NCBI GenBank assembly: GCA_036504215.1
Contig: DASXVO010000002.1
Coordinates: 62,001 to 126,000, forward strand
From: Vicinamibacterales bacterium
GTDB lineage: Bacteria; Acidobacteriota; Vicinamibacteria; Vicinamibacterales; Fen-181
DNA: 64,000 nt
Direction: 5' to 3'
Position numbers and translations under genes: made by a program. The notes beneath the pieces were generated by a model. The model searched no databases. It saw only the letters and a list, made by a program, of their open reading frames with translations, and was not told the DNA's origin. Shown here one piece after another: positions 1-64,000 of the stretch (its first letter is position 1; each line of letters starts with the position of its first letter).

Positions 1-1171
1 TGGCGAGCAGCTTCTCATGCACGGTCGCCGTCTCGTACATCTTCGACCCGGCCACCGAGATGGTGTAGATCGTGCCCGGTTCGTCGGAGCGAACCACCCG
101 CCCGCCATTCACCTTGTGCGTCCGCGCGTAGGCGTGATCGTGGCCCTGGAGTACGAGGTCCACGTGGTACCGGTCGTAGAGGCCGCCGAGCGCCGCACGC
201 ATCTCGGGATAGTCGCGGCCCTTCGCGATCGAGTAGAGCGGCTGGTGCTGCACGACGATCGTCCAGCGATTCGGGTTGTGGGCGAGCAGGGTGTCCAGCC
301 ACGCGAGGATGGTCTGCTGCACGTTGGCCCGCGCGGTTTCGACGTACGCGTCATTTGCAAACGGATTCGCATCGACCGCGATGAACCGCACGCCCTGATA
401 GTCGAGCGAGTAGTTCTGGCCTTCGAGACCGGGCAGCTTCGGACCGTTGGCGGGCAGCGCGAAGTGCGCGCGCCAGACGGCCGGCACTTCCATCGCCTTG
501 CTCGCGTCGGACGACGAGGGCGCGCGATGCTCGTCGTGGTTCCCTGGAGCGGGCAGGCTCGGTACCGTCGCGGCGATGAATCCGAAACCTGCGACCCATT
601 GTCCCAGCAACCGGTCGTCGTACCCTTCGCCGACCAGGTCCCCGGCGTGCACGAGCAGGCGCGCATCGGGCGCGGACGCATAGGCGGCTCGCACCGTGCG
701 CGGCCACGTGTCGTTCAGGCCGTTCTGGGCATCGCCGAGGTAGATGAACCGGAACGGCGCCGGGTTCCGGCTGGCCGTGACGAACGCAAACCACTCGCTC
801 CACGTCTTGCCGTCGCCGACGCGGTAGACGTAGCGAGTGGCCGGTTTCAGCCCTTCGAACTGGGCGAGGTAGTGGAACACGGTCCCGCCGCCAGGGAGTT
901 CCACTCTCGTTGCTCGCGCGGCGACCGTGGTCGCGCTCTTCTCGATGGCAGGTCCCGGAGGGGCGTTGGCGATCTGCGCACGCGGATCGGCGACAGAATC
1001 AACCGTGCGCCACGTGACCGCCTGACTCGTCGCCGGGTCGGCCGACCAGCCGAGGACGATGCGAGACGGTGTGGCGGGCTGGGGTTGCTGAGCCAGGAAC
1101 GGGATCGATGACGCCACGAGGAGCAGAGCCGCCAACCCGAGAACGAGCGACCGTCGCTGAAGTCGGAGCAT
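1..1171 (-). CDS. Exported purple-acid-phosphatase-like metallophosphoesterase (3' end cut by window edge)
   Basis: About 390 residues are visible and the C-terminus lies beyond position 1. The start ATG is followed by an Arg-rich, then Leu/Ala-rich leader ending near residue 27, so the protein is probably exported. A fibronectin-like N-terminal region (about 35-135) precedes a calcineurin-type metallophosphoesterase domain. The metal-binding motifs are in the expected order: GDAQN (146-150), GDL (177-179), GNHD (210-213), QHQPLY (307-312) and GHDHAY (342-347). This architecture is that of purple acid phosphatases, which release phosphate from organic esters outside the cytoplasm. The PstS and porin genes 1 kb away fit a phosphate-scavenging role. 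No clear Shine-Dalgarno precedes the start. The exact substrate cannot be told. Confidence 0.88.
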   Translation of the reverse strand, partial: MLRLQRRSLVLGLAALLLVASSIPFLAQQPQPATPSRIVLGWSADPATSQAVTWRTVDSVADPRAQIANAPPGPAIEKSATTVAARATRVELPGGGTVFHYLAQFEGLKPATRYVYRVGDGKTWSEWFAFVTASRNPAPFRFIYLGDAQNGLNDTWPRTVRAAYASAPDARLLVHAGDLVGEGYDDRLLGQWVAGFGFIAATVPSLPAPGNHDEHRAPSSSDASKAMEVPAVWRAHFALPANGPKLPGLEGQNYSLDYQGVRFIAVDANPFANDAYVETARANVQQTILAWLDTLLAHNPNRWTIVVQHQPLYSIAKGRDYPEMRAALGGLYDRYHVDLVLQGHDHAYARTHKVNGGRVVRSDEPGTIYTISVAGSKMYETATVHEKLLA

Positions 1172-1294
1172 GGTGGAGAATTCTACCTTGAGACTCCCCT
1201 GCCGTGGGCAGCTGACCCGCGTGTCCGTCGAGAGCGTCGCCGCGGGAGCCCATCACACCGCGGGGCCGCGAACTCGTGGTCCGCGACGCCCGGG

Positions 1295-1331
1295 TGCATC
1301 GAATCTGCCAGCTGCGCAGCAATTCGATGCA
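1295..1331. repeat. Perfect 10-bp inverted repeat in the 359-bp divergent intergenic region
   Basis: TGCATCGAAT (1295-1304) is matched by its exact reverse complement ATTCGATGCA (1322-1331), with a further CTGC/GCAG pairing inside the loop. It lies in the gap (1172-1530) between two divergently read genes. I see no gene in this gap. The palindrome could be an operator or a dispersed hairpin element; nothing in one copy decides between them. Confidence 0.55.
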
Positions 1332-1530
1332 TCGACGGAGCCCTGTCGCCACAGGCGGTAAGAACGCGTGAGGTCAACTGCATTGTCGAGGTTGGACCTT
1401 GTCTTGCACGTCGACACGGCGTGGGTCGTCTTCCACAAGTTGTCACCGAGTTCCCGCAGCAGGCGTCGCGGCCTGTTGTGTGGGCATTTCGTTATCGCAG
1501 TCCCGGGGAAGCCCCCGAAGGAGCGTTTGC

Positions 1531-1962
1531 ATGCGGACAGCATCGAGCAGTCCGGTTCCGCGTCGCGTTTGGCGCGTCGCGTCCGTCGCCGTCGCGCTCG
1601 TCATGGCAGTTGTGGCGTTTGGCGCGCCGGCGTACGCGCAGCACATGGCCCGCGTGAAGATCGACTTTGCGTTCGTTGCGGCAGGCAAGGACATGCCGGC
1701 CGGCGAGTACGAGATTAGCTACGCTGACGGCCGGATCGTACTGCAGCCTCAGGACCGGAGCGTGAGCACGGTCATGATGTCGGTGATCACCCGGCTCGGC
1801 CGTCACGACACGGACACCGACCCCGAGTTGATCTTCGACAAGGTCGGCGGCAAGGTCTGTTTGTCCGAATTCTGGCTCGCCAATGACGACGGGTATCTCG
1901 TGCTGAACACGCCTACGGACCACGAGCACCGCGTGCTCGGCGGTTCGAGGCCACACAAATAG
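1531..1962 (+). CDS. Small exported protein of unknown function
   Basis: A 143-residue protein. The ATG is preceded by a good GAAGGAGC ribosome site 8 bases upstream, which is why I reject longer in-frame starts. Residues 1-36 form a basic stretch and hydrophobic helix ending AYAQ, a clear signal peptide. The mature part, starting HMARVKIDF, alternates charged and hydrophobic residues as a beta-rich domain would, and contains phrases such as GKDMPAGEYEI and DGRIVLQ. Similar short secreted proteins with a PAGxY phrase recur in acidobacterial genomes, but I know no function for them. It is read alone, divergent from the phosphatase and convergent with pstS. Confidence 0.82.
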   Translation: MRTASSSPVPRRVWRVASVAVALVMAVVAFGAPAYAQHMARVKIDFAFVAAGKDMPAGEYEISYADGRIVLQPQDRSVSTVMMSVITRLGRHDTDTDPELIFDKVGGKVCLSEFWLANDDGYLVLNTPTDHEHRVLGGSRPHK

Positions 1963-2071
1963 GCCTGGCGTCTCTGCCAGGGCGTTCAGGCCAGCACCTC
2001 CAGCCTTGCACCTTCGGCACCCTCGAGCACCTTCACCAGCTACGTCGTCTGACCTCTCCCCGTACAAAGAA

Positions 2072-2101
2072 CCGGCCGGACGCCTGGCGGCATCCGGCCG
2101 G
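2072..2101. terminator. GC-rich hairpin between convergent genes
   Basis: CCGGCCGGA (2072-2080) and TCCGGCCGG (2093-2101) pair perfectly over 9 bp around a 12-base loop. The hairpin lies 28 bases beyond the pstS stop and 110 beyond the stop of the small exported protein, so it could end transcription from both sides. No T-run follows, so it is only a candidate intrinsic terminator. Confidence 0.5.
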
Positions 2102-2129
2102 AAGCCGGGGGAGCCACGGGTACGCGCTG

Positions 2130-3182
2130 CTAGAGCTTGATCTTCGCGAGGGCAGCCATTTCGAGCTTCACGACGCTGTCGGGCAGCGGCGCGTAGCCAA
2201 GGTCCGTCGCCATTCTCTGGCCATCGGTCAGCGCCCACTTCATGAACTCGACCATCGTCCTGGCCGCCTGCTTGTCCTTCGGGTTCTCGTAGAAGAGCAG
2301 CCAGGTGAACGACGCGATCGGGTAGGATGCGTCGCCGGGAGCGTTGGTAATCGAGACGCGGAAGTCCGGGGGCATTGCGCTCGCCGCCGAGGCGGCGGCC
2401 GCCGTGACGCCGTCTATCGACGCGCGAACGAACTTGCCGGACATGTTCTGCACCATGCCGTACGAGATCTTGTTCTGCAGCGCGTAAATCAACTCGACGT
2501 AGCCGATCGCTCCGGGCGTCTGCTTCACGAGACCCGCCACGCCTTCGTTCCCCTTGCCGCCGAGGCCCACCGGCCAGTTCAGCGCGGTGGAGATGCCCAC
2601 CCTCTTCTTCCACTCAGCCGACGTCTTGCCGAGGAAGTCCGCGAAGATATAAGTGGTCCCGGAGCCGTCCGACCGATGCACCACGGTGATGTCGGCGGCG
2701 GGGAGGTTGATACCGCCATTCAGCCTGGCGATCGCCGGGTCGTTCCACTTCGTGATCTTGCCGAGGAAGATGTCAGCGAGCACCGTGCCGGTGAATCTGA
2801 GCTCCGCGCTCACGCCTTCGATGTTGTAGACCGGCACCACCGCGCCGAGCACGGTCGGGAGGTGCAGGATGTTGCCGGGCGCCGCGAGCTGCTGTTCCTT
2901 GGTCATCGGGCCGTCGGTCGCGCCGAAGAACACCGTCTGCGCCGCGAGCTGGCGGATGCCGCCGCCCGAGCCGATTGACTGGTAGTTGATCTGCACCTTC
3001 GGGTTCTTCTTGTTGTACTCGCTGAACCACTTGGCGTAGATCGGGAACGGGAAGCTGGCGCCCGCGCCACTGATCGTCTGTGCCTGGCCCAGCACCACGG
3101 TGCCGAGCACAGCCGCCGCAAGAACGGCCGCCAATGCCGTCGTCGACCGGAATCCGCGAATCGCGCTGAATACTGCCTTCAT
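2130..3182 (-). CDS. pstS: Phosphate ABC transporter substrate-binding protein PstS
   Basis: A 350-residue periplasmic phosphate-binding protein. A signal peptide covers residues 1 to about 34. The family hallmarks are GAGASFPFP (39-47), which begins mature PstS proteins, the phosphate-contact phrase SIGSGGGIRQL (69-79), and RSDGSGTTYIF. A GGAGG ribosome site precedes the ATG. PstS delivers phosphate to the PstCAB permease, but no pstC, pstA or pstB gene is in the window, so the permease must be encoded elsewhere. The gene follows the porin gene by 39 bases on the same strand, and the two probably share the Pho-box-like promoter upstream of the porin. Confidence 0.95.
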   Translation of the reverse strand: MKAVFSAIRGFRSTTALAAVLAAAVLGTVVLGQAQTISGAGASFPFPIYAKWFSEYNKKNPKVQINYQSIGSGGGIRQLAAQTVFFGATDGPMTKEQQLAAPGNILHLPTVLGAVVPVYNIEGVSAELRFTGTVLADIFLGKITKWNDPAIARLNGGINLPAADITVVHRSDGSGTTYIFADFLGKTSAEWKKRVGISTALNWPVGLGGKGNEGVAGLVKQTPGAIGYVELIYALQNKISYGMVQNMSGKFVRASIDGVTAAAASAASAMPPDFRVSITNAPGDASYPIASFTWLLFYENPKDKQAARTMVEFMKWALTDGQRMATDLGYAPLPDSVVKLEMAALAKIKL

Positions 3183-3221
3183 TACGTATCCTCCAAGAAT
3201 CGGCGGGCACGCCCTCTGTCC

Positions 3222-4394
3222 CTAGAACGTCACCAGCATGTGCACGAAGACCTTCTGCTGCGTCGGCTTGGCCGGCGTGTACTGCTCGGAGGTCACGTTC
3301 TCGACGTCGAACAGGAGGGCCGAGGACACGCTGCCTTGCTTCGGGAACCAGTAGGCGATGCCGCCGATCGTCCGCTTGTTGATGCCGGTGCCGGCGATCG
3401 TGCTGCCGCCCACCGTCGTCACCTCGTTGTTCGGTTCCATGTGGTCGTAGCGCAGCAACGCCTCCAAGGACGATCCGTTCGGCCACACCATCTTGGGCGT
3501 TGCCCATACCGACCAGCCCTTGCCGTGCAGGTCCGTCGACTTCACCTTGGCCGACGACTGGTCCTTCGTATCGAGGTAGTCGAAGCCGATGTTCAGGTAC
3601 TTGTGCTCGAAGGTGGTATTGAAGATGGCGCGCTTGCGTTCGGCGTTCTGTTGGACGTTGTCCGCCGTGTAGAAACCCTGGAGGCGCCAACCCTTCATGA
3701 TCGGGTGACGGGGCATCGGGCGGAAGCCGACGCGAACCTGGAACGACTTCTGGTCGTTGGCTTCGGCCTTGGAGTACCCCTCGCCGTTGTAGAAGCCGAC
3801 GTGGACGTCGCCGTAGTTGTTGGGGAACGTCGTCCGGAAGGAGACGCCGGCGTCGGCCGACGACATGTAGCCCTCGCGCTCCGGGAACACCGTGCCCTGG
3901 AAGCGGTAGCGGTAGATGCTCTCGATGCTATCGATGAACGGCGTCTGCTGGATGCCGAGGCGCACGAACGATCCCTTCGGGAGCCAGTCGTCCAGGTTGA
4001 ACTGAGCGTAGGCATACTTGAGCCGGAACGTCATGCTCCCGGCGAGCGAGCTGCCCGTGCCGCTTTCGCGCGTGACGTCCGGCGTGATGCGGAACGCCAC
4101 GATGTGCGAGATGTTGCCCGTGACGTTGATGTAGCTCCGCGCGACGTTGAACGAGTTCGGGTTGATGTCGTTGCCATCGGCGTCCTTGCCGAGCGGCTTC
4201 TGCTGATAGGTGTAGTCGGCGAAGATCACCGCGCCGATCTTGATGCTCGGGGTGTCGTCGGGCGGGGTGTAGCCCGCAGCCGGTGTCACCTGGGCGCCAG
4301 CAGGCCGCGCGGAGCACAACACGAAGGCAGCAACGGCGGAGAGCGCGAACCATGCGCGCCATGAACGATTCGACGTAACGTGTGCGGTCGTCAA
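3222..4394 (-). CDS. Outer-membrane porin of the phosphate-selective (OprO/OprP-like) type
   Basis: A 390-residue protein with a signal peptide (1-35) ending PAGAQ, followed by alternating amphipathic strands rich in aromatic residues and a terminal Phe, the signature of beta-barrel outer-membrane proteins. Phrases such as FRLKYAYAQFNLDDW and RLGIQQTPF resemble phosphate-selective porins of the OprO/OprP group, though anion selectivity cannot be judged by eye. The start appears to be TTG: AAGGAG lies 6 bases before it, and no ATG or GTG fits better. It is the first gene of a two-gene unit with pstS, giving outer-membrane entry plus periplasmic capture of phosphate. Confidence 0.85.
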   Translation of the reverse strand: MTTAHVTSNRSWRAWFALSAVAAFVLCSARPAGAQVTPAAGYTPPDDTPSIKIGAVIFADYTYQQKPLGKDADGNDINPNSFNVARSYINVTGNISHIVAFRITPDVTRESGTGSSLAGSMTFRLKYAYAQFNLDDWLPKGSFVRLGIQQTPFIDSIESIYRYRFQGTVFPEREGYMSSADAGVSFRTTFPNNYGDVHVGFYNGEGYSKAEANDQKSFQVRVGFRPMPRHPIMKGWRLQGFYTADNVQQNAERKRAIFNTTFEHKYLNIGFDYLDTKDQSSAKVKSTDLHGKGWSVWATPKMVWPNGSSLEALLRYDHMEPNNEVTTVGGSTIAGTGINKRTIGGIAYWFPKQGSVSSALLFDVENVTSEQYTPAKPTQQKVFVHMLVTF

Positions 4395-4429
4395 CTGAGG
4401 CTCCTTTCAGCCACATGAAGCTCGGACTG

Positions 4430-4484
4430 AGGATACGAACCCCAGGTGTCGGGGAGTTGTCGGCCAGGTTACGGAACGGTTAAA
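4430..4484 (-). promoter_or_regulatory. Candidate Pho box: four 7-mers at 11-bp spacing, with -10 element
   Basis: Read on the minus strand, TTTAACC (4484-4478), CGTAACC (4473-4467), CGACAAC (4462-4456) and CGACACC (4451-4445) are separated by exactly 4 bases each. This 7+4 direct-repeat layout is the known design of PhoB/OmpR-family binding sites. A TATCCT hexamer (4435-4430) begins 9 bases after the last unit, as in PhoB-activated promoters where the box replaces the -35. It sits 50 bases upstream of the porin start. Regulation by a PhoB-like protein is inferred. Confidence 0.65.
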
Positions 4485-4498
4485 TCGTGAGTTCGACC

Positions 4499-5233
4499 CT
4501 AGGGTTCCAGACTCAGGAACGCACCGATCTGACGGCGGAGTTCCTCCTGGATGCGATCGATCGGCTGGCGAGCGTCGAGGGTCCGGAACGCGAACTCATC
4601 GACCATCGAGTTGTACTCGCGCAAGAGCTTTGCCTGGTAGGTTCGGAAGCTGTCGTAGATGTCGTCGCCGAGCTTCAGGTCCATCCCGGATTCCCAGAAG
4701 TCCATCCCGCCAGACTCGAGCACGCGGCGGATCAGTGTATCCGCGTCGATCTTGAGGTAGAAGACCAGGTGGGGCGCAATGCTGAAACCGTACAGGTTCC
4801 GCAGCCACCCTCGATCCACGCCCCGAACACGCGCGCGGGCCAGCGCGGTGAAGATGTACCGGTCCGCCAGCACGATGAAGCCTGCCTTGAGCGCCGGAAT
4901 GATCTCCTTTTCCAGCCGGTCGGCGAAGTCGGTTGCATAGAGCAGGACGAACGTCAGCTTGTTCAGCGTGTTGCTCGCCTTGGCCAGGTCGATCGTCGGC
5001 TGCATCAGCGTGGAGCGCGTCCAGCCGGTTTCGACGACGCCGTAGCCCTGGACTTCCAGCCATTCGCGGAGGAGACGAATCTGCGTCGATCGTCCGACGC
5101 CGTCAGTCCCCTCGATGGCGATGATCTTTCCCGGATAGTCCTCGAGCCCGACGTACGGCAATCCCGATCCGTAGAAGTGACCCGGTTGAACGACCTGTTC
5201 CCGCAGCCCGCCGGCGTCCTGTTCGTCAGCCAT
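4499..5233 (-). CDS. Thymidylate-kinase-like P-loop protein with altered Walker A (second of tandem pair)
   Basis: A 244-residue protein of the thymidylate-kinase fold. The P-loop reads GTDGVGRST (42-50): the invariant Walker A lysine is Arg48. The REPGG motif that holds dTMP in true thymidylate kinases is replaced by TGWTRST (69-75), while the DRY motif (124-126) is kept. A 40-residue N-terminal extension precedes the P-loop. The gene overlaps its upstream paralogue by 8 bases, so the two are translationally linked and may form a heterodimer. Loss of the lysine suggests weak or absent ATP hydrolysis, or a regulatory partner. A housekeeping dTMP kinase role is unlikely. Confidence 0.8.
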   Translation of the reverse strand: MADEQDAGGLREQVVQPGHFYGSGLPYVGLEDYPGKIIAIEGTDGVGRSTQIRLLREWLEVQGYGVVETGWTRSTLMQPTIDLAKASNTLNKLTFVLLYATDFADRLEKEIIPALKAGFIVLADRYIFTALARARVRGVDRGWLRNLYGFSIAPHLVFYLKIDADTLIRRVLESGGMDFWESGMDLKLGDDIYDSFRTYQAKLLREYNSMVDEFAFRTLDARQPIDRIQEELRRQIGAFLSLEP

Positions 5234-5900
5234 TGCCTCGCTCCAACTCGCGTGCGATCAACCGTCGCACCTTGCGCTGCTGATCCGGAATGCCGCCGGT
5301 GGCGTCGATCACCTGCAGACCGAACTCGTCCACCAGCCGGTCGTACTCTTCGAGCACGCGTCCCTGGAACAGCCGGAAGCTCTCGTTGACGTCCGCGCTC
5401 CAGCCCATGTCCATTCCGGCTTCGTAGAACTTCAGCTTCACGCGTCGTGCGAGCAGCCGGTCGAGCGAGACCTCGATCGGCACGCGGAAATAGAGCGTGA
5501 TGTCCGGTCGGACGGCGAAGCCGTACAGATCGCGCACCCACTGCCGGTCCACGCCGCGCGCGACGTCCCGCGCGAACGCCGTGAACGCATAGCGGTCGGC
5601 AAGGACGATCATGCCGGCCTTGAGCGGCGGGATGATCTTGTACATCAGCCGGTCTGCGAAGTCGGTGGCATGCAGGAGGCTGAACGTCGTGGGCGTCAGG
5701 AGGTTCTTCTTCTTGCCGGCCTTGGTCGCCGTCTTCACGAGCGTGGACGAGTTCCACTCGGTGACGACGACACGACGGCCAGCCGATGCCAGCCACTTGG
5801 TGAGCAGGCCGAGCTGCGTCGTCTTACCCGAGCCGTCGATTCCTTCGACGACGATCAGCCGTCCCGGGTACTGGTGCGGGGTCGTCAGTATGTTCAGCAT
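5226..5900 (-). CDS. Thymidylate-kinase-like P-loop kinase (first of tandem pair)
   Basis: A 224-residue P-loop kinase. The intact Walker A is GIDGSGKTTQ (20-29) and the DRY motif is at 102-104, both as in thymidylate kinases (length about 210). The dTMP-binding REPGG segment is replaced by TEWNSST (47-53), so the acceptor is probably not dTMP. The start lies 77 bases inside the end of the Ppx/GppA gene and the end overlaps the second paralogue by 8 bases, giving a three-gene overlapping operon. PPK2 polyphosphate kinases share the thymidylate-kinase-like fold, so a polyphosphate-linked nucleotide kinase is a reasonable guess, but PPK2 signature motifs are not visible. Confidence 0.82.
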   Translation of the reverse strand: MLNILTTPHQYPGRLIVVEGIDGSGKTTQLGLLTKWLASAGRRVVVTEWNSSTLVKTATKAGKKKNLLTPTTFSLLHATDFADRLMYKIIPPLKAGMIVLADRYAFTAFARDVARGVDRQWVRDLYGFAVRPDITLYFRVPIEVSLDRLLARRVKLKFYEAGMDMGWSADVNESFRLFQGRVLEEYDRLVDEFGLQVIDATGGIPDQQRKVRRLIARELERGNG

Positions 5901-7431
5901 CGGAGGTCGACTCGATCAAGAGAGGCTTTCCAAGCAGTCGTTCCAGCGGGGCGACCTGTCGAAGGGCCGCCCATCGTTCCAGTTCGATGGGGCCGTGGGC
6001 GCGCAACACGAGCCGGTATCGCTCGCCGGCCGGCTGCAGCTCGACCTGGTCGATTACCTGGCCGTGGCTCCGGTCCAGGCACTCGGCCATGCGCAGCAGC
6101 GCGGCGCCGACCCGCACGGCCCGTCGCGCGGGCGGCGCCAGTGACGCCAGCGCGCTCTGCGACTTCCGTGGCCGGCCTCGACGATGATAACGCGCCATCA
6201 GCGCAATGGCTTCGATCTCGTCCGGCTCGAACCCGCGCAGCCCACCGTTTCGAATCAGATAGTAGGAGTGCTTATGGTGGCCAAGGTAGGCGATGTGCCC
6301 GCCGATGTCGTGCAGAAGCGCGGCGAAGTCGAGCCATTGTCGCGCACGATCGTTCAGTTGGTGGATGCCGCGGGTCTGGTCGAAGAGCGACAGCGCGAGG
6401 CGTGCCACCTGCTCGGCATGTTCGGGATACCAGCGGCAGCGCTCGCCGAGCTCGATCACGCTGCGGCGGCGGATGTCGGGGTACCGGTCGATGCTCGCGA
6501 TCCGTTTCCGGTTCTTGCCGATGTAGTCGAGAATGAGCCCCTCGCGCAGCGCGAGATCGCAGAGGGTGATGTCCTTCGCGCCGAGCATGCGCACGGTCGT
6601 GTCGAGCAGGATGGCGCCGGCGACGACCAGATCGGCACGCCGGGCGTCGAGGCCGGGCAGCCGAAGCCGGTGCTGCATGTCGAGGGCGACGATCGACTTG
6701 CGGGCTCGATGCAGTTCCTTGGCCGAGATGCGGCGGTGATGGATCGAATCGCCGTCGAAGAGACGCCGGCTGAGCGCGACCTCTCCCAGGCTCAGGCTCG
6801 TGCCGGACGTCGCGATCACCCGGTCGAACCCGGCGTTTCTCAACTGGTCGGCGAACCCCTCCACCTGGCTCCGGACGTGCTTGATCAGGCGGCGCTCGTC
6901 GCGGTTCGACAGGGGGTCGCTCGTGACGAACCGGTCGGTCAACCGGATCACGCCGAGCGAGAAACTCCGGGCAAGGTGCGTTTCCGCGGCGGTGCCGAGC
7001 GTGACCTCCATCGACCCGCCGCCGATGTCGACGACGACGGTCGTGCCGCTGCTGGCATTCACCCCGTAGACGGCCGCCATGTGGATGAGCCGGGCTTCTT
7101 CGATGCCAGAGATCACGCGTGGCCGGATCCCGGTGCGTTCGGCGACCGTCGCCAGGAACTCGCCACCGTTCTTCGACTCGCGCACGGCACTGGTCGCCGC
7201 CGCGATGATCTCGTCCACCTGGCGGGAATCGGCCAGTTGCTTGAACCGGCCGAGCGTGTCGAGCGCCGCCGTCATGGCGCCAGCCGACAGCGCACGACCG
7301 CCGAGGCCGCCCGCGCCCAGGCGCACCATCTCCTTCTCGCGGTCCACGATCTCGAACGAGAAATCGGGACGGACCTGCACCACGATCATGTGGATGGAGT
7401 TCGTACCGATGTCGATGGCCGCCAGGCGCAT
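5824..7431 (-). CDS. Ppx/GppA-family exopolyphosphatase / pppGpp phosphohydrolase with C-terminal HD domain
   Basis: A 535-residue protein. The start is set at MRLAAIDIGTNS, the canonical N-terminus of Ppx/GppA ASKHA phosphatases. Further ATPase-fold motifs are IDIGGGS (phosphate 2 loop) and ATSGTSLS. The C-terminal third is an HD-type domain containing DFAALLHDIGGHI and RYHRRGRP, as in long Ppx proteins. Members cleave terminal phosphate from polyphosphate or from pppGpp; sequence alone does not separate these. It leads the operon with two thymidylate-kinase-like genes and is divergent from a CHAD (polyphosphate-binding) gene, which favours polyphosphate. Confidence 0.9.
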   Translation of the reverse strand: MRLAAIDIGTNSIHMIVVQVRPDFSFEIVDREKEMVRLGAGGLGGRALSAGAMTAALDTLGRFKQLADSRQVDEIIAAATSAVRESKNGGEFLATVAERTGIRPRVISGIEEARLIHMAAVYGVNASSGTTVVVDIGGGSMEVTLGTAAETHLARSFSLGVIRLTDRFVTSDPLSNRDERRLIKHVRSQVEGFADQLRNAGFDRVIATSGTSLSLGEVALSRRLFDGDSIHHRRISAKELHRARKSIVALDMQHRLRLPGLDARRADLVVAGAILLDTTVRMLGAKDITLCDLALREGLILDYIGKNRKRIASIDRYPDIRRRSVIELGERCRWYPEHAEQVARLALSLFDQTRGIHQLNDRARQWLDFAALLHDIGGHIAYLGHHKHSYYLIRNGGLRGFEPDEIEAIALMARYHRRGRPRKSQSALASLAPPARRAVRVGAALLRMAECLDRSHGQVIDQVELQPAGERYRLVLRAHGPIELERWAALRQVAPLERLLGKPLLIESTSDAEHTDDPAPVPGTADRRRRNRRLG

Positions 7432-7435
7432 ACGG

Positions 7436-7443
7436 ACTATAAT
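7436..7443. promoter_or_regulatory. Shared TATAAT/TATAGT element in the Ppx-CHAD divergent region
   Basis: The 76-bp gap between the Ppx and CHAD start codons contains ACTATAAT. On the plus strand TATAAT (7438-7443) could be a -10 for the CHAD gene. On the minus strand TATAGT (7441-7436) lies only 4 bases from the Ppx ATG, which would make that transcript leaderless or nearly so. Neither strand shows a convincing -35, so this is a weak call. Confidence 0.35.
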
Positions 7444-7507
7444 CTTATCGATCTCGCACCGGCAGGACGCAGAAATCTGACTGAGCCATGCGAGCGGGAC
7501 AACGACC

Positions 7508-8416
7508 ATGCGCTCCCCGGCGGTGCACCGCGCCCTTGCGCGGCGGCTGCTCGTTCTCGATCGCGACCTGCCCGCGGCGCTCCAGTTCGACGCGGAAGCG
7601 CTCCACCGGACCCGTGTCGCGTCTCGTCGCCTCCGCGAGGTGCTGCCGGCGTTGCCGTCGGATGGACGCAACTCAGGGAACGGGTACGAGCGGGACCGGC
7701 GGCAGGTCCGCGCCCGCGTCCGGCGTTTGACGCGCGCGCTTGGCGGCGTTCGCGAGCTGGATGTGGCGCTCGCCCTGCTCGAGGAGTACGCGGGGCGCGA
7801 ACCCGCGCTCGCCTGCCTGCGGGGCACCGCGCGCCTGGCCATCGAGCAGGAGCGTGACCGGCGTCGCGGTGACATGGTGCGGCGACTCGAGGCAATCGAC
7901 GCAGGGAAGCTGTTGGACCAGCTATCCAGGCTCGCACGCCAGGCAACCGACGAGAGTCGGGCCGAGCGGACCGACAGGCTTCGCCGCCGGGTGCGGCGAC
8001 GCGCGCGACGTCTGCTGGCCGCGGTGGACGAAGCGGGGGCGCTCTATGCGTTCGACCGGCTTCACCTCGTGCGAATTGCTGCCAAGAAGCTGCGGTACGC
8101 GCTCGAACTGGTGCAGGAGGTCGGCGGTGTGCGCACGCTGCGGTTCGTCAAGCGCCTGAAGCAGGTGCAGGATCTGCTCGGCCGCCTGCACGACCTGGAA
8201 GTTCTCGCGGGCCAGATTCGGCGTCTGGCCACCGGGGCAGCGGCAGATGGGGAGTCGGGGGCGGATCATCTCCTGGAACTGATCACGCGCGAGACCCGCG
8301 AACTGCACGGGGCGTATCTCTCGGATGTCGGTCGAATTGTCGGTGTCGCCGAGGCCTCCATCCACGATCTCGATCGACGACTCCATGCCGCGCCGCCGCG
8401 CCCGCTGGCCGGCTGA
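7508..8416 (+). CDS. CHAD-domain polyphosphate-binding protein
   Basis: A 302-residue, strongly basic, all-helical protein. Arg-rich helices containing HRTRVASRRLREVLP (about 34-48) and HLVRIAAKKLRYALEL, plus KQVQDLLGRLHDLEVL, are the conserved parts of CHAD domains (conserved histidine alpha-helical domain), which bind polyphosphate through basic surface residues. No adenylate-cyclase-like CYTH domain is fused. The gene is divergent from the Ppx/GppA gene and followed after 11 bases by sixA. It may tether proteins to polyphosphate granules. Confidence 0.9.
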   Translation: MRSPAVHRALARRLLVLDRDLPAALQFDAEALHRTRVASRRLREVLPALPSDGRNSGNGYERDRRQVRARVRRLTRALGGVRELDVALALLEEYAGREPALACLRGTARLAIEQERDRRRGDMVRRLEAIDAGKLLDQLSRLARQATDESRAERTDRLRRRVRRRARRLLAAVDEAGALYAFDRLHLVRIAAKKLRYALELVQEVGGVRTLRFVKRLKQVQDLLGRLHDLEVLAGQIRRLATGAAADGESGADHLLELITRETRELHGAYLSDVGRIVGVAEASIHDLDRRLHAAPPRPLAG

Positions 8417-8427
8417 CGGGAGCTGCC

Positions 8428-8934
8428 ATGTCCGACCGCTACAGCCTCTATCTGGTCCGTCACGCGGTGGCCGATGAGCGCGGAGACGATTGGCCCGACG
8501 ACGCCAAGCGGCCGCTGACGAGCCGCGGAATCGAGAGATTTCGGAGGGTCGTGCGCGGCCTCGCAGCGCTGGACGTCCGGCTGGACGTGATTCTCACCAG
8601 CCCGCTCGTCCGGGCCCGGCAGACCGCCGACATCCTGGCTCAGTACCTTCCGGGCCGTCCCGCCGTCATCGAAACCACCGCGCTCGCTCCCGTGGCGGTG
8701 TTCCAGGATCTGGCGGGCGAACTGCAGAAGCAGACGCGGCATCGTGCCATCGCGTTGGTCGGCCACGAGCCCCATCTGGGCGGGACCGCCGCGCACCTGA
8801 TCGGCTACAAGGGCATCCTCGAGTTCAAGAAGGGCAGCGTCTGCCGCATCGACGTGGACGCGCTGCCGCCTACTTCCCGGGGCCAACTTCGCTGGATGGC
8901 GCCGCCGAAGCTGCTCGGCAGCATCCACGGCTGA
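8428..8934 (+). CDS. sixA: SixA-type phosphohistidine phosphatase
   Basis: A 168-residue histidine-phosphatase-superfamily protein. The catalytic LVRHA motif is at residues 9-13 and the second catalytic histidine is in VGHEPHLG. TSPLVRARQTA is the usual SixA phrase after the first motif. A GGGAG ribosome site precedes the ATG. SixA proteins remove phosphate from phosphohistidine, classically on phosphotransfer domains, although small-molecule substrates are possible. Pairing with CHAD is a recurrent arrangement and here suggests a role connected to polyphosphate or phosphate signalling. Confidence 0.92.
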   Translation: MSDRYSLYLVRHAVADERGDDWPDDAKRPLTSRGIERFRRVVRGLAALDVRLDVILTSPLVRARQTADILAQYLPGRPAVIETTALAPVAVFQDLAGELQKQTRHRAIALVGHEPHLGGTAAHLIGYKGILEFKKGSVCRIDVDALPPTSRGQLRWMAPPKLLGSIHG

Positions 8935-9098
8935 GCTGGTCGAGTTACCCCTGCCTCCAGCCCATATACACAAGATATTGTGCCCGACCGTTTCGACCCC
9001 ACAGGGTTTATACTTCTGGCAGGCGTGCCAAGGTCGCAGGGGCATCGTCTCCGCTTGCCCTTGCGCGGATCTCACCCGGCCCAGGGAGAGGCATCGGC

Positions 9099-10556
9099 AT
9101 GGACAATGGCAGTGGCTCGCGGCCCCGCGTGTACCTTCCCGACACCAACGTTCTCATCAACGACCCGGACTCACTGAGCAAGCTCTCGCGCGGTAACACG
9201 GTGGTGGTGCCCTACCCGGTCGTGCGCGAACTCGACCAACTGAAGGAGAGTCTGAACGGCGTTGGAGTGGCGGCGCGTCGCGTCGCGCGCCTGTTGGATG
9301 GGTACCAGGAAGGGAGCGCCATCGGGCTCCTGTCACAAGGTATTCCGATGCCCGAGGGGGGGTGCCTCGTCTTCGACGACAACGCGGCGCCGCACGCGGA
9401 TTCGTGGGACGGATTCGACGGCCACAACAACGACGACCGGATCATCCTGATCGCCCGCAAATGGACGCGGCAGCGTCCCGATGCGCGGGTGAGCCTGGTG
9501 ACCCGGGACGTGGCCATGCGCGTGAAGGCCCGCCCGCTCGGCGTGCTCGCCGAGGACTATCGCGACGACAAGAAGATTTCGTCGGTGGACGAACTGTATC
9601 CCGGCGCGGCGACGATTACGATCCCGGACGGGTATCACGGCCTGCTCACCGACCTGCACCGCGAAGCACGCCTCGAGGCGGGTCGCGTGCTCGACCGCGC
9701 GCTCGACGCCCAGCCGATGCCGCTGCTGGCGAACGCGTGCTGCACGATTGTGACCGAGTCGAGCGGGAAGGTCGTCCACGCGATCTACAAGGCCGGGCCG
9801 CCGGCGTATTTTCGGTTGGTGCGAAAGCCGGACTCGGACCGGGGCGTGACGCCAATGAACGCCGAGCAACAGTTTGCGCTGGCGCTCCTGACCGATCCCG
9901 AGGTGCCGCTGGTCACGCTGGTGGGCCAGGCAGGGTCTGGCAAGACGCTGATGGCGCTGCTCGCCGGCTACCTGCAACTGCGTGAGGGGTACGGCCGGCT
10001 GTTGATCTACCGACCGAACATCGAAATCGGCCAGTCACTCGGGTTCTTGCCGGGGTCGCTCGAGGAGAAATTCGCCCCCTGGACGCGTCCCGTGTTCGAC
10101 AATCTCGAGCTGGTGCTGCGAGGACAGTCGCGGACGGGCATGGCGGCCGGTTTCGATGAGCGGACGAAAGGGAAGGGTGGCGAGGTCAAGGAGAGGAGAG
10201 AGGAAGGCGGACGGCACCATCTCGACCTCCAGGACCTGCTCGCCCGCGAGGTCGTGCAGATTGCGCCGATCTCGTACCTGCGCGGACGCAGCATCCACGA
10301 TGCCTTCATCATCGCGGACGAGGCGCAGAACATGAACCATCATGAGGTGAAGACGCTGCTGACGCGGTCGGGTCAGGGCACGAAGATCGTCTTCACCGGT
10401 GACCCGGACCAGGTAGACCTGCCCGATTCCAGCTCGATCACCAACGGCCTGATCCACCTGGTCGAGCGCTTCAAGGGGCAGGACGAATTCGGCCACCTGA
10501 CGATGACGACGACCGTGCGTTCGCGCCTGGCGGCGCTCGCCGCCAACCTGCTGTAG
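9099..10556 (+). CDS. PIN-PhoH fusion ATPase (PhoH2/YlaK type)
   Basis: A 485-residue protein. The ATG at 9099 has CAGGGAGAG about 10 bases upstream and starts just before the PIN nuclease domain, whose first acidic motif is LPDTNVLIND (13-22). The C-terminal half is the PhoH P-loop ATPase: Walker A GQAGSGKT (about 275-282), Walker B IIADEAQN (about 404-411), then FTGDPDQVDLP. Such fusions are RNA-directed: the PIN domain cleaves RNA and the PhoH domain acts as an ATP-dependent RNA motor. PhoH was first found as a phosphate-starvation gene, which fits the phosphate theme. A TATACT hexamer about 85 bases upstream may be its -10. Confidence 0.93.
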   Translation: MDNGSGSRPRVYLPDTNVLINDPDSLSKLSRGNTVVVPYPVVRELDQLKESLNGVGVAARRVARLLDGYQEGSAIGLLSQGIPMPEGGCLVFDDNAAPHADSWDGFDGHNNDDRIILIARKWTRQRPDARVSLVTRDVAMRVKARPLGVLAEDYRDDKKISSVDELYPGAATITIPDGYHGLLTDLHREARLEAGRVLDRALDAQPMPLLANACCTIVTESSGKVVHAIYKAGPPAYFRLVRKPDSDRGVTPMNAEQQFALALLTDPEVPLVTLVGQAGSGKTLMALLAGYLQLREGYGRLLIYRPNIEIGQSLGFLPGSLEEKFAPWTRPVFDNLELVLRGQSRTGMAAGFDERTKGKGGEVKERREEGGRHHLDLQDLLAREVVQIAPISYLRGRSIHDAFIIADEAQNMNHHEVKTLLTRSGQGTKIVFTGDPDQVDLPDSSSITNGLIHLVERFKGQDEFGHLTMTTTVRSRLAALAANLL

Positions 10557-10857
10557 CGGGACGCGGGTTCGACACAGGGCCTGCAAAGTTCGTCAAGACG
10601 AGCCGTTCGACGTTCTGCGTGCTCTCTGTGAGCCCCTGCGCCGTTGGCGGCGGCGCTCACCGTTCCGGGTCTGTGCGCACCGTGCGGATGCCACACACCG
10701 TGCCGGTCTCGCTCTCGCCCTCGGGGAAGTCCGTCTCCATCTTCAGGCTGACGCCGGCGGTCGTCCACCGGGCGGTCGATCACGGCGTGGTGCTGGAACT
10801 TGTCGGACAGGACCAGCCCGCGGCGGTCGTGCGTGTCCCCTTGGTCAGGGACGACGG
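10557..10857. other. 301-bp gap between convergent genes, no gene supported
   Basis: The region lies between the stops of the PhoH gene and the spermidine-synthase-like gene. Open stretches exist on both strands, but none has a ribosome site, a recognisable protein or a consistent frame. A minus-strand stretch around 10660-10760 has protein-like composition and may be a decayed gene, but I cannot name it. Confidence 0.4.
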
Positions 10858-13095
10858 TCAGACGAGGACGAGCGCAAGTCCGGCCACACCAGCGACGAGC
10901 CACGCCGTCGTGACGAGACCGGCAAGCGGCATCAGCACCACACTGGCGACGAGTGCCGCGAGGCACCCGCCGGCGAGGTCCGCGGCGTACAAGCCCCCGA
11001 CGGGAATATCTCCCGGAGAGACTGTCCCCGCAGGGTTCCCCGCGGGTGGCGCCAATAGGACACCTCTCCCGGCGCCATCGTTCACGAAGCAGTACCTGGT
11101 CGCGCTCGCGAATACCAACGACGCAGCCGTCCCCGCGAGCAGCAGGAGCAGGGCCGTCGTCAGTAAGCTGACCTCGATGCCGCCCGCCACCAGCCACGCC
11201 ATCAGCAGTCCGGTCGCGGCGAGCGCGCCAAGTCCGGCGAGGGCCAGCCGCCTGCCTGCCGATGCCTGCCGTTCCGCCCGCCACCGGCCCGCGGCCCACG
11301 CGCCCGCGCTCAGGCCGACCATGAAGGCCATCACCAGGAAACCGAGGTCTTCGAACAACGCGCCGCGCCGTGCCTGGTAGTCGAAGATGCCCACGGTCTC
11401 GAGCAGCATGCCCGCGAATCCGGCGACGAAGGCCAACGCGTAGGGCCGGGCGCGACCGACGACACGCACAGCCAGCGTGACGCCCAGCACCACCGCGACG
11501 ATGACGAACTGCACCATGGGCGGCCACCGATCGGGCGACGACCACGTCGTGAGGTCGAGGCGGGTCAGGCTGGGGAAGAACTGCGTGAGCCACAGCACCG
11601 CCGTGTATTGATAGCACACCGGTCGGACGTCACTGTTGGCGCGTGCGGGTACCTGTTCGAGTCGGGCGGCGAGGTCTGCCCGGCGGTCGTTCTCGTAGAC
11701 ATACCGGAGGTACGCGGGCGTGATGAGCCTCGTGCCCAAGTGGCGACTGGCCAGCCGGGCGACCAGCACCTCGACGTCGGACGGCAGTGTCGCGCGGGAT
11801 GCCACGACGATCGCTCCCGAGGCCGGCAGCACGTCCACCGTCGCGAACGCCGGGCGTATGGCGCGCACCACGCTTGCCGTTCTGAGGAGCGCTTGCCGCG
11901 TGACGAGGTTCTCGGAAAGTGGCAGGCGCAGCGCGAGCACGCCATCTGGCGCGAGCCGCCGTCGGCAGGCCCGGAAGAACTCCTCTGTGAAGAACCGGTT
12001 CGTCTGACCGGACGACGGCTCGGGCGCGGCCACGACGATCAGATCGTACGTGGCCGGGCGGGTGATGAACGTGCGCGGATCTTCGAACCACAGCCTTGTT
12101 GGCCCGACGCGGTCGCCGATTTCTCGAACGCTCTCCGTTGCGATTCCGAGCTGGCGTTCCGCCACGTCGACGAGCACTCGATCGATCTCGACGACATCCA
12201 GGCGCTCGGGCGCGTGGCGCGCGAGCTGTCGATCGATCGCACTGATGCGCCCGCCGAGCAGCAGCATGCGACGAGGGGCGGCATGCTGCAGCGCGCCCAG
12301 GTGGGCGAGTTCCTCGTTCTCCGCCGTCTCGCTCTCGAAGGTGAGCACGTCGTTCTCGAAGACGGACACCTGTCCGGCCGACGCGGTCACGGTGATGCGC
12401 GCGTACGGCGAGTCCCGCGTGTCCACCACGGTCGGATGCGACCATGCCGTCATGCGGCGATCGACCGATGCTGACCACGCCAGCGCGAGTGGGGTCGTCA
12501 GAAGCAGGCCGACGACGACGACGATGGCCGTGCGGGAGCGCACGCGCCGGTCCACGCTGCTTTCCAGGATGACGATCGCCGGCACCACACCGGCGACTCC
12601 AACCGCCAGTGCCAACGTCTGCACGCCAGCTCTGAACGCGAGGGTGGCTGCCAGACCGCCGAACGCCGCTCCGAGGCTCTCGATGCCGTAGGCGAGTGCC
12701 AGCGAGACGCCGGCGATGGAGGCGGCGCTTGCGGCCCAGCGGAACGCCAAGCCGAGAGCCATCGACAGCGGTAGCATCGAGGCGAGGAGGAGCAGCAGTT
12801 GCCGGTCGAACGGGAGGTACGCACCCTGCACCGCGCCGAGCGCCACGCGGCCGGATCTGACGAGCGCCACCATCGCCGGAAGCGCCACCGCGGAGACCGC
12901 GAGCAGCCACGACAGGGACGGGCCCCGATCGATGTCGCGCCGTCCGACGAGTGCCGCGCCGGTCGCCGTGCCGGCCATCCACGTGGCGAGCGCCAGCAGA
13001 TACACCAACTCGACGCCGTAGAAGGCGACGTTCAGCTCGCGGAGCAGGACGATCTGAGCGACGAGCGAGAGCGCCCCAGTCAGGAACAGCCGCAT
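10858..13095 (-). CDS. Multi-pass membrane protein with spermidine-synthase-like domain
   Basis: A 745-residue protein in three parts. The N-terminal part has about seven hydrophobic helices. The centre (about 230-480) is a Rossmann fold of the spermidine synthase/SAM-methyltransferase type, with LLLGGR for the GxG loop, VVEID for the acidic residue that holds the cofactor, and DLIVVAAPEP. The C-terminal part is again multi-pass. This matches the fused MFS/spermidine-synthase-like group, whose substrates are unknown. The ATG lies 4 bases after the stop of the MEMO1-AMMECR1 gene, so it is almost surely co-transcribed. Aminopropyl transfer is not assured, since such fused proteins often lack the polyamine-site residues. 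Confidence 0.82.
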   Translation of the reverse strand: MRLFLTGALSLVAQIVLLRELNVAFYGVELVYLLALATWMAGTATGAALVGRRDIDRGPSLSWLLAVSAVALPAMVALVRSGRVALGAVQGAYLPFDRQLLLLLASMLPLSMALGLAFRWAASAASIAGVSLALAYGIESLGAAFGGLAATLAFRAGVQTLALAVGVAGVVPAIVILESSVDRRVRSRTAIVVVVGLLLTTPLALAWSASVDRRMTAWSHPTVVDTRDSPYARITVTASAGQVSVFENDVLTFESETAENEELAHLGALQHAAPRRMLLLGGRISAIDRQLARHAPERLDVVEIDRVLVDVAERQLGIATESVREIGDRVGPTRLWFEDPRTFITRPATYDLIVVAAPEPSSGQTNRFFTEEFFRACRRRLAPDGVLALRLPLSENLVTRQALLRTASVVRAIRPAFATVDVLPASGAIVVASRATLPSDVEVLVARLASRHLGTRLITPAYLRYVYENDRRADLAARLEQVPARANSDVRPVCYQYTAVLWLTQFFPSLTRLDLTTWSSPDRWPPMVQFVIVAVVLGVTLAVRVVGRARPYALAFVAGFAGMLLETVGIFDYQARRGALFEDLGFLVMAFMVGLSAGAWAAGRWRAERQASAGRRLALAGLGALAATGLLMAWLVAGGIEVSLLTTALLLLLAGTAASLVFASATRYCFVNDGAGRGVLLAPPAGNPAGTVSPGDIPVGGLYAADLAGGCLAALVASVVLMPLAGLVTTAWLVAGVAGLALVLV

Positions 13096-13099
13096 CGCG

Positions 13100-14638
13100 T
13101 CACTTGAATTCGCGCTCGCCGAACACATCCGCCTGGAACGTGAACAACTTCGCACCGGTCCGCCAGCAGCCCTGTTGGAGGCCGCCCTTCGTGCACAAGT
13201 TGTCGAGCATCACGTCGCGGGTCCAGTGTTCCTCAGTAGCGACCTGGGGGAGGAAGACGGCAGAACTCCCGTCCTTCCTGAGCAGCACGCCGTCACGGCC
13301 GACGACGACCGATTCCGGTCCGGGAACGGGCTTGAACGGGGTCAGTACCGAGATTTCCACCTCGATATCCTTCAGTTCCGCCGCCCGGACCTTGTCGAAG
13401 CGTCGGTCTTCGAAGGCTGCCGCCAGAGCCATCGTGCCGACCAGTCGGCGGAGGGGCGCGTCCGGCTGCATCTGACCGATGCAGCCCCGCAGTTCGCCCT
13501 TCTTCCGGAGCGTGACGAAGGCACCCTGCTGACGGTCGGCTGCCGCCGACAGGCCCCGCGCGAGAGGCAGCATCCCGCTCTCGAGGTAACGGCGAATCGT
13601 CTCGCGGGCGAGCGAGAGGAGTTGCTTCTTGTCCGATTCTGGCAGCGGTGCGTCGGGCGGGACGGCGCCGCGGGCTGCCACCGCGGTCGTGTCCGCACCC
13701 GGCCGACCCGCGGAGAAGACGACCGCCCCGTACCCGACCACGCGGTCGCTCTCGCCAACCGCGACGTCGCCCGAGTTTGCATAGCTGACGACGCGGCCTC
13801 GAACGGCACCGAGCGCCTTCGCGGCGATCATCGCGGCCATGACGGGCGCGTCGCCGCAGGCGCAGGTGGAGAGGCTGCCGGCTCCAGGCGTGGCGAAGGC
13901 CATCGCCGCCCGCACCCGTTCGACGTCGAGGCTGGCGAAGGCTCCGAGCGTCCGCGCGTCGGCGACGACGGCGTCCTTCGCGCTCGGGTAGTGCGACAGG
14001 TCTGAACTGGCGACGATCAAGGCCTGGCGACCCGAGAGCACCTTGGCCAGCGCGCGGCCGAACCGAGTCAGCACGGCTGCGTCCTCGGAGGACACGATGG
14101 CCGCGACCACCCGCGCGTCCGGGAAGAGGCGCTGCACGAATGGCAGGTGCACCTCGATGGAGTGCTCGCGCGCGTGCACACCGGCATCGGCCACACAGTC
14201 CGCGTCCTCCTCGATCAACCTCGCCGAGAGCGGCTGGTCGACCGCCACGACACCCAGGGGCGTTCTCAGGCCGCTGCCGGTGAAGACGCCGATGCTCCGG
14301 GAGCCGGCCGTGGTGTGGTTCGTGCCGAGCAGGACGATGATGTCGTACGAGTGTCCGCTCGTCTGCCGCCAGGCGTCGGCGGCGATTTGTCCGGAGAACG
14401 CGTAGCCGGCGTGTGGTGCGATGAGTGCGATCGGCCGTTCGCCGGACGGTGCGATGGCATCCCGCAGGAAGCCGTCGAGCGCGGCCGTCAGCGTCTTCCC
14501 GTCGCCCGGATAGAACTGTCCGGCCACAGCGGGCGCACGGACGCCTTGCGGTCCGGATCCGTCGGCGCGCAGCCAGCCCCCGCATCCCAGGCCGAGCGCA
14601 ACCAGTAGGATTCCGCAGAAGAGCGATCGCCGCATCAT
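13100..14638 (-). CDS. MEMO1-AMMECR1 fusion protein (AmmeMemoRadiSam system proteins B and A) with signal peptide
   Basis: A 512-residue protein. Residues 1-19 form a signal peptide ending GLGC, an imperfect lipobox, so the product is exported and perhaps lipid-anchored. The MEMO1 domain follows, with the putative metal ligands in IAPHAGYAFSG, LGTNHT and ACGDAPV, and with HSIEVHLPF and SSDLSHYP. The C-terminal AMMECR1 domain has its hallmark LRGCIG. A GTGGAG ribosome site lies before the double ATG. AMMECR1, MEMO1 and a radical SAM enzyme recur together in bacteria and archaea, and the radical SAM gene is next here, 26 bases upstream. The biochemical role of the set is not established. Confidence 0.93.
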   Translation of the reverse strand: MMRRSLFCGILLVALGLGCGGWLRADGSGPQGVRAPAVAGQFYPGDGKTLTAALDGFLRDAIAPSGERPIALIAPHAGYAFSGQIAADAWRQTSGHSYDIIVLLGTNHTTAGSRSIGVFTGSGLRTPLGVVAVDQPLSARLIEEDADCVADAGVHAREHSIEVHLPFVQRLFPDARVVAAIVSSEDAAVLTRFGRALAKVLSGRQALIVASSDLSHYPSAKDAVVADARTLGAFASLDVERVRAAMAFATPGAGSLSTCACGDAPVMAAMIAAKALGAVRGRVVSYANSGDVAVGESDRVVGYGAVVFSAGRPGADTTAVAARGAVPPDAPLPESDKKQLLSLARETIRRYLESGMLPLARGLSAAADRQQGAFVTLRKKGELRGCIGQMQPDAPLRRLVGTMALAAAFEDRRFDKVRAAELKDIEVEISVLTPFKPVPGPESVVVGRDGVLLRKDGSSAVFLPQVATEEHWTRDVMLDNLCTKGGLQQGCWRTGAKLFTFQADVFGEREFK

Positions 14639-14664
14639 GTCAGTTCTCCACGTTCCGCCCCGAC

Positions 14665-15846
14665 TTACGCCCACACCCCTGCAATCGCCTGCTTGCAGTA
14701 CTCGCATCTTCCGTCCCTGATGTGCGTCTCGGTGACGAAGAAGTTGTCGCGCCGGATGACGGCCTCTTGACACTTCGGACAGTAGGTGTGATTGCCTGGA
14801 TGTCCGGGAACGTTGCCGACGTACGCGTAGTGAATTCCCTTGTCCCGGGCCATCTGCCTGGCCCGTTCCAGCGTGGCGACCGGGGTCGGCGGCAGGTTGC
14901 GCAATTGATAGTCGGGATGAAACCGCGTGAAGTGCACGGGAACGTCTGGCCCCAGTTCGCCGGCCACCCATGCGGCCAGGCCCATCAACGCCTTGTCGGA
15001 ATCGTTCAGCGTCGGGACCACGAGGTTGACCAGTTCGAGATGCCGCCCGCTCTTCGCAATCTGCTTGATGCTGCGAAGCACCGGCTGCAGTTCGGCGCCG
15101 CACACGTTGCGGTAGAACTCCTCGCTGAATCCCTTCAGGTCGATCTTGATCGCGGAGAGGGCGCCGCAGACGTCGGCCAACGGGACCTCGTTTGCAAAGC
15201 CGCAACTGACCATGACCGCGTGGATGCCACGCGCGCGCGCCTGGCCCGCGACGTCGAGCACGTACTCGATGAAGACGGTCGGTTCGTTGTAGGTGAACGC
15301 GATGACGGGCGTGCGACGCGTCTCCGCGGTGCGGACGAGTTCCTCGGGCGCGACGTACTGGCTCTCGACGTCACCGGGCGTCGACTGGGACAGTTCCCAG
15401 TTCTGGCAGAACTTGCAGCGCAGGGGACAGCCGGCCGTTCCGAGCGACAAGGCCGAGGAGCCGGGAAGGAAGTGGTAGAAGGGCTTCTTCTCGATCGGGT
15501 CGATGTGGACGGCCAAGGGGTAGCCGTAAACCAGCGTCCGGAGTTCGCCGCGGACGTTGGTCCGGGCCCGGCACTTGCCCGCCTGACCGGCAACTATCGT
15601 GCACCGCTGGGCGCACAGCAGGCACCGCACCGTGGTTCGCACGTGCTGGTGCACCGCATCCGGCCTGAGCGGCTGATCGTGGCACAGACGGCACTCCGCG
15701 CCGGCCAGCGCCGCCGTCGTCCAGTACCGGGCCCTCACGGCGTTGGGCGTCCATCCGGCTCCGGCGACGAGCGATGACCACGGCGGTACGATGGAGAGAG
15801 GCAGACTCCGGGCCGCCGTGATGAGGAGTTGGCGCCGGGAGAACAT
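14665..15846 (-). CDS. AmmeMemoRadiSam system radical SAM enzyme with Tat-like leader
   Basis: A 393-residue radical SAM protein. The cluster motif is CPLRCKFC (C140, C144, C147). Extra cysteine pairs flank the core: CRLC (52-55) and CLLC (75-78) before it, and CPKC and CEYC near the C-terminus, probably zinc or auxiliary cluster sites. The N-terminus reads MFSRRQLLITAARS followed by a hydrophobic run to about residue 30, which fits a twin-arginine export signal. The family is normally cytoplasmic, so the leader is notable. The start lies 9 bases after the histidine-kinase stop and the end is 26 bases before the MEMO1-AMMECR1 gene. The substrate is unknown. Confidence 0.93.
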   Translation of the reverse strand: MFSRRQLLITAARSLPLSIVPPWSSLVAGAGWTPNAVRARYWTTAALAGAECRLCHDQPLRPDAVHQHVRTTVRCLLCAQRCTIVAGQAGKCRARTNVRGELRTLVYGYPLAVHIDPIEKKPFYHFLPGSSALSLGTAGCPLRCKFCQNWELSQSTPGDVESQYVAPEELVRTAETRRTPVIAFTYNEPTVFIEYVLDVAGQARARGIHAVMVSCGFANEVPLADVCGALSAIKIDLKGFSEEFYRNVCGAELQPVLRSIKQIAKSGRHLELVNLVVPTLNDSDKALMGLAAWVAGELGPDVPVHFTRFHPDYQLRNLPPTPVATLERARQMARDKGIHYAYVGNVPGHPGNHTYCPKCQEAVIRRDNFFVTETHIRDGRCEYCKQAIAGVWA

Positions 15847-15855
15847 GGATGAATC

Positions 15856-17775
<1,920 letters not shown>

Positions 17776-17883
17776 GTCGAACTCCCTGTGAGGGCGGAGC
17801 CGAACGCGTGCAGGGTGGGGTGACTGGCGACATGGTAGCATGGAGCCCGGGCCAGGGACTCGAGTCCGGGAGAATGCTCGCAC

Positions 17884-18300
17884 ATGGCTGTCACGATCGA
17901 TATTCGATACCTGGGAGACTTGCACTGTGAGGCGACGCACGGCCCGTCCGGCCGTCAGTTCGTGACCGACGCTCCGACGGACAACGGGGGAAAGGGAGAG
18001 GCGTTCTCGCCGACCGACCTCGTTGCCACTGCGCTGGGGACGTGTCTGCTGACGGTGATGGGGATCGTTGCGAAACGTGACGGGCTGGATCTGTCGGGCA
18101 CGAAGGTGACCGTCATCAAGGAGATGACCGCGGTGCCGCTGCGTCGTGTCGGCGCTCTCACCGTGACGATCACCGTTCCGCCCGACCGCATTCCATCCCC
18201 GAAGGACCGAGCCAAACTCGAGCGCACGGCGGACACCTGCCCGGTCAAGCAGAGCCTTCATCCGGACGTGAAGGTCGAACTGCGGTTCGTGTACGCGTAG
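17884..18300 (+). CDS. OsmC/YhfA-family peroxide-reductase-like protein
   Basis: A 138-residue OsmC-superfamily protein. The two redox cysteines are in ALGTCLLTVMG and DTCPVKQSL, the usual spacing for this family, and FSPTDLVATAL is the conserved phrase before the first. OsmC proteins reduce organic hydroperoxides using paired cysteines; the YhfA branch has less certain substrates. GGGAG lies about 10 bases before the ATG. The gene is divergent from the hybrid kinase and its stop lies 5 bases from that of the convergent CoA-binding gene. Confidence 0.92.
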   Translation: MAVTIDIRYLGDLHCEATHGPSGRQFVTDAPTDNGGKGEAFSPTDLVATALGTCLLTVMGIVAKRDGLDLSGTKVTVIKEMTAVPLRRVGALTVTITVPPDRIPSPKDRAKLERTADTCPVKQSLHPDVKVELRFVYA

Positions 18301-18305
18301 CCGGT

Positions 18306-18764
18306 CTACGACGGGATCTTCCCCAGCACGCCCCACAGCCACCGATGGAACTTGTGGAACGATGCGGTGGGTTCCGCGAACATCAGGATGCAGTGGCCGT
18401 GGACGGCGTCCAGGCCGAGTTCTTCGGCCGCGCGCAAGGCCTCCGGAGACGCTGCGCCCTGCTGGAGCCAGACGGCCTTGATGCCCGCCGCCGCCGCTTC
18501 CCGCACGACAGCCTCGGCCCGGTCCGGGCTCACGGCAACGAGGAGTCGTTCGATCGGCCGCGGCAGGTCGGCCAGCGCGTGCCAGCACGGGTCGCCCTGG
18601 ATCGTGTTGGCCGTCGGATGCACGGGAAGCATCCGGTAGCCGCGCCCCTTCAGTTCCTTGTATGCGGCGTTCCCGAATCCCTTGCCGTTGGCCGACACGC
18701 CAATGATCGCGAGCGTGCGGTCGGACGCAAAGCCGTCGATCGTCTGCCTGGTGACAGTCTTCAT
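18306..18764 (-). CDS. CoA-binding-domain (YccU-like) protein
   Basis: A 152-residue single-domain Rossmann protein. IIGVSANGKGFGN is the CoA-binding loop, and KGRGYRMLPVHP and WLQQGAASPE match stand-alone CoA-binding proteins related to the N-terminal part of succinyl-CoA synthetase. It probably senses or binds CoA or acyl-CoA; no catalytic activity is established for such short members. It is convergent with OsmC and divergent from tatA, with no partner gene. Confidence 0.88.
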   Translation of the reverse strand: MKTVTRQTIDGFASDRTLAIIGVSANGKGFGNAAYKELKGRGYRMLPVHPTANTIQGDPCWHALADLPRPIERLLVAVSPDRAEAVVREAAAAGIKAVWLQQGAASPEALRAAEELGLDAVHGHCILMFAEPTASFHKFHRWLWGVLGKIPS

Positions 18765-18910
18765 GATGACCTCGAGCGTGAGCCTACCGAATCCAGGCCG
18801 AGCGCGTCAACGGCAGCTTCGAACGGGTGCCTCGCACCGCTCCCGATTCGCCGCTCGCCGCTTCCTGTGCTATTGTTGAATTCTCCGCTCGAAAGATTAG
18901 GGAGTATCCC

Positions 18911-19069
18911 ATGAGAATAGGTCTGCCCGAGCTGATCCTGATCCTCGCCATCCTTCTCCTCCTTTTCGGCACCAGCCGGTTGTCCGGCCTGGGCAAGGGG
19001 TTGGGCCAGGCAATCCGCGGTTTCAAGGATGAGATCGACCCGAAGGACGAGCACCGCGACGCGAAGTAG
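18911..19069 (+). CDS. tatA: Twin-arginine translocase subunit TatA/E
   Basis: A 52-residue protein, at the short end for the family. One N-terminal transmembrane helix (about 6-22) is followed by the hinge FGTSRLSGLGKGLG and an amphipathic helix ending in a charged tail, the TatA layout. AGGGAG precedes the ATG by 5 bases. TatA forms the pore for folded proteins together with TatC, which is not in the window. It is relevant locally because the radical SAM protein encoded 3 kb away bears a Tat-like leader. Confidence 0.93.
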   Translation: MRIGLPELILILAILLLLFGTSRLSGLGKGLGQAIRGFKDEIDPKDEHRDAK

Positions 19070-19092
19070 CCTCGCGCCGCAGCCTCCGAATG

Positions 19093-19113
19093 GGGCGGGT
19101 TCGCTACCCGCCC
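19093..19113. terminator. Bidirectional hairpin between tatA and the TonB-type receptor gene
   Basis: GGGCGGGT (19093-19100) pairs with ACCCGCCC (19106-19113) around a 5-base loop. It fills the 44-bp gap between two convergent stops, abutting the receptor stop codon. A strong GC stem in this position suggests a shared terminator. Confidence 0.6.
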
Positions 19114-21735
19114 TCAGAACTCGAGTCGCGCCGACAGTTGCAGCCGCCGCGCCGGCTGTGCCGAGACAGGCTGACCGAAGAACGGCGAGCTGAGATTGCC
19201 CACGTAGCCGTTGTAGTTCACGCGATTCAACACGTTGAATGCGTCGACCCCGAGCGTCAGCTTCGCGCCTTCATCGCGCTTCTTGCCTTTTCTCAACTCG
19301 ATCTCCCGAGACCAGCGCAGGTCGAGCCGGGCCGATCCCGGGCCCTCCAGGCTGTTGCGCGGCACTCCGGCCGGGCGGGCGTTCGCCGTGCCGTTGTTGT
19401 AGTCATCGCGCCCGGTCCGCAGGCTGTAGGGCCTGCCCGACCGCAGCGACAGGTTCACGCCCAGCCTGCACCACGACCAGGGCGTGAACGCGCCCATGAC
19501 GTCGAACCGATGGCGCTCGTCGAACTCGGCGAGCGCCCACTCGCCGGTGAGGTCGTAGTCGTTGGCGGGGCGCGAGTTGATGCCGCTCGTGTCGTTCTGA
19601 GCGCGGCTCAACACGTACCGCACCGACCCGCCGAACAGGCGGCTCATCCGCCCGCGCAGCGTGAACTGGAGCGAGTGGCTCCATTGCCGTCCAACCGCTT
19701 CCATGTCGCGGATGGTGCCGTGCGTCGGATCCGGTCTCGTCAGGTAGAGCGGTGGCGGCGGCGCATTGATGTCGCGCGAGAGGAACAGATCCACGCCGCG
19801 AGTTCCGGTGTAGGTCACCGCCAGTGTCGTGGACTTGGCCAGTTGTTGTTCGACGCCGACGCCGAATTGCGCCGTGTAGGGCATGTGCACGGCTGGCGAG
19901 AACTGGACGAGACTCGTTGGTTGATTGGCAATCGTCGCGCCCGGCCCCAGCGGATCGGGGTAACCGGGATTGAGGATCGTGTAGCGAAGGAGATGGCCCT
20001 CCCTCGACTGCTCGACGTCGTGCATCGGTCCGGTGCCAGTCCGGTCGTAGAAGATCCCGAAGCCGCCCCGAACCACCGTGCGGGCGTTCGACCCGGGCGC
20101 CCAGGCGAACGAGATGCGGGACGCGACATTGTTGTTGTCGACGAAGAAGTTCTGCCAGTCGTACCGCAGGCCGATCGCCACCGACAGGTTTCGCCGGATG
20201 GCGATATCGTCCTGGACGAATGCGGCAAACACCTTCTGCAAGAACACCAGCCGGCCATCGCCTTGCTGTTGCGTGAAGACGTAGGGCCGGTTGTGGGCGT
20301 AGTCGTCCAGGCTGCTGAACGAGAACGTGCCGCCGAAATTGCCGCGGTCGTCGAACCGGCGTCGGCTCCAGTCCGGAATGCTCACGCCGGCCTTCACCGT
20401 GTGTTGTGTCCTGGACCAGGCGATCGTTTCGCTGAGCGTGAAGTGCCGCTCCTCCTTGAACTGGTCGACCTGGGCGCCGCCCCCGGTGAACGCGTCCTGC
20501 ACGACGATCCGCCGGGCCTGATTCAGGCTCGTGTTCGTCTGGTGGTCGCCGCCGACGAGCAGTCGAAACTGGTTCACCAGCGTGCCGGTGAGCATCGCCC
20601 GATGGCTGAAGACGAGCTGCAGTTCGCGGTTCGCCGAATTCGACGCCGCGTCGGGTAGCGAGGTGCCGCCGACGCCTTCGTTTCGCGCGCTCTCGCTCTG
20701 ATAGGTCACGCGGAACGACAACGTCTGCTTCTTCCCTTGTTGCCGGTTCACCGTGGCCGACACCTCGACGTTGCGCTGCGGGGTCGCCATCGTCAGACGA
20801 ACCGGTCCTGCCGGATCCTGGGCGAACACGATGGCCTGTTGGTCGGTCTCCTCGCGATTGACCGACAGCATGAACGAGGTTGTCCGGCCGTCGAGGATCG
20901 GTCCGCTCAGCATGCCTTCGTAGATCCGCCGCTGTTCGGTGGGGCGCGTGTCGGAGAACGCGTTGCGCGCGTTCAACGCTCCATCGCGGAACGTGAGGTT
21001 GAACTCGCCGTGGTATGCCTCGGACCCGGCCTTCGTGATCACCTCGACGCGACCGCCGCCTGGCCGTGCATACTCCGCCGCATACGGATCCTGATTGATC
21101 TTGATCTGCTCGATCGCCGAGGCCGACACGCCGACCTTCCGACCCTCCATGCCGTCGACGACCAGCGTCGTGCCTCCCGTGCCGGCCGCACCAGGGTCGA
21201 GGAACGCCGACACGGCGTCCAGGTAGTTCCGGTCGAAGGCGGGCATGTCGGCGAGCATCTTCTTGTCGACCGACACGCCGTCGCGATTCTGCGTCGGATC
21301 GAGCGTGACGGCCGCCGAGTCGGTGGCGACCGTGACTTCCTGGGCGAGGCCGGCAATCTCGAGGGTCAGCTTCTGCCGCCCTGGTGCCCGGGAGCCCACG
21401 CGCACCTGCAAGGCCGTCGGCGTGAAACCCTGGAACTGCGCGCGGAGTTCGTACGTGCCCGCCGGCACATCGTCGAACCGGAAGAGGCCGCCGTCGTTGG
21501 TCGTGACCATTCGCGGCGGGCCGCCGATGCCGGCGACGACGGGCCGCAACGTGACCTCCGCGCCGGGAAGCATTCCGCCGGTCTGGTCTTGGACGTAGCC
21601 CGCCACCGGGACCGCCGGAGCGCCCGGCCTGGCCTGGGCGCCGGCGGGTGCCGACAGGGTGGCGAAACACAGGAGAATCGGCGCGATGAATCGTACTCCG
21701 AGGAGAGCGGCACGCACGGGCACGGTTTCTGTCAT
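19114..21735 (-). CDS. TonB-dependent-receptor-like outer-membrane protein with carboxypeptidase-regulatory domain
   Basis: An 873-residue protein. The signal peptide (about 1-33) is followed by a carboxypeptidase-regulatory-like beta-sandwich (about 40-120, VAGYVQDQTGGMLPGAEVTL), a plug-like region (about 135-240, with LVVDGMEG and ARPGGGRVEVITK), and a long beta-barrel ending ARLEF with terminal Phe. The architecture is typical of acidobacterial Oar/TonB-type receptors; a TonB box is not evident and the ligand is unknown. Its ATG overlaps the sensor-kinase stop as ATGA, so receptor synthesis is coupled to the two-component system. Confidence 0.92.
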   Translation of the reverse strand: MTETVPVRAALLGVRFIAPILLCFATLSAPAGAQARPGAPAVPVAGYVQDQTGGMLPGAEVTLRPVVAGIGGPPRMVTTNDGGLFRFDDVPAGTYELRAQFQGFTPTALQVRVGSRAPGRQKLTLEIAGLAQEVTVATDSAAVTLDPTQNRDGVSVDKKMLADMPAFDRNYLDAVSAFLDPGAAGTGGTTLVVDGMEGRKVGVSASAIEQIKINQDPYAAEYARPGGGRVEVITKAGSEAYHGEFNLTFRDGALNARNAFSDTRPTEQRRIYEGMLSGPILDGRTTSFMLSVNREETDQQAIVFAQDPAGPVRLTMATPQRNVEVSATVNRQQGKKQTLSFRVTYQSESARNEGVGGTSLPDAASNSANRELQLVFSHRAMLTGTLVNQFRLLVGGDHQTNTSLNQARRIVVQDAFTGGGAQVDQFKEERHFTLSETIAWSRTQHTVKAGVSIPDWSRRRFDDRGNFGGTFSFSSLDDYAHNRPYVFTQQQGDGRLVFLQKVFAAFVQDDIAIRRNLSVAIGLRYDWQNFFVDNNNVASRISFAWAPGSNARTVVRGGFGIFYDRTGTGPMHDVEQSREGHLLRYTILNPGYPDPLGPGATIANQPTSLVQFSPAVHMPYTAQFGVGVEQQLAKSTTLAVTYTGTRGVDLFLSRDINAPPPPLYLTRPDPTHGTIRDMEAVGRQWSHSLQFTLRGRMSRLFGGSVRYVLSRAQNDTSGINSRPANDYDLTGEWALAEFDERHRFDVMGAFTPWSWCRLGVNLSLRSGRPYSLRTGRDDYNNGTANARPAGVPRNSLEGPGSARLDLRWSREIELRKGKKRDEGAKLTLGVDAFNVLNRVNYNGYVGNLSSPFFGQPVSAQPARRLQLSARLEF

Positions 21736-23162
21736 GACACGACACCACCTGGGGACGCGAACGGAAGGGTCAATTGAACGCAGAAAACGCCGTCCACCAC
21801 GCTGGCGGTCACGGTTCCGCCAATCGCGCCAACGGCCTGTTGCACCAAGGTCAGGCCGAGGCCGCAGTGGCGACCGGTGTCGCCGCGTGCAGGATCCCCG
21901 CGCCAGAATCGCTCGAAGACGTGTGAGACATCGTTGCTCGAGAGGCGGCACCCGGTATTGGATACGGTCAGGGTCACCTGCTCCGGCAGCGTGACGGTCT
22001 CGATGTCGATGCGGCCGCCGTCATTCGTGTACTCCGCGGCATTTGCCGCGAGAGCGGTCAGCGCCATGAGCAGGATGCCGCGGTCGCCGGTGCACGCGGC
22101 GCCGGCGGGCACGCGGTTCGACACGACCAGGTGACGCGCCTCGATCGATTGCGCCAGCGGCCGCCACGCCGTCTCGACCAGTTCGGCCACCGAAACCGTG
22201 TCGGCGGCGATCGGCGTTTGCCGGCCCTCCATTCGCGTCAGCGCCAGCAACCGATCCACGAGCGTTTCGGTGTGCTGAAGGATCGCGAGGCATTCGGACA
22301 ACGATTCTCGATACTCCGCCTGCTCACGCGGTCGAGCCAGCGCGACCTCGACGGTCGCGCGGAGGCCCGCCAGCGGCGTCCGCAGTTCGTGTGCGGCGTC
22401 CGCGGTGAACGCACGCTCGCGCGCGAACGCCTCGTCGAGACGCTGCAGGAGGCCGTTGAGCCGCTGGACGACGGGAGACAATTCCGAGGGCGGAGCATCC
22501 AGGGCGATCCGTGCGGACAGGTCGTTCTCGCCGATGGAGGCAATCTGCGCCGCCAGTTCGTCGAGCGGCCCGAGACCCCGGCGCACGATCAGGCCGGCCA
22601 GCAACAACGACAGGGCGATGGTGCCGCCCGTGCCCAGCCCCAGCAACCACTTCAACGCGGACATCTGGTCGTCGAGGGGGGCGCTGTCTCGGGCGACGAC
22701 GACGATTACATGGCGCGGAGACGTGAGACGCGCACCTTCATCGTCTGTTCGGGGCACGAGGCGCGCGGTTGCCGCCCGACCACGCCGGCCGTTCGGCAGG
22801 CGGATCCTGCGGACCACCACGCCGTCGGCGGGTGCGTCAGGGCGGTCGAGACTCAACTCCCCGAGCGACGACGAGCGGGCGAGTACCTCGCCTGTGTTCC
22901 GCCAGACCTCGAAGTAGTCCGGATTGCGGGGTCGCCGGAACTCCGGCAGGTCGCGCTCGTCGACATCGACGCGGATCCCGCGAGCGTCCTGTTCGATCGC
23001 CCCGTTCACCGTGTGGAGCGTGGCGGCGAGTGCGGCGTCGAATCCCTCCCGCAACGAGCGTTCCATGACCTCGAAGACGAGCGCCGCGAACGCGATCAGG
23101 AGGACCGCCATTCCCCCGATGACCGACGCGAGCAGGCGGCCGCGCAGTGATCGCATCATCAT
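21732..23162 (-). CDS. Transmembrane sensor histidine kinase (OmpR-class partner)
   Basis: A 476-residue kinase. Two membrane helices (about 8-30 and 168-192) enclose a periplasmic sensor region of about 135 residues. A HAMP segment follows (RRGLGPLDELAAQI), then HisKA with the phospho-acceptor in AAHELRTPLAGL, and HATPase with NAAEYTNDGG and GLGLTLVQQ. The middle G-box is degenerate (SNTGCRLSSNDV, where DxGxG is usual), which is worth noting. Starts and stops overlap by 4 bases with both the response regulator and the receptor. The layout resembles QseC/PmrB kinases; the signal is unknown. Confidence 0.93.
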   Translation of the reverse strand: MMMRSLRGRLLASVIGGMAVLLIAFAALVFEVMERSLREGFDAALAATLHTVNGAIEQDARGIRVDVDERDLPEFRRPRNPDYFEVWRNTGEVLARSSSLGELSLDRPDAPADGVVVRRIRLPNGRRGRAATARLVPRTDDEGARLTSPRHVIVVVARDSAPLDDQMSALKWLLGLGTGGTIALSLLLAGLIVRRGLGPLDELAAQIASIGENDLSARIALDAPPSELSPVVQRLNGLLQRLDEAFARERAFTADAAHELRTPLAGLRATVEVALARPREQAEYRESLSECLAILQHTETLVDRLLALTRMEGRQTPIAADTVSVAELVETAWRPLAQSIEARHLVVSNRVPAGAACTGDRGILLMALTALAANAAEYTNDGGRIDIETVTLPEQVTLTVSNTGCRLSSNDVSHVFERFWRGDPARGDTGRHCGLGLTLVQQAVGAIGGTVTASVVDGVFCVQLTLPFASPGGVVS

Positions 23163-23833
23163 GACGAGGCTCGCAATGAGTAGCCAGTGCCGCGGATGGT
23201 CTGGATCGCGGACGGCTGACCGGGGCGGTCGATCTTCCGCCGCAGGTAGCCGATGTAGACGTCTACCACGTTCGAGTCGGCCTCCGCGTTGAACTCGTAG
23301 ACGTGTTCCCAGATGTCGGTTCGCGTGACCACCTGGCCGGCCCGCATCGCGAGATACTCGAGGAGGGCGTACTCGCGGGCAGTCAGACTCACCTCATCCC
23401 GACCGCGCCACACCCGCTGCCCGATCGTGTCGAGGCGCAGGTCGGCAACGGTCAACTCCGGATTCTTGGTGCAGTAGGCGCGGCGTGCCAGGGCACGCAC
23501 GCGGGCGAGCAGTTCCTCCATGGCGAATGGCTTGACGAGGTAGTCGTCCGCTCCGAGGTCGAGCCCCCGCACCCGATCCTCCACGGTGTCCTTGGCCGTC
23601 AGGATCAGGACGTGCGCCGACCGACCCTGCTCCCGGATATTCGTGAGGAGCGTCAAGCCGTCCACGCGCGGCAGCATCAGGTCGAGCACGACGACGTCAT
23701 AGTCGTTGTTGGAGGCGTACCAGAGGCCTTCCTCGCCGTCGCTCGCCGCGTCCACCGCGAACCCCGCTTCGCGCAGGCTCTTGGCGACCGCCTTCTGAAT
23801 TGGCACGTAGTCCTCGACCACGAGCACCCGCAT
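23159..23833 (-). CDS. OmpR-family response regulator
   Basis: A 224-residue receiver plus winged-helix regulator. The receiver has VVEDY, the phospho-Asp in LDLMLPRVDG, ILTAKD and LVKPFAMEEL. The C-terminal DNA-binding domain has LTAREYALLEYLAMRAGQ, SNVVDVYIGYLRRKID and IRGTGYSLR, all standard. AAGGGAG precedes the ATG. The gene leads a three-gene operon (regulator, kinase, TonB-type receptor) with 4-base overlaps, and an 11-bp-spaced direct repeat upstream is a likely autoregulatory site. Confidence 0.95.
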   Translation of the reverse strand: MRVLVVEDYVPIQKAVAKSLREAGFAVDAASDGEEGLWYASNNDYDVVVLDLMLPRVDGLTLLTNIREQGRSAHVLILTAKDTVEDRVRGLDLGADDYLVKPFAMEELLARVRALARRAYCTKNPELTVADLRLDTIGQRVWRGRDEVSLTAREYALLEYLAMRAGQVVTRTDIWEHVYEFNAEADSNVVDVYIGYLRRKIDRPGQPSAIQTIRGTGYSLRASS

Positions 23834-23856
23834 GCAGACTCCCTTCTTCGATGATG

Positions 23857-23891
23857 ATCCTACAGATCGTTCAATGAGAATCCGATGAGAA
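23857..23891 (-). promoter_or_regulatory. Candidate response-regulator site: TTCTCAT direct repeat upstream of a -10
   Basis: On the minus strand TTCTCAT (23891-23885), CGGA, TTCTCAT (23880-23874) form an exact 7-mer repeat at 11-bp spacing, the layout used by OmpR/PhoB-family dimers. TAGGAT (23862-23857) begins 11 bases further on and could be the -10; no -35 is seen. It lies 40 bases before the regulator's own start, so autoregulation is the natural reading. Confidence 0.55.
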
Positions 23892-23959
23892 CCGCGCGAG
23901 GCCCGGGGGAATCCCGCTCGTCTTGCTTTTCGCCGAACCCGCGACGCACAATCTCCGGC

Positions 23960-24862
23960 ATGTTCCGGATTGGCATTGACCTCGGCGGCACGAAGATCGA
24001 AGCGATTGCCCTGGCAGACGACGGGTCGATCCCGGTCCGGCTCAGGGTACCCACCCCACGGCAGGACTACCAAGGCACTCTCGACGCCATAGCCGGGCTC
24101 GTTCGCGAAGTGGAGTCGGCCATCGGCGGCCACCGGTGCACCGTCGGTATCGGCATGCCAGGCGTGGTCTCGCCCGCAACCGGGCTCGTCAAGAACGCCA
24201 ACTCGACGTGGCTGATCGGACACGCGATCGAAGAGGAACTGGCGGCGCTCCTCCAGCGTCCGGTGCGTCTCGCGAATGACGCGAACTGCTTCGCGCTCTC
24301 GGAGGCCAGCGATGGGGCGGGCGCCGGCGCCGACTGCGTCTTCGGCGTCATCATCGGGACGGGAACCGGAGGGGGAGTCGTCGTCCACGGCCACCTGCTG
24401 ACCGGCCGGAACGCCGTCGCGGGGGAGTGGGGGCACAACCCGCTCCCGTGGCCGACCGGGGCTGAGTCGCCGGGGCCGGCCTGCTACTGCGGGCGACACG
24501 GATGCATCGAGACGTTCATCTCGGGGCCCGGTCTCGCGCGCGACCATCGGGCGATGACGGGCGGCGCTGTCGATGCGGCGGAGATCGTCCGGTGCGCGGG
24601 ACAGGGCGATGCCGCGGCGTCGGCGTCGCTCGCCCGTTATGAGCAGCGCATGGCCAGGTCGCTTGCCACCATCATCAACGTGCTCGATCCGGACGTCATC
24701 GTTCTCGGTGGCGGCATGTCGAAAGTCGAGCGGTTGTACCGGAACGTGCCGGGCCTCTGGGGTCCATTCGTCTTCTCGGACCGGGTGGACACCCGCCTCG
24801 TGCCGCCGGCCCATGGCGATTCGAGCGGCGTCCGCGGGGCCGCGTGGCTATGGCCCGCGTAG
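23960..24862 (+). CDS. ROK-family sugar kinase
   Basis: A 300-residue protein. The start is placed at MFRIGIDLGGTKIE, where the ATP-phosphate loop (IDLGGTK, 5-11) sits at the expected distance from the N-terminus. Further ROK features are ANDANCFALSEA with the catalytic Asp, the second phosphate loop GTGTGGGVVV, EWGHNPLPW, and the zinc site CYCGRHGCIE. This set fits fructokinase, glucokinase or N-acetylhexosamine kinase; the substrate cannot be fixed by eye. No good ribosome site is visible. Its stop overlaps the start of the lytic transglycosylase gene by 13 bases. Confidence 0.92.
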   Translation: MFRIGIDLGGTKIEAIALADDGSIPVRLRVPTPRQDYQGTLDAIAGLVREVESAIGGHRCTVGIGMPGVVSPATGLVKNANSTWLIGHAIEEELAALLQRPVRLANDANCFALSEASDGAGAGADCVFGVIIGTGTGGGVVVHGHLLTGRNAVAGEWGHNPLPWPTGAESPGPACYCGRHGCIETFISGPGLARDHRAMTGGAVDAAEIVRCAGQGDAAASASLARYEQRMARSLATIINVLDPDVIVLGGGMSKVERLYRNVPGLWGPFVFSDRVDTRLVPPAHGDSSGVRGAAWLWPA

Positions 24863-25836
24863 CGCTTCTCCTCCTGTTTCTCTGTCTGGCCGTTGGCGCG
24901 ACGACGGCCGTGCCTCAATCGATCGACCGATCCGACAGGGCGGCGACGACTGCCACGCCGACGCGGGGCATCGGCAGCTATGCGGGCCTCGGACGGCTCT
25001 TTCGTGAACTGGCCGGGAGCACCGCGCAGGCGACACCTGAGCAGGCGGCCGCCCGGCTCTTCGACTTCGAACAGGTGGTGAGAGCGGTGGCCGGCGTCGG
25101 GCAAGCGTCCCGGCCCGGCAGTGCCCTCGAGGGCCACACGCTCGCCGAATACGCCGCCGCCTTCAACGGGCTGTCCACAATCCTCATTCCCACCGACCGC
25201 GCGGCGCGACGGCGGGACGACACGGCGTACCGCCTGCACAGCCTCGGGTACTCGGCCAAGGAGATCGCGGACATCCTGGCCGGACGCATCACACGCACGG
25301 CCCTCGACAACGCACAGAAGATGCTGATGACCGGGTCTCGGACCTCACTGGTATCCGACTATCTCGATCGAGAGTACGGCCGGCTGGCGGCACTCGCTCA
25401 GCGTCGGCAGGACGCCATCCGGAAGAACAGTCGACCGAATTCCTCGCCGCCTCCTGGCGCGGCGCAGGCCGATGCCTACGTGGTGCGATACGCCGCGGTG
25501 CATGGCGTGGACGCTGCGCTCGTGCGCGCCGTCATTGACTGCGAGTCGGGCTGGAATCCCGAGGCACGGTCGAAGGTGGGGGCGATCGGCCTGATGCAAC
25601 TGATGCCGGGCACGGCGCGCCAACTCGGCGTCAATCCGCTCGACCCGGAGCAGAACGTCGAAGGCGGCGTGCGCTACCTGGCGGGCCTGCTGCGCATCTT
25701 CCGGACCAACGAACACGCGCTGATTGCGTACAACGCGGGTCCGGGGTTCGCCGATCGCTACGTGCACGGTCAGGCCGCGCTCTACGGTGAGACGCGCGAG
25801 TTCGTGAAGAACGTGTTGGAGAGGCTCGTGAGATGA
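24850..25836 (+). CDS. Exported lytic transglycosylase (SLT domain)
   Basis: A 328-residue protein from ATG 24850; an in-frame GTG 6 bases earlier is equally possible. The signal peptide is short and hydrophobic (about 1-22). Residues about 30-190 form a helical region of unknown role. The C-terminal domain (about 205-325) is a soluble-lytic-transglycosylase domain with the catalytic Glu in CESGWNPEARSKVGAIGLM, then LMPGTARQLG and ALIAYNAGPG. Such enzymes cleave glycan strands of peptidoglycan. The start lies inside the end of the ROK kinase gene, so they are co-transcribed and may both act in amino-sugar/cell-wall recycling. Confidence 0.92.
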   Translation: MARVALLLLFLCLAVGATTAVPQSIDRSDRAATTATPTRGIGSYAGLGRLFRELAGSTAQATPEQAAARLFDFEQVVRAVAGVGQASRPGSALEGHTLAEYAAAFNGLSTILIPTDRAARRRDDTAYRLHSLGYSAKEIADILAGRITRTALDNAQKMLMTGSRTSLVSDYLDREYGRLAALAQRRQDAIRKNSRPNSSPPPGAAQADAYVVRYAAVHGVDAALVRAVIDCESGWNPEARSKVGAIGLMQLMPGTARQLGVNPLDPEQNVEGGVRYLAGLLRIFRTNEHALIAYNAGPGFADRYVHGQAALYGETREFVKNVLERLVR

Positions 25837-25880
25837 CGGGAGACGTCGGAAGATCGCGGCAGGCGATTCACAATCCGCGG

Positions 25881-27161
25881 TCAGGCAACCCGGGACAGGA
25901 GTGATTCGAGATAGCGCGACCGTACCTGTTGGCTCGCCAGCGCGCGCTTCACAGGCGGCAGTCGAAGGATGGCGCCGAGAATGGCCGCCATCGCACGGTG
26001 GCTCAGCAGCGCGCGGTTGTCGAAGATGAGATCCTGCAGCATGCCGCGTTCGATCGCCTGGAGCACCACCCGATGTGTGGACGTCACCGGAGTGATCACA
26101 CGCGTCGGGCGCGGCTTCAGGCGCAGGCTGCTTTCAGGGCACGTGCCGACGCACACGCCGCAGCCCAGGCAGAGGTCCTCGGCGAGGCGTGCCGCCTTCT
26201 TGCGGGGCTTCTTCGGATCGTTGGCCGACACCAGCCCCAGTGCCTCCACTGGGCAGGCATCTACGCACTTCCCGCAGCCGTTGCAGGCGGACTCGGCGAC
26301 GTTCAACACGAAATTGCTGGTGTGTACGGGGTGCAGGAATCCGAACCGCCGGGCCGCGACCAGCGCCTCGCAGCAGCATCCGCAACAATTGCAGATGAAC
26401 GAGACGCGCTCGCGCGAGTTCTCACCGAATTGAATCAGGCGCCGGTCGCGCGCCTGCTGCAGCAGGTCGAGGCACTCGGCTGCGTCCACTTGCCGTGCCA
26501 CGCGGTGTCGGACCAGCGACGATGCGACGGAATTGAACGTCATGCAGATGTTCATCGGCGCGTCGCACGCCCGGCCGACGTGCTGCATCTTGTGCCGGCA
26601 GTAGCAGATCCCGACGCCGATCGTCCGTGCCGTCTTCGCCACCTCGCTGGCGCGCTCGTAGTCCAGGACGTGGAGTGACAAATCGGCGGGCACCGCGCCT
26701 TCGTTCACGAAGACCCGTCCCATCCTGGTCTGTCCCTTGCCGAACAGATCGCGAATGAACTCCTCTTCGACGTTCAGGTACTGGTAGAGGAGTTCGGCCA
26801 GCAGCTTCTGGTCAAGGTCCTCGCGCACCCTCATCATCGAGAACTCGAAGAACCCGGCCATCGGAGGCGGCAGCACGTAGGTGCGTTCGCCGCTTCGATG
26901 TTCGACGTCGAGCAGGATCGCCCGATCGCTCAAGGCATCGAGCACGCGCTGCGTCTCCGCGACGGGCATCTTCCATCGGTCCGCGGCGTCTGCCGCGCTG
27001 AAGGGCCTGATTGGCAGTTGCGCGACGAGACCGGCCTCGCGCTCCGTGAAGAGCATCTTCAAGATGGCGAACAGCAGATCGGCGGGCGGGGCCCCCTGCG
27101 GAAACCGGTTGAGGCGCTCGGAGAGGCCCTGATACGCCGAGCGGAGGGTCTGGTGAGACAT
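25881..27161 (-). CDS. 4Fe-4S ferredoxin-like protein with N-terminal helical/winged-helix region
   Basis: A 426-residue protein. The first half (about 1-150) reads as helical with a winged-helix-like segment and no cysteines. A central cluster of cysteines follows: CYCRHK near 190, then CNCCGCCCE near 270. Two classical 4Fe-4S motifs come next, CNGCGKCVDACPVE (about 298-311) and CLGCGVCVGTCPES (about 337-350). It probably carries electrons from the flavoprotein subunits encoded upstream in the same operon to the respiratory chain. I know no assigned name. The gap to the preceding gene is 87 bp and holds short repeats. Confidence 0.85.
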   Translation of the reverse strand: MSHQTLRSAYQGLSERLNRFPQGAPPADLLFAILKMLFTEREAGLVAQLPIRPFSAADAADRWKMPVAETQRVLDALSDRAILLDVEHRSGERTYVLPPPMAGFFEFSMMRVREDLDQKLLAELLYQYLNVEEEFIRDLFGKGQTRMGRVFVNEGAVPADLSLHVLDYERASEVAKTARTIGVGICYCRHKMQHVGRACDAPMNICMTFNSVASSLVRHRVARQVDAAECLDLLQQARDRRLIQFGENSRERVSFICNCCGCCCEALVAARRFGFLHPVHTSNFVLNVAESACNGCGKCVDACPVEALGLVSANDPKKPRKKAARLAEDLCLGCGVCVGTCPESSLRLKPRPTRVITPVTSTHRVVLQAIERGMLQDLIFDNRALLSHRAMAAILGAILRLPPVKRALASQQVRSRYLESLLSRVA

Positions 27162-27178
27162 GGGGTCTCCACACGGGA

Positions 27179-27232
27179 GGAGCCAGAGGTCAGGAGCCAG
27201 AATCCAGGAGCCAGTGACAGCGCCCTGGCTCC
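27179..27232. repeat. GGAGCCAG direct repeats with inverted copy
   Basis: GGAGCCAG occurs at 27179-27186, 27193-27200 and 27207-27214, an exact 14-bp period. Its reverse complement CTGGCTCC at 27225-27232 can pair with the third copy across a 10-base loop. The element fills the gap between the FAD-oxidase and ferredoxin genes. It resembles the CAGGAGCCAG-type intergenic repeats of related genomes and could fold in the operon mRNA. Confidence 0.65.
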
Positions 27233-27248
27233 CGACTCCTGACGCCTT

Positions 27249-28406
27249 CTACTTGAGCGCCTCCTCACCTCCGAACTCGCGGTCCGCCCGGAGTTCGTTG
27301 AGGATTGTCTTGTCGTCCACCGAGTCGACGCCGCGGACCATCCGGCTCAGGACGGCGCCGACACCGGGGCCCAGCATGTAGCCCTGGCCGCACATCCCTT
27401 CGGCGTGCACGTAGCCCTCGACAACCTTCGACCAGCCGATGATCGGCGAGCCGTCCGGGGTCATGGGGTACAGGCCACGCCACGTCCGCCGAACCTTGAT
27501 GTTGCCGAGCTTCGGCAGCAGGCCGACCATCCGTGTCGCGATCTGCGGCAGGAAGTCCGAGGTCTCGCGCCGGTCGGTTCCCACGACGGGCGGATCCGGC
27601 GTGATGCAGAAGACGACGCCGCCCGGCTTGTGCTGGTAGAAGTAGTAGTTGCGTGCGCCTTCCGTCGGCCGGATGTCCACGAGCATCGGCGTCAGGAAGC
27701 GGGCAACCGGCTCGGTGATGCCGGCCTCGTGGCTGTCGGGGACGACCGGCGTGTCGAGGCCGACCGACTGCGCGAGCGGACGCGCCCACGCGCCGCTGGC
27801 GTTGATGATGGTCTCGGTCGCGTAGCCGCCCTTGTCGGTGCGGACGCCAACGACTCCGCCCTTGCGTTTGATGATGCCCGTCACCCGCTCGCCGAACCGG
27901 AACTGCACGCCCAGTTCCACCGCGCGACGGTAGAAGGCCGCCGACGACATCATCGGAGAGGCCGATCCGTCTTCGGGTGAGAAGGTGCCGCCGCGCAGCC
28001 CCTCGCGGTTGATGTCCGGGGCGAGCGCGACGACGTCGTCACGATCGAGCCACCGGATGTTCAGGCCGTAGCTCAGCTGGATCTTCAGCAGATCCTTGAG
28101 TGCGCGTTCCTCCTGCTCGCGGTACGCGACGAAGAGATACCCGCCCTGGAACCACTCGATGTCGTCGCCGTGGCGCTGCTCCCAGGTGGAGAAGATGCGC
28201 AGCGACTCGAGGCACACTCGGATCTTTCCCGGCGCCGAATGGGTCGCGCGGATGCCACCGATGGCCGCCTTGTTGCTGCCCTGGCCCGGGCCCGGGAACT
28301 GGTCGATGACCAGCGTGGACACCCCGGCTTCGGCGAGAAACATCGCGGTCGGCAGCCCGACGCTCCCCGCGCCGATGACAATCGCGTCGTAGACCTGCGC
28401 GCTCAT
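27249..28406 (-). CDS. DAO-family FAD-dependent amine/amino-acid dehydrogenase subunit
   Basis: A 385-residue flavoprotein. The dinucleotide-binding motif is AIVIGAGSVGLPTA (8-21), and the C-terminal RTWRGLYPMTPDGSPIIG and AEGMCGQGYMLGPG match glycine oxidase, sarcosine oxidase beta and hydroxyproline dehydrogenase beta subunits. It has no signal peptide. The start overlaps the stop of the large subunit gene by one base (TGATG), implying a fixed complex. It should oxidise a secondary amine or amino acid and pass electrons on through the iron-sulfur partners rather than to oxygen. The substrate is not determinable here. Confidence 0.9.
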   Translation of the reverse strand: MSAQVYDAIVIGAGSVGLPTAMFLAEAGVSTLVIDQFPGPGQGSNKAAIGGIRATHSAPGKIRVCLESLRIFSTWEQRHGDDIEWFQGGYLFVAYREQEERALKDLLKIQLSYGLNIRWLDRDDVVALAPDINREGLRGGTFSPEDGSASPMMSSAAFYRRAVELGVQFRFGERVTGIIKRKGGVVGVRTDKGGYATETIINASGAWARPLAQSVGLDTPVVPDSHEAGITEPVARFLTPMLVDIRPTEGARNYYFYQHKPGGVVFCITPDPPVVGTDRRETSDFLPQIATRMVGLLPKLGNIKVRRTWRGLYPMTPDGSPIIGWSKVVEGYVHAEGMCGQGYMLGPGVGAVLSRMVRGVDSVDDKTILNELRADREFGGEEALK

Positions 28407-30541
28407 CACATGCCTCCTTCGTGGGCGTCGGTTGCGTGCCGCTTGGGCACGTCCTTGATCGGAGCCTCGCCAGCCACCACGCCTGCAAAGGCGGCGAGCG
28501 GGACCTCCATGAACAACGGCCGACGCGTCAGGTCGGTGACCTGGTCGGCCGGAACGCCCTCTTCGCGGAAGATGCGCTTGATCAGATTCGGGCACGTCTT
28601 GCCGCCGCACGCGCCCATCCCGCACCGCGTGACGGCCTTCAGATGGTTCATGTCGCGGATGCCCGTCCGGATCAGGCGGCGCAACTCCTTCGCCGTGACC
28701 CGCTCGCACCGGCACACGATCTCGTCGTCGCCAATCGACTGCTCGAAGCGGTCGGCGTTCTCGGCTTGCCATGGCTCCTGCACGCGAATGCCCGCGATGC
28801 GGGTCGCGATGTCCGCCGGGGCGGCCACACGCACGAGCAGCGCGCGGTCGGCCTCCCGCGGCGCCCGGACCCGGGTGACCTCGACGTTGCCGAGCACCGC
28901 GCCTTCGCTGTCCAGGACGGTGACCGCGTCGCCCTTCTTGATCCGCTTCGCTGAGAATTCGTACGGGATGACGACGGTCGGCTGCTCCTGGCTCTTTCGG
29001 AAATCGATGAGCGTGATCGCGAGGCCGGGGCAGATGGCGACGCACTTCTCGCACCCGTCGCACAGGTCGCCGACGAACTCCGGCAGCCCCATCACATCGT
29101 CGCCATCAATCCTGATGGCGTGATTCGGGCAGATCGATGTGCAGGGATTGCACGGGATCTCCTGCGCGCAGTGAAATACGGGGAACACTCCGCTTCGCGT
29201 GTCCGGCAGGTCCTCGGTGATGGTCATGCCAGGGCGCGACTTGAGGACCTCTGCCGTGCGATGCCACTCGGGCGGCACCTCGCCCACGTCGCGGCCGAGG
29301 CGCTTCGCGATTTCGAGTCCGCGGATGCGGCCGGTGAACATCGCCGCCGACGCTTCGGCAATCTCCTCCGAATCGCCCGCTGCGACCGCCGGAAGACCGA
29401 ACTCGTTCGCCTTGTGGAGGAACTCGTCCACCGGATCGAGGCCGACCGCGACGAGGACAGTGTCGCACTCGAAGCGCTTCTCGGTGCCGGGGATCGGCTT
29501 CCACTTCTTGTCAATCTGCGCGATGGTGACGGCCTCGACCTCGTCCTTGCCTTCGGCGCGCAGGATGGTGTGCGACGTGTAGACCGGTACGCCCATTCGC
29601 ACCAGCTTGTCCTTGTGGACCTTGTAGCCGCCGCACTCGGGCAGCGCCTCGCACAGGCCGACGACCCCGATGCCCGCCTGCAGCGCGTGGTAGCCGGCAA
29701 TCAGGCCGACGTTCCCGCCGCCGATGATGAACAGGCGCTCGGTCGGCCGCACCATGTCGCGGTTGACGAGCGTCTGGAACGCACCCGCGCCGTAGACGCC
29801 CGGCAGCGTGTTGCCCGGGAACACCAGCGACTTCTCTCGCGCGCCGGCGGTGACGAGCAGAATGTCGGGACGGACGATGAAGTACTGCTGGTTGTCGCGG
29901 AGGACGCCAACGCGGCGGTCCGAGAAGACCGAGAGCACGGTCGAGTTCAACCAGATTCGGATGCTCTCGTAGCCGCGGACCTCGTTCTCGAGCTTCGTGG
30001 CGATGTCGATGCCGCGCGTGCCCGCATGGCAGGCTTCAATCGATCCGAAGAACTTGTGGGTCTGCAGGACGAGCTTTCCGCCCAGCCGGTGCTTGTCGTC
30101 CACGATCAGCGCCCGCACGCCCGCCTTCGCGAGTTCGATCGCGGCCGTCAGGCCGGCCGGGCCGCCGCCGATGATCAGGCACTCGACCTCCACGGTCTCG
30201 ATCGGGTGCGTGCCAGGCGTGCCGGTCACGTCGGGAAGGACGGGCAGGCCGTCGAGCGGCTGCACCTGCATCCCGGGGTGAACGACGACCATGCACGACT
30301 TCACGGGCAGGCCGTTGGCGACGACCGTGCACTGGGCACACTGGCCATTGGCGCAAAAGATGCCCTGCGGCGCACCATCCTTGGGATGATGGCCGAACGT
30401 CCGGACGCCGTTCGCGAACAGCGCCGACGCGATGGTCTCGCCGGGCCGCGCCTGGAACGGCTGCCCCTGCCACGAAAACGGCACGTCGGCCGCTTGGGCG
30501 ACAGGGAGAATTGGATGCTCATGAATACGATGATCAGCCAC
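28406..30541 (-). CDS. Large FAD/NAD(P)-2Fe-2S-4Fe-4S dehydrogenase subunit (HcnA-HcnB/SoxA-like fusion)
   Basis: A 711-residue fusion. Residues about 20-105 hold a 2Fe-2S domain (CANGQCAQC, later C) like HcnA. A two-dinucleotide flavoprotein core follows (IIGGGPAGLTAA near 125; FIIGGGNVGLIAG near 273). A ferredoxin-like insert has CNPCTSICP and CDGCEKCVAICP. A BFD-like 2Fe-2S domain lies near the C-terminus (CRCERVTAKELRR then CGMGACGGKTC). GAGGAG lies 8 bases before a GTG start. HcnB/LhpA/SoxA-type subunits with a DAO partner form amino-acid dehydrogenases; fusing both iron-sulfur modules into one chain is unusual. It leads the three-gene operon. Confidence 0.9.
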   Translation of the reverse strand: MADHRIHEHPILPVAQAADVPFSWQGQPFQARPGETIASALFANGVRTFGHHPKDGAPQGIFCANGQCAQCTVVANGLPVKSCMVVVHPGMQVQPLDGLPVLPDVTGTPGTHPIETVEVECLIIGGGPAGLTAAIELAKAGVRALIVDDKHRLGGKLVLQTHKFFGSIEACHAGTRGIDIATKLENEVRGYESIRIWLNSTVLSVFSDRRVGVLRDNQQYFIVRPDILLVTAGAREKSLVFPGNTLPGVYGAGAFQTLVNRDMVRPTERLFIIGGGNVGLIAGYHALQAGIGVVGLCEALPECGGYKVHKDKLVRMGVPVYTSHTILRAEGKDEVEAVTIAQIDKKWKPIPGTEKRFECDTVLVAVGLDPVDEFLHKANEFGLPAVAAGDSEEIAEASAAMFTGRIRGLEIAKRLGRDVGEVPPEWHRTAEVLKSRPGMTITEDLPDTRSGVFPVFHCAQEIPCNPCTSICPNHAIRIDGDDVMGLPEFVGDLCDGCEKCVAICPGLAITLIDFRKSQEQPTVVIPYEFSAKRIKKGDAVTVLDSEGAVLGNVEVTRVRAPREADRALLVRVAAPADIATRIAGIRVQEPWQAENADRFEQSIGDDEIVCRCERVTAKELRRLIRTGIRDMNHLKAVTRCGMGACGGKTCPNLIKRIFREEGVPADQVTDLTRRPLFMEVPLAAFAGVVAGEAPIKDVPKRHATDAHEGGM

Positions 30542-30758
30542 GGGTATGACTCCTCACCACGCTCGGAGATGACTGGAAGGAGAAGAGCGTGAGTGCACCG
30601 ACTGGAACAGTGGAGGAACACTCGACCGCACGCATCGGCGGCCGGCTGTGGGGGCGACCCTGGTGGGTCGGAACCGGGCTCGTTTCGACGGTCACCAGAA
30701 GGAAAGGATAGCACAGGGGAAGGAGGACGGAGGACGGCGCTGTGCTAGACTCCCGGGC

Positions 30759-31379
30759 GTGCCCGAAGGAGTGAACTACGCGAAAGCACGCCGGCACTTG
30801 ATGCGGGCCGATCCGGTCCTCGCGGCGATCGTCGAGAAGCACGGCGCCTGCGGTCTGGCGCAGCGGTCGTCGGAACCCCGCCTGGCGGCGCTCGCGCGGG
30901 CTCTGGTCTCGCAGCAGTTGTCGGTGAAGGCCGCGGCGACGATCTTCGCGCGGTTCCTGGCGCTGTTCCCCGATGCTGGCTTTCCAGCCCCCGAAGCCGT
31001 TCTTGCCGTTCCCGTGGAACAACTCCGTGCGGTAGGCCTGAGCCGGCAGAAAGCCGGATACCTGCAGGACCTCTGCGGACGCGTCGCGGCCGGAACGCTG
31101 CTGCTCGATGAGCTCGATGCCGTGCCGGACGAAGAGGTCATGGCCACGCTCACGGCGGTCAAGGGCATCGGCCGGTGGACCGCGGAGATGATCCTCATCT
31201 TCCAGCTCGAGAGGCCAGACATCCTGCCGGTGGACGATGTGGGATTGCTTCGGGCGATACAAAGGGTGTACGGTCTGCGCCGACGCCCGTCGGCGGCGCA
31301 GGTCCTTCGACTGGGTGAGAAATGGCGCCCCTACCGGTCGGTCGCGTCGTGGTATCTGTGGACGTCTCTCGATTCCTGA
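30759..31379 (+). CDS. AlkA-type DNA-3-methyladenine glycosylase
   Basis: A 206-residue helix-hairpin-helix DNA glycosylase lacking the N-terminal beta domain of E. coli AlkA. The HhH motif is LTAVKGIGRWTAEMIL and the catalytic Asp follows in LPVDDVGLLRA. ALVSQQLSVKAAATIF is the usual region before. A GTG start is assumed; another GTG 12 bases later is an alternative. It removes alkylated purines from DNA. It is divergent from the flavoprotein operon and followed after 14 bases by a methyltransferase gene. Confidence 0.92.
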   Translation: MPEGVNYAKARRHLMRADPVLAAIVEKHGACGLAQRSSEPRLAALARALVSQQLSVKAAATIFARFLALFPDAGFPAPEAVLAVPVEQLRAVGLSRQKAGYLQDLCGRVAAGTLLLDELDAVPDEEVMATLTAVKGIGRWTAEMILIFQLERPDILPVDDVGLLRAIQRVYGLRRRPSAAQVLRLGEKWRPYRSVASWYLWTSLDS

Positions 31380-31393
31380 CTCTTGGCTGTCCT

Positions 31394-32077
31394 ATGTCGG
31401 TGTCACTCGAACAACTGCGGAACGAATTCGATCGCTGGGCACGCGAAGGGCGCGGCGAGCAGATGAAGGATGGCCACCTCGCGGTGACCGAGCAGATCAT
31501 CGGGATGATGCGTCTGCGGCCCGACAGCCGTGTGCTCGATCTGGGGTGCGGCAGCGGGTGGGCGACCCGGCTGCTGGCGGCCCATGTCCAGGACGGGGTG
31601 GCCGTGGGCCTCGACGTGTCGGAGGAGATGGTCCGCCAGGCGCGCAACCACGGGGCGGTGCCGCCCAACGCCAACTTCCGCGTCCTCACGGGTCCGCGGT
31701 TTCCGTTCCATGACGGCGTGTTCACCCACTGCCTGTCGATCGAATCGCTCTACTACCACCCGGATATCACGGCTTCGCTCCGCGAAGTCCACCGCGTCCT
31801 CGCGCGCGGCGGCCGGGCCTTCCTGATGATGAATTTCTTCCAGGAGAACCCCTACGTCCACCACTGGGCGGGGCTGCTGAGCGTGCCGGTGCATCTGTGG
31901 AGCGCGCTCGACTATTGCGACGCGGCCCACGAGGCCGGCTTTGCGGAGTGCAGGCACCTGACGATTCCCGATCCGACGCCGGTGGCGCCCGACTACCGGG
32001 GTCCGCACTACGGCGACGCCGAGAAGATGCGCGCCGCCCGCGCGATCGGGGCGCTCGTGGTCATCGCGCAGAAGTAG
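31394..32077 (+). CDS. Class I SAM-dependent methyltransferase
   Basis: A 227-residue methyltransferase. Motif I is VLDLGCGSGWATRLL, the acidic residue that binds the ribose is in AVGLDVSEEMV, and SLREVHRVLARGGRAFLMMNF is the post-motif strand typical of UbiE/Coq5-like enzymes. The N-terminal part is helical. The start follows the glycosylase stop by 14 bases, suggesting co-transcription. The substrate is unknown. Confidence 0.9.
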   Translation: MSVSLEQLRNEFDRWAREGRGEQMKDGHLAVTEQIIGMMRLRPDSRVLDLGCGSGWATRLLAAHVQDGVAVGLDVSEEMVRQARNHGAVPPNANFRVLTGPRFPFHDGVFTHCLSIESLYYHPDITASLREVHRVLARGGRAFLMMNFFQENPYVHHWAGLLSVPVHLWSALDYCDAAHEAGFAECRHLTIPDPTPVAPDYRGPHYGDAEKMRAARAIGALVVIAQK

Positions 32078-32135
32078 CCACCGAGCCACAGGGAAGGCAG
32101 ACGCTCCTCTGTGACCCGGTGCCTCCGTGGCGAGC

Positions 32136-33212
32136 CTACCGCTTGGGCATCTCCGCTGGCGTCGCGACCGCGGCCAGGAAGGCAATCGGTTCGCCCTTGG
32201 TGGTTGGCGGCGTGCCGATCACGTAGAGGATCTCGCCCGCGAACGGCGCTCGGATCTCCTCGACGGTCGTTCCTGCGAAATCCGTGATCCGGCCGATCAA
32301 CGCGCCTTCCGCGACGGTGTGGCCGCGCTCCACGGCGGGGTAGAAGATGCCCGTGTGCTGGCTGTTGATTACCAGATTTCGCCCGAGGAACACGGGGTGC
32401 TCGATTGGATCCGGACCGGTGGTCCGCATCTTCAGATGGCGCAGCACGCCCGCCACGCCCCGTTCGATCCGCTGAATCGACTCCTCGTCGCTCTGGCCCA
32501 TCGCGCCGGACTCAATCGTCATCCCCGCCTTGCCGCGCGTGATCGCGGTGTTCTCGAGATAGAGCGACGCCGCCGGATCGGTCGGACGTCCGTTGTCGAG
32601 CACAATGTGATCGAGGCCGAATGCGAGCGTCAACTGGCGAATCGACTCGACGAGGGCCGGCGACGCGTTGATCGTCCAGTAGAGATACGGCCGCAGCGAC
32701 TCGTTCGCATCGCCGCAGTGCAGGTCGATCAGATACTGCGTGTGGTCGATGATTTCGCGCGTGATGACGTCGGCAATCCGTTCCGAGATCGTGCCGTCGG
32801 CCTTGCCCGGGAAGACACGGTTCAGGTTCTTGTGGTCCCCCGGGGTGTAGTAGATCGCCCGGCCGAGGAACGCCGGCATGTTTGCGACGTGCACCATGAC
32901 GACGGTGCCCGACAGGTCCTTGGGATCGATGGAGGCCCGCAGTCGCTGCAGTGCGAGGACCGGCGGATACTCCGCGCCGTGGGTGGCGGCCACCAGCGTC
33001 AGCACGGGCCCCGCCTTCGCGCCATTGAGAATCGAGAAGGGAATCGTCGTCCCGCCGTCGGCGCCACGCGCCGGCACCGTCAGCTCGCCCGACACCTTCG
33101 TTCCCGGCTGCGCGGTCACGCCGCCGATCGTGAACGGAGTCTGTGCCGCAACGCTCGTCGCGAGCGCGAGTACGGCGATCGACAACACGGACATCGAGAA
33201 ACGCGTACGCAT
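32136..33212 (-). CDS. Exported AstE/AspA-type (M14-like) zinc deacylase
   Basis: A 358-residue protein with a signal peptide (1-24, ending SVAAQ). The zinc site follows the aspartoacylase/succinylglutamate desuccinylase pattern: ATHGAEYP (HxxE) and YLIDLHCGD with the second His. IESGAMG and the C-terminal APFAGEILYVI barrel-sandwich part are also typical. GGAGG precedes the chosen ATG; an upstream in-frame start would spoil the signal peptide. Family members cleave N-acyl amino acids, usually in the cytoplasm, so export suggests a periplasmic substrate. Confidence 0.9.
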   Translation of the reverse strand: MRTRFSMSVLSIAVLALATSVAAQTPFTIGGVTAQPGTKVSGELTVPARGADGGTTIPFSILNGAKAGPVLTLVAATHGAEYPPVLALQRLRASIDPKDLSGTVVMVHVANMPAFLGRAIYYTPGDHKNLNRVFPGKADGTISERIADVITREIIDHTQYLIDLHCGDANESLRPYLYWTINASPALVESIRQLTLAFGLDHIVLDNGRPTDPAASLYLENTAITRGKAGMTIESGAMGQSDEESIQRIERGVAGVLRHLKMRTTGPDPIEHPVFLGRNLVINSQHTGIFYPAVERGHTVAEGALIGRITDFAGTTVEEIRAPFAGEILYVIGTPPTTKGEPIAFLAAVATPAEMPKR

Positions 33213-33301
33213 GTGTCCTCCACGGGAGCCAAACGGTACAGCCACGATCCGGAGAGCGCCTGATTGTCTCTGCTGGGAGCGGGCACAAGTCTAGCGAATT
33301 C

Positions 33302-34291
33302 CTACGTTCTCATCCAGCCCGCCGTGTTGTGGAAGTTGACGACGGCCTGCCCCGGGCGGTTGATCGTGTCGCAGGCGTCCCGCTGGGCGTCCGTCAGCAT
33401 CATGGTCAGCACCGGCAGCACGTCCTCGAGCTGCGCCCGTGTTCGCGGGCCGACGATGGGTGAGGTGATGCCGGGTTGGTCCTTGCACCAGAGCAGGGCG
33501 AGTTGGCCCGGCGAGAGTCCGTGCTCGCGCGCCAGGGCCACGAATTGCCCGCCAGCGGCGATCCCCGCCGGCGTGACCCGCCGGGAGTAGATGCTGTTCG
33601 GCTGCCTGGCCGCGCGCGAGTCGGGCGGCAGCGCTCCGGCTGCCGGGTACCGTCCGGCGAGCACGCCCTGCGCGATCGGAGCCCAGGGAAGGATCGCCAG
33701 GTTGTAACGGATGGCGAGCGGCAGCAATTCGTTCTCGATTCGCCGATCGAGCAGGTTGTACGGTGGCTGCTCGCTCATGTAGCGCGCGAACCCGTGACGC
33801 TCGCTCATGGCGAGGGCTTCCATCACCATCCAGGCCGGATGCGTCGAGCATCCGATGTAGCGCACCTTGCCCGCCCGAACCAAATCGGTCAGTGCGCCCA
33901 GCGTCTCCTCGATCGGAATCTCCGGGCTGGGTCGATGGATCTGATAGAGGTCGATGTAGTCGGTGCCGAGCCGCCGAAGTGACGCGTCGCACGCCTCCAG
34001 GATGTGGTGGCGCGAATTGCCTGCGTCGTTTGGGCCGTCACCCGTCCGGCCGTGGACCTTCGTGGCGAGGATCACCTGATGTCGTCGCCCCGCGAGCGTC
34101 CTGCCGACCACTTCTTCGGATCGCCCGCCGTGATAGGTATCCGCCGTATCGATCACGTTGATGCCGGCGCCGAGCGCCGCGTCCACGATCCGTCCCGCCT
34201 CCTCGTCTGGCGTCGGCCCGCCGAAGTTCAAGGTGCCCAGAGTGAGCGGCGACACACGCACGCCAGTTCGGCCGAGAAGGCGGTATTCCAT
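33302..34291 (-). CDS. Aldo/keto reductase
   Basis: A 329-residue TIM-barrel oxidoreductase. It has the N-terminal [15 protein letters not shown], the catalytic Asp and Tyr in [11 protein letters not shown], the Lys in ILATKVHG, and the active-site His in [22 protein letters not shown] is the NADPH-phosphate region. This is the YajO/PdxI-like branch. ATG 34291 is preferred over 34309 because it abuts the conserved start EYRLLGRTG. It is a single gene with no evident partner. Confidence 0.93.
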
Positions 34292-34354
34292 GGCGAGATT
34301 ATGGCCCACACGGACAGCGGGAAGGAAATAGCGAGGAGGAAAGGATGAAAGAGA

Positions 34355-36115
34355 TCACTGCTGGACGGTCACGCGGAACGTGACGGAGCGGTTGTAGGTC
34401 CTGTCGTCATCGCTCATCTCGGAGCGGAGCGGCTGACTGGCGCCGACCCCCTGCGTCGCCGGCCTGAGGCCGCGCAGTCCCCTGGCCTCCAGCGCCGATT
34501 GCACCCGTTCGGCCCGCGCCAGGGAGAGCCGCACGTTGATCCCTTCCGAGCCTGTTCCGTCCGTGTGTCCGATCACGTCCACCCTGACGGCGATTCCAGC
34601 CTGGAGCACAACGGCGGCAAGTTCCTGGAGTACCGAGACCGCCTGGTCGAGCGTCGCGCCCTCGCCGGGCAGCAGTTCGGTTGTCCCGACGCCGAAGCGA
34701 AGGACGATCGTCTCCACGCGGCGTTGGACCGTGCCGATGGCGGCGAGCCCCTCGTCCCCCAGTCGACTGGCGTCGAATCCGAGCACGCCGGGAATCGTCA
34801 CGGCGCGCTCGCCGGCCGCCGCGATCCAGCGATGAGGTGCCGACCCGCGCGCAGACAGCATGCCGCCGGACAGGGCAAGGGTCACCGATGCCGGCGCCTG
34901 CAAAACCGCGCGTGCCCGCGCCTGGACAATCGAAGGCTCTTGTGACACGTACCGTTCCCAACGGCTCGAGACGCGGGTTGCGTCAAGACCGCAGTCGGCG
35001 AGAAGCGCGACCGGATCGGCCGCGTACGGATCCACGAACCCCGCGATCGACGACCGCCGCACTCCTCCGTGCTCGCTGACCACGAGGACACCAGGCTCTC
35101 GGTCCAGCCGGGCGAGGTAGGCGTCCCAGCGCCGGCCCGCGCGCAGCGAGATCGCGAGCCAGATGGCGACGAGCAGCAGGACGACCGCCCCCACCACCGC
35201 GGGCGCGAGCCAGTAGCTTCGTTCGCCCCTGCCGGCGACCTGCAGTTGCAGGCAGCCCTCGAGGTGGTGGCGGGCGTCCTCGAACGGTGTGGCGTCTCCG
35301 GAGAACGCCTCGAAGGCCTGGCCGAGCTCGAGTTCGATCACCTCGAGGGCATCGCGCAGCACGCCGCGGAGCCCCGTGGGCGGAGTGCCCCGGACGACCG
35401 CAGCCACGTAGGCGTGCTCCGCCTGCTCGACCCACACCGTCAGGTCGCCGACCCGCATCGTGTCGACGGCCTGCTCGGCGTCGACCGAGAACGAATCGCG
35501 GACGAAGTCCTGGATCGCGGTCAGCATCCCGGACACGAGGTCTGCGTCCAGGCCGAACCCTGTGTCGGCGGCGACGTGCTGGAGCAGCAGCCCGGTCTTG
35601 CGGTGGACGAGGAAGACCTGCTCGACGCGAAACACGAGGCTGTGGCTGAGCACCACCTCGGCGAATGGCCTGCCGGTCCGCCACGCCTGGAACCGCCAAC
35701 GCAGCGCCCGGACCGAGACGCTGTGCTGGAGCACCTGGTTGAACGAGTCCACGACGGTGCGAAGCGCCTCGGCGATGGCGCGACGGATAGCCGGCCCCAT
35801 GGCCGGCGACAGCGCCGCGGCAACCTGCCTGCGGTTCTTCTTGATGGACGCGGCGAGGGCTTCGTCGAGGACGGCCGACAACGCAAGGCCGAGACGATTG
35901 TCGCGGCGGGCGGCCCGGGCGAGGGATTCGGGCAGGACAGCGCTCAGCTCTGCCGCGCGAACGTCGGGGTCGCCGAGGCGATGCTCGAGTCGGGCCAGCC
36001 TGTCCCGCTCAACGGTGAGGACCAGCTGCCGCAACTGCTCGAGCTCGTCCGACCCGACCGGCGGGCTCGCGCCGCCGGCCGCGGAGCCGGTGTCCGCGCC
36101 GGGCGACTCGCTCAC
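34355..36115 (-). CDS. Membrane protein with longin/roadblock-like region and C-terminal OmpA peptidoglycan-binding domain
   Basis: A 586-residue protein. The N-terminal 130 residues are helical and charged. Residues about 160-275 contain VEQVFLVHRKTGLLLQHV, DADLVSGMLTAIQDFVRDSF and WVEQAEHAYVAAVVRG, a longin/roadblock-like pattern of the kind that binds small GTPases. One membrane helix follows (about 306-328). The C-terminal part ends in an OmpA domain with VIGHTDGTGSEGINVRLSLARAERV. There is no signal peptide, so the N-terminal part should face the cytoplasm and the OmpA domain the periplasmic peptidoglycan. It is last in a four-gene unit with a Ras-like GTPase. The longin/roadblock reading is inference from pattern. 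Confidence 0.85.
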   Translation of the reverse strand: MSESPGADTGSAAGGASPPVGSDELEQLRQLVLTVERDRLARLEHRLGDPDVRAAELSAVLPESLARAARRDNRLGLALSAVLDEALAASIKKNRRQVAAALSPAMGPAIRRAIAEALRTVVDSFNQVLQHSVSVRALRWRFQAWRTGRPFAEVVLSHSLVFRVEQVFLVHRKTGLLLQHVAADTGFGLDADLVSGMLTAIQDFVRDSFSVDAEQAVDTMRVGDLTVWVEQAEHAYVAAVVRGTPPTGLRGVLRDALEVIELELGQAFEAFSGDATPFEDARHHLEGCLQLQVAGRGERSYWLAPAVVGAVVLLLVAIWLAISLRAGRRWDAYLARLDREPGVLVVSEHGGVRRSSIAGFVDPYAADPVALLADCGLDATRVSSRWERYVSQEPSIVQARARAVLQAPASVTLALSGGMLSARGSAPHRWIAAAGERAVTIPGVLGFDASRLGDEGLAAIGTVQRRVETIVLRFGVGTTELLPGEGATLDQAVSVLQELAAVVLQAGIAVRVDVIGHTDGTGSEGINVRLSLARAERVQSALEARGLRGLRPATQGVGASQPLRSEMSDDDRTYNRSVTFRVTVQQ

Positions 36116-36729
36116 GGCTTGGCACCGTCCTCGATCGGCAGCGACAGCTCGTCGGCCAGGCGCATCGCCACCTCGTGAAGGATGCCGGCCACGGCCTTGC
36201 GGTCGGCCTTTTCGTCACGGAGTTCCTCGACCGCTCGACGCAGGGCGGCGGTCAGGTCGTCCGCCCGGCGCTGGATCTCGTTGTCGAGTCGGTTGGCCTG
36301 AGCGAGCAGTTGCTGGCGCAGGTCGCGTTCCGCCGCGGTGGAGTGCTCGCCGAATTGCACCAGGTCCTTGCGCAGGCTCTTCGCGGCCTCGTCGATCTTC
36401 GCCAGGGACTCCCCGTCGCCGTTCTCGCGCTCCTTGACCTCGGCGCGCAGCCGCTCGTTGAGCGAATCGATCTCGTTGCGGGCGTAGGCTTCGAGGTTCG
36501 CGAGGCCGCGCTTGAGTTCCTCGCGAAGCTCGGTCACCCGCTTGGGCATCTCTTCTTCCAGCCTCGCGAGCCGTTTGTCCATGCCCCGGCTCTGGGCCCC
36601 GAAGAGGATCTCTCTGACCTGATCGAGGTTGCCGCTGCCGAGCACCTCGGTGCCGCCTTCGCGCGCCATGGCCGGAGGTCGCTCGGTCGTTCCCTTGTCG
36701 CCTGCCGTCTTGTTCTGCGTCTTGTCCAT
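36112..36729 (-). CDS. Coiled-coil cytoplasmic protein
   Basis: A 205-residue protein, almost wholly charged helix with heptad-like spacing from about 48 to 190 (KRLARLEEEMPKRV, ERDLRQQLLAQANRL). No signal peptide, membrane segment or catalytic motif is visible. Its stop overlaps the start of the OmpA-domain gene by 4 bases (ATGA), so the two products are probably partners. A role as linker or scaffold between the GTPase and the membrane protein is inference. Confidence 0.85.
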   Translation of the reverse strand: MDKTQNKTAGDKGTTERPPAMAREGGTEVLGSGNLDQVREILFGAQSRGMDKRLARLEEEMPKRVTELREELKRGLANLEAYARNEIDSLNERLRAEVKERENGDGESLAKIDEAAKSLRKDLVQFGEHSTAAERDLRQQLLAQANRLDNEIQRRADDLTAALRRAVEELRDEKADRKAVAGILHEVAMRLADELSLPIEDGAKP

Positions 36730-36784
36730 CGAGGCCGCTCCTCTCTCGCCGTTGCCGGAGCCGGGAACACGTGCGACGCCACCA

Positions 36785-37609
36785 TCACGGGGCTGTAAAC
36801 CGGCCCACGACCATCGTGACGTTGTCGCTGGCGCCGCGCTCGAGCGTCAGATCGAGGAGGCGCCGGCACGACTCCTCCGCCCTGCCGCCCGCGCCGAGGA
36901 TGTGCGTGATGTCGCTATCGGGCACGTGCTTGGTCAGGCCATCGGTGCACAGCAGGAGGACGTCATCGGCCTGTAGATCGACCAGCCCGACCGACGGCTC
37001 GATCTCGCTGCCGACCGCGCTCGTCAGGACGTCTTTCAGCATGTGCCGCCGCCCCGATTCCGGCGCCCGATCCTCCTTGATGACCCCCTGGTCCACGAGC
37101 TGCTCGTAGGCGGTCTGGTCGCGGGTGATCTGGCGGAGTTGCCCGTCGCGGAGATAGTAGGCGCGGCTGTCCCCGACATGGACCACGTAAGCGCGCGGCC
37201 ACATCAGCGCCGCCATCGTCAGCGTCGTGGCCGGATTGCGCCCTTCGGAAGCGAGCCGCTGGCGGACCTGCTGGTGCGCTCGCTCGACGGCTGCCTGGAG
37301 CTGGGCGAGGAATTCGTGCTCCGTGTCCACGTCGAAGTCGTAGCAGCAGCCGACCGTCTCGCCGATGTGCTTCGCGAGCGCCTCCACCGCCGTGCCGCTG
37401 GCCTGCTTCCCCCCGGCGGCGCCGCCCACACCGTCGGCGACGACGAGCAGGTGCGCAGACGAGTCGTGAAGACTCGCGAACGCTCTCAGATCCTCGAGGC
37501 TCGTCTGTTGCACGCGCATCGATCGGTGCAGCGACGCGACGAAGAACTGGTCTTCGTTCTGCGCACGCACCTTCCCCCGGTGCGTGGTTCCGAAGATGTC
37601 GATGATCAC
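36785..37609 (-). CDS. PP2C-type serine/threonine protein phosphatase
   Basis: A 274-residue phosphatase. All PP2C metal-site motifs are present: RAQNEDQF (16-23), VVADGVGGAAGG, VHVGDSRAYYL, LLCTDGLTKH and GASDNVTMVV. It is soluble. The start lies 4 bases after the stop of the Ras-like GTPase gene and the end is 55 bases before the coiled-coil gene. No Ser/Thr kinase is in the window, so the phospho-substrate is unknown; the coiled-coil protein or the membrane protein are candidates by position. Confidence 0.94.
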   Translation of the reverse strand: MIIDIFGTTHRGKVRAQNEDQFFVASLHRSMRVQQTSLEDLRAFASLHDSSAHLLVVADGVGGAAGGKQASGTAVEALAKHIGETVGCCYDFDVDTEHEFLAQLQAAVERAHQQVRQRLASEGRNPATTLTMAALMWPRAYVVHVGDSRAYYLRDGQLRQITRDQTAYEQLVDQGVIKEDRAPESGRRHMLKDVLTSAVGSEIEPSVGLVDLQADDVLLLCTDGLTKHVPDSDITHILGAGGRAEESCRRLLDLTLERGASDNVTMVVGRFTAP

Positions 37610-37613
37610 CCAG

Positions 37614-38111
37614 TCAACCTCTCAGCATCTGGCCAGCGAGCCAGAGAAACGCCTCGTTGACCCCGACACCTGTTTTGGCGCTCGTCTTCAGGACGAGGCG
37701 CCGCTCGCCGTAGAAAGCGGAGAGTTCGCCGTCGCCGATCTGCCACTGGGCCTCCAGGTCGGCCTTGTTGACGGCGATCACCACGGGCACGGCGCCCACG
37801 CACTGCTCGACCAGCGTTTGCAGGCTCGACTGCTCCGCCAGCGTCTCCCGCCGCGTCCCGTCGACGACGAAGAAGATCCCCGAGGAACCGCGCAGATAGC
37901 TGGCCTGGACGTTCTGGAACTTGTCCTGTCCGGCGAGATCCCAGAGCAGGAGGTTCACCTGGTCGCCGCCGACCGCGACCTCCTTGCGATCGACCTTCAC
38001 ACCGACGGTCGAGTGGTACTTCTCCGAGAATTTCGAGTGGACGAACTGCTGCACGAGGCTGGTCTTGCCGGTTCCGAAGACGCCGACCATGCAGACCTTC
38101 TTCTGGATCAC
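37614..38111 (-). CDS. Ras-like small GTPase (Rab/Rup-type, prokaryotic)
   Basis: A 165-residue small GTPase. The P-loop is GVFGTGKTSL (10-19), a switch I threonine lies in YHSTVGVKV, switch II is WDLAGQDKF (DxxGQ), the base-recognition motif is NKADL, and SAK is in KTSAKTGVGV. This is a full Ras-superfamily set, with an Ala before GQ as in Ras. The GTG start at 38111 is chosen because GGAGAGG lies just upstream and the P-loop then falls at residue 10; an ATG 36 bases earlier is possible. It heads the cassette with PP2C, coiled-coil and OmpA/longin-like proteins. No separate exchange factor or MglB is visible. Confidence 0.92.
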   Translation of the reverse strand: MIQKKVCMVGVFGTGKTSLVQQFVHSKFSEKYHSTVGVKVDRKEVAVGGDQVNLLLWDLAGQDKFQNVQASYLRGSSGIFFVVDGTRRETLAEQSSLQTLVEQCVGAVPVVIAVNKADLEAQWQIGDGELSAFYGERRLVLKTSAKTGVGVNEAFLWLAGQMLRG

Positions 38112-38157
38112 GGCCCTCTCCACTTGTGTGTGGGCGTATCTTAGCACTGCTGGGTCG

Positions 38158-38191
38158 GAGGTGATCCAGAGGCGGAAAATCGCATCACCTC
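38158..38191. terminator. 8-bp inverted repeat between MFS and GTPase genes
   Basis: GAGGTGAT (38158-38165) and ATCACCTC (38184-38191) pair perfectly. The element lies 88 bases beyond the MFS stop and 47 bases before the GTPase start on the same strand. It could end MFS transcription or be an operator for the cassette; the long loop (18 bases) slightly favours the operator reading. Confidence 0.45.
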
Positions 38192-38278
38192 TCGATTCTC
38201 ACTTCTCGGGTCCCACTCCTGGTTCCAGAAACACCGTGGGCTGGCGAAGCGAGTTCGGCGGTTTGAGGCGACGCTTCG

Positions 38279-39619
38279 CTAGATCGCCCTGAGCTTCTTG
38301 TAGGTGGCGAGGACGAACAGCGCGGCGATCGTCATGGCAAAGCCGTCGATCGCCAGCACCGTCGGTGCCGAGGTGAGGTTGGCGAGATAGCCGGCGGTCA
38401 GGCTGCCGAGAGGCATGCCGCCGCGGAAGGCCACCATGTAGATGCTCATCACGCGGCCGCGCATCTCGTTGGGAACGACGAGTTGCACCAGCGAGTTGGC
38501 GAGCGAGAAGACCATGATCTGCCCGGCGCCCGCGAGGAAGAGCAGGCCGTAGCTGAGCGCCGGCACGCGCGAGAACGAGAACGCGGCAATGATCAGGCCC
38601 AGCGCCACCTGGACGACGAGCGCCGTCGTCCCCATCCGCGAAAAGCGTCCGAGCCACGCGACGACGAGCGCGCCCGCCACCGCCCCTGCGCCCTGGAACG
38701 CCATCATCTGACTGTATTCACCGACGCCCAGGTGGAAGACCTTCTGGACGAAGACCGGCAACAGCGTCATCACCGGCATCCCGAGGAACGTCGTCACGAA
38801 CGCGACCAGCGTGAGGCCGAGCAGCGGACCCTCGTGGCGGACGTACGAGAAGCCGCCCCGGAGCTGTTGCAGCATCGGTTGCGGCGGCAGTGCCGCCCGT
38901 TCGGGGATGTTCAGCATCAGCAGCGAGATGATGACAGCCACGAACGAGAGACCGTTCACCGCGAAACAGAAGACGGTGCCGAGTGTGGCGAGCGCGAGGC
39001 CGGCGAGCAGCGGTCCGATGATGCGCGCCAGGTTGAACTGGATGGAGTTCAGCGCAATCGCGTTCGGCAGGTCCTTCTTCTCGATGAGCGACGGGACGAG
39101 CGACTGGTACGCCGGACCTCCGAACGCCTGCGCGCAGCCGTTCATGAACGAGAGCGAGAGGACGTACCAGACCGACAGCGAGATCGCACGTCCGGCGCCG
39201 TCCGACGCGGGGTGCACGACCTGCAGGTAGACGAGCGCGGCCAGCGTGAACGCCGACGTCATCTGGATGTACTGCGAGGTGAGCAACACGCGTCGCCGGT
39301 CGCGGCGGTCGGCTACCACGCCACCGATCAACGTGAAGAGCATGATCGGCAGCTGTCCCAGGAACGCGTCGAGCCCCAGGTAGAACGCCGACCCGGTGAT
39401 CGTCAGCACGAGCCAGTTCTGCGCGACGTTCTGCATCCACGTGCCGATGCTCGACGTGCACGCGCCCAGCCAGAGATTGCGGAAGTCTCGGTAGGTGAAG
39501 GCGGCAGCCAGGCGTCGCAGAGCGGGGGTGGTGGGCTGGGCCAGCGCCGGCCCACCGGCTGGAGCGTCGGCGTCGGGAGGTACGGGCAGAGGTCCGGCGG
39601 CGCCGGTGGTTTCAGCCAT
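38279..39619 (-). CDS. MFS transporter (EntS/DHA3-like)
   Basis: A 446-residue protein with about 12 membrane helices. The N-terminal 40 residues are Pro/Ala-rich, followed by FTYRDFRNLWLGACTSSIGTWMQ, typical of the MFS_3/EntS group, and loop motif GGVVADRRDRRRVL between helices 2 and 3. This group exports siderophores, macrolides or other small molecules; the substrate here is unknown. It is divergent from imuA by 100 bp. An ATG 6 bases further upstream is an equally possible start. Confidence 0.92.
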   Translation of the reverse strand: MAETTGAAGPLPVPPDADAPAGGPALAQPTTPALRRLAAAFTYRDFRNLWLGACTSSIGTWMQNVAQNWLVLTITGSAFYLGLDAFLGQLPIMLFTLIGGVVADRRDRRRVLLTSQYIQMTSAFTLAALVYLQVVHPASDGAGRAISLSVWYVLSLSFMNGCAQAFGGPAYQSLVPSLIEKKDLPNAIALNSIQFNLARIIGPLLAGLALATLGTVFCFAVNGLSFVAVIISLLMLNIPERAALPPQPMLQQLRGGFSYVRHEGPLLGLTLVAFVTTFLGMPVMTLLPVFVQKVFHLGVGEYSQMMAFQGAGAVAGALVVAWLGRFSRMGTTALVVQVALGLIIAAFSFSRVPALSYGLLFLAGAGQIMVFSLANSLVQLVVPNEMRGRVMSIYMVAFRGGMPLGSLTAGYLANLTSAPTVLAIDGFAMTIAALFVLATYKKLRAI

Positions 39620-39657
39620 GAGCACGAAAGGCGACGAGCCATGGTAGCACGCAGGGC

Positions 39658-39686
39658 TTGCTTTCGGTTCGAGCTTTCGCTATTCT
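39658..39686 (+). promoter_or_regulatory. Promoter of the imuA-imuB-dnaE2 operon
   Basis: TTGCTT (39658-39663) and TATTCT (39681-39686) are separated by the optimal 17 bases. The -10 lies inside the left arm of a 36-bp near-palindrome. The expected transcription start, near 39693, is 27 bases before the imuA ATG and leaves room for the GAGGA ribosome site. Confidence 0.6.
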
Positions 39687-39710
39687 TTCTCTAGAGAAGA
39701 AAAAGCGAAA
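39675..39710. promoter_or_regulatory. 36-bp near-palindrome, candidate SOS (LexA-like) operator
   Basis: The arms match at 15 of 18 positions around the centre CTCTAGAG (39689-39696), from TTTCGCT at the left end to AGCGAAA at the right end. It overlaps the -10 and probable start site of the mutasome operon, the place where a repressor would block transcription. imuABC operons are LexA-controlled in many phyla, but this sequence is not one of the LexA boxes I know, so the regulator is inferred. Confidence 0.6.
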
Positions 39711-39719
39711 TGAGGACCG

Positions 39720-40475
39720 ATGGCCACTAGCGCATTGGCGCGCACCGACCTCGAAGCCATCCTGCGGGCGCGGAAATTGGACCGGACGGTCGCACGACCG
39801 GATGCCACACCCGACAGCCAGCAAATACTGCCGACAGGCATGGCCGCGCTCGACGCCCGCCTCGGCGGAGGGTTGCCTCGCGGGCAAGTGTCGGAACTGA
39901 CTGGTGTCCGTTCCTCGGGGCGCACCAGCCTGATGTCCGCCATGCTGGCGGCGGCCACACACCGCAGTGAACTGGTGGCACTGGTCGATCCGCTCGACAT
40001 GTTCGATCCCGAATCGGCGGCGTCGTGCGGCGTGCTCCTCGATCGGGTGCTCTGGCTCAGAGGAGACGCCTCCAGCCGCGGCCCTGAACGGACACGGGCG
40101 CAGCCGGTGTACGAGCGCGCGCTCGACCGCGGCGTGAAGGCGCTCAATCTCGTGCTGCAGGCCGGAGGCTTCGACCTCGTCGTCTTCGACATGGCGGACG
40201 TTCCGGCGGACGCCATCCGTCGCCTGCCGTTCACGACGTGGTTCCGCCTGCAGCGCGTCGTCGAAGGCAGCCGCACCGCCTGTCTGGTCATCGCCCCGGT
40301 GCCGACGACGAGAAGTGCGGATGGCGTCAGCATCCAGCTTTCGCATGGTGAGCGTCGCCGCGACGCCACCCGCGAGTGGAACGAGCGGCTGTTCCTCGGG
40401 TTCGAACTTTCCGCCCGCATCGTCCGCGCCTGCGAACCGGAAGAGGCGGCGGTCGATCTGCGATTCAGGGCATAG
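39720..40475 (+). CDS. imuA: ImuA, RecA-like mutasome accessory protein
   Basis: A 251-residue RecA-fold protein. LPTGMAALDARLGGGLPRGQVSEL (in part) is the usual ImuA/SulA-like entry to the fold, and the P-loop position reads GVRSSGRTSL (about 62-71), with Arg where Walker A has Lys. VFDMADV is the Walker B-like strand. GAGGA precedes the ATG. ImuA works with ImuB and DnaE2 (ImuC) in error-prone lesion bypass after DNA damage. It is first in a three-gene operon behind a likely damage-inducible promoter. Confidence 0.88.
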   Translation: MATSALARTDLEAILRARKLDRTVARPDATPDSQQILPTGMAALDARLGGGLPRGQVSELTGVRSSGRTSLMSAMLAAATHRSELVALVDPLDMFDPESAASCGVLLDRVLWLRGDASSRGPERTRAQPVYERALDRGVKALNLVLQAGGFDLVVFDMADVPADAIRRLPFTTWFRLQRVVEGSRTACLVIAPVPTTRSADGVSIQLSHGERRRDATREWNERLFLGFELSARIVRACEPEEAAVDLRFRA

Positions 40476-40505
40476 CAGCCCATAGACGGGCTGATAGAGG
40501 GCGTG

Positions 40506-41927
40506 ATGTTTGCGTGCCTGTTCCTGCCGCCATTCTGCGCGAGCCTGCTCGAACCCACGCCGGATCCCGGCGTGGTCGAAATGATTGCCCGCGAGTTCTC
40601 GCCGCGCGTCGAGGTGCATCGCCCGGGTCTCGTCACGCTCGATATCGACGGCCTGGGTCGCCTGCTCGGTGCGCCCGCGCAGATAGGCCAGGAACTGCGC
40701 CGGACGGCGGCTGACCGCGCCAGTCACCCGCACATCGCGATTGCCGCCACGCGCACGGCAGCCCTGCTGCTGGCGCTCGGCCGTGCCGGCGTCGCGGTCA
40801 TTCCCGCGGGCGGCGAGCGGCGCGTCCTGGCGCCGCTGCCGCTCGGCGTGTTGCGGCAGTATCCACTGGAGCGTGGTACGCAGGAGCGGCTCGCCACCGT
40901 CCTCGATCTCCTGCGGAGATGGGGATTGAAGACGCTGGGCGAACTGGCGTCGTTGCCCGGGCCGGCGTTGTCCGAGCGGCTGGGGCAGGGCGGCATGATC
41001 TGGCAGCGCCTGGCGCGTGGCGAGGAACTCGAACCGCTCGTCGCGAGCGAGCCGGAGGCGCCGATCGAGGAGACGGTGGAACTCGAGTGGCCGGTCGAAG
41101 GTCTCGAGCCGTTGGCCTTCGTGCTCGCGCGGCTGTTCGAGCCGCTTTGCGAGCGCCTGGCCGTGCTCGACCAGGCGGCCGTTGTCCTGCACGCGACCTT
41201 CCGTCTGGCGTCGCGCGAGACGACGGCGCGCGTGCTGCAACTTCCGGCGCCGATGCGCGATCCGAAGGTGCTGCGGACGCTGATCCTGCTGCACCTGGAA
41301 GCGCAGCCGCTCGGGAGCGGCGTGGACCGCGTGACGATACGGGTCGAGACGGCTCCCGCGCGCGTCACGCAGTTCTCGCTGCTGTCGCGCGCGCTCCCGT
41401 TTCCCGAGAAGATGGCCACGCTGATCGCGCGGCTCTCGGCGTTGCTCGGCGACTCGCACGTCGGCTCTGCCGTCGTCGTCGATTCTCATCGCCCCGGTGC
41501 GTTTGCGATGACACCGTTCTCGGTGGCGGGATTGCCGAGACCATCGTCCGCGTGGCCGCCCGCGGTGTCGGGGCGGTCTGACGCCGAGGTGCCGCGCGTG
41601 GCGCTGCGCCGGTTCCGCCTGCCGGTGGCGGCGCGTGTGCAGGTGCACGAAGGCCGGCCCGTGCGCGTCTCGTCGGACCGGCGAGGTCTCGAAGGCGGGG
41701 TGGTGGACGAGGCCACCGGTCCGTGGCGGACCTCGGGCGAGTGGTGGAAGGTGGGTGCGGGCCGAGTCGAAGGAGCCTGCCCTGAGCGAGGCCATGGAGA
41801 CGGTGCGGGACGAGTCGAAGGGTGGAATCGTGACGAGTGGGACGTGGCGCTCGGCGATGGAGCCGTCTACCGCATCTACCGCGATCGCGTGCGCGACCGC
41901 TGGTTCATCGACGGGGCGATCGACTAG
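40506..41927 (+). CDS. imuB: ImuB, Y-family-polymerase-like mutasome scaffold
   Basis: A 473-residue protein starting MFACLFLPP as ImuB proteins do; an in-frame GTG directly before the ATG is possible. The Y-family catalytic Asp of the first motif is missing, so it is not an active polymerase. VTQFSLLSR (about 302-310) could be a beta-clamp-binding motif. The C-terminus has EWDVALGDGAVYRIYRD, conserved in ImuB. Residues about 417-439 are an in-frame repeat-derived insert (GAGRVEG twice). ImuB bridges clamp, ImuA and DnaE2. The next gene starts 10 bases after the stop. Confidence 0.92.
   Translation: MFACLFLPPFCASLLEPTPDPGVVEMIAREFSPRVEVHRPGLVTLDIDGLGRLLGAPAQIGQELRRTAADRASHPHIAIAATRTAALLLALGRAGVAVIPAGGERRVLAPLPLGVLRQYPLERGTQERLATVLDLLRRWGLKTLGELASLPGPALSERLGQGGMIWQRLARGEELEPLVASEPEAPIEETVELEWPVEGLEPLAFVLARLFEPLCERLAVLDQAAVVLHATFRLASRETTARVLQLPAPMRDPKVLRTLILLHLEAQPLGSGVDRVTIRVETAPARVTQFSLLSRALPFPEKMATLIARLSALLGDSHVGSAVVVDSHRPGAFAMTPFSVAGLPRPSSAWPPAVSGRSDAEVPRVALRRFRLPVAARVQVHEGRPVRVSSDRRGLEGGVVDEATGPWRTSGEWWKVGAGRVEGACPERGHGDGAGRVEGWNRDEWDVALGDGAVYRIYRDRVRDRWFIDGAID
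41754..41822 (+). repeat. In-frame repeat insertion within imuB
   Basis: A 21-bp sequence, GGTGCGGGCCGAGTCGAAGG plus one base, at 41754-41774 recurs with 19 of 21 bases identical at 41802-41822, 48 bases (16 codons) later. Between them lies GGAGCCTGCCCTGAGCGAGG, the core of a dispersed GTCGAAGG...CCTGAGCGAG element that I know from intergenic regions of many bacteria. The frame is kept and the segment adds GAGRVEG...GAGRVEG to the protein in a non-conserved linker. Confidence 0.7.
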
Positions 41928-41937
41928 GGGTTGGGGA

Positions 41938-44900
41938 GTGTACATCGAACTGCATTGCCGCTCCGCGTTCAGCTTTCTCGAGGCCGCCTCGCTGCCCGAG
42001 GCGCTCGTCGACCGGGCGGCGGAGCTTGGCTATCCCGCGCTGGCGCTCGTCGACCGCGACGGCGTCTACGGCGCGCCGCGCTTTCACAAGGCCGCGGCGG
42101 CCGCCGGCATCCGGCCGATCACTGGGGCGGAACTGACCATCAGCAGCGATCAGTTGTCAGGTTCCCACCATCCACTCGCCACCAGCTTCCGTCTGCCCGT
42201 TCTCGTCGAATCCGCCGCCGGCTACCAGAACCTCTGCCGCCTGGTAACGCGGATGAAGCTGCGATCGCCGAAAGGGGAGGGGGCGCTGTCGCTCGAAGAG
42301 TTCGAGGGGCAGACGGCCGGCCTGGTGGCGCTCGTCGGACGTGAGGCGCTCTGCGGCGGGCGACATGGCGTCGGCGGCCTGGTCGATCGCCTCGTGCGCC
42401 TGTTCGGCCGGTCGCAGGTGTACATCGAGATGCAGCGGCATTTGATCAGGGACGAGGAGGCCGACAACCAGGCGTTGCTCGCGCTGGCTTCCGCGTTTCA
42501 CGTGCCGGTGGTCGCCAGCAACGGCGTCCGGTTCGCGACGCCCGCGGATCGCCCGCTCCACGACGTCCTTACCTGCATCCGCCACAAGACGACGCTGGCG
42601 GCGGCGGGGCGGAAGCTGGCGTTCAACGCCGAACGATTCCTGAAGCCGCGCGAACAGATGGCCGCGCTGTTCCACGACGTGCCGGACGCGATGAAGAACA
42701 CCGAGGCGCTGGCCGATCGCCTCCGCTACACCATGGCGGACCTCGGGTACCGCTTCCCGGAATATCCCGTGCCGGTCGGCGAGACGATGGCGTCGTTCCT
42801 GCGGAAGATGACGGAAGTCGGCGCGCGGGAGCGGTACCGGCCGTATCACGACAAGGCGCGCGCGCAGATCGCCCGCGAGCTGGCGCTCATCGAGAAGCTG
42901 AACCTCGCCGGCTACTTCCTGATTGTCTGGGACATCGTGAACTTCTGCCGGCAGCAGGGGATTCTCGTCCAGGGCCGGGGCTCGGCCGCCAACAGCGCTG
43001 TCTGTTACAGTCTCGGCATCACGGCTGTCGATCCGGTCGGGATGGATCTGCTGTTCGAGCGGTTCCTCTCGGAGGAGCGCGGCGAGTGGCCGGACATCGA
43101 CCTCGATCTCCCGAGCGGCGACCGCCGCGAGCGCGTCATCCAGCACGTCTACGAGAAGTACGGCGAGCACGGTGCGGCGATGACGGCCAACGTCATCACG
43201 TACCGCGGGCGGAGTGCCGCACGCGAGGTGGGGAAGGCCATCGGCATCGAACCGGCGCAGGTCGACCAGCTCGCAAAGGTGATGCACAATTTCGAGTTCA
43301 AGGACGCAGGCGAGACGCTCGCGAAGCATCTCGACGCGATTGGCCTCGATGCCGGCGAACCGCGCCTGCGGCTCTTCTCCGAACTCTGGCAGGCCGTCCA
43401 GGATCTGCCGCGCCACCTGGGCCAGCACTCCGGCGGCATGGTGATCTGCCAGGGGCGTCTCGACAGCGTCGTGCCGCTCGAGAACGCCAGCATGCCCGGG
43501 CGAGTGGTCGTTCAGTGGGACAAAGACGACTGCGCCGACATGGGGATCGTGAAGATCGATCTCCTCGGTCTCGGCATGATGGCGGCCCTGCAGGATTCCT
43601 TCGAGCTCGTCAACAGTCGTCGTCCCCACGCCACGGCACCGCTGGGCCTCTGGAACCTGCCGCAGGACGACCCGGAGGTGTACCGCATGCTGCAGGCCGC
43701 GGACACGATGGGCGTGTTCCAGGTCGAGTCGCGCGCGCAGATGGCGACGTTGCCCCGCCTCAAGCCGGCACGCTTCTACGACATCGTCGTCGAGGTGGCG
43801 CTCATCAGGCCGGGGCCGATCGTCGGGCAGATGGTGCATCCCTATCTGAACCGGCGTGCGGGGCGCGAGCCGGTCGAATATCCGCACCCGTCGCTCGAAC
43901 CGATCCTCGCGCGCACGCTGGGCGTGCCGCTGTTCCAGGAGCAGTTGCTGCGCATCGCGATGGTGGCGGCCGGATTCAGTGGCGGCCAGGCCGAGGAACT
44001 GCGCCGCGCGCTCGGGTTCAAGCGGTCCGAGCAGCGGATGAAGAAGATCGGGGTGCAGCTTCGCGAGGGGATGGCACGGCAGGGGATTACCGGCAAGCCG
44101 GCCGAGGACATCATCTTGTCGATTTCGTCGTTCGCGCTGTACGGCTTTCCCGAGTCGCACTCGGCCAGCTTCGCGCTCCTCGTCTATGCGAGCACGTACC
44201 TCAAGGCGCATTTCCCCTCGGCGTTCTACGCCGCGCTGCTCAACAACCAGCCGATGGGATTCTACCATCCCGCCACGCTGGTGAAGGATGCGCAGCGGCA
44301 CGGCGTGCGGTTCGCGCCCGTGGATGTGCAGCAGTCCGACTGGTCCTGCACGGTCGAGGTCGATGGCGCCGTACGGCTGGGGCTGAGGTACGTCAGTGGA
44401 TTGAGAGAACACGTGGGACGCGCCATCGCGGGCACCGAGGTCCGCGGTCACCACGTCCCGAGTGGCACGGGCGTCCCGCATCCGGACAGGCGAGACGCCT
44501 GTCCCACTCCGATCCCGAGTGGCACGGGCGTCCCGCCCGTGGATCTGCGGTGTCCCAAGTGCCGCTGCGACGATCAGTCGATGCTGGAGGTGACGCCGCA
44601 GGGGCGACACCTCACGGTGTTCTGCAACAACTGCGCGCACGACTGGATGTTGGAGGTGCCGCGGTTCCAGTCGGTGGACGATCTGGTCGCGCGGATCGGC
44701 ATCAGCCGCGAGGAACTGTCGGTGCTGGCCGAAATCGGCGCGCTTCACGCGTTGGGCCACAACCGACGCGAGGCGCTGTGGCAGGTCGAACGGGCGGTTC
44801 GGCCGGCGGGAGAGCTATTCGAGGGAGACGTCGCCCGGTCGGATGACGACCGCGAGGGAACGTGTCCTCTGCCCGGCATGTCGGCGATCGAGCGCGTGGT

Positions 44901-45294
44901 GGCCGACTATGAGGGGACGGGCCTCACGATTGGTCCGCATCCGATGGCGATGCGCCGCGAGGAGATGAGCTTGCGTGGCGCGCTGCGCGCGGCCGACCTG
45001 CCGCGTCAGCGGCACGGCCGGCGCGTGCGCGTGGCTGGTGCCGTCATCACGCGTCAACGTCCGGGCACGGCCAAGGGGTTCGTATTCCTCACGATCGAGG
45101 ATGAAACGGGCATCGCCAACATCATCGTGCGGCCCGACCTGTTTGCCGAGCAGCGGATGACTGTCATCCACGAGCCGTTCCTGCTGGTGGAAGGCACGCT
45201 CCAGAACCAGGAAGGGGTCACCTCGATCCGCGCCGAGCGGATGGAGGGCCTGGGCGGCCCACGGGTGGAGGTGGAGGCGCGGGACTTCTACTAG
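41938..45294 (+). CDS. dnaE2: DnaE2 (ImuC) error-prone DNA polymerase III alpha subunit
   Basis: An 1118-residue C-family polymerase. The GTG start has AGGGG 7 bases upstream and opens VYIELHCRSAFSFLEAAS, the N-terminal PHP domain. The palm has GRGSAANSAVCY and the catalytic acidic residues in DIDLDLPSGDRRERV. FPESHSASFALLVYAS and the C-terminal OB-fold (FVFLTIEDETGIANII) are as expected. Residues about 840-868 derive from an inserted repeat, and 872-899 form an unexpected zinc-ribbon-like segment (CPKC...CNNC) between the fingers/duplex-binding parts, making it about 80 residues longer there than usual. It performs translesion synthesis with ImuA and ImuB. Confidence 0.95.
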   Translation: MYIELHCRSAFSFLEAASLPEALVDRAAELGYPALALVDRDGVYGAPRFHKAAAAAGIRPITGAELTISSDQLSGSHHPLATSFRLPVLVESAAGYQNLCRLVTRMKLRSPKGEGALSLEEFEGQTAGLVALVGREALCGGRHGVGGLVDRLVRLFGRSQVYIEMQRHLIRDEEADNQALLALASAFHVPVVASNGVRFATPADRPLHDVLTCIRHKTTLAAAGRKLAFNAERFLKPREQMAALFHDVPDAMKNTEALADRLRYTMADLGYRFPEYPVPVGETMASFLRKMTEVGARERYRPYHDKARAQIARELALIEKLNLAGYFLIVWDIVNFCRQQGILVQGRGSAANSAVCYSLGITAVDPVGMDLLFERFLSEERGEWPDIDLDLPSGDRRERVIQHVYEKYGEHGAAMTANVITYRGRSAAREVGKAIGIEPAQVDQLAKVMHNFEFKDAGETLAKHLDAIGLDAGEPRLRLFSELWQAVQDLPRHLGQHSGGMVICQGRLDSVVPLENASMPGRVVVQWDKDDCADMGIVKIDLLGLGMMAALQDSFELVNSRRPHATAPLGLWNLPQDDPEVYRMLQAADTMGVFQVESRAQMATLPRLKPARFYDIVVEVALIRPGPIVGQMVHPYLNRRAGREPVEYPHPSLEPILARTLGVPLFQEQLLRIAMVAAGFSGGQAEELRRALGFKRSEQRMKKIGVQLREGMARQGITGKPAEDIILSISSFALYGFPESHSASFALLVYASTYLKAHFPSAFYAALLNNQPMGFYHPATLVKDAQRHGVRFAPVDVQQSDWSCTVEVDGAVRLGLRYVSGLREHVGRAIAGTEVRGHHVPSGTGVPHPDRRDACPTPIPSGTGVPPVDLRCPKCRCDDQSMLEVTPQGRHLTVFCNNCAHDWMLEVPRFQSVDDLVARIGISREELSVLAEIGALHALGHNRREALWQVERAVRPAGELFEGDVARSDDDREGTCPLPGMSAIERVVADYEGTGLTIGPHPMAMRREEMSLRGALRAADLPRQRHGRRVRVAGAVITRQRPGTAKGFVFLTIEDETGIANIIVRPDLFAEQRMTVIHEPFLLVEGTLQNQEGVTSIRAERMEGLGGPRVEVEARDFY
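44457..44542. repeat. GTGVPPV/RDACPT-type dispersed repeat inserted in frame in dnaE2
   Basis: CCCGAGTGGCACGGGCGTCC occurs at 44457-44476 and again at 44514-44533. Between them GAGACGCCTGTCCCACTC (44491-44508) is the inverted half. The translated phrases SGTGVPHP, RRDACPT and SGTGVPPV are the familiar peptide form of a palindromic repeat found in Planctomycetes, Verrucomicrobia and Acidobacteria. The reading frame through dnaE2 remains open. Confidence 0.8.
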
Positions 45295-45367
45295 ACACCG
45301 CCACCGACGGCCGACCGCGCTGCAGCACGATTCCCGAGTTTCGACACAGATCGCGCGGAGAGCGCCG

Positions 45368-45712
45368 TCAATCGTTGAAACCGTGATCCTCGATCAACGT
45401 TTCCAGCACCGCCATCTGGCGCCGGTTGAGGTTCACGACCCGGAATCCCACATCCCAGAAGTCGGAGTTGACGTCCCGGCGGCACCACAGGCTCGTGGCG
45501 TCGAATTCAAGGCGTTCGCCATTTCTCGACTGGCCGGGAAGGAGCATCGACATCTTGATGGTGCGCCCGGGGCGCATCCGTTGGGTCCTCAAGAGCATCA
45601 CGCCCTCCGACGTGATGTCCACCAGATAGCCGACCCGCCGGCGAGTCTCGGCGTTGAGAACGCGAAGATAGTAGAGAAGGTGTCGTCGCTTGAGCTTGCG
45701 CCGCTCGGGCAT
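45368..45712 (-). CDS. PilZ-domain protein
   Basis: A 114-residue PilZ protein. It begins with a basic ERRKLKRRHLLYYLRV, in the place of the RxxxR c-di-GMP motif, and continues with VDITSEGVMLLRT, the counterpart of D/NxSxxG (here DITSEG). The remainder is the beta-barrel. The N-terminal RxxxR is met only loosely, so c-di-GMP binding is likely but not certain. AAGGAG precedes the ATG. It follows yajQ by 24 bases and is convergent with dnaE2; no terminator is evident in the 73-bp gap. Confidence 0.88.
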   Translation of the reverse strand: MPERRKLKRRHLLYYLRVLNAETRRRVGYLVDITSEGVMLLRTQRMRPGRTIKMSMLLPGQSRNGERLEFDATSLWCRRDVNSDFWDVGFRVVNLNRRQMAVLETLIEDHGFND

Positions 45713-45736
45713 CGCTTGGCTCCTTCGGGGGCCACG

Positions 45737-46231
45737 CTACTCGCGGTAGTTGCCGAATTGCAGTTCCACACCGAAATCCTGTTCCCGCAGCAGTGTCATC
45801 ACGCCCTGCAGTTCGTCGCGCGATGGCGACGAGATCCGCAGTTGATCGCCCTGGATCGCCGGCTGGACCTTCTTCAGCTTGCGGTCTTTCAGGAACTTCA
45901 CGATCTCCCGGGCCGCTTCGGTCGGGATTCCCTGCTGCAGGGTGACCGTTCGCCGTACGGTGTCGTTCGCGCCATGCTCGATTTCGCCCCGCTTCATGTT
46001 CTTGAGCGGCACCTTGCGCCGAACCAGCCGCGTTTCGAGCACTTCCCACAGCGCCTGCATCTTGAACTCGTCATCGGCCGTCAGGACGAGGGTCCCTTCC
46101 GTCCGGTCGAAATCGATGGCCGCTTTCGATCCCTTGAAGTCGTAGCGCTGGGCGACCTCTTTCCGCGCCTGGTTGGTGGCGTTGTCCACTTCCTGGAGAT
46201 CGACCTTCGACGTCACATCGAACGATGGCAT
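45737..46231 (-). CDS. yajQ: YajQ-family nucleotide-binding protein
   Basis: A 164-residue YajQ protein, full length for the family. The conserved start PSFDVTSKVDLQEVDNATNQ, RYDFKGS, and the C-terminal DQLRISSPSRDELQ and LQFGNYRE are all present. YajQ proteins have two ferredoxin-like domains and bind c-di-GMP or nucleic acid in studied cases. The gene precedes a PilZ gene by 24 bases, so two probable c-di-GMP effectors are co-transcribed. Confidence 0.95.
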   Translation of the reverse strand: MPSFDVTSKVDLQEVDNATNQARKEVAQRYDFKGSKAAIDFDRTEGTLVLTADDEFKMQALWEVLETRLVRRKVPLKNMKRGEIEHGANDTVRRTVTLQQGIPTEAAREIVKFLKDRKLKKVQPAIQGDQLRISSPSRDELQGVMTLLREQDFGVELQFGNYRE

Positions 46232-46394
46232 GAGGGAATCTTACACCCGGCCGCCTGCTTGATCAGCAGGATCCGCTCGTGGACGGGGGGCAGGCGTTCC
46301 GTTCTCCGCTCGATCGGGATGGCGTCGCTTTCAGGGGGACTCGAGACAGGGTGTTCACGGTGCGCTTGGTGGTGCCCACGCGGCTTCCGCCCCG

Positions 46395-47438
46395 CTACGC
46401 CGTCGCGCGGTCAGCCTGCGAACGCGACGACGTCCGCGGGCGCACCTCGGGAATCGGCGGGATGGTTCCGTGCTGGGGCCTTCTCCAGAAGTCCATCGCC
46501 GACACCCGATGCACGCAGCCAACCGTGCAGAACGGCGCGCACGACTTCGGCGCGTTGAACTCGCGCCGCGCGTGCTCCCGGCTGTAGAGTTCGAGGGGAA
46601 TTGCCGGATATCCGCGCTGCTGCGAGCAGAGATGCACGAGGCCCTCTTCGCACACGTAGAAATAGCGCGCGCCGGCTCGGCATCGCCAGTCGTTCGGCAG
46701 GCCGTCCGCCAGGTTCTGCTGGAAACCGCGAATGCCCGTATAGAGGTTCTGGAGCAGTTGGCGGATGCCGTTGACTGTCCGATTCACGTCCTGCCAGACC
46801 AGCCGCTCGGCCGGCCCGAGCGGCTTCAGACTGCCCGACCCGTCGTGGATGATCCCGATGGACGTCGAGAAGCCGAGTTCACGGGCTCGCGCGTTGATCG
46901 TCCGCGCGTCGTCGGGGTTGCGCGTGCCGGCGCCCAGGACCGAGTTGATGTTGACGTCGAAGTCCGCGAACTGGCTCAACCACTGCAGCTTCCGGTCGAG
47001 CAGCCGGAGGCTCTTCTTCGACATCGCGTCGGGCTCGACGTTGTCGATGCTGATCTGCAGGTAGTCGAGACCCGCCTCGTTGAGCGCCTCGATCTTCTTC
47101 GGCGACAGCAGATAGCCGTTGGTGATGAGACCCGCGATCATCCCGCGCGTACGAACAGCGGCGATCAGCCGCTCGACGTGAGGGTGTAGCAGCGGCTCAC
47201 CGCCGCTGCACGCCACGACCGACGTCCCAAGGTCTGCGAGCTTGTCCACCCAGCGCTCGAGCGTCTCGATGGGGACAGGCAACGACACCTTGTCGTACTC
47301 GTTGCAGTAGCCGCAGTCGATGTTGCACCGACGGACCGGGACGATGTGGACGAGGAGCGGGTGGCCGATGTCGACCAGCCCGCGCACCAACTCACGCGTG
47401 GCTCGCGCGTTGCGAGCCGCCTTTCGCAGTAGCCTCAT
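46395..47438 (-). CDS. Radical SAM protein (Fe-S oxidoreductase, SPASM-like C-terminus)
   Basis: A 347-residue radical SAM protein. The cluster motif is CNIDCGYC (about 38-45), followed by SGGEPLLHPHVERLI and ITNGYLLSP, as in MoaA/HpnH/PqqE-like enzymes. Cysteines in CRAGARYFYVCEEG, LCSQQ, and CAPFCTVGC near the C-terminus suggest one auxiliary cluster. The N-terminal 30 residues are basic and helical. It is divergent from a second radical SAM gene of similar length, with 194 bp between. Peptide modification or hopanoid chemistry are possible; the substrate is unknown. Confidence 0.9.
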   Translation of the reverse strand: MRLLRKAARNARATRELVRGLVDIGHPLLVHIVPVRRCNIDCGYCNEYDKVSLPVPIETLERWVDKLADLGTSVVACSGGEPLLHPHVERLIAAVRTRGMIAGLITNGYLLSPKKIEALNEAGLDYLQISIDNVEPDAMSKKSLRLLDRKLQWLSQFADFDVNINSVLGAGTRNPDDARTINARARELGFSTSIGIIHDGSGSLKPLGPAERLVWQDVNRTVNGIRQLLQNLYTGIRGFQQNLADGLPNDWRCRAGARYFYVCEEGLVHLCSQQRGYPAIPLELYSREHARREFNAPKSCAPFCTVGCVHRVSAMDFWRRPQHGTIPPIPEVRPRTSSRSQADRATA

Positions 47439-47594
47439 GGTTGTCCCGAACTGATCTTACCCTCCACCCGGGCTGAGCCGGCTTGAATCGAGGCGAACGG
47501 TCCCGAGGAGCCGGCGAACGGGCATCTGTCGGGGTTGAAATGGCTTGGCGTTCTCGAAACCATTGATTACAAGGCGCTTACGAAGATCGTCGCC

Positions 47595-47623
47595 TTGCAC
47601 CTTCAGCCGCGGTCTGGTACTAT
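47595..47623 (+). promoter_or_regulatory. Promoter for a leaderless radical SAM mRNA
   Basis: TTGCAC (47595-47600), a 17-base spacer and TACTAT (47618-47623) form a good sigma-70-type promoter, with TGG just before the -10. The start codon is only 10 bases beyond the -10, and no Shine-Dalgarno is present, so the transcript should begin within a few bases of the ATG. Confidence 0.6.
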
Positions 47624-47632
47624 CGTTCCGCT

Positions 47633-48661
47633 ATGCGCAAGCTTCCGCTCGGGCAGTCGCTTCAAGTGATCCGCCAGGGTTCCCTGAACTGGCGCGCCGA
47701 ACGTCCCATCGTCGTGTCGTTCGAAGTGACGGACGCCTGCACCTGTTTCTGCAAGCATTGTGACCATGGAGGTCTGCGCGACACCTCTCGCGACATGAAG
47801 CCGGCCGACTACCGGGAGTACATGAACGTGCTCAAGCCGGTCGTCGTCCAGATATCTGGCGGTGAACCGTTGATGCGCGACGATCTGACGGAGGTCGTAC
47901 GCCAGATCAAGCAGCCGAACAGCCTGCCGTTCGTCATTCTCGTGTCGAACTGGTCGCTCATGACCGAGGAGCGGTACGTCGAGCTGTGCCGGGCGGGAGT
48001 GGACCAGTTCAGCGTGAGCCTCGACTTTCCTGACGAGCGCCACGACGAGTTCCGCGGTCACGCCGGGCTCTACGAGCACTTGAGCCAGATCGTGCCGAAG
48101 GTGGCGAAGCTCGGATACGACAACATCTGCCTGAACAACTGCATCACCTCCGAGAACGTGGGGTACATCAACGCAGCCGCCGACAAGGCGAAAGAGTGGG
48201 GCGTCAACATCAACTACAGCGCCTACTCACCGCGCCGCACCGGTTGTCGCGACTACTTTCTCCGCACGCCGGAGCAGCTCGAGACGCTGGGCGGCGAGCT
48301 CGAGCGCCTGAAGACGCGCATCGACAGCCGGTGGGTGACCAACTCCATCACGACGATCGACGCGACCGAGCGGTACTTCCGAACGGGTGGGGCGCCGGGG
48401 TGCAAGGCCGGCCTGCGGTGGCTGGTCGTCACGTGCGATGGCAAGCTGCAGCCCTGCTCGATGCAGTTCAAGCGATACGACCTGCATGATCAGGCCCGCA
48501 TGGTCAGCGAGTTCACGGCGCACAACACGTGCGACGAGTGCTATGTGGCGATCCGCTCGAGTCTGGACAAGCCGTTCGTCCAGCTGCTGCGCGAGAACGT
48601 GACCGGATTCTTCTCGTTCAGCAATTCCGGACCGGGCGACAGAGCCAACGCCGCGTGCTGA
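47633..48661 (+). CDS. Radical SAM protein, B12-independent, SPASM-like
   Basis: A 342-residue radical SAM protein. The cluster motif is CTCFCKHC (about 36-43), followed by QISGGEPLMRDDLTEVV and SVSLDFPDERHDEFRGH. The C-terminal cysteines in GAPGCKAGLRWLVVTCDGKLQPC and CDECYVA fit a SPASM/twitch auxiliary cluster. The protein resembles the MoaA/PqqE type used for peptide or lipid modification. It is divergent from the other radical SAM gene, and no precursor peptide gene is evident beside it. Confidence 0.9.
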   Translation: MRKLPLGQSLQVIRQGSLNWRAERPIVVSFEVTDACTCFCKHCDHGGLRDTSRDMKPADYREYMNVLKPVVVQISGGEPLMRDDLTEVVRQIKQPNSLPFVILVSNWSLMTEERYVELCRAGVDQFSVSLDFPDERHDEFRGHAGLYEHLSQIVPKVAKLGYDNICLNNCITSENVGYINAAADKAKEWGVNINYSAYSPRRTGCRDYFLRTPEQLETLGGELERLKTRIDSRWVTNSITTIDATERYFRTGGAPGCKAGLRWLVVTCDGKLQPCSMQFKRYDLHDQARMVSEFTAHNTCDECYVAIRSSLDKPFVQLLRENVTGFFSFSNSGPGDRANAAC

Positions 48662-48682
48662 CCGCCAATCAGCTCACGACCT

Positions 48683-48718
48683 GAGAAGGGGTCCGACCCC
48701 ATTTCGCGGCGCCTTCTC
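48683..48718. repeat. REP-like hairpin with GGGGTCCGACCCC core
   Basis: GGGGTCCGACCCC (48688-48700) is a near-perfect palindrome with 6-bp arms; followed by ATTT it is a well-known dispersed bacterial motif. Flanking GAGAAGG (48683-48689) and CCTTCTC (48712-48718) can form an alternative outer stem. It sits 22 bases after the radical SAM stop and may act as its terminator. The remaining gap to 48939 holds a candidate promoter and no supported gene. Confidence 0.6.
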
Positions 48719-48874
48719 GCCTATTCCTGGACCCACCCGGTGGCCGGATCGTCGGCCAGGTCATCGATCCCTGGACTCACGACAATGCGCGGACCGACGA
48801 GTGGTCGCGATCGGGCACCCAGGCGCAGGCCGCTCGAGACGCCTGGCCTGAACTGCGCCGTGCGCTCCTTCTGT

Positions 48875-48904
48875 TTGCGGTGATTCTGCCGATAACGATA
48901 TAGA
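48875..48904 (+). promoter_or_regulatory. Promoter of the HDOD operon
   Basis: TTGCGG (48875-48880) and TATAGA (48899-48904) are separated by 18 bases. The expected start site near 48911 gives a leader of about 30 bases before the ATG at 48940. Confidence 0.45.
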
Positions 48905-48939
48905 CAGGATATGTTCGAGGCCAGGTCGAAGGTCGAGAC

Positions 48940-49254
48940 ATGAAGAAGCTACGAATCACGGAAGTCGAGGCGGGAGAAGTGGTTGCGCGGGCTGTGACGA
49001 CGAACAGCGGCGTGGTGCTGATGCAGCCCGGTGCTGTCCTGACATCCGATCTCATCAGCCGCCTGGTCAACCTCGGCGTCGACATGATCGCGGTGGAAGG
49101 CACGGGACCCGACACGAAATCGGTCGAGGTCCAGTTGGCCGAGTTGGCGGATCGTTTCACCGGCCACGAGCAGGATCCGCTCATGATGGAACTGCAGGCG
49201 ATCATCGCCACCCGCATTCGCCAAGGGGCAACGGACGGTTGTGATGCTGGATAA
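48940..49254 (+). CDS. Small protein resembling the N-terminal region of HD-GYP proteins
   Basis: A 104-residue protein. The pattern KLRITEVEAGEVVARAV, GVVLMQPGAVLTSDLISRL and GVDMIAVEG matches the short beta-rich module found at the N-terminus of many HD-GYP phosphodiesterases and beside HDOD genes, but here it stands alone. No catalytic residues are visible. It overlaps the HDOD gene start by 11 bases, so the two are translationally linked. A regulatory or dimerisation role is inferred. Confidence 0.82.
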   Translation: MKKLRITEVEAGEVVARAVTTNSGVVLMQPGAVLTSDLISRLVNLGVDMIAVEGTGPDTKSVEVQLAELADRFTGHEQDPLMMELQAIIATRIRQGATDGCDAG

Positions 49255-50077
49255 GTCCCACGTCCGGGAGAAGGTGGAGGGCATGAGCAACATGTCCACC
49301 ATCCCTGACATCGTGACGAAGCTGCGCCGGATGATGGCCAGCCCGACGGTCTCCGCGGCGATGGTGGGCGACGAGATCTCGAAGGACCAGGTTCTGGCCG
49401 CGAAGGTGCTCCGGCTGGTCAACAGCGGGTTCTACGGCTTTCGCACGCCAATCACGACCATCACGCAAGCGATGGTGCTGCTCGGCTTCGACGTCGTGAA
49501 GACGCTCGTGCTGAGCGCATCCGTGCTCGACATCCTCGAGCTGATGAACCGGTACCTGTCGGGCCTGTGGGAACACTCGCTGGCGACCGCGCGCGTGGCG
49601 AACGCCCTGGCCGAGCGCCTCTGCATCCCGAACCCGGAGGAAATCGCCGTCTCCGGTCTGCTCCACGACCTCGGCAAGGTCGTCATCGCGCAGCGTTTCC
49701 CCGCCGAGCACCAGGAGATCCGCGTCCTCGTCCGGGCACGCGGGTGCCTTCAGATCGAGGCCGAACGCGAGGTGCTCGGTTCCACGCATCCCGAGATCGG
49801 GATGTGGCTGCTCAAGAAGTGGGGCTTGCCGGCCAAGCTCTTCTATCCGATTGCCTACCACACGCGGTTCCATCGGACGCGGGATTTCGCCGATCGGACG
49901 GCCATCATTCATCTGGCCGACGTGATGTGCCGCGCGCGCGGCTACGGCAGCCCGGGCGACAACCGCGTGCCGGCCATCAATCGCGACGCGTGGGCTCTCG
50001 TCAGGATCACGATGACCGATGTCGAGGACGTGTTCATCCAGCTCGACTCGGAACTCTCCGACATGCTGGCGGTATGA
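49244..50077 (+). CDS. HDOD-domain signalling protein
   Basis: A 277-residue HDOD protein; GTG 49241 directly before the ATG is also possible. Early residues MSTIPDIVTKLRRMMASP and AAKVLRLVNSGFYGFRTPI are the HDOD hallmark. Unlike many HDOD proteins it retains SGLLHDLGKVVIAQ, with the HD pair, so hydrolase activity is conceivable. HDOD proteins act in signalling of motility, cell cycle and stress, often in c-di-GMP networks. It is the middle gene of three. Confidence 0.93.
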   Translation: MLDKSHVREKVEGMSNMSTIPDIVTKLRRMMASPTVSAAMVGDEISKDQVLAAKVLRLVNSGFYGFRTPITTITQAMVLLGFDVVKTLVLSASVLDILELMNRYLSGLWEHSLATARVANALAERLCIPNPEEIAVSGLLHDLGKVVIAQRFPAEHQEIRVLVRARGCLQIEAEREVLGSTHPEIGMWLLKKWGLPAKLFYPIAYHTRFHRTRDFADRTAIIHLADVMCRARGYGSPGDNRVPAINRDAWALVRITMTDVEDVFIQLDSELSDMLAV

Positions 50078-50096
50078 CGGGATTGAGGCGGGTGCT

Positions 50097-51125
50097 GTGA
50101 CCGAGGATCGGGAACTGCTGCTGGCGTTGCCCAAGCCGATCGCGGTGCTGTCGGCGCGGCTCGATGTGCGGGTCGCCAACGACGCGTTCGCGAAGCTCCT
50201 GCGGCGCCCCCAGGAGGATCTCGATGCCCTCGGCGAGGCGGTTCGCTCGACCTCATCGCTCGCGTCGGCATTGACCCGCGCCGTGTCGAAGCTGCGGACG
50301 GTTGGCTGGACGAGCGATGTCCGCTGGGCGTCGCCGAGCGACGACGGGCAGGTGTTCGACGTGCACCTGACGCGGGCGCGTCCGGATTCGTACGTCGTGG
50401 TGTTCGACGAGATCTCTCAGCACCTGAAGATCGAAGAGATTCAGAGCCGCGCGCGCGGCTACCTCGAGGCGGTACTCAACCACCTCCAGCTGGGCGTGAT
50501 CGTTCTCGACGGCGACTTCAACACCACCTTTTTCAACAACGATCAGGCCTCACTCTTCAAGCGGCTGGGTGTCGACAAGTCGATCTTCGAGATCATCGGG
50601 AGCCCAATCAGCGACGTCTACACGATCTTCAGCCGCGATGACTGGGAAGGGATCTACTCGAGGGTGCTTCGGGCGGGCGAGGTGGTGACGTGGGCCAAGC
50701 TGCCGTACCCGAGGGCCAACCCCACCAACTATTTTCTCGTGACCATCGTGCCGCTCAGCGCCGAGGAGGACCGTCTGCCCGGGGCCATCTGCATCACCGA
50801 TGACGTGACGCGGACGGTGGCCCTCGAGAACGAGTTGATCAGGAAGGAGCGGCTCGCGCTCGTCGGTCAGATGACGATCGCGCTGAATCACGAGATCAAC
50901 AATCCGCTGACCGCCATCCTCGGCACCGCCGAGTCGATGCTCTTCGGCGGCACGCTGACGCCGGAGCAGGTGACGCGCGTCGAGACGATTCGCACGAACT
51001 CGCTGCGCATCGTGGACGTGACCCGGCGCCTGCGTGAGATCGAGGAGATCCACCTCACCGAGTACATCCAGGGCGGGCCGATGATGGTGGACCTCCACGC
51101 GAGCGGACCGAAGGGCGGGAAGTAG
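50097..51125 (+). CDS. PAS-HisKA protein lacking the ATPase domain
   Basis: A 342-residue protein. A GTG start at 50097 is preceded by GAGGCGG and opens directly on the first PAS-like domain. A second PAS (about 125-250, LQLGVIVLDGDFNTTFFNN) leads to a HisKA helix pair with the phospho-acceptor His in ALNHEINNPLTAI (about 262-274). The protein ends about 75 residues later, with no N, G1, F or G2 box. Only 21 bases separate its stop from the next gene, so no ATPase remnant is present. It may be phosphorylated by another kinase or act as a dimerisation partner. Confidence 0.9.
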   Translation: MTEDRELLLALPKPIAVLSARLDVRVANDAFAKLLRRPQEDLDALGEAVRSTSSLASALTRAVSKLRTVGWTSDVRWASPSDDGQVFDVHLTRARPDSYVVVFDEISQHLKIEEIQSRARGYLEAVLNHLQLGVIVLDGDFNTTFFNNDQASLFKRLGVDKSIFEIIGSPISDVYTIFSRDDWEGIYSRVLRAGEVVTWAKLPYPRANPTNYFLVTIVPLSAEEDRLPGAICITDDVTRTVALENELIRKERLALVGQMTIALNHEINNPLTAILGTAESMLFGGTLTPEQVTRVETIRTNSLRIVDVTRRLREIEEIHLTEYIQGGPMMVDLHASGPKGGK

Positions 51126-51146
51126 CGCTCCGGCCCTGGGCGGTCC

Positions 51147-52343
51147 CTATCGCTTCCCGCCGCTTCGCGCGGCCGTCATCATGATCTCGACCAGGCCGTC
51201 CGGCGCGACCAGTCCGGCCTCGACCGTCGCACGGGCCGGAAACCGGCCGCCAAACGCCTCCCGGTACGCCAGGTTCATCGCTCCGAACGTCTTCAGGTCG
51301 GGCAGGTAGACCACCGAATCGACGACGTCCGCCCAGTCGAATCCCGCCGCCTCGAGCGTTCGACCGATGCGCGCGAGCGTTTCCCGGGTCTGCGCAGCCG
51401 CGTCGCCCTTGTTGGACACCGTCGAGCCGAGCATCCCGGACAGGAACAGCCGATCACCGACGCGGATGGCGGAACTCAGGACCGGGTTCGGCTTGCCAGG
51501 CGTGCCATCGGCGTTCGGCGTGCTCAACACGTTCCGCGGCGCGTCCTTCACCGCCAGCATCGTGATCTCGACCAGGTACTGCGGAGCCGTGAGGCCGGTC
51601 TTGACCGTGGCGCGGACGGGCGGGTTCGCGGGAAAGCCGGTGCGGTACACGGTGTTCATGTCCTGGAACAGCGCCGTGTCGGTGATGTACACCCGCGAGG
51701 AAACGACGTCGGCGAGCGTCATGCCGGCGGCCGCGAGGATCTCGCGGGCGTTCTCAAGCACGGTCCCGGCCTGTGTCTTCATGTCGCCGGGCACCGCGGT
51801 GTTGTCCTTGCCGTTCCGCGACACGAGGCCCGACAGGAACAGCGTGTTCTTCGATTGGATCCCGTAGCTGTAGGGGCTCGGCGATCGAAGCCACGAGGGC
51901 GGATGGATGATGCGGCGCTCGACCCCGTCGCGCAGGGCGACCATGCTGATTTCGATCAGCGCGTCCGGAACCACGAGATTGGCGGTGACGGTCGTGCGTG
52001 TGGGCGGGTCCTTCGGCCAGTACTTCCCGTAGACCTCGTTCATGGCGCCGAAGTCGCTCTGGTTCTTCAGGTACACGGTGACCGCCGCCACCTGTTCCAT
52101 GCGCGACCCGTGCTGCTTCAGCAGGCCGGCCAGGTTGTCCAACGCACGCGTCGTCTGCGTTCGGACGTCTCCCGCGACGATCTTCCCGTTCGTGTCGGTC
52201 GGCAGCATCCCCGCCAGGTAGACGAAGTCCCCGGCGACGACCGCGGGGCTGAACGGGGCAGGCAGGGCGGGCGTCTGGGCGCGGGCCGAGCCCACCATCC
52301 CGATGGAAACCGCGAGTGCGAAGATGACGGGTGCCCGGCGCAT
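51147..52343 (-). CDS. Exported protein of three tandem RidA domains
   Basis: A 398-residue protein with a signal peptide (1-22, ending SARAQ) and an AGGAGGTG ribosome site. Three RidA/YjgF repeats are visible: PFSPAVVAGDFVYLAGML (about 30), PYSYGIQSKNTLFLSGLV (about 157), and VLSSAIRVGDRLFLSGML (about 287), each followed by a DVxxxxVYL and RATV strand. RidA proteins are 130-residue trimers that hydrolyse reactive enamines/imines, and three fused copies may form a pseudo-trimer. Export is unusual for this family. The catalytic Arg is retained in the RTTV/RATV segments. Confidence 0.9.
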   Translation of the reverse strand: MRRAPVIFALAVSIGMVGSARAQTPALPAPFSPAVVAGDFVYLAGMLPTDTNGKIVAGDVRTQTTRALDNLAGLLKQHGSRMEQVAAVTVYLKNQSDFGAMNEVYGKYWPKDPPTRTTVTANLVVPDALIEISMVALRDGVERRIIHPPSWLRSPSPYSYGIQSKNTLFLSGLVSRNGKDNTAVPGDMKTQAGTVLENAREILAAAGMTLADVVSSRVYITDTALFQDMNTVYRTGFPANPPVRATVKTGLTAPQYLVEITMLAVKDAPRNVLSTPNADGTPGKPNPVLSSAIRVGDRLFLSGMLGSTVSNKGDAAAQTRETLARIGRTLEAAGFDWADVVDSVVYLPDLKTFGAMNLAYREAFGGRFPARATVEAGLVAPDGLVEIMMTAARSGGKR

Positions 52344-52450
52344 GTACACCTCCTGGATGACTCGATTGGTACGGGACCTCCGCTGATTCCACGCAGCGGG
52401 CGACCGGACGCTCCGGGTGTGATTTTCCGGTTCGGAAAACACCTCCCAGA

Positions 52451-52858
52451 GTGTCTAATAGATCCGTGATTGAACGACGTCGTTCGAAACTCCATGGGTG
52501 GGGCGTGTTCGCGAGCGAACGCATCCCGAAGAACAAACGCATTATCCACTACGCCGGCGAGAAGATCACGCATCGCGAGAGCGTCATCCGCGAGAAACGA
52601 TATCTCGAGCAGGGCCGGATCTGGTGCTTCAAGCTGAATAACCGCTGGGTGATCGACGGCGCGATCGGAGGCAACGTCGCGCGCTTCATCAACCACTCCT
52701 GCACGCCCAACTGCTACGCGCAGATCGTGGACGGCGTGATCTGGATCCGTGCGTCGAAGCCGATCGACGCCGGACAGGAGTTGACCTACAACTACCAGAC
52801 CGAAGGCGAGCAGTCGATTCAGTGCCGCTGTCGGCCGGGGTGTCGGACGAGGTTGTAG
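52451..52858 (+). CDS. SET-domain protein lysine methyltransferase
   Basis: A 135-residue stand-alone SET domain. SKLHGWGVFASERIPKN opens the fold, the SAM/knot motif is RFINHSCTPNC, and ELTYNYQ holds the catalytic Tyr. A post-SET-like CRCRPGC ends the protein. The start is assumed to be GTG at 52451, without a strong ribosome site; a GTG 15 bases later is possible. The gene abuts the esterase gene with no gap. A bacterial substrate is unknown. Confidence 0.9.
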   Translation: MSNRSVIERRRSKLHGWGVFASERIPKNKRIIHYAGEKITHRESVIREKRYLEQGRIWCFKLNNRWVIDGAIGGNVARFINHSCTPNCYAQIVDGVIWIRASKPIDAGQELTYNYQTEGEQSIQCRCRPGCRTRL

Positions 52859-53524
52859 GTGGAACTCCTCTACCTTCACGGCTTCGCATCCTCGCCGGAT
52901 TCCGGGAAGGCGCGTTACCTGGCCGATCGTCTGGGGCCCTTCGGGTGCCGGCTGCACGTGCCGGATCTGAACGAGCCGGACTTCTCGACGCTCACCGTCA
53001 CCCGCATGCTGGACGACGTGGATCGGACGATTGCCGCGATTCCAGCCGGCCCCGTGATGTTGATTGGGTCGAGCCTCGGCGGCTTCGTGGCGCTCCACGC
53101 CGCGGCCCGGCGTGCCGCCGTTACCGGCGCGCATCCAATTGCCGGTCTGATCCTGCTCGCACCGGCCGTCGACTTCGCATCCTCCCGGGAGTCGCACCTG
53201 ACGCCAGCCGACATCGACGACTGGCGACGGACGAATCGACGCGACGTGTTCCACCACGCGTACGGCAGGACCGTGCCCGTACGGTTCGCGCTCTACGCGG
53301 ACGGACACGGGTACGACGCGTTCGGCGTTCGAGTGGACGTGCCGATGCTCGTCTTCCAGGGGATCCGGGACACGATCGTCCGGCCCGAATCGGTCATCGA
53401 ATTCGCCGCTTCGCGCCCGAACGTCACGCTGCGCCTGCTCGACGATGATCACCAGTTGCAGAATCACCTCGACGAGGTCTGGCGGGAAAGCGCAGCCTTC
53501 CTTGGTCTCGACAGGACGCCATGA
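52859..53524 (+). CDS. YqiA-like alpha/beta-hydrolase (esterase)
   Basis: A 221-residue esterase. It begins with MELLYLHGFASSPDSGKA (GTG start directly after the SET stop), typical of YqiA/UPF0227-type proteins. The nucleophile elbow is GSSLGG (about 70-75), the acid is in IRDTIV, and the catalytic His is in DDDHQL. Its stop overlaps the start of the downstream fusion gene by 4 bases (ATGA). Its natural substrate is unknown. Confidence 0.9.
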   Translation: MELLYLHGFASSPDSGKARYLADRLGPFGCRLHVPDLNEPDFSTLTVTRMLDDVDRTIAAIPAGPVMLIGSSLGGFVALHAAARRAAVTGAHPIAGLILLAPAVDFASSRESHLTPADIDDWRRTNRRDVFHHAYGRTVPVRFALYADGHGYDAFGVRVDVPMLVFQGIRDTIVRPESVIEFAASRPNVTLRLLDDDHQLQNHLDEVWRESAAFLGLDRTP

Positions 53525-55716
53525 TCCGCGGCGTGTGCTGCCTGGCGATCGCCGCGGTGCTTCTGCCGCCCGGTGGGCCGGAGCCGCCGCTGCGGCCGTG
53601 CATCGAGACGACGCGCCAGTCAGCGACGCCCGACACCATCCCCTCGACAGCCGCCTACCTCGTCGTCGATATCGCGTCGGGCCGCCGGCTCCATGTGGCC
53701 CGTGAAGACAGACTGCGCGCGCCCGTGCTTCCCGGCTCGATTCTCAAGATCGCCACGCTGATTGCCGCGCTCGATTCCGGCGTCATCGAGGCCGGAACAC
53801 GGATCGCCTGCCAGCGCCGCCTCGACGTGGATGGCCGGCATTTCACGTGCTCCCACCCGGATGTCGGGCACCCGCTCGGACCGGCCGAGGCGCTCGCGCA
53901 CTCCTGCAACTACTTCTTCGCGTCCGTGGCTTCGCGGATTAGACGCGACGCGCTCGACCGGGCCATGGTCCTGCTCGGTCTCCCGCCGTCGACTTCGTCG
54001 TCGCGGCTGGTGTCGGCAGCGCTTGGCGTCGAAGGCGCACGCATCACGCCCGAAGACCTGCTGGCCGCGTTCGTGCGGTTGACGACGGGCTCGTCCCGTC
54101 TCGCGCCCGGGACACGCGACATCCTGCTCCAGGGGCTGCGCGGTGCGGCGGACTACGGAACGGCACACGCGTTTCACGAGCGTGGCGTGTCCGCGTTGGC
54201 GAAGACAGGTACGGCGCCGATGGATGGCGGTGGCTACCAGGGGCTCGTCGTGGCCGTGACCCCATCCGAACACCCTGCACAAGCAGTCGTCGTGATCGTT
54301 CCTGGCGCGGCTGGCATGGATGCCGCGCTGATTGCCGCGAAGCTGGTGGCCGGGCGCACGGTGCGGGTCGGACACGCACGGCCGGACGGCGGATTCGATG
54401 TCGAGAGGATCCCGCTCGAAGAATATGTCGGCCGCGTCGTGAGCGGGGAGGTCGGTGGCCGTGCGGGGGACGAGGCCGAGAAGGCGGTGGCGATCGTGGC
54501 CCGGACCTTTGCGCTGGTGAATCAGGGCCGGCACGCCGCCGAGGGATTCGATCTCTGCGACCTGACGCACTGTCAGGTCATGGGACGTGCCTCTGTGCGC
54601 GGTGTGGCTGCGGCTCGAGCGACTGAGGGGCAGGTCGTGCTGTTCGGCGGGCAACCGGCGCCGGTGTTCTACACGGCCTCGTGCGGCGGCTATTCCGAGA
54701 AGCCGTCTCGCGTGTGGCCGAAGGCCGTCGACCAAGGGTATCTCGTGTCCCGACCTGAGCCCGGGTGCGCGCGGAGTTCGGCCTGGCAGAGTGACGTGTC
54801 GGCGCAAAGCCTCGAACGGGCGTTACGTGTGGCCGGGCTGCGCGGCGGCGCTCTGCGCGATCTGCGCGTGCTGGAGCGAAGTGAGTCCGGCCGCGTGATT
54901 CGCGTCCAGGTGGATGGCTTCTCACCGCCAGCACTTGGCGGTGAGGAGTTCCGCCTGGCTGTCGGCCGCTCGCTCGGGTGGCAGCACCTCAAGAGCACGC
55001 TCTTCGATGTGAGGCGCACCGCGGCCGGCTATCGATTCGACGGTCGAGGATCCGGGCACGGTGTCGGCCTGTGTGTCACGGGGGCGAGTCGGCGCGCGAG
55101 GGCTGGCCAGCGCGCCAGCGCAATCCTCCGCGCGTATCTTCCCGGCACGACCATTGGCACGATCGACCAGGTGCCGCCGGTCGGGTCTCGCCTTTCGGCG
55201 CGGCTCAAAGTCGCTCTGCCGGCTGGTGAAGAGGCAGAGCGGGCGCGGGTCGAAGATCTGTCGCGCGACGCTCTGCGTGAGATCGCGACGCGGTCTGGCC
55301 TGGCGCTGCCAGAGGCCGTCGAGATCGTGTATCACGCCACGGTCGATGCGTATCGGCGCGCAACTGGCCAACCATGGTGGACAGCGGCCGCAACCCGTGG
55401 CGCGCGCGTCGATCTGATCCCCCCGTCCGTGCTGCGCGAGCGCGGGCTCCTCGAATCGACGCTTCGTCACGAACTGGCGCACGTGGTGATCGCTGAACGG
55501 CTGGCGGGCCGTCCCCTGTGGGTGCGCGAAGGGGCTGCCATGTACCTGGCCGGAGGGTACCGCGGCGAGCCAGTACCAGGCAAAGCGGTGTGCCCGTCCG
55601 ACGTCGACTGGAAGGCGATCCGCACGCGCGATGGACTCGAACGCGCCTACGTGCAAGCAGCCGCCTGCTTCAATGCCGAGATCGCCGCCGGCCGTCGGTG
55701 GGACGAAGTCCGCTGA
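53521..55716 (+). CDS. Penicillin-binding transpeptidase - SpoIID - zincin peptidase fusion
   Basis: A 731-residue cell-wall protein in three parts. Residues about 40-280 are a serine transpeptidase/beta-lactamase-fold domain with all three catalytic motifs: GSILK (S73, K76), SCN (128-130) and KTG (228-230). Residues about 290-560 are a SpoIID domain: IPLEEYVGRVVSGE (E310, the likely catalytic acid), DLTHCQVMG, TASCGGYSE and GRGSGHGVGL. Residues about 575-731 are a gluzincin-like peptidase with HELAH (650-654) and WVREGAA for the third ligand. A short hydrophobic leader suggests export. SpoIID cleaves denuded glycans; nothing else in the window points to sporulation. Confidence 0.9.
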   Translation: MIRGVCCLAIAAVLLPPGGPEPPLRPCIETTRQSATPDTIPSTAAYLVVDIASGRRLHVAREDRLRAPVLPGSILKIATLIAALDSGVIEAGTRIACQRRLDVDGRHFTCSHPDVGHPLGPAEALAHSCNYFFASVASRIRRDALDRAMVLLGLPPSTSSSRLVSAALGVEGARITPEDLLAAFVRLTTGSSRLAPGTRDILLQGLRGAADYGTAHAFHERGVSALAKTGTAPMDGGGYQGLVVAVTPSEHPAQAVVVIVPGAAGMDAALIAAKLVAGRTVRVGHARPDGGFDVERIPLEEYVGRVVSGEVGGRAGDEAEKAVAIVARTFALVNQGRHAAEGFDLCDLTHCQVMGRASVRGVAAARATEGQVVLFGGQPAPVFYTASCGGYSEKPSRVWPKAVDQGYLVSRPEPGCARSSAWQSDVSAQSLERALRVAGLRGGALRDLRVLERSESGRVIRVQVDGFSPPALGGEEFRLAVGRSLGWQHLKSTLFDVRRTAAGYRFDGRGSGHGVGLCVTGASRRARAGQRASAILRAYLPGTTIGTIDQVPPVGSRLSARLKVALPAGEEAERARVEDLSRDALREIATRSGLALPEAVEIVYHATVDAYRRATGQPWWTAAATRGARVDLIPPSVLRERGLLESTLRHELAHVVIAERLAGRPLWVREGAAMYLAGGYRGEPVPGKAVCPSDVDWKAIRTRDGLERAYVQAAACFNAEIAAGRRWDEVR

Positions 55717-55887
55717 CCGGTCGTTCGTTCGCGCGGCTTTACTCGTCCGCAGCCAAGGGGTAGGATCCGCACCAATCTGGCTTCGTCCGGCGGCGGGCGG
55801 CGGCCGCGGCCTGCCCAATCCATCCTCCGGATCGCGGGCCGGCCCGGCCTTCGTGACGGCCCGGCCTCGAGACGCGAGAGGAGCGTA

Positions 55888-56757
55888 ATGCCCACGTTTC
55901 CACGTACGACTGTCGGGAGCGAGTCTGTCTCGCGCCTGGTGATCGGCACCAACTGGTTCCTCGGCTGGAGCCACGCAACCGACGCCAAGGACCAGCTGAT
56001 CAAGGACCTGGTGACGGAGCGCGCACGCATCGCCGAGATCCTGGCCGTGTTCTTCGCGGCAGGCGTGGACACGGTCATGGGACCGTTCCCATACCCGCCT
56101 CTGCTCGACGCGGTTCGCGATGCCGAGCAGCGATCCGGCGTGAAAGCTGTCATCGTCAGCACACCGAGCTTCGCGGTCGGTCCGCACGTCCCCGCGCGCG
56201 GGTTCGACCGCGGGGACGTGGAGCGCGTGCTCGATGAGCAGCAGGCAATCGGCGTTCGCATCTGCATGCCTCACCAGAGCACCACCGACGCGCTGATCGA
56301 CCGCTGTACGCGGACCATCCGCCACGCGGACCAGCTATGCGCCCGGATTCGAGAGCGCGGAATGGTCCCCGGCCTCGCGTCGCACATGCCCGAGGCGATC
56401 ATCTACGCGGACGACACCAGTCTCGACGTGGAGACGTACATCTCCATCTTCAACTGCGCCGGGTTCCTCATGCCGATCGAGGTGGACTGGACGGCCCAGA
56501 TCATCGCGCAGGCGCGCAGGCCCGTCATGGCAATCAAGCCGCTGGCGGCGGGCCAGGTCCGGCCGTTCCAGGGGCTCACCTTCGTCTGGAACGCCATCCG
56601 GGACGTCGACATGGTCACGGTGGGAACCATGTCGGCCCGCGAGGCGCAGGAGTGCATCGAGCTGTCGCTGGACATCCTCGAGCGCCGAGGATCTGGGACC
56701 GTCCGGCTCCAAGAGACGCGGTCCAAACAATCGGTGAAGCGCGTGCTCGTACGCTGA
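55888..56757 (+). CDS. TIM-barrel-like protein of unknown function (aldo/keto-reductase-like start)
   Basis: A 289-residue protein. The N-terminal phrase TVGSESVSRLVIGTNWF resembles the first strand of aldo/keto reductases, and the alternating strand-helix pattern fits a TIM barrel, but the DxxxxY catalytic pair and Lys/His are not recognisable. AGAGGAG precedes the ATG. It is soluble and reads alone, 105 bases before the large hydrolase gene. Sugar metabolism is suggested by neighbours only. The 171-bp gap before it holds no gene. Confidence 0.8.
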   Translation: MPTFPRTTVGSESVSRLVIGTNWFLGWSHATDAKDQLIKDLVTERARIAEILAVFFAAGVDTVMGPFPYPPLLDAVRDAEQRSGVKAVIVSTPSFAVGPHVPARGFDRGDVERVLDEQQAIGVRICMPHQSTTDALIDRCTRTIRHADQLCARIRERGMVPGLASHMPEAIIYADDTSLDVETYISIFNCAGFLMPIEVDWTAQIIAQARRPVMAIKPLAAGQVRPFQGLTFVWNAIRDVDMVTVGTMSAREAQECIELSLDILERRGSGTVRLQETRSKQSVKRVLVR

Positions 56758-56862
56758 GCGAACCGCCCATCTCCCGATGACCGAGATGGCCACGTCCGGT
56801 TCGATGGGCGGGGTGGAGCAGCGACGGTTCACTTCCATGGCCCCGACGGCCGGAGACGGTGT

Positions 56863-58887
56863 GTGAAGACGACGATCGCGCTCGCGTGTCTCGTGTTGGG
56901 CGTGGCGGCGTGGCAGGCAGCCGACGCGCCTGGCCCGGCGGCCTTTGCCGTGCTCGACCCCCAGCCGGCGCCAGGCCCGCGGGTCACCGCGTACCTCCAG
57001 TACCAGCTCGACCGGGCATGGCAGCAGGACGAGGCGCGCATCGCGGCCTGGGCGGCCGTCCGAACCGCCGGCGACCTTGCCAGCCTGAAACGCCAGACCC
57101 GTGAGCGCTTTCTCGCCGCCATCGGCGGGCTGCCCGAGACACGCACCCCCCTCAACGCCCGGGTCGTCGGCGTGGTCCCGGCGCAGGGCTACCGGATCGA
57201 GCGGGTGATCTTCGAGAGCATCCCCGGCCTCCACGTCACGGCTCTGGTGTACGTGCCCGACGGGCCACCCGGTCGCCGGCCCGCGATGCTCGTCGCGTGC
57301 GGGCACAGCGCCGAGGGAAAGGCCTACCGCAACTACCAGGAGATCTCGGCGCGCCTGGCCCGCCGCGGCTACGTGGTGTTGTGCTGGGACCCCGTCGGAC
57401 AGGGTGAACGAAGCCAGTTCTGGGACGCCGCGCGAGGCCGGAGCCGCTACAACCTCATCTGCGGCGAGCACGCAGTGCTCGGGAACCTCGCGTGCCTCAC
57501 CGGCGCCAATTTGTCGCGCTGGAGCATCTGGGACGGCATCCGCGCGGTGGACTACCTGGTGACGAGGCCCGATGTCGACCCCGGCCGGCTCGCGATCACC
57601 GGCACGAGCGGCGGCGGATTTCAGGCGGCCAGCATCGGGGCGCTCGACGACCGCCTTGGCGTCGTGGCGCCATCCTGCTTCATCACCTCGCTTCCCATGC
57701 GCATGGCCAACCGGATCTTCGAAGATCCGGACAGCGATCCCGAACAGGATCCGTTCGGCAGCGTGTCGGGCGGCGTCGACCATGCAGGACTCCTGCTGCT
57801 CGTCCACCCGAGGCCGCTGATTGTCGCGGCCGCGGTCAGAGATTTCGTCCCGATCGAGGGCACTCGCCGGACCTTGCGAGAGGTGTCCGGAATCTACCGC
57901 CGGTTCGGTGCCGCCGACCGCGTTGCGATGGTCGAGGGCTTCCACGAGCACAGGTTCTCGGACGAGAACCAGGACGCGGTATTCGCCTTCATGGATCGGT
58001 TCAACGGCCTGCCGCTGCGCCACGGGTTCGACCCCTTCACGCCGCTGTCGGCCGAGGTGCTGCGGTGCACGCCGTCCGGCCAGGTGCGTGCGGACATCGA
58101 TGGGCGATCGCTGATGGAGGTAATCCGCGAACACTACCGCGCCACTCGGGGGCGGGCGGCCGAGACGCTGACCGAGCGATACCACGCGAGTCCCTATCCG
58201 GGCATCGACCGCTGGCCGGTGGCCGCGTACACGGCAGGCTCGTCACCGGGCGCGATCGCGTGGGAGTCCGCCGGATCGACGAAGGCCGGTGACGTGGACA
58301 TCGACCGGTACCTGCTGCACCACAGCGGCCGGCTCATCATGCCGCTGCTGCACGTGCACCGCGGCCGGGCCTCGCACCGCCCGGTGCTCCTCGACATCGG
58401 CCTGAACGGGAAGGCGGGCGTCGGGGACTGGCCGCGCCTGCTCGCCCGTGTCGATGCCGGCTACGACGTCGTCTCGTTCGACTTGCGTGGCGTAGGTGAG
58501 ACGCGCATGCGATACCGGGCGGTCGGTGACGATCCCGCGCTGGCGCCTGCCGACGAGGCGCAGGCCTATACGAGCCCACTGTCCGGCGTGCTCGCCAACC
58601 ACGTCTACAACTCACTGCTCACGGGCCGGCCGTATTTCCTGGAGACGATCGAGGACGTCGAGATTGCGGCCCGGTTCTCGCGGGTGAAGCTCGGCGCCTC
58701 CAGGATCGTGGCAGCCGGAAGGGGAGAGGGTGCCTCCCTCGCGTCGGCCGCGAGCGAGGTGCTGGCCGGCATCGAGTGGCTGCCCGATCCAGGCGCGAAC
58801 CCGTTCAGTTGGTCGGCGGCGGTCGAGTCGCTCCAGGAAACCTGGCCGGTCCAATACCTGATGCCGGGTGGAGCCTACCTCCGGTAG
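56863..58887 (+). CDS. Large exported alpha/beta-hydrolase (acetyl xylan esterase-like, duplicated fold)
   Basis: A 674-residue protein with a signal peptide (1 to about 20) from a GTG start preceded by GGAG. The first hydrolase domain (about 85-370) has CGHSAEGKAYRNYQ, GQGERSQ, the nucleophile elbow GTSGGG, and a possible His in EGFHEHRFS. A second alpha/beta-hydrolase-like domain (about 440-674) has LLDIGLNGKAG and FDLRGVGETR but its nucleophile elbow (AGRGEG) lacks Ser, so it appears inactive. The first half resembles AXE1/DUF acetyl esterases acting on plant polysaccharides. It is convergent with the amidohydrolase operon. Confidence 0.85.
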   Translation: MKTTIALACLVLGVAAWQAADAPGPAAFAVLDPQPAPGPRVTAYLQYQLDRAWQQDEARIAAWAAVRTAGDLASLKRQTRERFLAAIGGLPETRTPLNARVVGVVPAQGYRIERVIFESIPGLHVTALVYVPDGPPGRRPAMLVACGHSAEGKAYRNYQEISARLARRGYVVLCWDPVGQGERSQFWDAARGRSRYNLICGEHAVLGNLACLTGANLSRWSIWDGIRAVDYLVTRPDVDPGRLAITGTSGGGFQAASIGALDDRLGVVAPSCFITSLPMRMANRIFEDPDSDPEQDPFGSVSGGVDHAGLLLLVHPRPLIVAAAVRDFVPIEGTRRTLREVSGIYRRFGAADRVAMVEGFHEHRFSDENQDAVFAFMDRFNGLPLRHGFDPFTPLSAEVLRCTPSGQVRADIDGRSLMEVIREHYRATRGRAAETLTERYHASPYPGIDRWPVAAYTAGSSPGAIAWESAGSTKAGDVDIDRYLLHHSGRLIMPLLHVHRGRASHRPVLLDIGLNGKAGVGDWPRLLARVDAGYDVVSFDLRGVGETRMRYRAVGDDPALAPADEAQAYTSPLSGVLANHVYNSLLTGRPYFLETIEDVEIAARFSRVKLGASRIVAAGRGEGASLASAASEVLAGIEWLPDPGANPFSWSAAVESLQETWPVQYLMPGGAYLR

Positions 58888-58908
58888 GGAGGAACGAGTG
58901 ACCCTACC
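58883..58908. terminator. Hairpin spanning the convergent gene ends
   Basis: GGTAGGG (58883-58889) pairs with CCCTACC (58902-58908) around a 12-base loop. It overlaps both stop codons of the two convergent genes and is a plausible shared terminator, though without a T-run. Confidence 0.5.
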
Positions 58909-59944
58909 TGTCGGGTATCAGGCGATCGGCATTCCGAAACAAGATCTTCTCCGCAACCGCGCGATCCAGCGCCAGACCACACATGTCGCAGGCTGACGTG
59001 CGCCGTTTGAACGGCGGCTCGTGCTGCACCGAGTCAGTCAGCAGGAAGTCGAAGTGCGACTCGAGGAACGCGGCGGTGGTCGCGACGTAGCGGTCCCGCG
59101 GATCGTCCGGGCCGAGCGGGACCTCACCCGGCTGGAAGAGGCACTGAGCCTGCATCCCCGTGGGCACGTTGGTGTCGTCGTAGATCGCGTCGGTCCCGAA
59201 CAGCACGCGGTCCTGGTAATCGGTGAGAAACGCCCGCGCACCCTTTCGACGCGCCGGGGTTCCAAGCTCGGGCAGGCGCGCGGACAGGTCGTAGTAGAGG
59301 TTTGGAAGGGCGTTGAGATCCTCGGCAGCGAGCGCGAGGCTCTCGGACCGGCTGCCGATGTGGGGGCAGATGAACACCGTGCCCGGGTGGCGGGCGATGA
59401 CCTCGTTGCGCTCGCCAATCAGTTCGTCGGGGCTCGGGTAGCCCTTCCGGTAGTAGCTCCACCATGCATACTCGCCGTAGATCACGCCGTTCCACGTGTT
59501 CCTCGCCGTGACCGGCTGCCAGAACGCGGGCGGATCGGCCGTATGCATCAGCACCGGGATACCGAGCGCCCCGGCCATCGCCCAGATCGCGTCGAGTCGG
59601 TCGTCGTCCACGCGCCAGAATGTCCCGTCCGGGTGCCGGTATCCGAGGCCGAGCGCCTTGTAGATCTTCAGGCCGCGCATGCCGGCGGCCGCGTCGCGCT
59701 CCATCTGTCGTGCGGCCTCGGGGCCGAAGCCTGGCTCGTTGATGCGGCGGGCGTCCACGTTGCCGAACACCGTGAAGCGGCCGGGGTAGCGCCGGAACAC
59801 CTTCAGGTGGTCCGCCAACGTCACGCCGAAACCGTCGTGCCATTCGAGCGTGACTGCGCGCTCGATGCCGCAGCGGTCCATCACACGGACCGCCAGATCG
59901 ACGTATTGGGGGAAGACGTGCGTGTGCGCGTCGATCACCCGCAT
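58904..59944 (-). CDS. Amidohydrolase-2-family TIM-barrel hydrolase
   Basis: A 346-residue metal-dependent hydrolase. The start is at MRVIDAHTHVFPQY, giving the HxH metal motif (residues 7-9) near the N-terminus as usual. VLMHTADP, ICPHIGSRSE and LFGTDAIYDD supply the later metal ligands and the catalytic Asp. Members act as decarboxylases, lactonases or amidases. The start overlaps the stop of the small upstream gene by one base. It is last in a five-gene catabolic operon; the compound degraded is unknown. Confidence 0.92.
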   Translation of the reverse strand: MRVIDAHTHVFPQYVDLAVRVMDRCGIERAVTLEWHDGFGVTLADHLKVFRRYPGRFTVFGNVDARRINEPGFGPEAARQMERDAAAGMRGLKIYKALGLGYRHPDGTFWRVDDDRLDAIWAMAGALGIPVLMHTADPPAFWQPVTARNTWNGVIYGEYAWWSYYRKGYPSPDELIGERNEVIARHPGTVFICPHIGSRSESLALAAEDLNALPNLYYDLSARLPELGTPARRKGARAFLTDYQDRVLFGTDAIYDDTNVPTGMQAQCLFQPGEVPLGPDDPRDRYVATTAAFLESHFDFLLTDSVQHEPPFKRRTSACDMCGLALDRAVAEKILFRNADRLIPDR

Positions 59945-60258
59945 CACGCGAACTCCAGGTTCTGGTAGAACTCGATCCTCACCTCCTCGAAGAACGGCCG
60001 TTGCCGTTCGAGGAGGCGCTCGTGCGCCTCGTCGCCCGCGAAGAGAGTGAGCGCCCGCTGCGCCGCCCCGAGGTCGTCGAACTCCGCCTCCCAGATCAGG
60101 CTGTTGCACGACGCTCCCGCAGCCAGCGGCTGGAGTCGCCGGCCCCTGGGGTAGTCCGGGCGCGACGCCTCGAGCGCGGCGAACTCGCGTTCGAGCGCCA
60201 GGAATTCGCGTTCGTGCGGAGCCTTGAAGCGCTGCGTGATTCGCATCGTGACGCTCAT
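59944..60258 (-). CDS. Small dabb/NIPSNAP-like alpha/beta-barrel protein
   Basis: A 104-residue protein. VTMRITQRFKAPHEREFLALEREFAALE followed by SLIWEAEFDDLGAAQRAL and RIEFYQNLEF resembles ferredoxin-like dimeric alpha/beta-barrel (NIPSNAP/dabb) proteins, without clear catalytic residues. It is fixed in position by a 4-base overlap with the PfkB gene upstream and a one-base overlap with the amidohydrolase gene downstream. A role as isomerase or accessory in the same pathway is inferred. Confidence 0.82.
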   Translation of the reverse strand: MSVTMRITQRFKAPHEREFLALEREFAALEASRPDYPRGRRLQPLAAGASCNSLIWEAEFDDLGAAQRALTLFAGDEAHERLLERQRPFFEEVRIEFYQNLEFA

Positions 60259-61325
60259 GACGGATCCTCCAGGAGCCGAACGACGCTGTCAGGAAGTGGA
60301 ACCGTCCGTTCACGGGCCAGCGCGCTCAGGGCGGCCCGGTCGAGGGCGGGGTGGATCGTGTGCGGTGAGGTGACCGAGAGTGCCGCCACGAGCGTCGCCA
60401 GGTGATGCGCTTCGGTCAGCGGCAGCCCCGCCGCCACGCCGGCGATGAGCCCCGCCAGGTGGGCATCGCCCGCGCCAGCGGTGCTCTCGACCGCTACCGT
60501 CAGCGCAGGAAGATGCTGGAGCGACGCGCCAACGCGGACCCAGCTTCCGTTGCGGCCGGCAGTCACCGAGAGCGCGAGACGTGGGTGCGCGGCGGCGATC
60601 CGCTCGATCGCCTGCCTGGCCTGCGCGCCAGGTGCTCCGTCGTTCGATCGCATGCCGGCCATCGCAGAGGCCTCTTCGAGGTTCATCGCCACCAGATCCG
60701 CGCTGGCCGGCATGCGGCGTGCTGAAGCGTCCGCCAGCTCCCCTGTCGTGAACGCGGCCACCCGGAAGAACCCGTGGCGGGTGCCGAGATCGAGCAGCGC
60801 CGCGCGGGGGGCGAGCGGAACCTCGGGCACGGCAAGTGCCACGCCGCGGCCGTGGTGGGCCGCGAACTCGGATTCCGCGGCGTTCACCAGAGCCGCATCG
60901 ACCCTGGACGAGGCGGAATCAGCCGTCGTCAAATTGCCGCCCGTCCGATCGGGGTACACCAGGCAGAACGAAGACAGGGTCGGCACGCCCGGGAGCAGGC
61001 TGACGTGCCGGGTATCCAGCGACGCGGCGGCCATCTCACCGAGCAGTGCCCTGCCGTCGCCGTCGTCGCCCACATGGCCGATCGGCAGCGTCGCGAAGGA
61101 CCGGCCGAGCAGTGTCTGGACATAGTGGCTGATGATGTGGAGCTTGCAGTAGTCGCGGCGGTCCAGCATGCACCCGGCGCGGCTCTCCTCGCGGCCGAGC
61201 GTCTGGTTGCCCTCGAGGGCGAAGAAGCGGCCGGTGCCGATGCCGCCGACGCCGATCATGGCGCGGTAGCGCCACTGGCGGGCCTCGATGTGCAACGCTG
61301 CGGCGTCCGTCTGCCGGCCCTCCAT
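60255..61325 (-). CDS. PfkB-family carbohydrate kinase
   Basis: A 356-residue ribokinase-like kinase. IGVGGIGTGRFFALEGN opens the fold, LPIGHVGDDGDGRALL and SFCLVYPDRTGGN follow, and the catalytic signature is ESTAGAGDAHLAG, with the Asp base in GAGD. It should phosphorylate a sugar or sugar-like molecule with ATP. The start follows the NagB-like stop with no gap and the end overlaps the small gene by 4 bases, so it acts in the same pathway. Confidence 0.92.
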   Translation of the reverse strand: MEGRQTDAAALHIEARQWRYRAMIGVGGIGTGRFFALEGNQTLGREESRAGCMLDRRDYCKLHIISHYVQTLLGRSFATLPIGHVGDDGDGRALLGEMAAASLDTRHVSLLPGVPTLSSFCLVYPDRTGGNLTTADSASSRVDAALVNAAESEFAAHHGRGVALAVPEVPLAPRAALLDLGTRHGFFRVAAFTTGELADASARRMPASADLVAMNLEEASAMAGMRSNDGAPGAQARQAIERIAAAHPRLALSVTAGRNGSWVRVGASLQHLPALTVAVESTAGAGDAHLAGLIAGVAAGLPLTEAHHLATLVAALSVTSPHTIHPALDRAALSALARERTVPLPDSVVRLLEDPS

Positions 61326-62219
61326 CTATGCGAGCCCGAGATCCCACTCGGGATGCAGGCTGATGGGGTGGGTGGCCGTCTCGACTGTCGCGGTCACGAG
61401 CGCGTCCGGGTGTTCCTGCAGGAGGGTGATGGGGTACTCGGGCGTGACCGGGCCGAACAGCGCGACGCGGAGCGCCGTCTGCTTCCAGGCACCGGTGTCG
61501 CTGAACAGGCGTACCGCGGCGGCTCCGAGGCACTCCTTCATGCCCAGCGTCACCGACATCGGCGGCACGAACTGGTAGCCGGCGCCGAAGGTACGCTGCG
61601 CGAGCGCCAGCATCGTATCGAGATTGTTCTCCTGCACGCGGACCGTCGAGAGCCGCAGGTCTTCGATCGACAGCCGCGACAACGGATGGCGCCGCGCCTG
61701 GTTGTAGGCGACATGCCCATCCTGGCCCCAACCGCCGTACGTGATGTCGATTGGCGCCGCCTCGATGGCGGTCCGGACCGTGTCAACGGTCGCCGGCGTC
61801 AGCCAGTGCCTCGAGGGTTCGGGCACCGCCAGCCCCGGGTCGACGGGGGAGTAGAAGTGCTGCTCCATGTAGCCGCGGAAGCTGTACGGATGGCTCCTGG
61901 GCAACTCGCGTCCCTGCCAGTCGAGGCACTCGTCCATGTGAAATACCTCGAGACTGCGCAGGCTGATGCGCTCGCGGTTGACGAGGGCCGTGAACGGGCC
62001 GTACCAGCATGCTGGCCCACACGGTACAATCGCGCGCGTCGGGCGCCCCGCGCGGGTGTTCGCGGCGATCCGGTCCACGAGCTCCCGCGCCATCAGCGCG
62101 CCCATCGCGGCCGAGTCGGCGCACAGCCGGAAGCGGATCTTCAGGGCCGGGTGCGTCTCGAGTTGATCGCAGGGAATCCTGCACCAGTCGTGAAGTTGTC
62201 GAAGGGTGAAGTCGCTCAT
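61326..62219 (-). CDS. NagB-like glucosamine-6-phosphate deaminase/isomerase
   Basis: A 297-residue protein of the NagB/RpiA/phosphogluconolactonase fold. FHMDECLDW holds the counterpart of catalytic Asp72 of E. coli NagB, and GQDGHVAYNQ the counterparts of Asp141 and His143, but the usual Glu148 (NEP) is Gln here. ATG 62219 is chosen because GGAGAGG lies 8 bases before; GTG 62228, which overlaps the transporter stop, is an alternative. The Glu-to-Gln change suggests a related sugar-phosphate isomerase or deaminase with changed ring-opening chemistry. Confidence 0.87.
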   Translation of the reverse strand: MSDFTLRQLHDWCRIPCDQLETHPALKIRFRLCADSAAMGALMARELVDRIAANTRAGRPTRAIVPCGPACWYGPFTALVNRERISLRSLEVFHMDECLDWQGRELPRSHPYSFRGYMEQHFYSPVDPGLAVPEPSRHWLTPATVDTVRTAIEAAPIDITYGGWGQDGHVAYNQARRHPLSRLSIEDLRLSTVRVQENNLDTMLALAQRTFGAGYQFVPPMSVTLGMKECLGAAAVRLFSDTGAWKQTALRVALFGPVTPEYPITLLQEHPDALVTATVETATHPISLHPEWDLGLA

Positions 62220-62224
62220 CGGGG

Positions 62225-63892
62225 TCACCTCTCCTGCGTGGCGACGGCGGCCTCATCGTCGAGCCGCCTGAACATCCGACGCATGTCGCCATAGCCTCGC
62301 ACGAGGGCCCAGACGGAGATCACGACAAAGAGCCCAAGAGAGATCGCCAGCGTTGCGATCCAGGCGTAGAGCCACCCGTGCGGGCCAGTGGGGTGCATCG
62401 AGGCCAGCCCCGCCAGGCCTGCGGCGCTACCGAGCGCGGTGAGCCACGCAACCCGCCCAGCCGTCGACGGTACACGCCGTCCGATCACCGAGCCCGCGAC
62501 CATTCCTACCAGGGCCGCCCCGTAGCTGACCATCCCGATCGTGCCGGTCCAGCCCACCGGGTCGTCCACGACGAAGTAGATCAGGGTGGCGCTCGCGCCG
62601 AGCAGCAACGAGCAGTAGGCCCCGAGCCGGTGCGCGCCCTTCCAGTACATCCCTGCGACGACCGTCCAGAACGTGCCGGCCAGGAACAGATTCCCCGTGA
62701 TCTGCAGGTAGAAGTACGTGGCGCCGGGCACGACGTAGAACAGGCCCCACCCGATGATGAAGACGGTCAGACACAGCACGGTGAGGCGGTTGATCAGCAG
62801 TTCGTGCTTCGCTTTCAAGCGCGGGCCCGCGAGCGGCATCACCACGTCCTGCGAGATCACCGAACTCCACGCGAGCAGGTAGCCGCTGTAGGTGGACATC
62901 GAGGCCGCCAGCATGCCGGCCAGCACCAGGCCGGCGACGCCCACCGGCAGCACCTCGGACAGGAACACCGGCAGCGCCTCGATGGCCGGCACCTTGCGCG
63001 CCCCGAGATAGGTCAGCGCGGCGATGCCCCAGAGGAAGGGCAGGATCGCCCGCCCGAGGCTCAGGAAGCCGGTCCAGAAGAACACACGGCGCACCGTCCG
63101 CGTGTCCTCGGACGAGAAGGTCCTCGACGCGATCGGCGCCCACGCCGTGACGAGCGCCAGCCACGAAAGGCACTGCCAGCACAGGAACGGCCAGCCCAAC
63201 ACCTTGTGCGCGAATGGGTCGAAGCCGGATTGACCCATTCGCTGCTCGACCGTCGCCACCATCGGACCGAGGCCGACGCCGAAGAGGCAGTAGCCCGTGA
63301 TGATGATCATCGCCGCTGCCAACACGGCATACTGGACGTAGTTCGTGACGACGACCGAGATCATCCCGCCGAGCGCGGTGTAGATCAGCACCATCGTCAT
63401 CAACAGCACCATCGTCCACACGATGTAGCCCGGCGGCACGCCGGTTACGATGTTGAGGAACTTGGCCTCGATGATCGGGAAGACGCCGAAGTTCAACGCG
63501 CCGCCCACCGCCATCAGCACGCCCGCCAGCACCCGTACGTCCCGCCCGTACCGCTTGTCGAAGAACTCGGAGATGGTGACGAGTTCGAGTTCCCGGAAGC
63601 GGCTGATGACGAAGCCCGTTGATCCCACGAGGACGTAGATGCCGGCGGGAATCAGCCCCGCCATGAAGGCGGCGAAGCCATAGAGCACGCCCATCTCGGC
63701 GTAGTACATGTAGGTGATGATTCCGATCTCGGTCGCCACGAGCGAGATCATCCCCACGTGGATGCCCATGGTCCGGCCCGCGACCAGGAAGCTCGATGAG
63801 TTCCTGACGTAGCGCTGTCCGCGCGTGCCGGCCACGAACACCACCGCCAGGTAGAAGCCGACGATCAACCAGTCCACGAGGGTGAAGTGCAT
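62225..63892 (-). CDS. Sodium:solute symporter (SSS family)
   Basis: A 555-residue transporter with about 13-14 membrane helices. The N-terminal FTLVDWLIVGFYLAVVFVAG, then SSSFLVAGRTMG and MISLVATEIG, match SSS-family sugar/carboxylate symporters such as SglT and NanT-like members. YTALGGMISVVVTNYVQ is the conserved mid-protein sodium-site region. It leads the operon with NagB-like, PfkB, small and amidohydrolase genes, so it probably imports their substrate. No strong ribosome site is seen. Confidence 0.93.
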   Translation of the reverse strand: MHFTLVDWLIVGFYLAVVFVAGTRGQRYVRNSSSFLVAGRTMGIHVGMISLVATEIGIITYMYYAEMGVLYGFAAFMAGLIPAGIYVLVGSTGFVISRFRELELVTISEFFDKRYGRDVRVLAGVLMAVGGALNFGVFPIIEAKFLNIVTGVPPGYIVWTMVLLMTMVLIYTALGGMISVVVTNYVQYAVLAAAMIIITGYCLFGVGLGPMVATVEQRMGQSGFDPFAHKVLGWPFLCWQCLSWLALVTAWAPIASRTFSSEDTRTVRRVFFWTGFLSLGRAILPFLWGIAALTYLGARKVPAIEALPVFLSEVLPVGVAGLVLAGMLAASMSTYSGYLLAWSSVISQDVVMPLAGPRLKAKHELLINRLTVLCLTVFIIGWGLFYVVPGATYFYLQITGNLFLAGTFWTVVAGMYWKGAHRLGAYCSLLLGASATLIYFVVDDPVGWTGTIGMVSYGAALVGMVAGSVIGRRVPSTAGRVAWLTALGSAAGLAGLASMHPTGPHGWLYAWIATLAISLGLFVVISVWALVRGYGDMRRMFRRLDDEAAVATQER

Positions 63893-63930
63893 TCGGGAGT
63901 CTTTTTTTCGAGGGGTTGCGGCCCGTCACA

Positions 63931-64000
63931 TCAGGCGTGCGTCGGCTGCGACAGCAGCGACGACGACGCACGGTCGAGATACAGCGTGGTCGCGGTGTGC
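63931..64000 (-). CDS. C-terminal fragment of a gene cut by the window edge
   Basis: The last 22 or so codons of an open frame enter from beyond the window and end at a TGA (63933-63931). The visible residues end SSSLLSQPTHA. It lies 38 bases before the symporter start on the same strand and may belong to the same operon. Nothing can be said of its function. Confidence 0.4.
   Translation of the reverse strand, partial: HTATTLYLDRASSSLLSQPTHA

Follow-up and report, generated by a model that had tools for sequence, protein, structure and literature searches.

The closest described system is Group 1 Rup, in which a small GTPase is encoded with a coiled-coil protein, a protein joining an unknown domain through a transmembrane segment to OmpA, and a signalling gene (Wuichet and Sogaard-Andersen 2014, PMC4316618). 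The output of these loci is typically a GGDEF/EAL protein or a histidine kinase, and their GTPases are very similar to Rab/Ran/Ras/Rho, for which a transfer has been proposed (PMC4316618). Three other kinds of system invite comparison with the cassette described here. In MglA-MglB, too, a small GTPase has a partner from the roadblock/longin superfamily, but our GTPase is Rab-like and its partner is predicted to be longin-like, membrane-bound and wall-anchored. TRAPP, Mon1-Ccz1 and Fuzzy-Inturned, the eukaryotic longin-type platforms for Rab nucleotide exchange, share the longin fold and a Rab-type GTPase, whereas the present system is bacterial, its predicted longin domain belongs to a membrane-spanning protein that ends in an OmpA anchor for the wall, and exchange is putative. 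Finally, actinobacterial conservons (CvnA-D) couple a small GTPase to a membrane signalling protein; they comprise an MglA-type GTPase, an MglB-type CvnB and a histidine-kinase-like CvnA, and neither an OmpA anchor nor a PP2C is described among the four core proteins (PMC13343842).

The window, meaning the whole 64-kb stretch of DNA that was analysed, holds four intact open reading frames for a GTPase, a PP2C phosphatase, a coiled-coil protein and a longin-TM-OmpA protein (Table 1). Their positions confirm the four same-strand genes with gaps of 4, 55 and -4 bases given in a preliminary description, which had however recognised no named system; its core is in fact Group 1 Rup, published in 2014 and matching gene for gene (PMC4316618). 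Shared with that group are the Rup GTPase, the coiled-coil gene, the domain-TM-OmpA gene, a fourth signalling gene and the lack of an MglB neighbour. On the other hand, the fourth gene is a PP2C devoid of the N-terminal domain, with an invariant glutamine, that outputs carry, the GTPase has a G3 glutamine absent from the described group, and the gene order is permuted. Since the published definition says that outputs are "typically" GGDEF/EAL or histidine kinase (PMC4316618), we file the locus as a variant and not as a typical member. The cassette is absent at the matching site in two congeners; mis-binning was ruled out because the genes flanking the cassette are syntenic with those of congeners.

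Table 1. Features of the cassette, with positions counted in the window
Feature	Coordinates	Strand	Basis
Rup-family (Ras/Rab-like) small GTPase, 165 aa	37614..38111	-	Pfam Ras 5.9e-32
G1/P-loop GVFGTGKT	38061..38084	-	sequence comparison with relatives
G3 motif DLAGQ, catalytic-type Gln	37926..37940	-	sequence comparison with relatives
Stp1-like PP2C Ser/Thr phosphatase, 274 aa	36785..37609	-	Pfam PP2C_2 1.5e-15
Cytoplasmic coiled-coil protein of Rup system, 205 aa	36112..36729	-	
Longin-TM-OmpA protein, 586 aa	34355..36115	-	
Predicted cytoplasmic longin domain, residues about 160-292	35240..35638	-	AF2 models and structure comparisons
Single transmembrane helix, residues about 305-327	35135..35203	-	hydropathy
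Periplasmic OmpA/Pal peptidoglycan-binding domain, residues 474-576	34388..34696	-	Pfam OmpA 2.6e-11

Relatives of the system number at least 518 across many phyla, and of 80 relatives, again from many phyla, nearly every one has the coiled coil, the OmpA protein and the GTPase as a group. As this core trio recurs in relatives and all four genes recur in Gemmatimonadota, as neighbourhood comparison revealed, the grouping is not due to chance, in agreement with the expectation of the preliminary description that the genes are kept together elsewhere. The usual order is coiled coil-OmpA-GTPase-output, the output being a histidine kinase, a GGDEF protein or a sigma-54 activator, with an invariant glutamine in its N-terminal domain in 77 of 78 cases; no output-type N-terminal domain with this glutamine was found near the cassette of the window. 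One relative (L050) has the order GTPase-output-coiled coil-OmpA, which is that of the window with the PP2C in the output position. Besides, several genomes have one longin-OmpA gene and two or three Rup GTPases, which suggests one wall-anchored hub serving several outputs.

The GTPase is a complete Ras-type protein, as initially proposed, with G1, G3, G4 (NKAD) and G5 (SAK) motifs, and its best solved relatives in the PDB are Rab4, Rab14 and Rab2. Its GTG start at 38111 is backed by relatives, nearly all of which begin with MIQKK; the frame stays open to 38147, and a C-terminal lipidation cysteine is lacking. A phenylalanine takes the Gly12 position of G1, as in most of the family, and the GTGKT form of the P-loop is typical of most of the PP2C-linked clade described below. 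The G3 aspartate is present and the type is Ras/Rab-like, not MglA. The G3 glutamine occurs in 2 of the 98 GTPases compared, the window's included; nearly all relatives have glutamate or aspartate at this position and the other PP2C-linked loci lysine or arginine. This shift from E/D to K/R/Q is real but confined to one clade, and therefore shows one event at most. A rule by which the G3 glutamine returns when the output glutamine is lost is not supported: the window fits, but the other PP2C-linked GTPases carry R or K, and another relative (L045) carries both glutamines.

In the OmpA protein, the domain described as unknown in Group 1 Rup has a predicted longin fold, on the basis of two AF2 models and three structure comparisons. 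The predicted topology is b-b-a-b-b-b-a-a with an AlphaFold pLDDT of 84, and the VIA-align Z score reaches 13.5 with the longins of Sec22b and VAMP7, about 13 with Ykt6 and Fuzzy, and 11.4 with the MglB roadblock, while Foldseek matches TRAPP Bet5 at 3.5e-5. These matches span about 120 residues, over which some 10% of the sequence is identical to longins. No Pfam family matches residues 1-470, hence no longin family is matched by sequence, and no Robl_LC7 (roadblock) domain was detected in the four proteins or elsewhere in the genome, from which we conclude that there is no MglB-type partner. The longin/roadblock reading first made by pattern thus holds at the level of the predicted fold; a shared fold alone shows no function. 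A single strong hydrophobic segment at residues about 303-324 (hydropathy maximum 2.85 at residue 306, modelled as a helix over 305-339) is followed by an OmpA domain that resembles TagL, OmpA and Pal (Z 14-16) and conserves Asp519, Asn527 and Arg534. Together, sequence and models support the proposed GTPase-to-cell-wall layout. The coiled-coil protein has a conserved LDxVRxILFGxQxR motif; its common ancestry with the N-terminal motif of the OmpA protein is unsupported (hhalign probability 2.7%).

The phosphatase aligns with intact acidic metal-binding residues (RAQNED, ADGVGG, CTDG, SDN), in line with its first annotation as a complete PP2C, and matches NCBIfam Stp1_PP2C_phos at 1.1e-50, below the cut-off of that model. 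A PP2C of this type adjoins Rup genes in 10 Gemmatimonadota genomes, so that the adjacency is kept in 11 loci from 2 phyla, and the six PP2Cs nearest to that of the window among 298 Gemmatimonadota genomes all lie in Rup cassettes. A phylogeny built on the three core genes, without the PP2C, unites the PP2C-linked loci in a single clade (support 100/96), and they are a real subfamily; the four genes are the only ones common to these loci, and a fifth conserved gene was sought there without success. The Gemmatimonadota order, coiled coil-OmpA-GTPase-PP2C, differs from that of the window. One of these loci (L169) has the PP2C upstream and a separate histidine-kinase output, thus the PP2C need not replace the output; next to the others, where the PP2C directly follows the GTPase, an output gene was not detected. 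Five related PP2Cs occur without an adjoining Rup gene, so this type can work without the Rup system, and in a search of 162 genomes of the window's own order, 11 of the best PP2C loci were inspected and none had Rup genes. An N-terminal insertion of about 25 residues is not Rup-specific, as it occurs in unlinked PP2Cs too. The genome encodes 16 Ser/Thr kinases over cut-off, and possible PP2C substrates are therefore at hand.

We consider it rather probable that the cassette is a PP2C-output variant of Group 1 Rup in which a longin platform sets the state of the GTPase. What the analysis itself establishes is which genes are present, which fold is predicted, that the catalytic and wall-binding residues are intact, that the linkage is conserved and that the PP2C versions form a single clade. 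The OmpA protein would cross the inner membrane, bind peptidoglycan outside and expose its longin domain inside, where this domain, probably as a dimer that the coiled-coil protein supports, may bind the Rup GTPase by analogy with MglB, TRAPP, Mon1-Ccz1 and Fuzzy-Inturned. As an exchange factor or a hydrolysis activator, it would set the nucleotide state in response to the condition of the wall, and the GTPase would then switch the output: a histidine kinase, diguanylate cyclase or sigma-54 activator in relatives, and here the phosphatase, acting on Ser/Thr-phosphorylated proteins. We infer that these proteins touch, which way control runs, that the signal comes from the wall and that the phosphatase is the effector. 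Set against this scheme are the presence of both a PP2C and a histidine-kinase output in L169, the five unlinked PP2Cs and the differing gene order of the window.

The phosphatase could instead regulate the circuit by dephosphorylating one of the three core proteins and so resetting the switch, as when the preliminary description saw a switch tuned by dephosphorylation. Tuning is possible, and both the L169 arrangement and the contiguity of the window PP2C with GTPase and coiled-coil genes speak for it; but the PP2C stands in the output position of relatives, as the L050 comparison illustrates, and directly follows the GTPase without a detectable output gene in the other linked loci, which makes output the better reading and leaves regulation a minority prospect. 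That the PP2C is a mere operon bystander, functionally unconnected with the GTPase, we hold improbable: PP2C genes are common in Gemmatimonadota and some related ones lie away from Rup genes, yet the adjacency persists in two phyla within one core-gene clade that has no other gene in common, and every one of the closest PP2Cs is linked to Rup genes.

Other doubts concern the platform. Its longin likeness may reflect a general PAS/GAF/roadblock-type fold that serves a different purpose, for instance ligand sensing or dimerisation, given the low identity and the place of longins within a wide superfamily (PMC4917890). This is unlikely in view of Z scores of about 13 over about 120 residues, of best matches that are longins and roadblocks, and of the Rab-like GTPase that constantly accompanies the domain, such GTPases being what the longin fold usually partners. 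A polarity switch of the MglA/MglB type, as in Myxococcus, is disfavoured as very improbable: longins and roadblocks do have related folds, and the structure comparison did match MglB, but the GTPase has the G3 aspartate and matches Rabs best, the genome has no roadblock-family match, and the fold is closer to longins than to MglB.

The longin assignment, the PP2C output and the single longin-OmpA gene facing several GTPases appear to be new. No report of a bacterial longin-Rup pairing was found in the open-access papers searched, and an earlier notice elsewhere is possible.

To conclude, the longin assignment opens Group 1 Rup, where an "unknown domain" gave no way in. It also bears on the origin of the eukaryotic Rab-longin pairing, because Group 1 Rup GTPases are the ones likened to Rab/Ran/Ras/Rho and considered for transfer (PMC4316618). 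The pairing of Rab-like GTPase and longin, thought to be typical of eukaryotes and Asgard archaea, might even be old, widespread in bacteria, tied to the wall and passed to eukaryotes with the GTPase, a speculative and rather doubtful extension. If the phosphatase acts as output, its presence shows that the Rup system is modular: a single sensor-switch core can be combined with different outputs, which would now include protein dephosphorylation.

All four open reading frames of the preliminary description are present as it described them, and together they form a version of the known Group 1 Rup system. That description knew no named system of this composition; these GTPases and their three conserved neighbours had already been reported in 2014 (Wuichet and Sogaard-Andersen; PMC4316618). 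One neighbour encodes a coiled-coil protein predicted to be cytoplasmic; the second, a protein whose unknown domain often precedes a transmembrane helix plus OmpA domain; the third, a signalling output that carries an invariant glutamine in its N-terminal region (PMC4316618). The G3 glutamine is missing from Group 1 GTPases, and the output was suggested to supply it in trans (PMC4316618). In the cassette, the GTPase start at 38111 fits the MIQKK start seen in relatives, the GTPase motif set is complete and the nearest solved structures are Rab4, Rab14 and Rab2. Pfam matches are limited to Ras, PP2C and OmpA; the coiled-coil protein gives generic coiled-coil matches only, and residues 1-470 of the OmpA protein have no Pfam match. 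The latter protein carries one strong transmembrane segment and a C-terminal domain that resembles TagL, OmpA and Pal by structure comparison, with Asp519, Asn527 and Arg534 conserved.

The 2014 description of the neighbours is reproduced by our survey, in which a single scan yielded at least 518 passing relatives of the OmpA N-terminal region. Among the best 80 of these, spread over Acidobacteriota, Desulfobacterota, Nitrospirota, Cyanobacteriota, Chloroflexota, Gemmatimonadota and other phyla, the coiled coil is found beside 78 and the GTPase beside 75 (four of the five missing GTPases fall at contig ends), so that these three genes are indeed kept together elsewhere. Their commonest order is coiled coil, OmpA protein, GTPase, output. 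The invariant glutamine is seen in 77 of 78 outputs, whose domains are histidine kinase, GGDEF or sigma-54 activator. Four deltaproteobacterial-type Rup loci (L054, L060, L117 and L127) have sigma-54 activator-like outputs; in three of them the GTPase G3 has L or M instead of E/D and the GTPase gene is transcribed divergently from the coiled-coil and OmpA genes. Another Gemmatimonadota group (L195-L202) shows G3 DLQGE/D and often a small receiver-like gene after the GTPase in place of the usual output. A full cassette, L061, lies on a contig titled Klebsiella pneumoniae MAG and falls outside the group of gammaproteobacterial cassettes; the record is possibly mislabelled.

The cytoplasmic "unknown domain" of the OmpA protein is predicted to be a longin fold, although a fold alone shows no function. 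Two AF2 models, of the full-length protein (17 sequences) and of residues 131-294 (90 sequences; pLDDT 84, pTM 0.76), share the order b-b-a-b-b-b-a-a. The top solved structures matching the predicted domain are the Sec22b and VAMP7 longins (Z 13.5 each), followed by Ykt6 (13.1), Fuzzy in CPLANE (13.0), a Lokiarchaeal longin (11.7), MglB (11.4), Mon1-Ccz1 (11.2) and a TRAPP subunit (2j3t_D, 11.1), and another TRAPP subunit (2j3t_C, 3.5e-5) comes first in Foldseek. Since models without relatives typically reach Z 7-8, the match is well above background, and these predictions bear out the longin/roadblock reading proposed from the sequence. It is through this fold that MglB and eukaryotic exchange complexes bind small GTPases (PMC10933270; PMC3521125). 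No later paper assigning the 2014 domain was found in the openly accessible journal papers searched.

The output is substituted here by PP2C, which adjoins only one locus, L124 (Gemmatimonadota), among the best 80 of the at least 518 relatives. When the PP2C of the window was searched against 298 Gemmatimonadota genomes, the six best matches (50-57% identity) all lay inside Rup cassettes. Rup GTPases occur in 18 of these genomes according to a GTPase search, and in 10 of the 18 a PP2C adjoins the GTPase or cassette. In a core tree built from three components (GTPase, coiled coil and the N-terminal region of the OmpA protein), PP2C being left out, the PP2C-linked loci form one clade (SH-aLRT 95 with 94 rows; 100/96 with 47 rows), within which the window is sister to Gemmatimonadota. 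The G3 residue of the GTPases in this clade is K or R (Q in the window), not E or D, and no further gene common to all PP2C-linked loci was found. In the PP2C tree, all Rup-linked phosphatases fall in one clade (99/93) where that of the window branches first and five unlinked ones are nested, a topology that fits early coupling to Rup and later loss. The nested PP2Cs (L174, L176, L177, L178 and L179) have no Rup genes nearby, and three of their five genomes (G598, G588 and G597) lack the longin-OmpA gene, as if the phosphatase had outlived the Rup system there.

Positions of the cassette, of neighbouring features and of the second Rup locus in the same genome (G000)
Feature	Position	Strand	Remark
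Aldo/keto reductase gene	33302-34309		beside cassette site; orientation opposite to that in congeners G001 and G002
Four-gene cassette	34355-38111	minus	
imuA/imuB/dnaE2-like set	39720-45294	plus	Pfam: RecA, DNA pol III alpha
Direct repeats in dnaE2-like ORF	44456-44536		two exact 24-nt copies, 57 bases apart, in frame
Second Rup GTPase, then PAS-histidine kinase-receiver output	G000:C40:41676-45226 (L039:5677-9227)		

The cassette is accessory, either gained here or lost in the congeners with its four genes as one unit, because the matching site of both congeners lacks it, the MFS transporter and aldo/keto reductase genes being about 100 bases apart. In the neighbouring imuA/imuB/dnaE2-like set, the imuB-like gene has no Pfam match and is named by position only; the direct repeats resemble a repeat element that lies within a coding sequence. 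The second Rup GTPase of the genome, at L039 on another contig, has a histidine kinase output and no coiled coil or OmpA gene of its own. It may share the longin-OmpA protein of the window, whose gene is the single one in this genome. One longin-OmpA gene to several Rup GTPases is also found in six other genomes (G289, G242, G567, G619, G605 and G636), and this pattern suggests a single wall-anchored hub serving several GTPase-output pairs. The genome shows no roadblock match and 16 Ser/Thr kinases above the cut-off.

In the most likely working order, the OmpA protein, bound to peptidoglycan, would hold the longin platform in the cytoplasm, where platform and coiled coil would determine which nucleotide state the Rup GTPase is in, and the GTPase would in turn control PP2C. 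Of this scheme the analysis shows the gene composition, the predicted fold, the conserved linkage and the exchanged output; we infer the protein contacts, the direction of control and the signal. The position of Ras Gly12 is occupied by phenylalanine in most of the Rup family, which argues against a Ras-type arginine-finger mechanism. Finally, the longin assignment makes the whole Group 1 Rup family testable.
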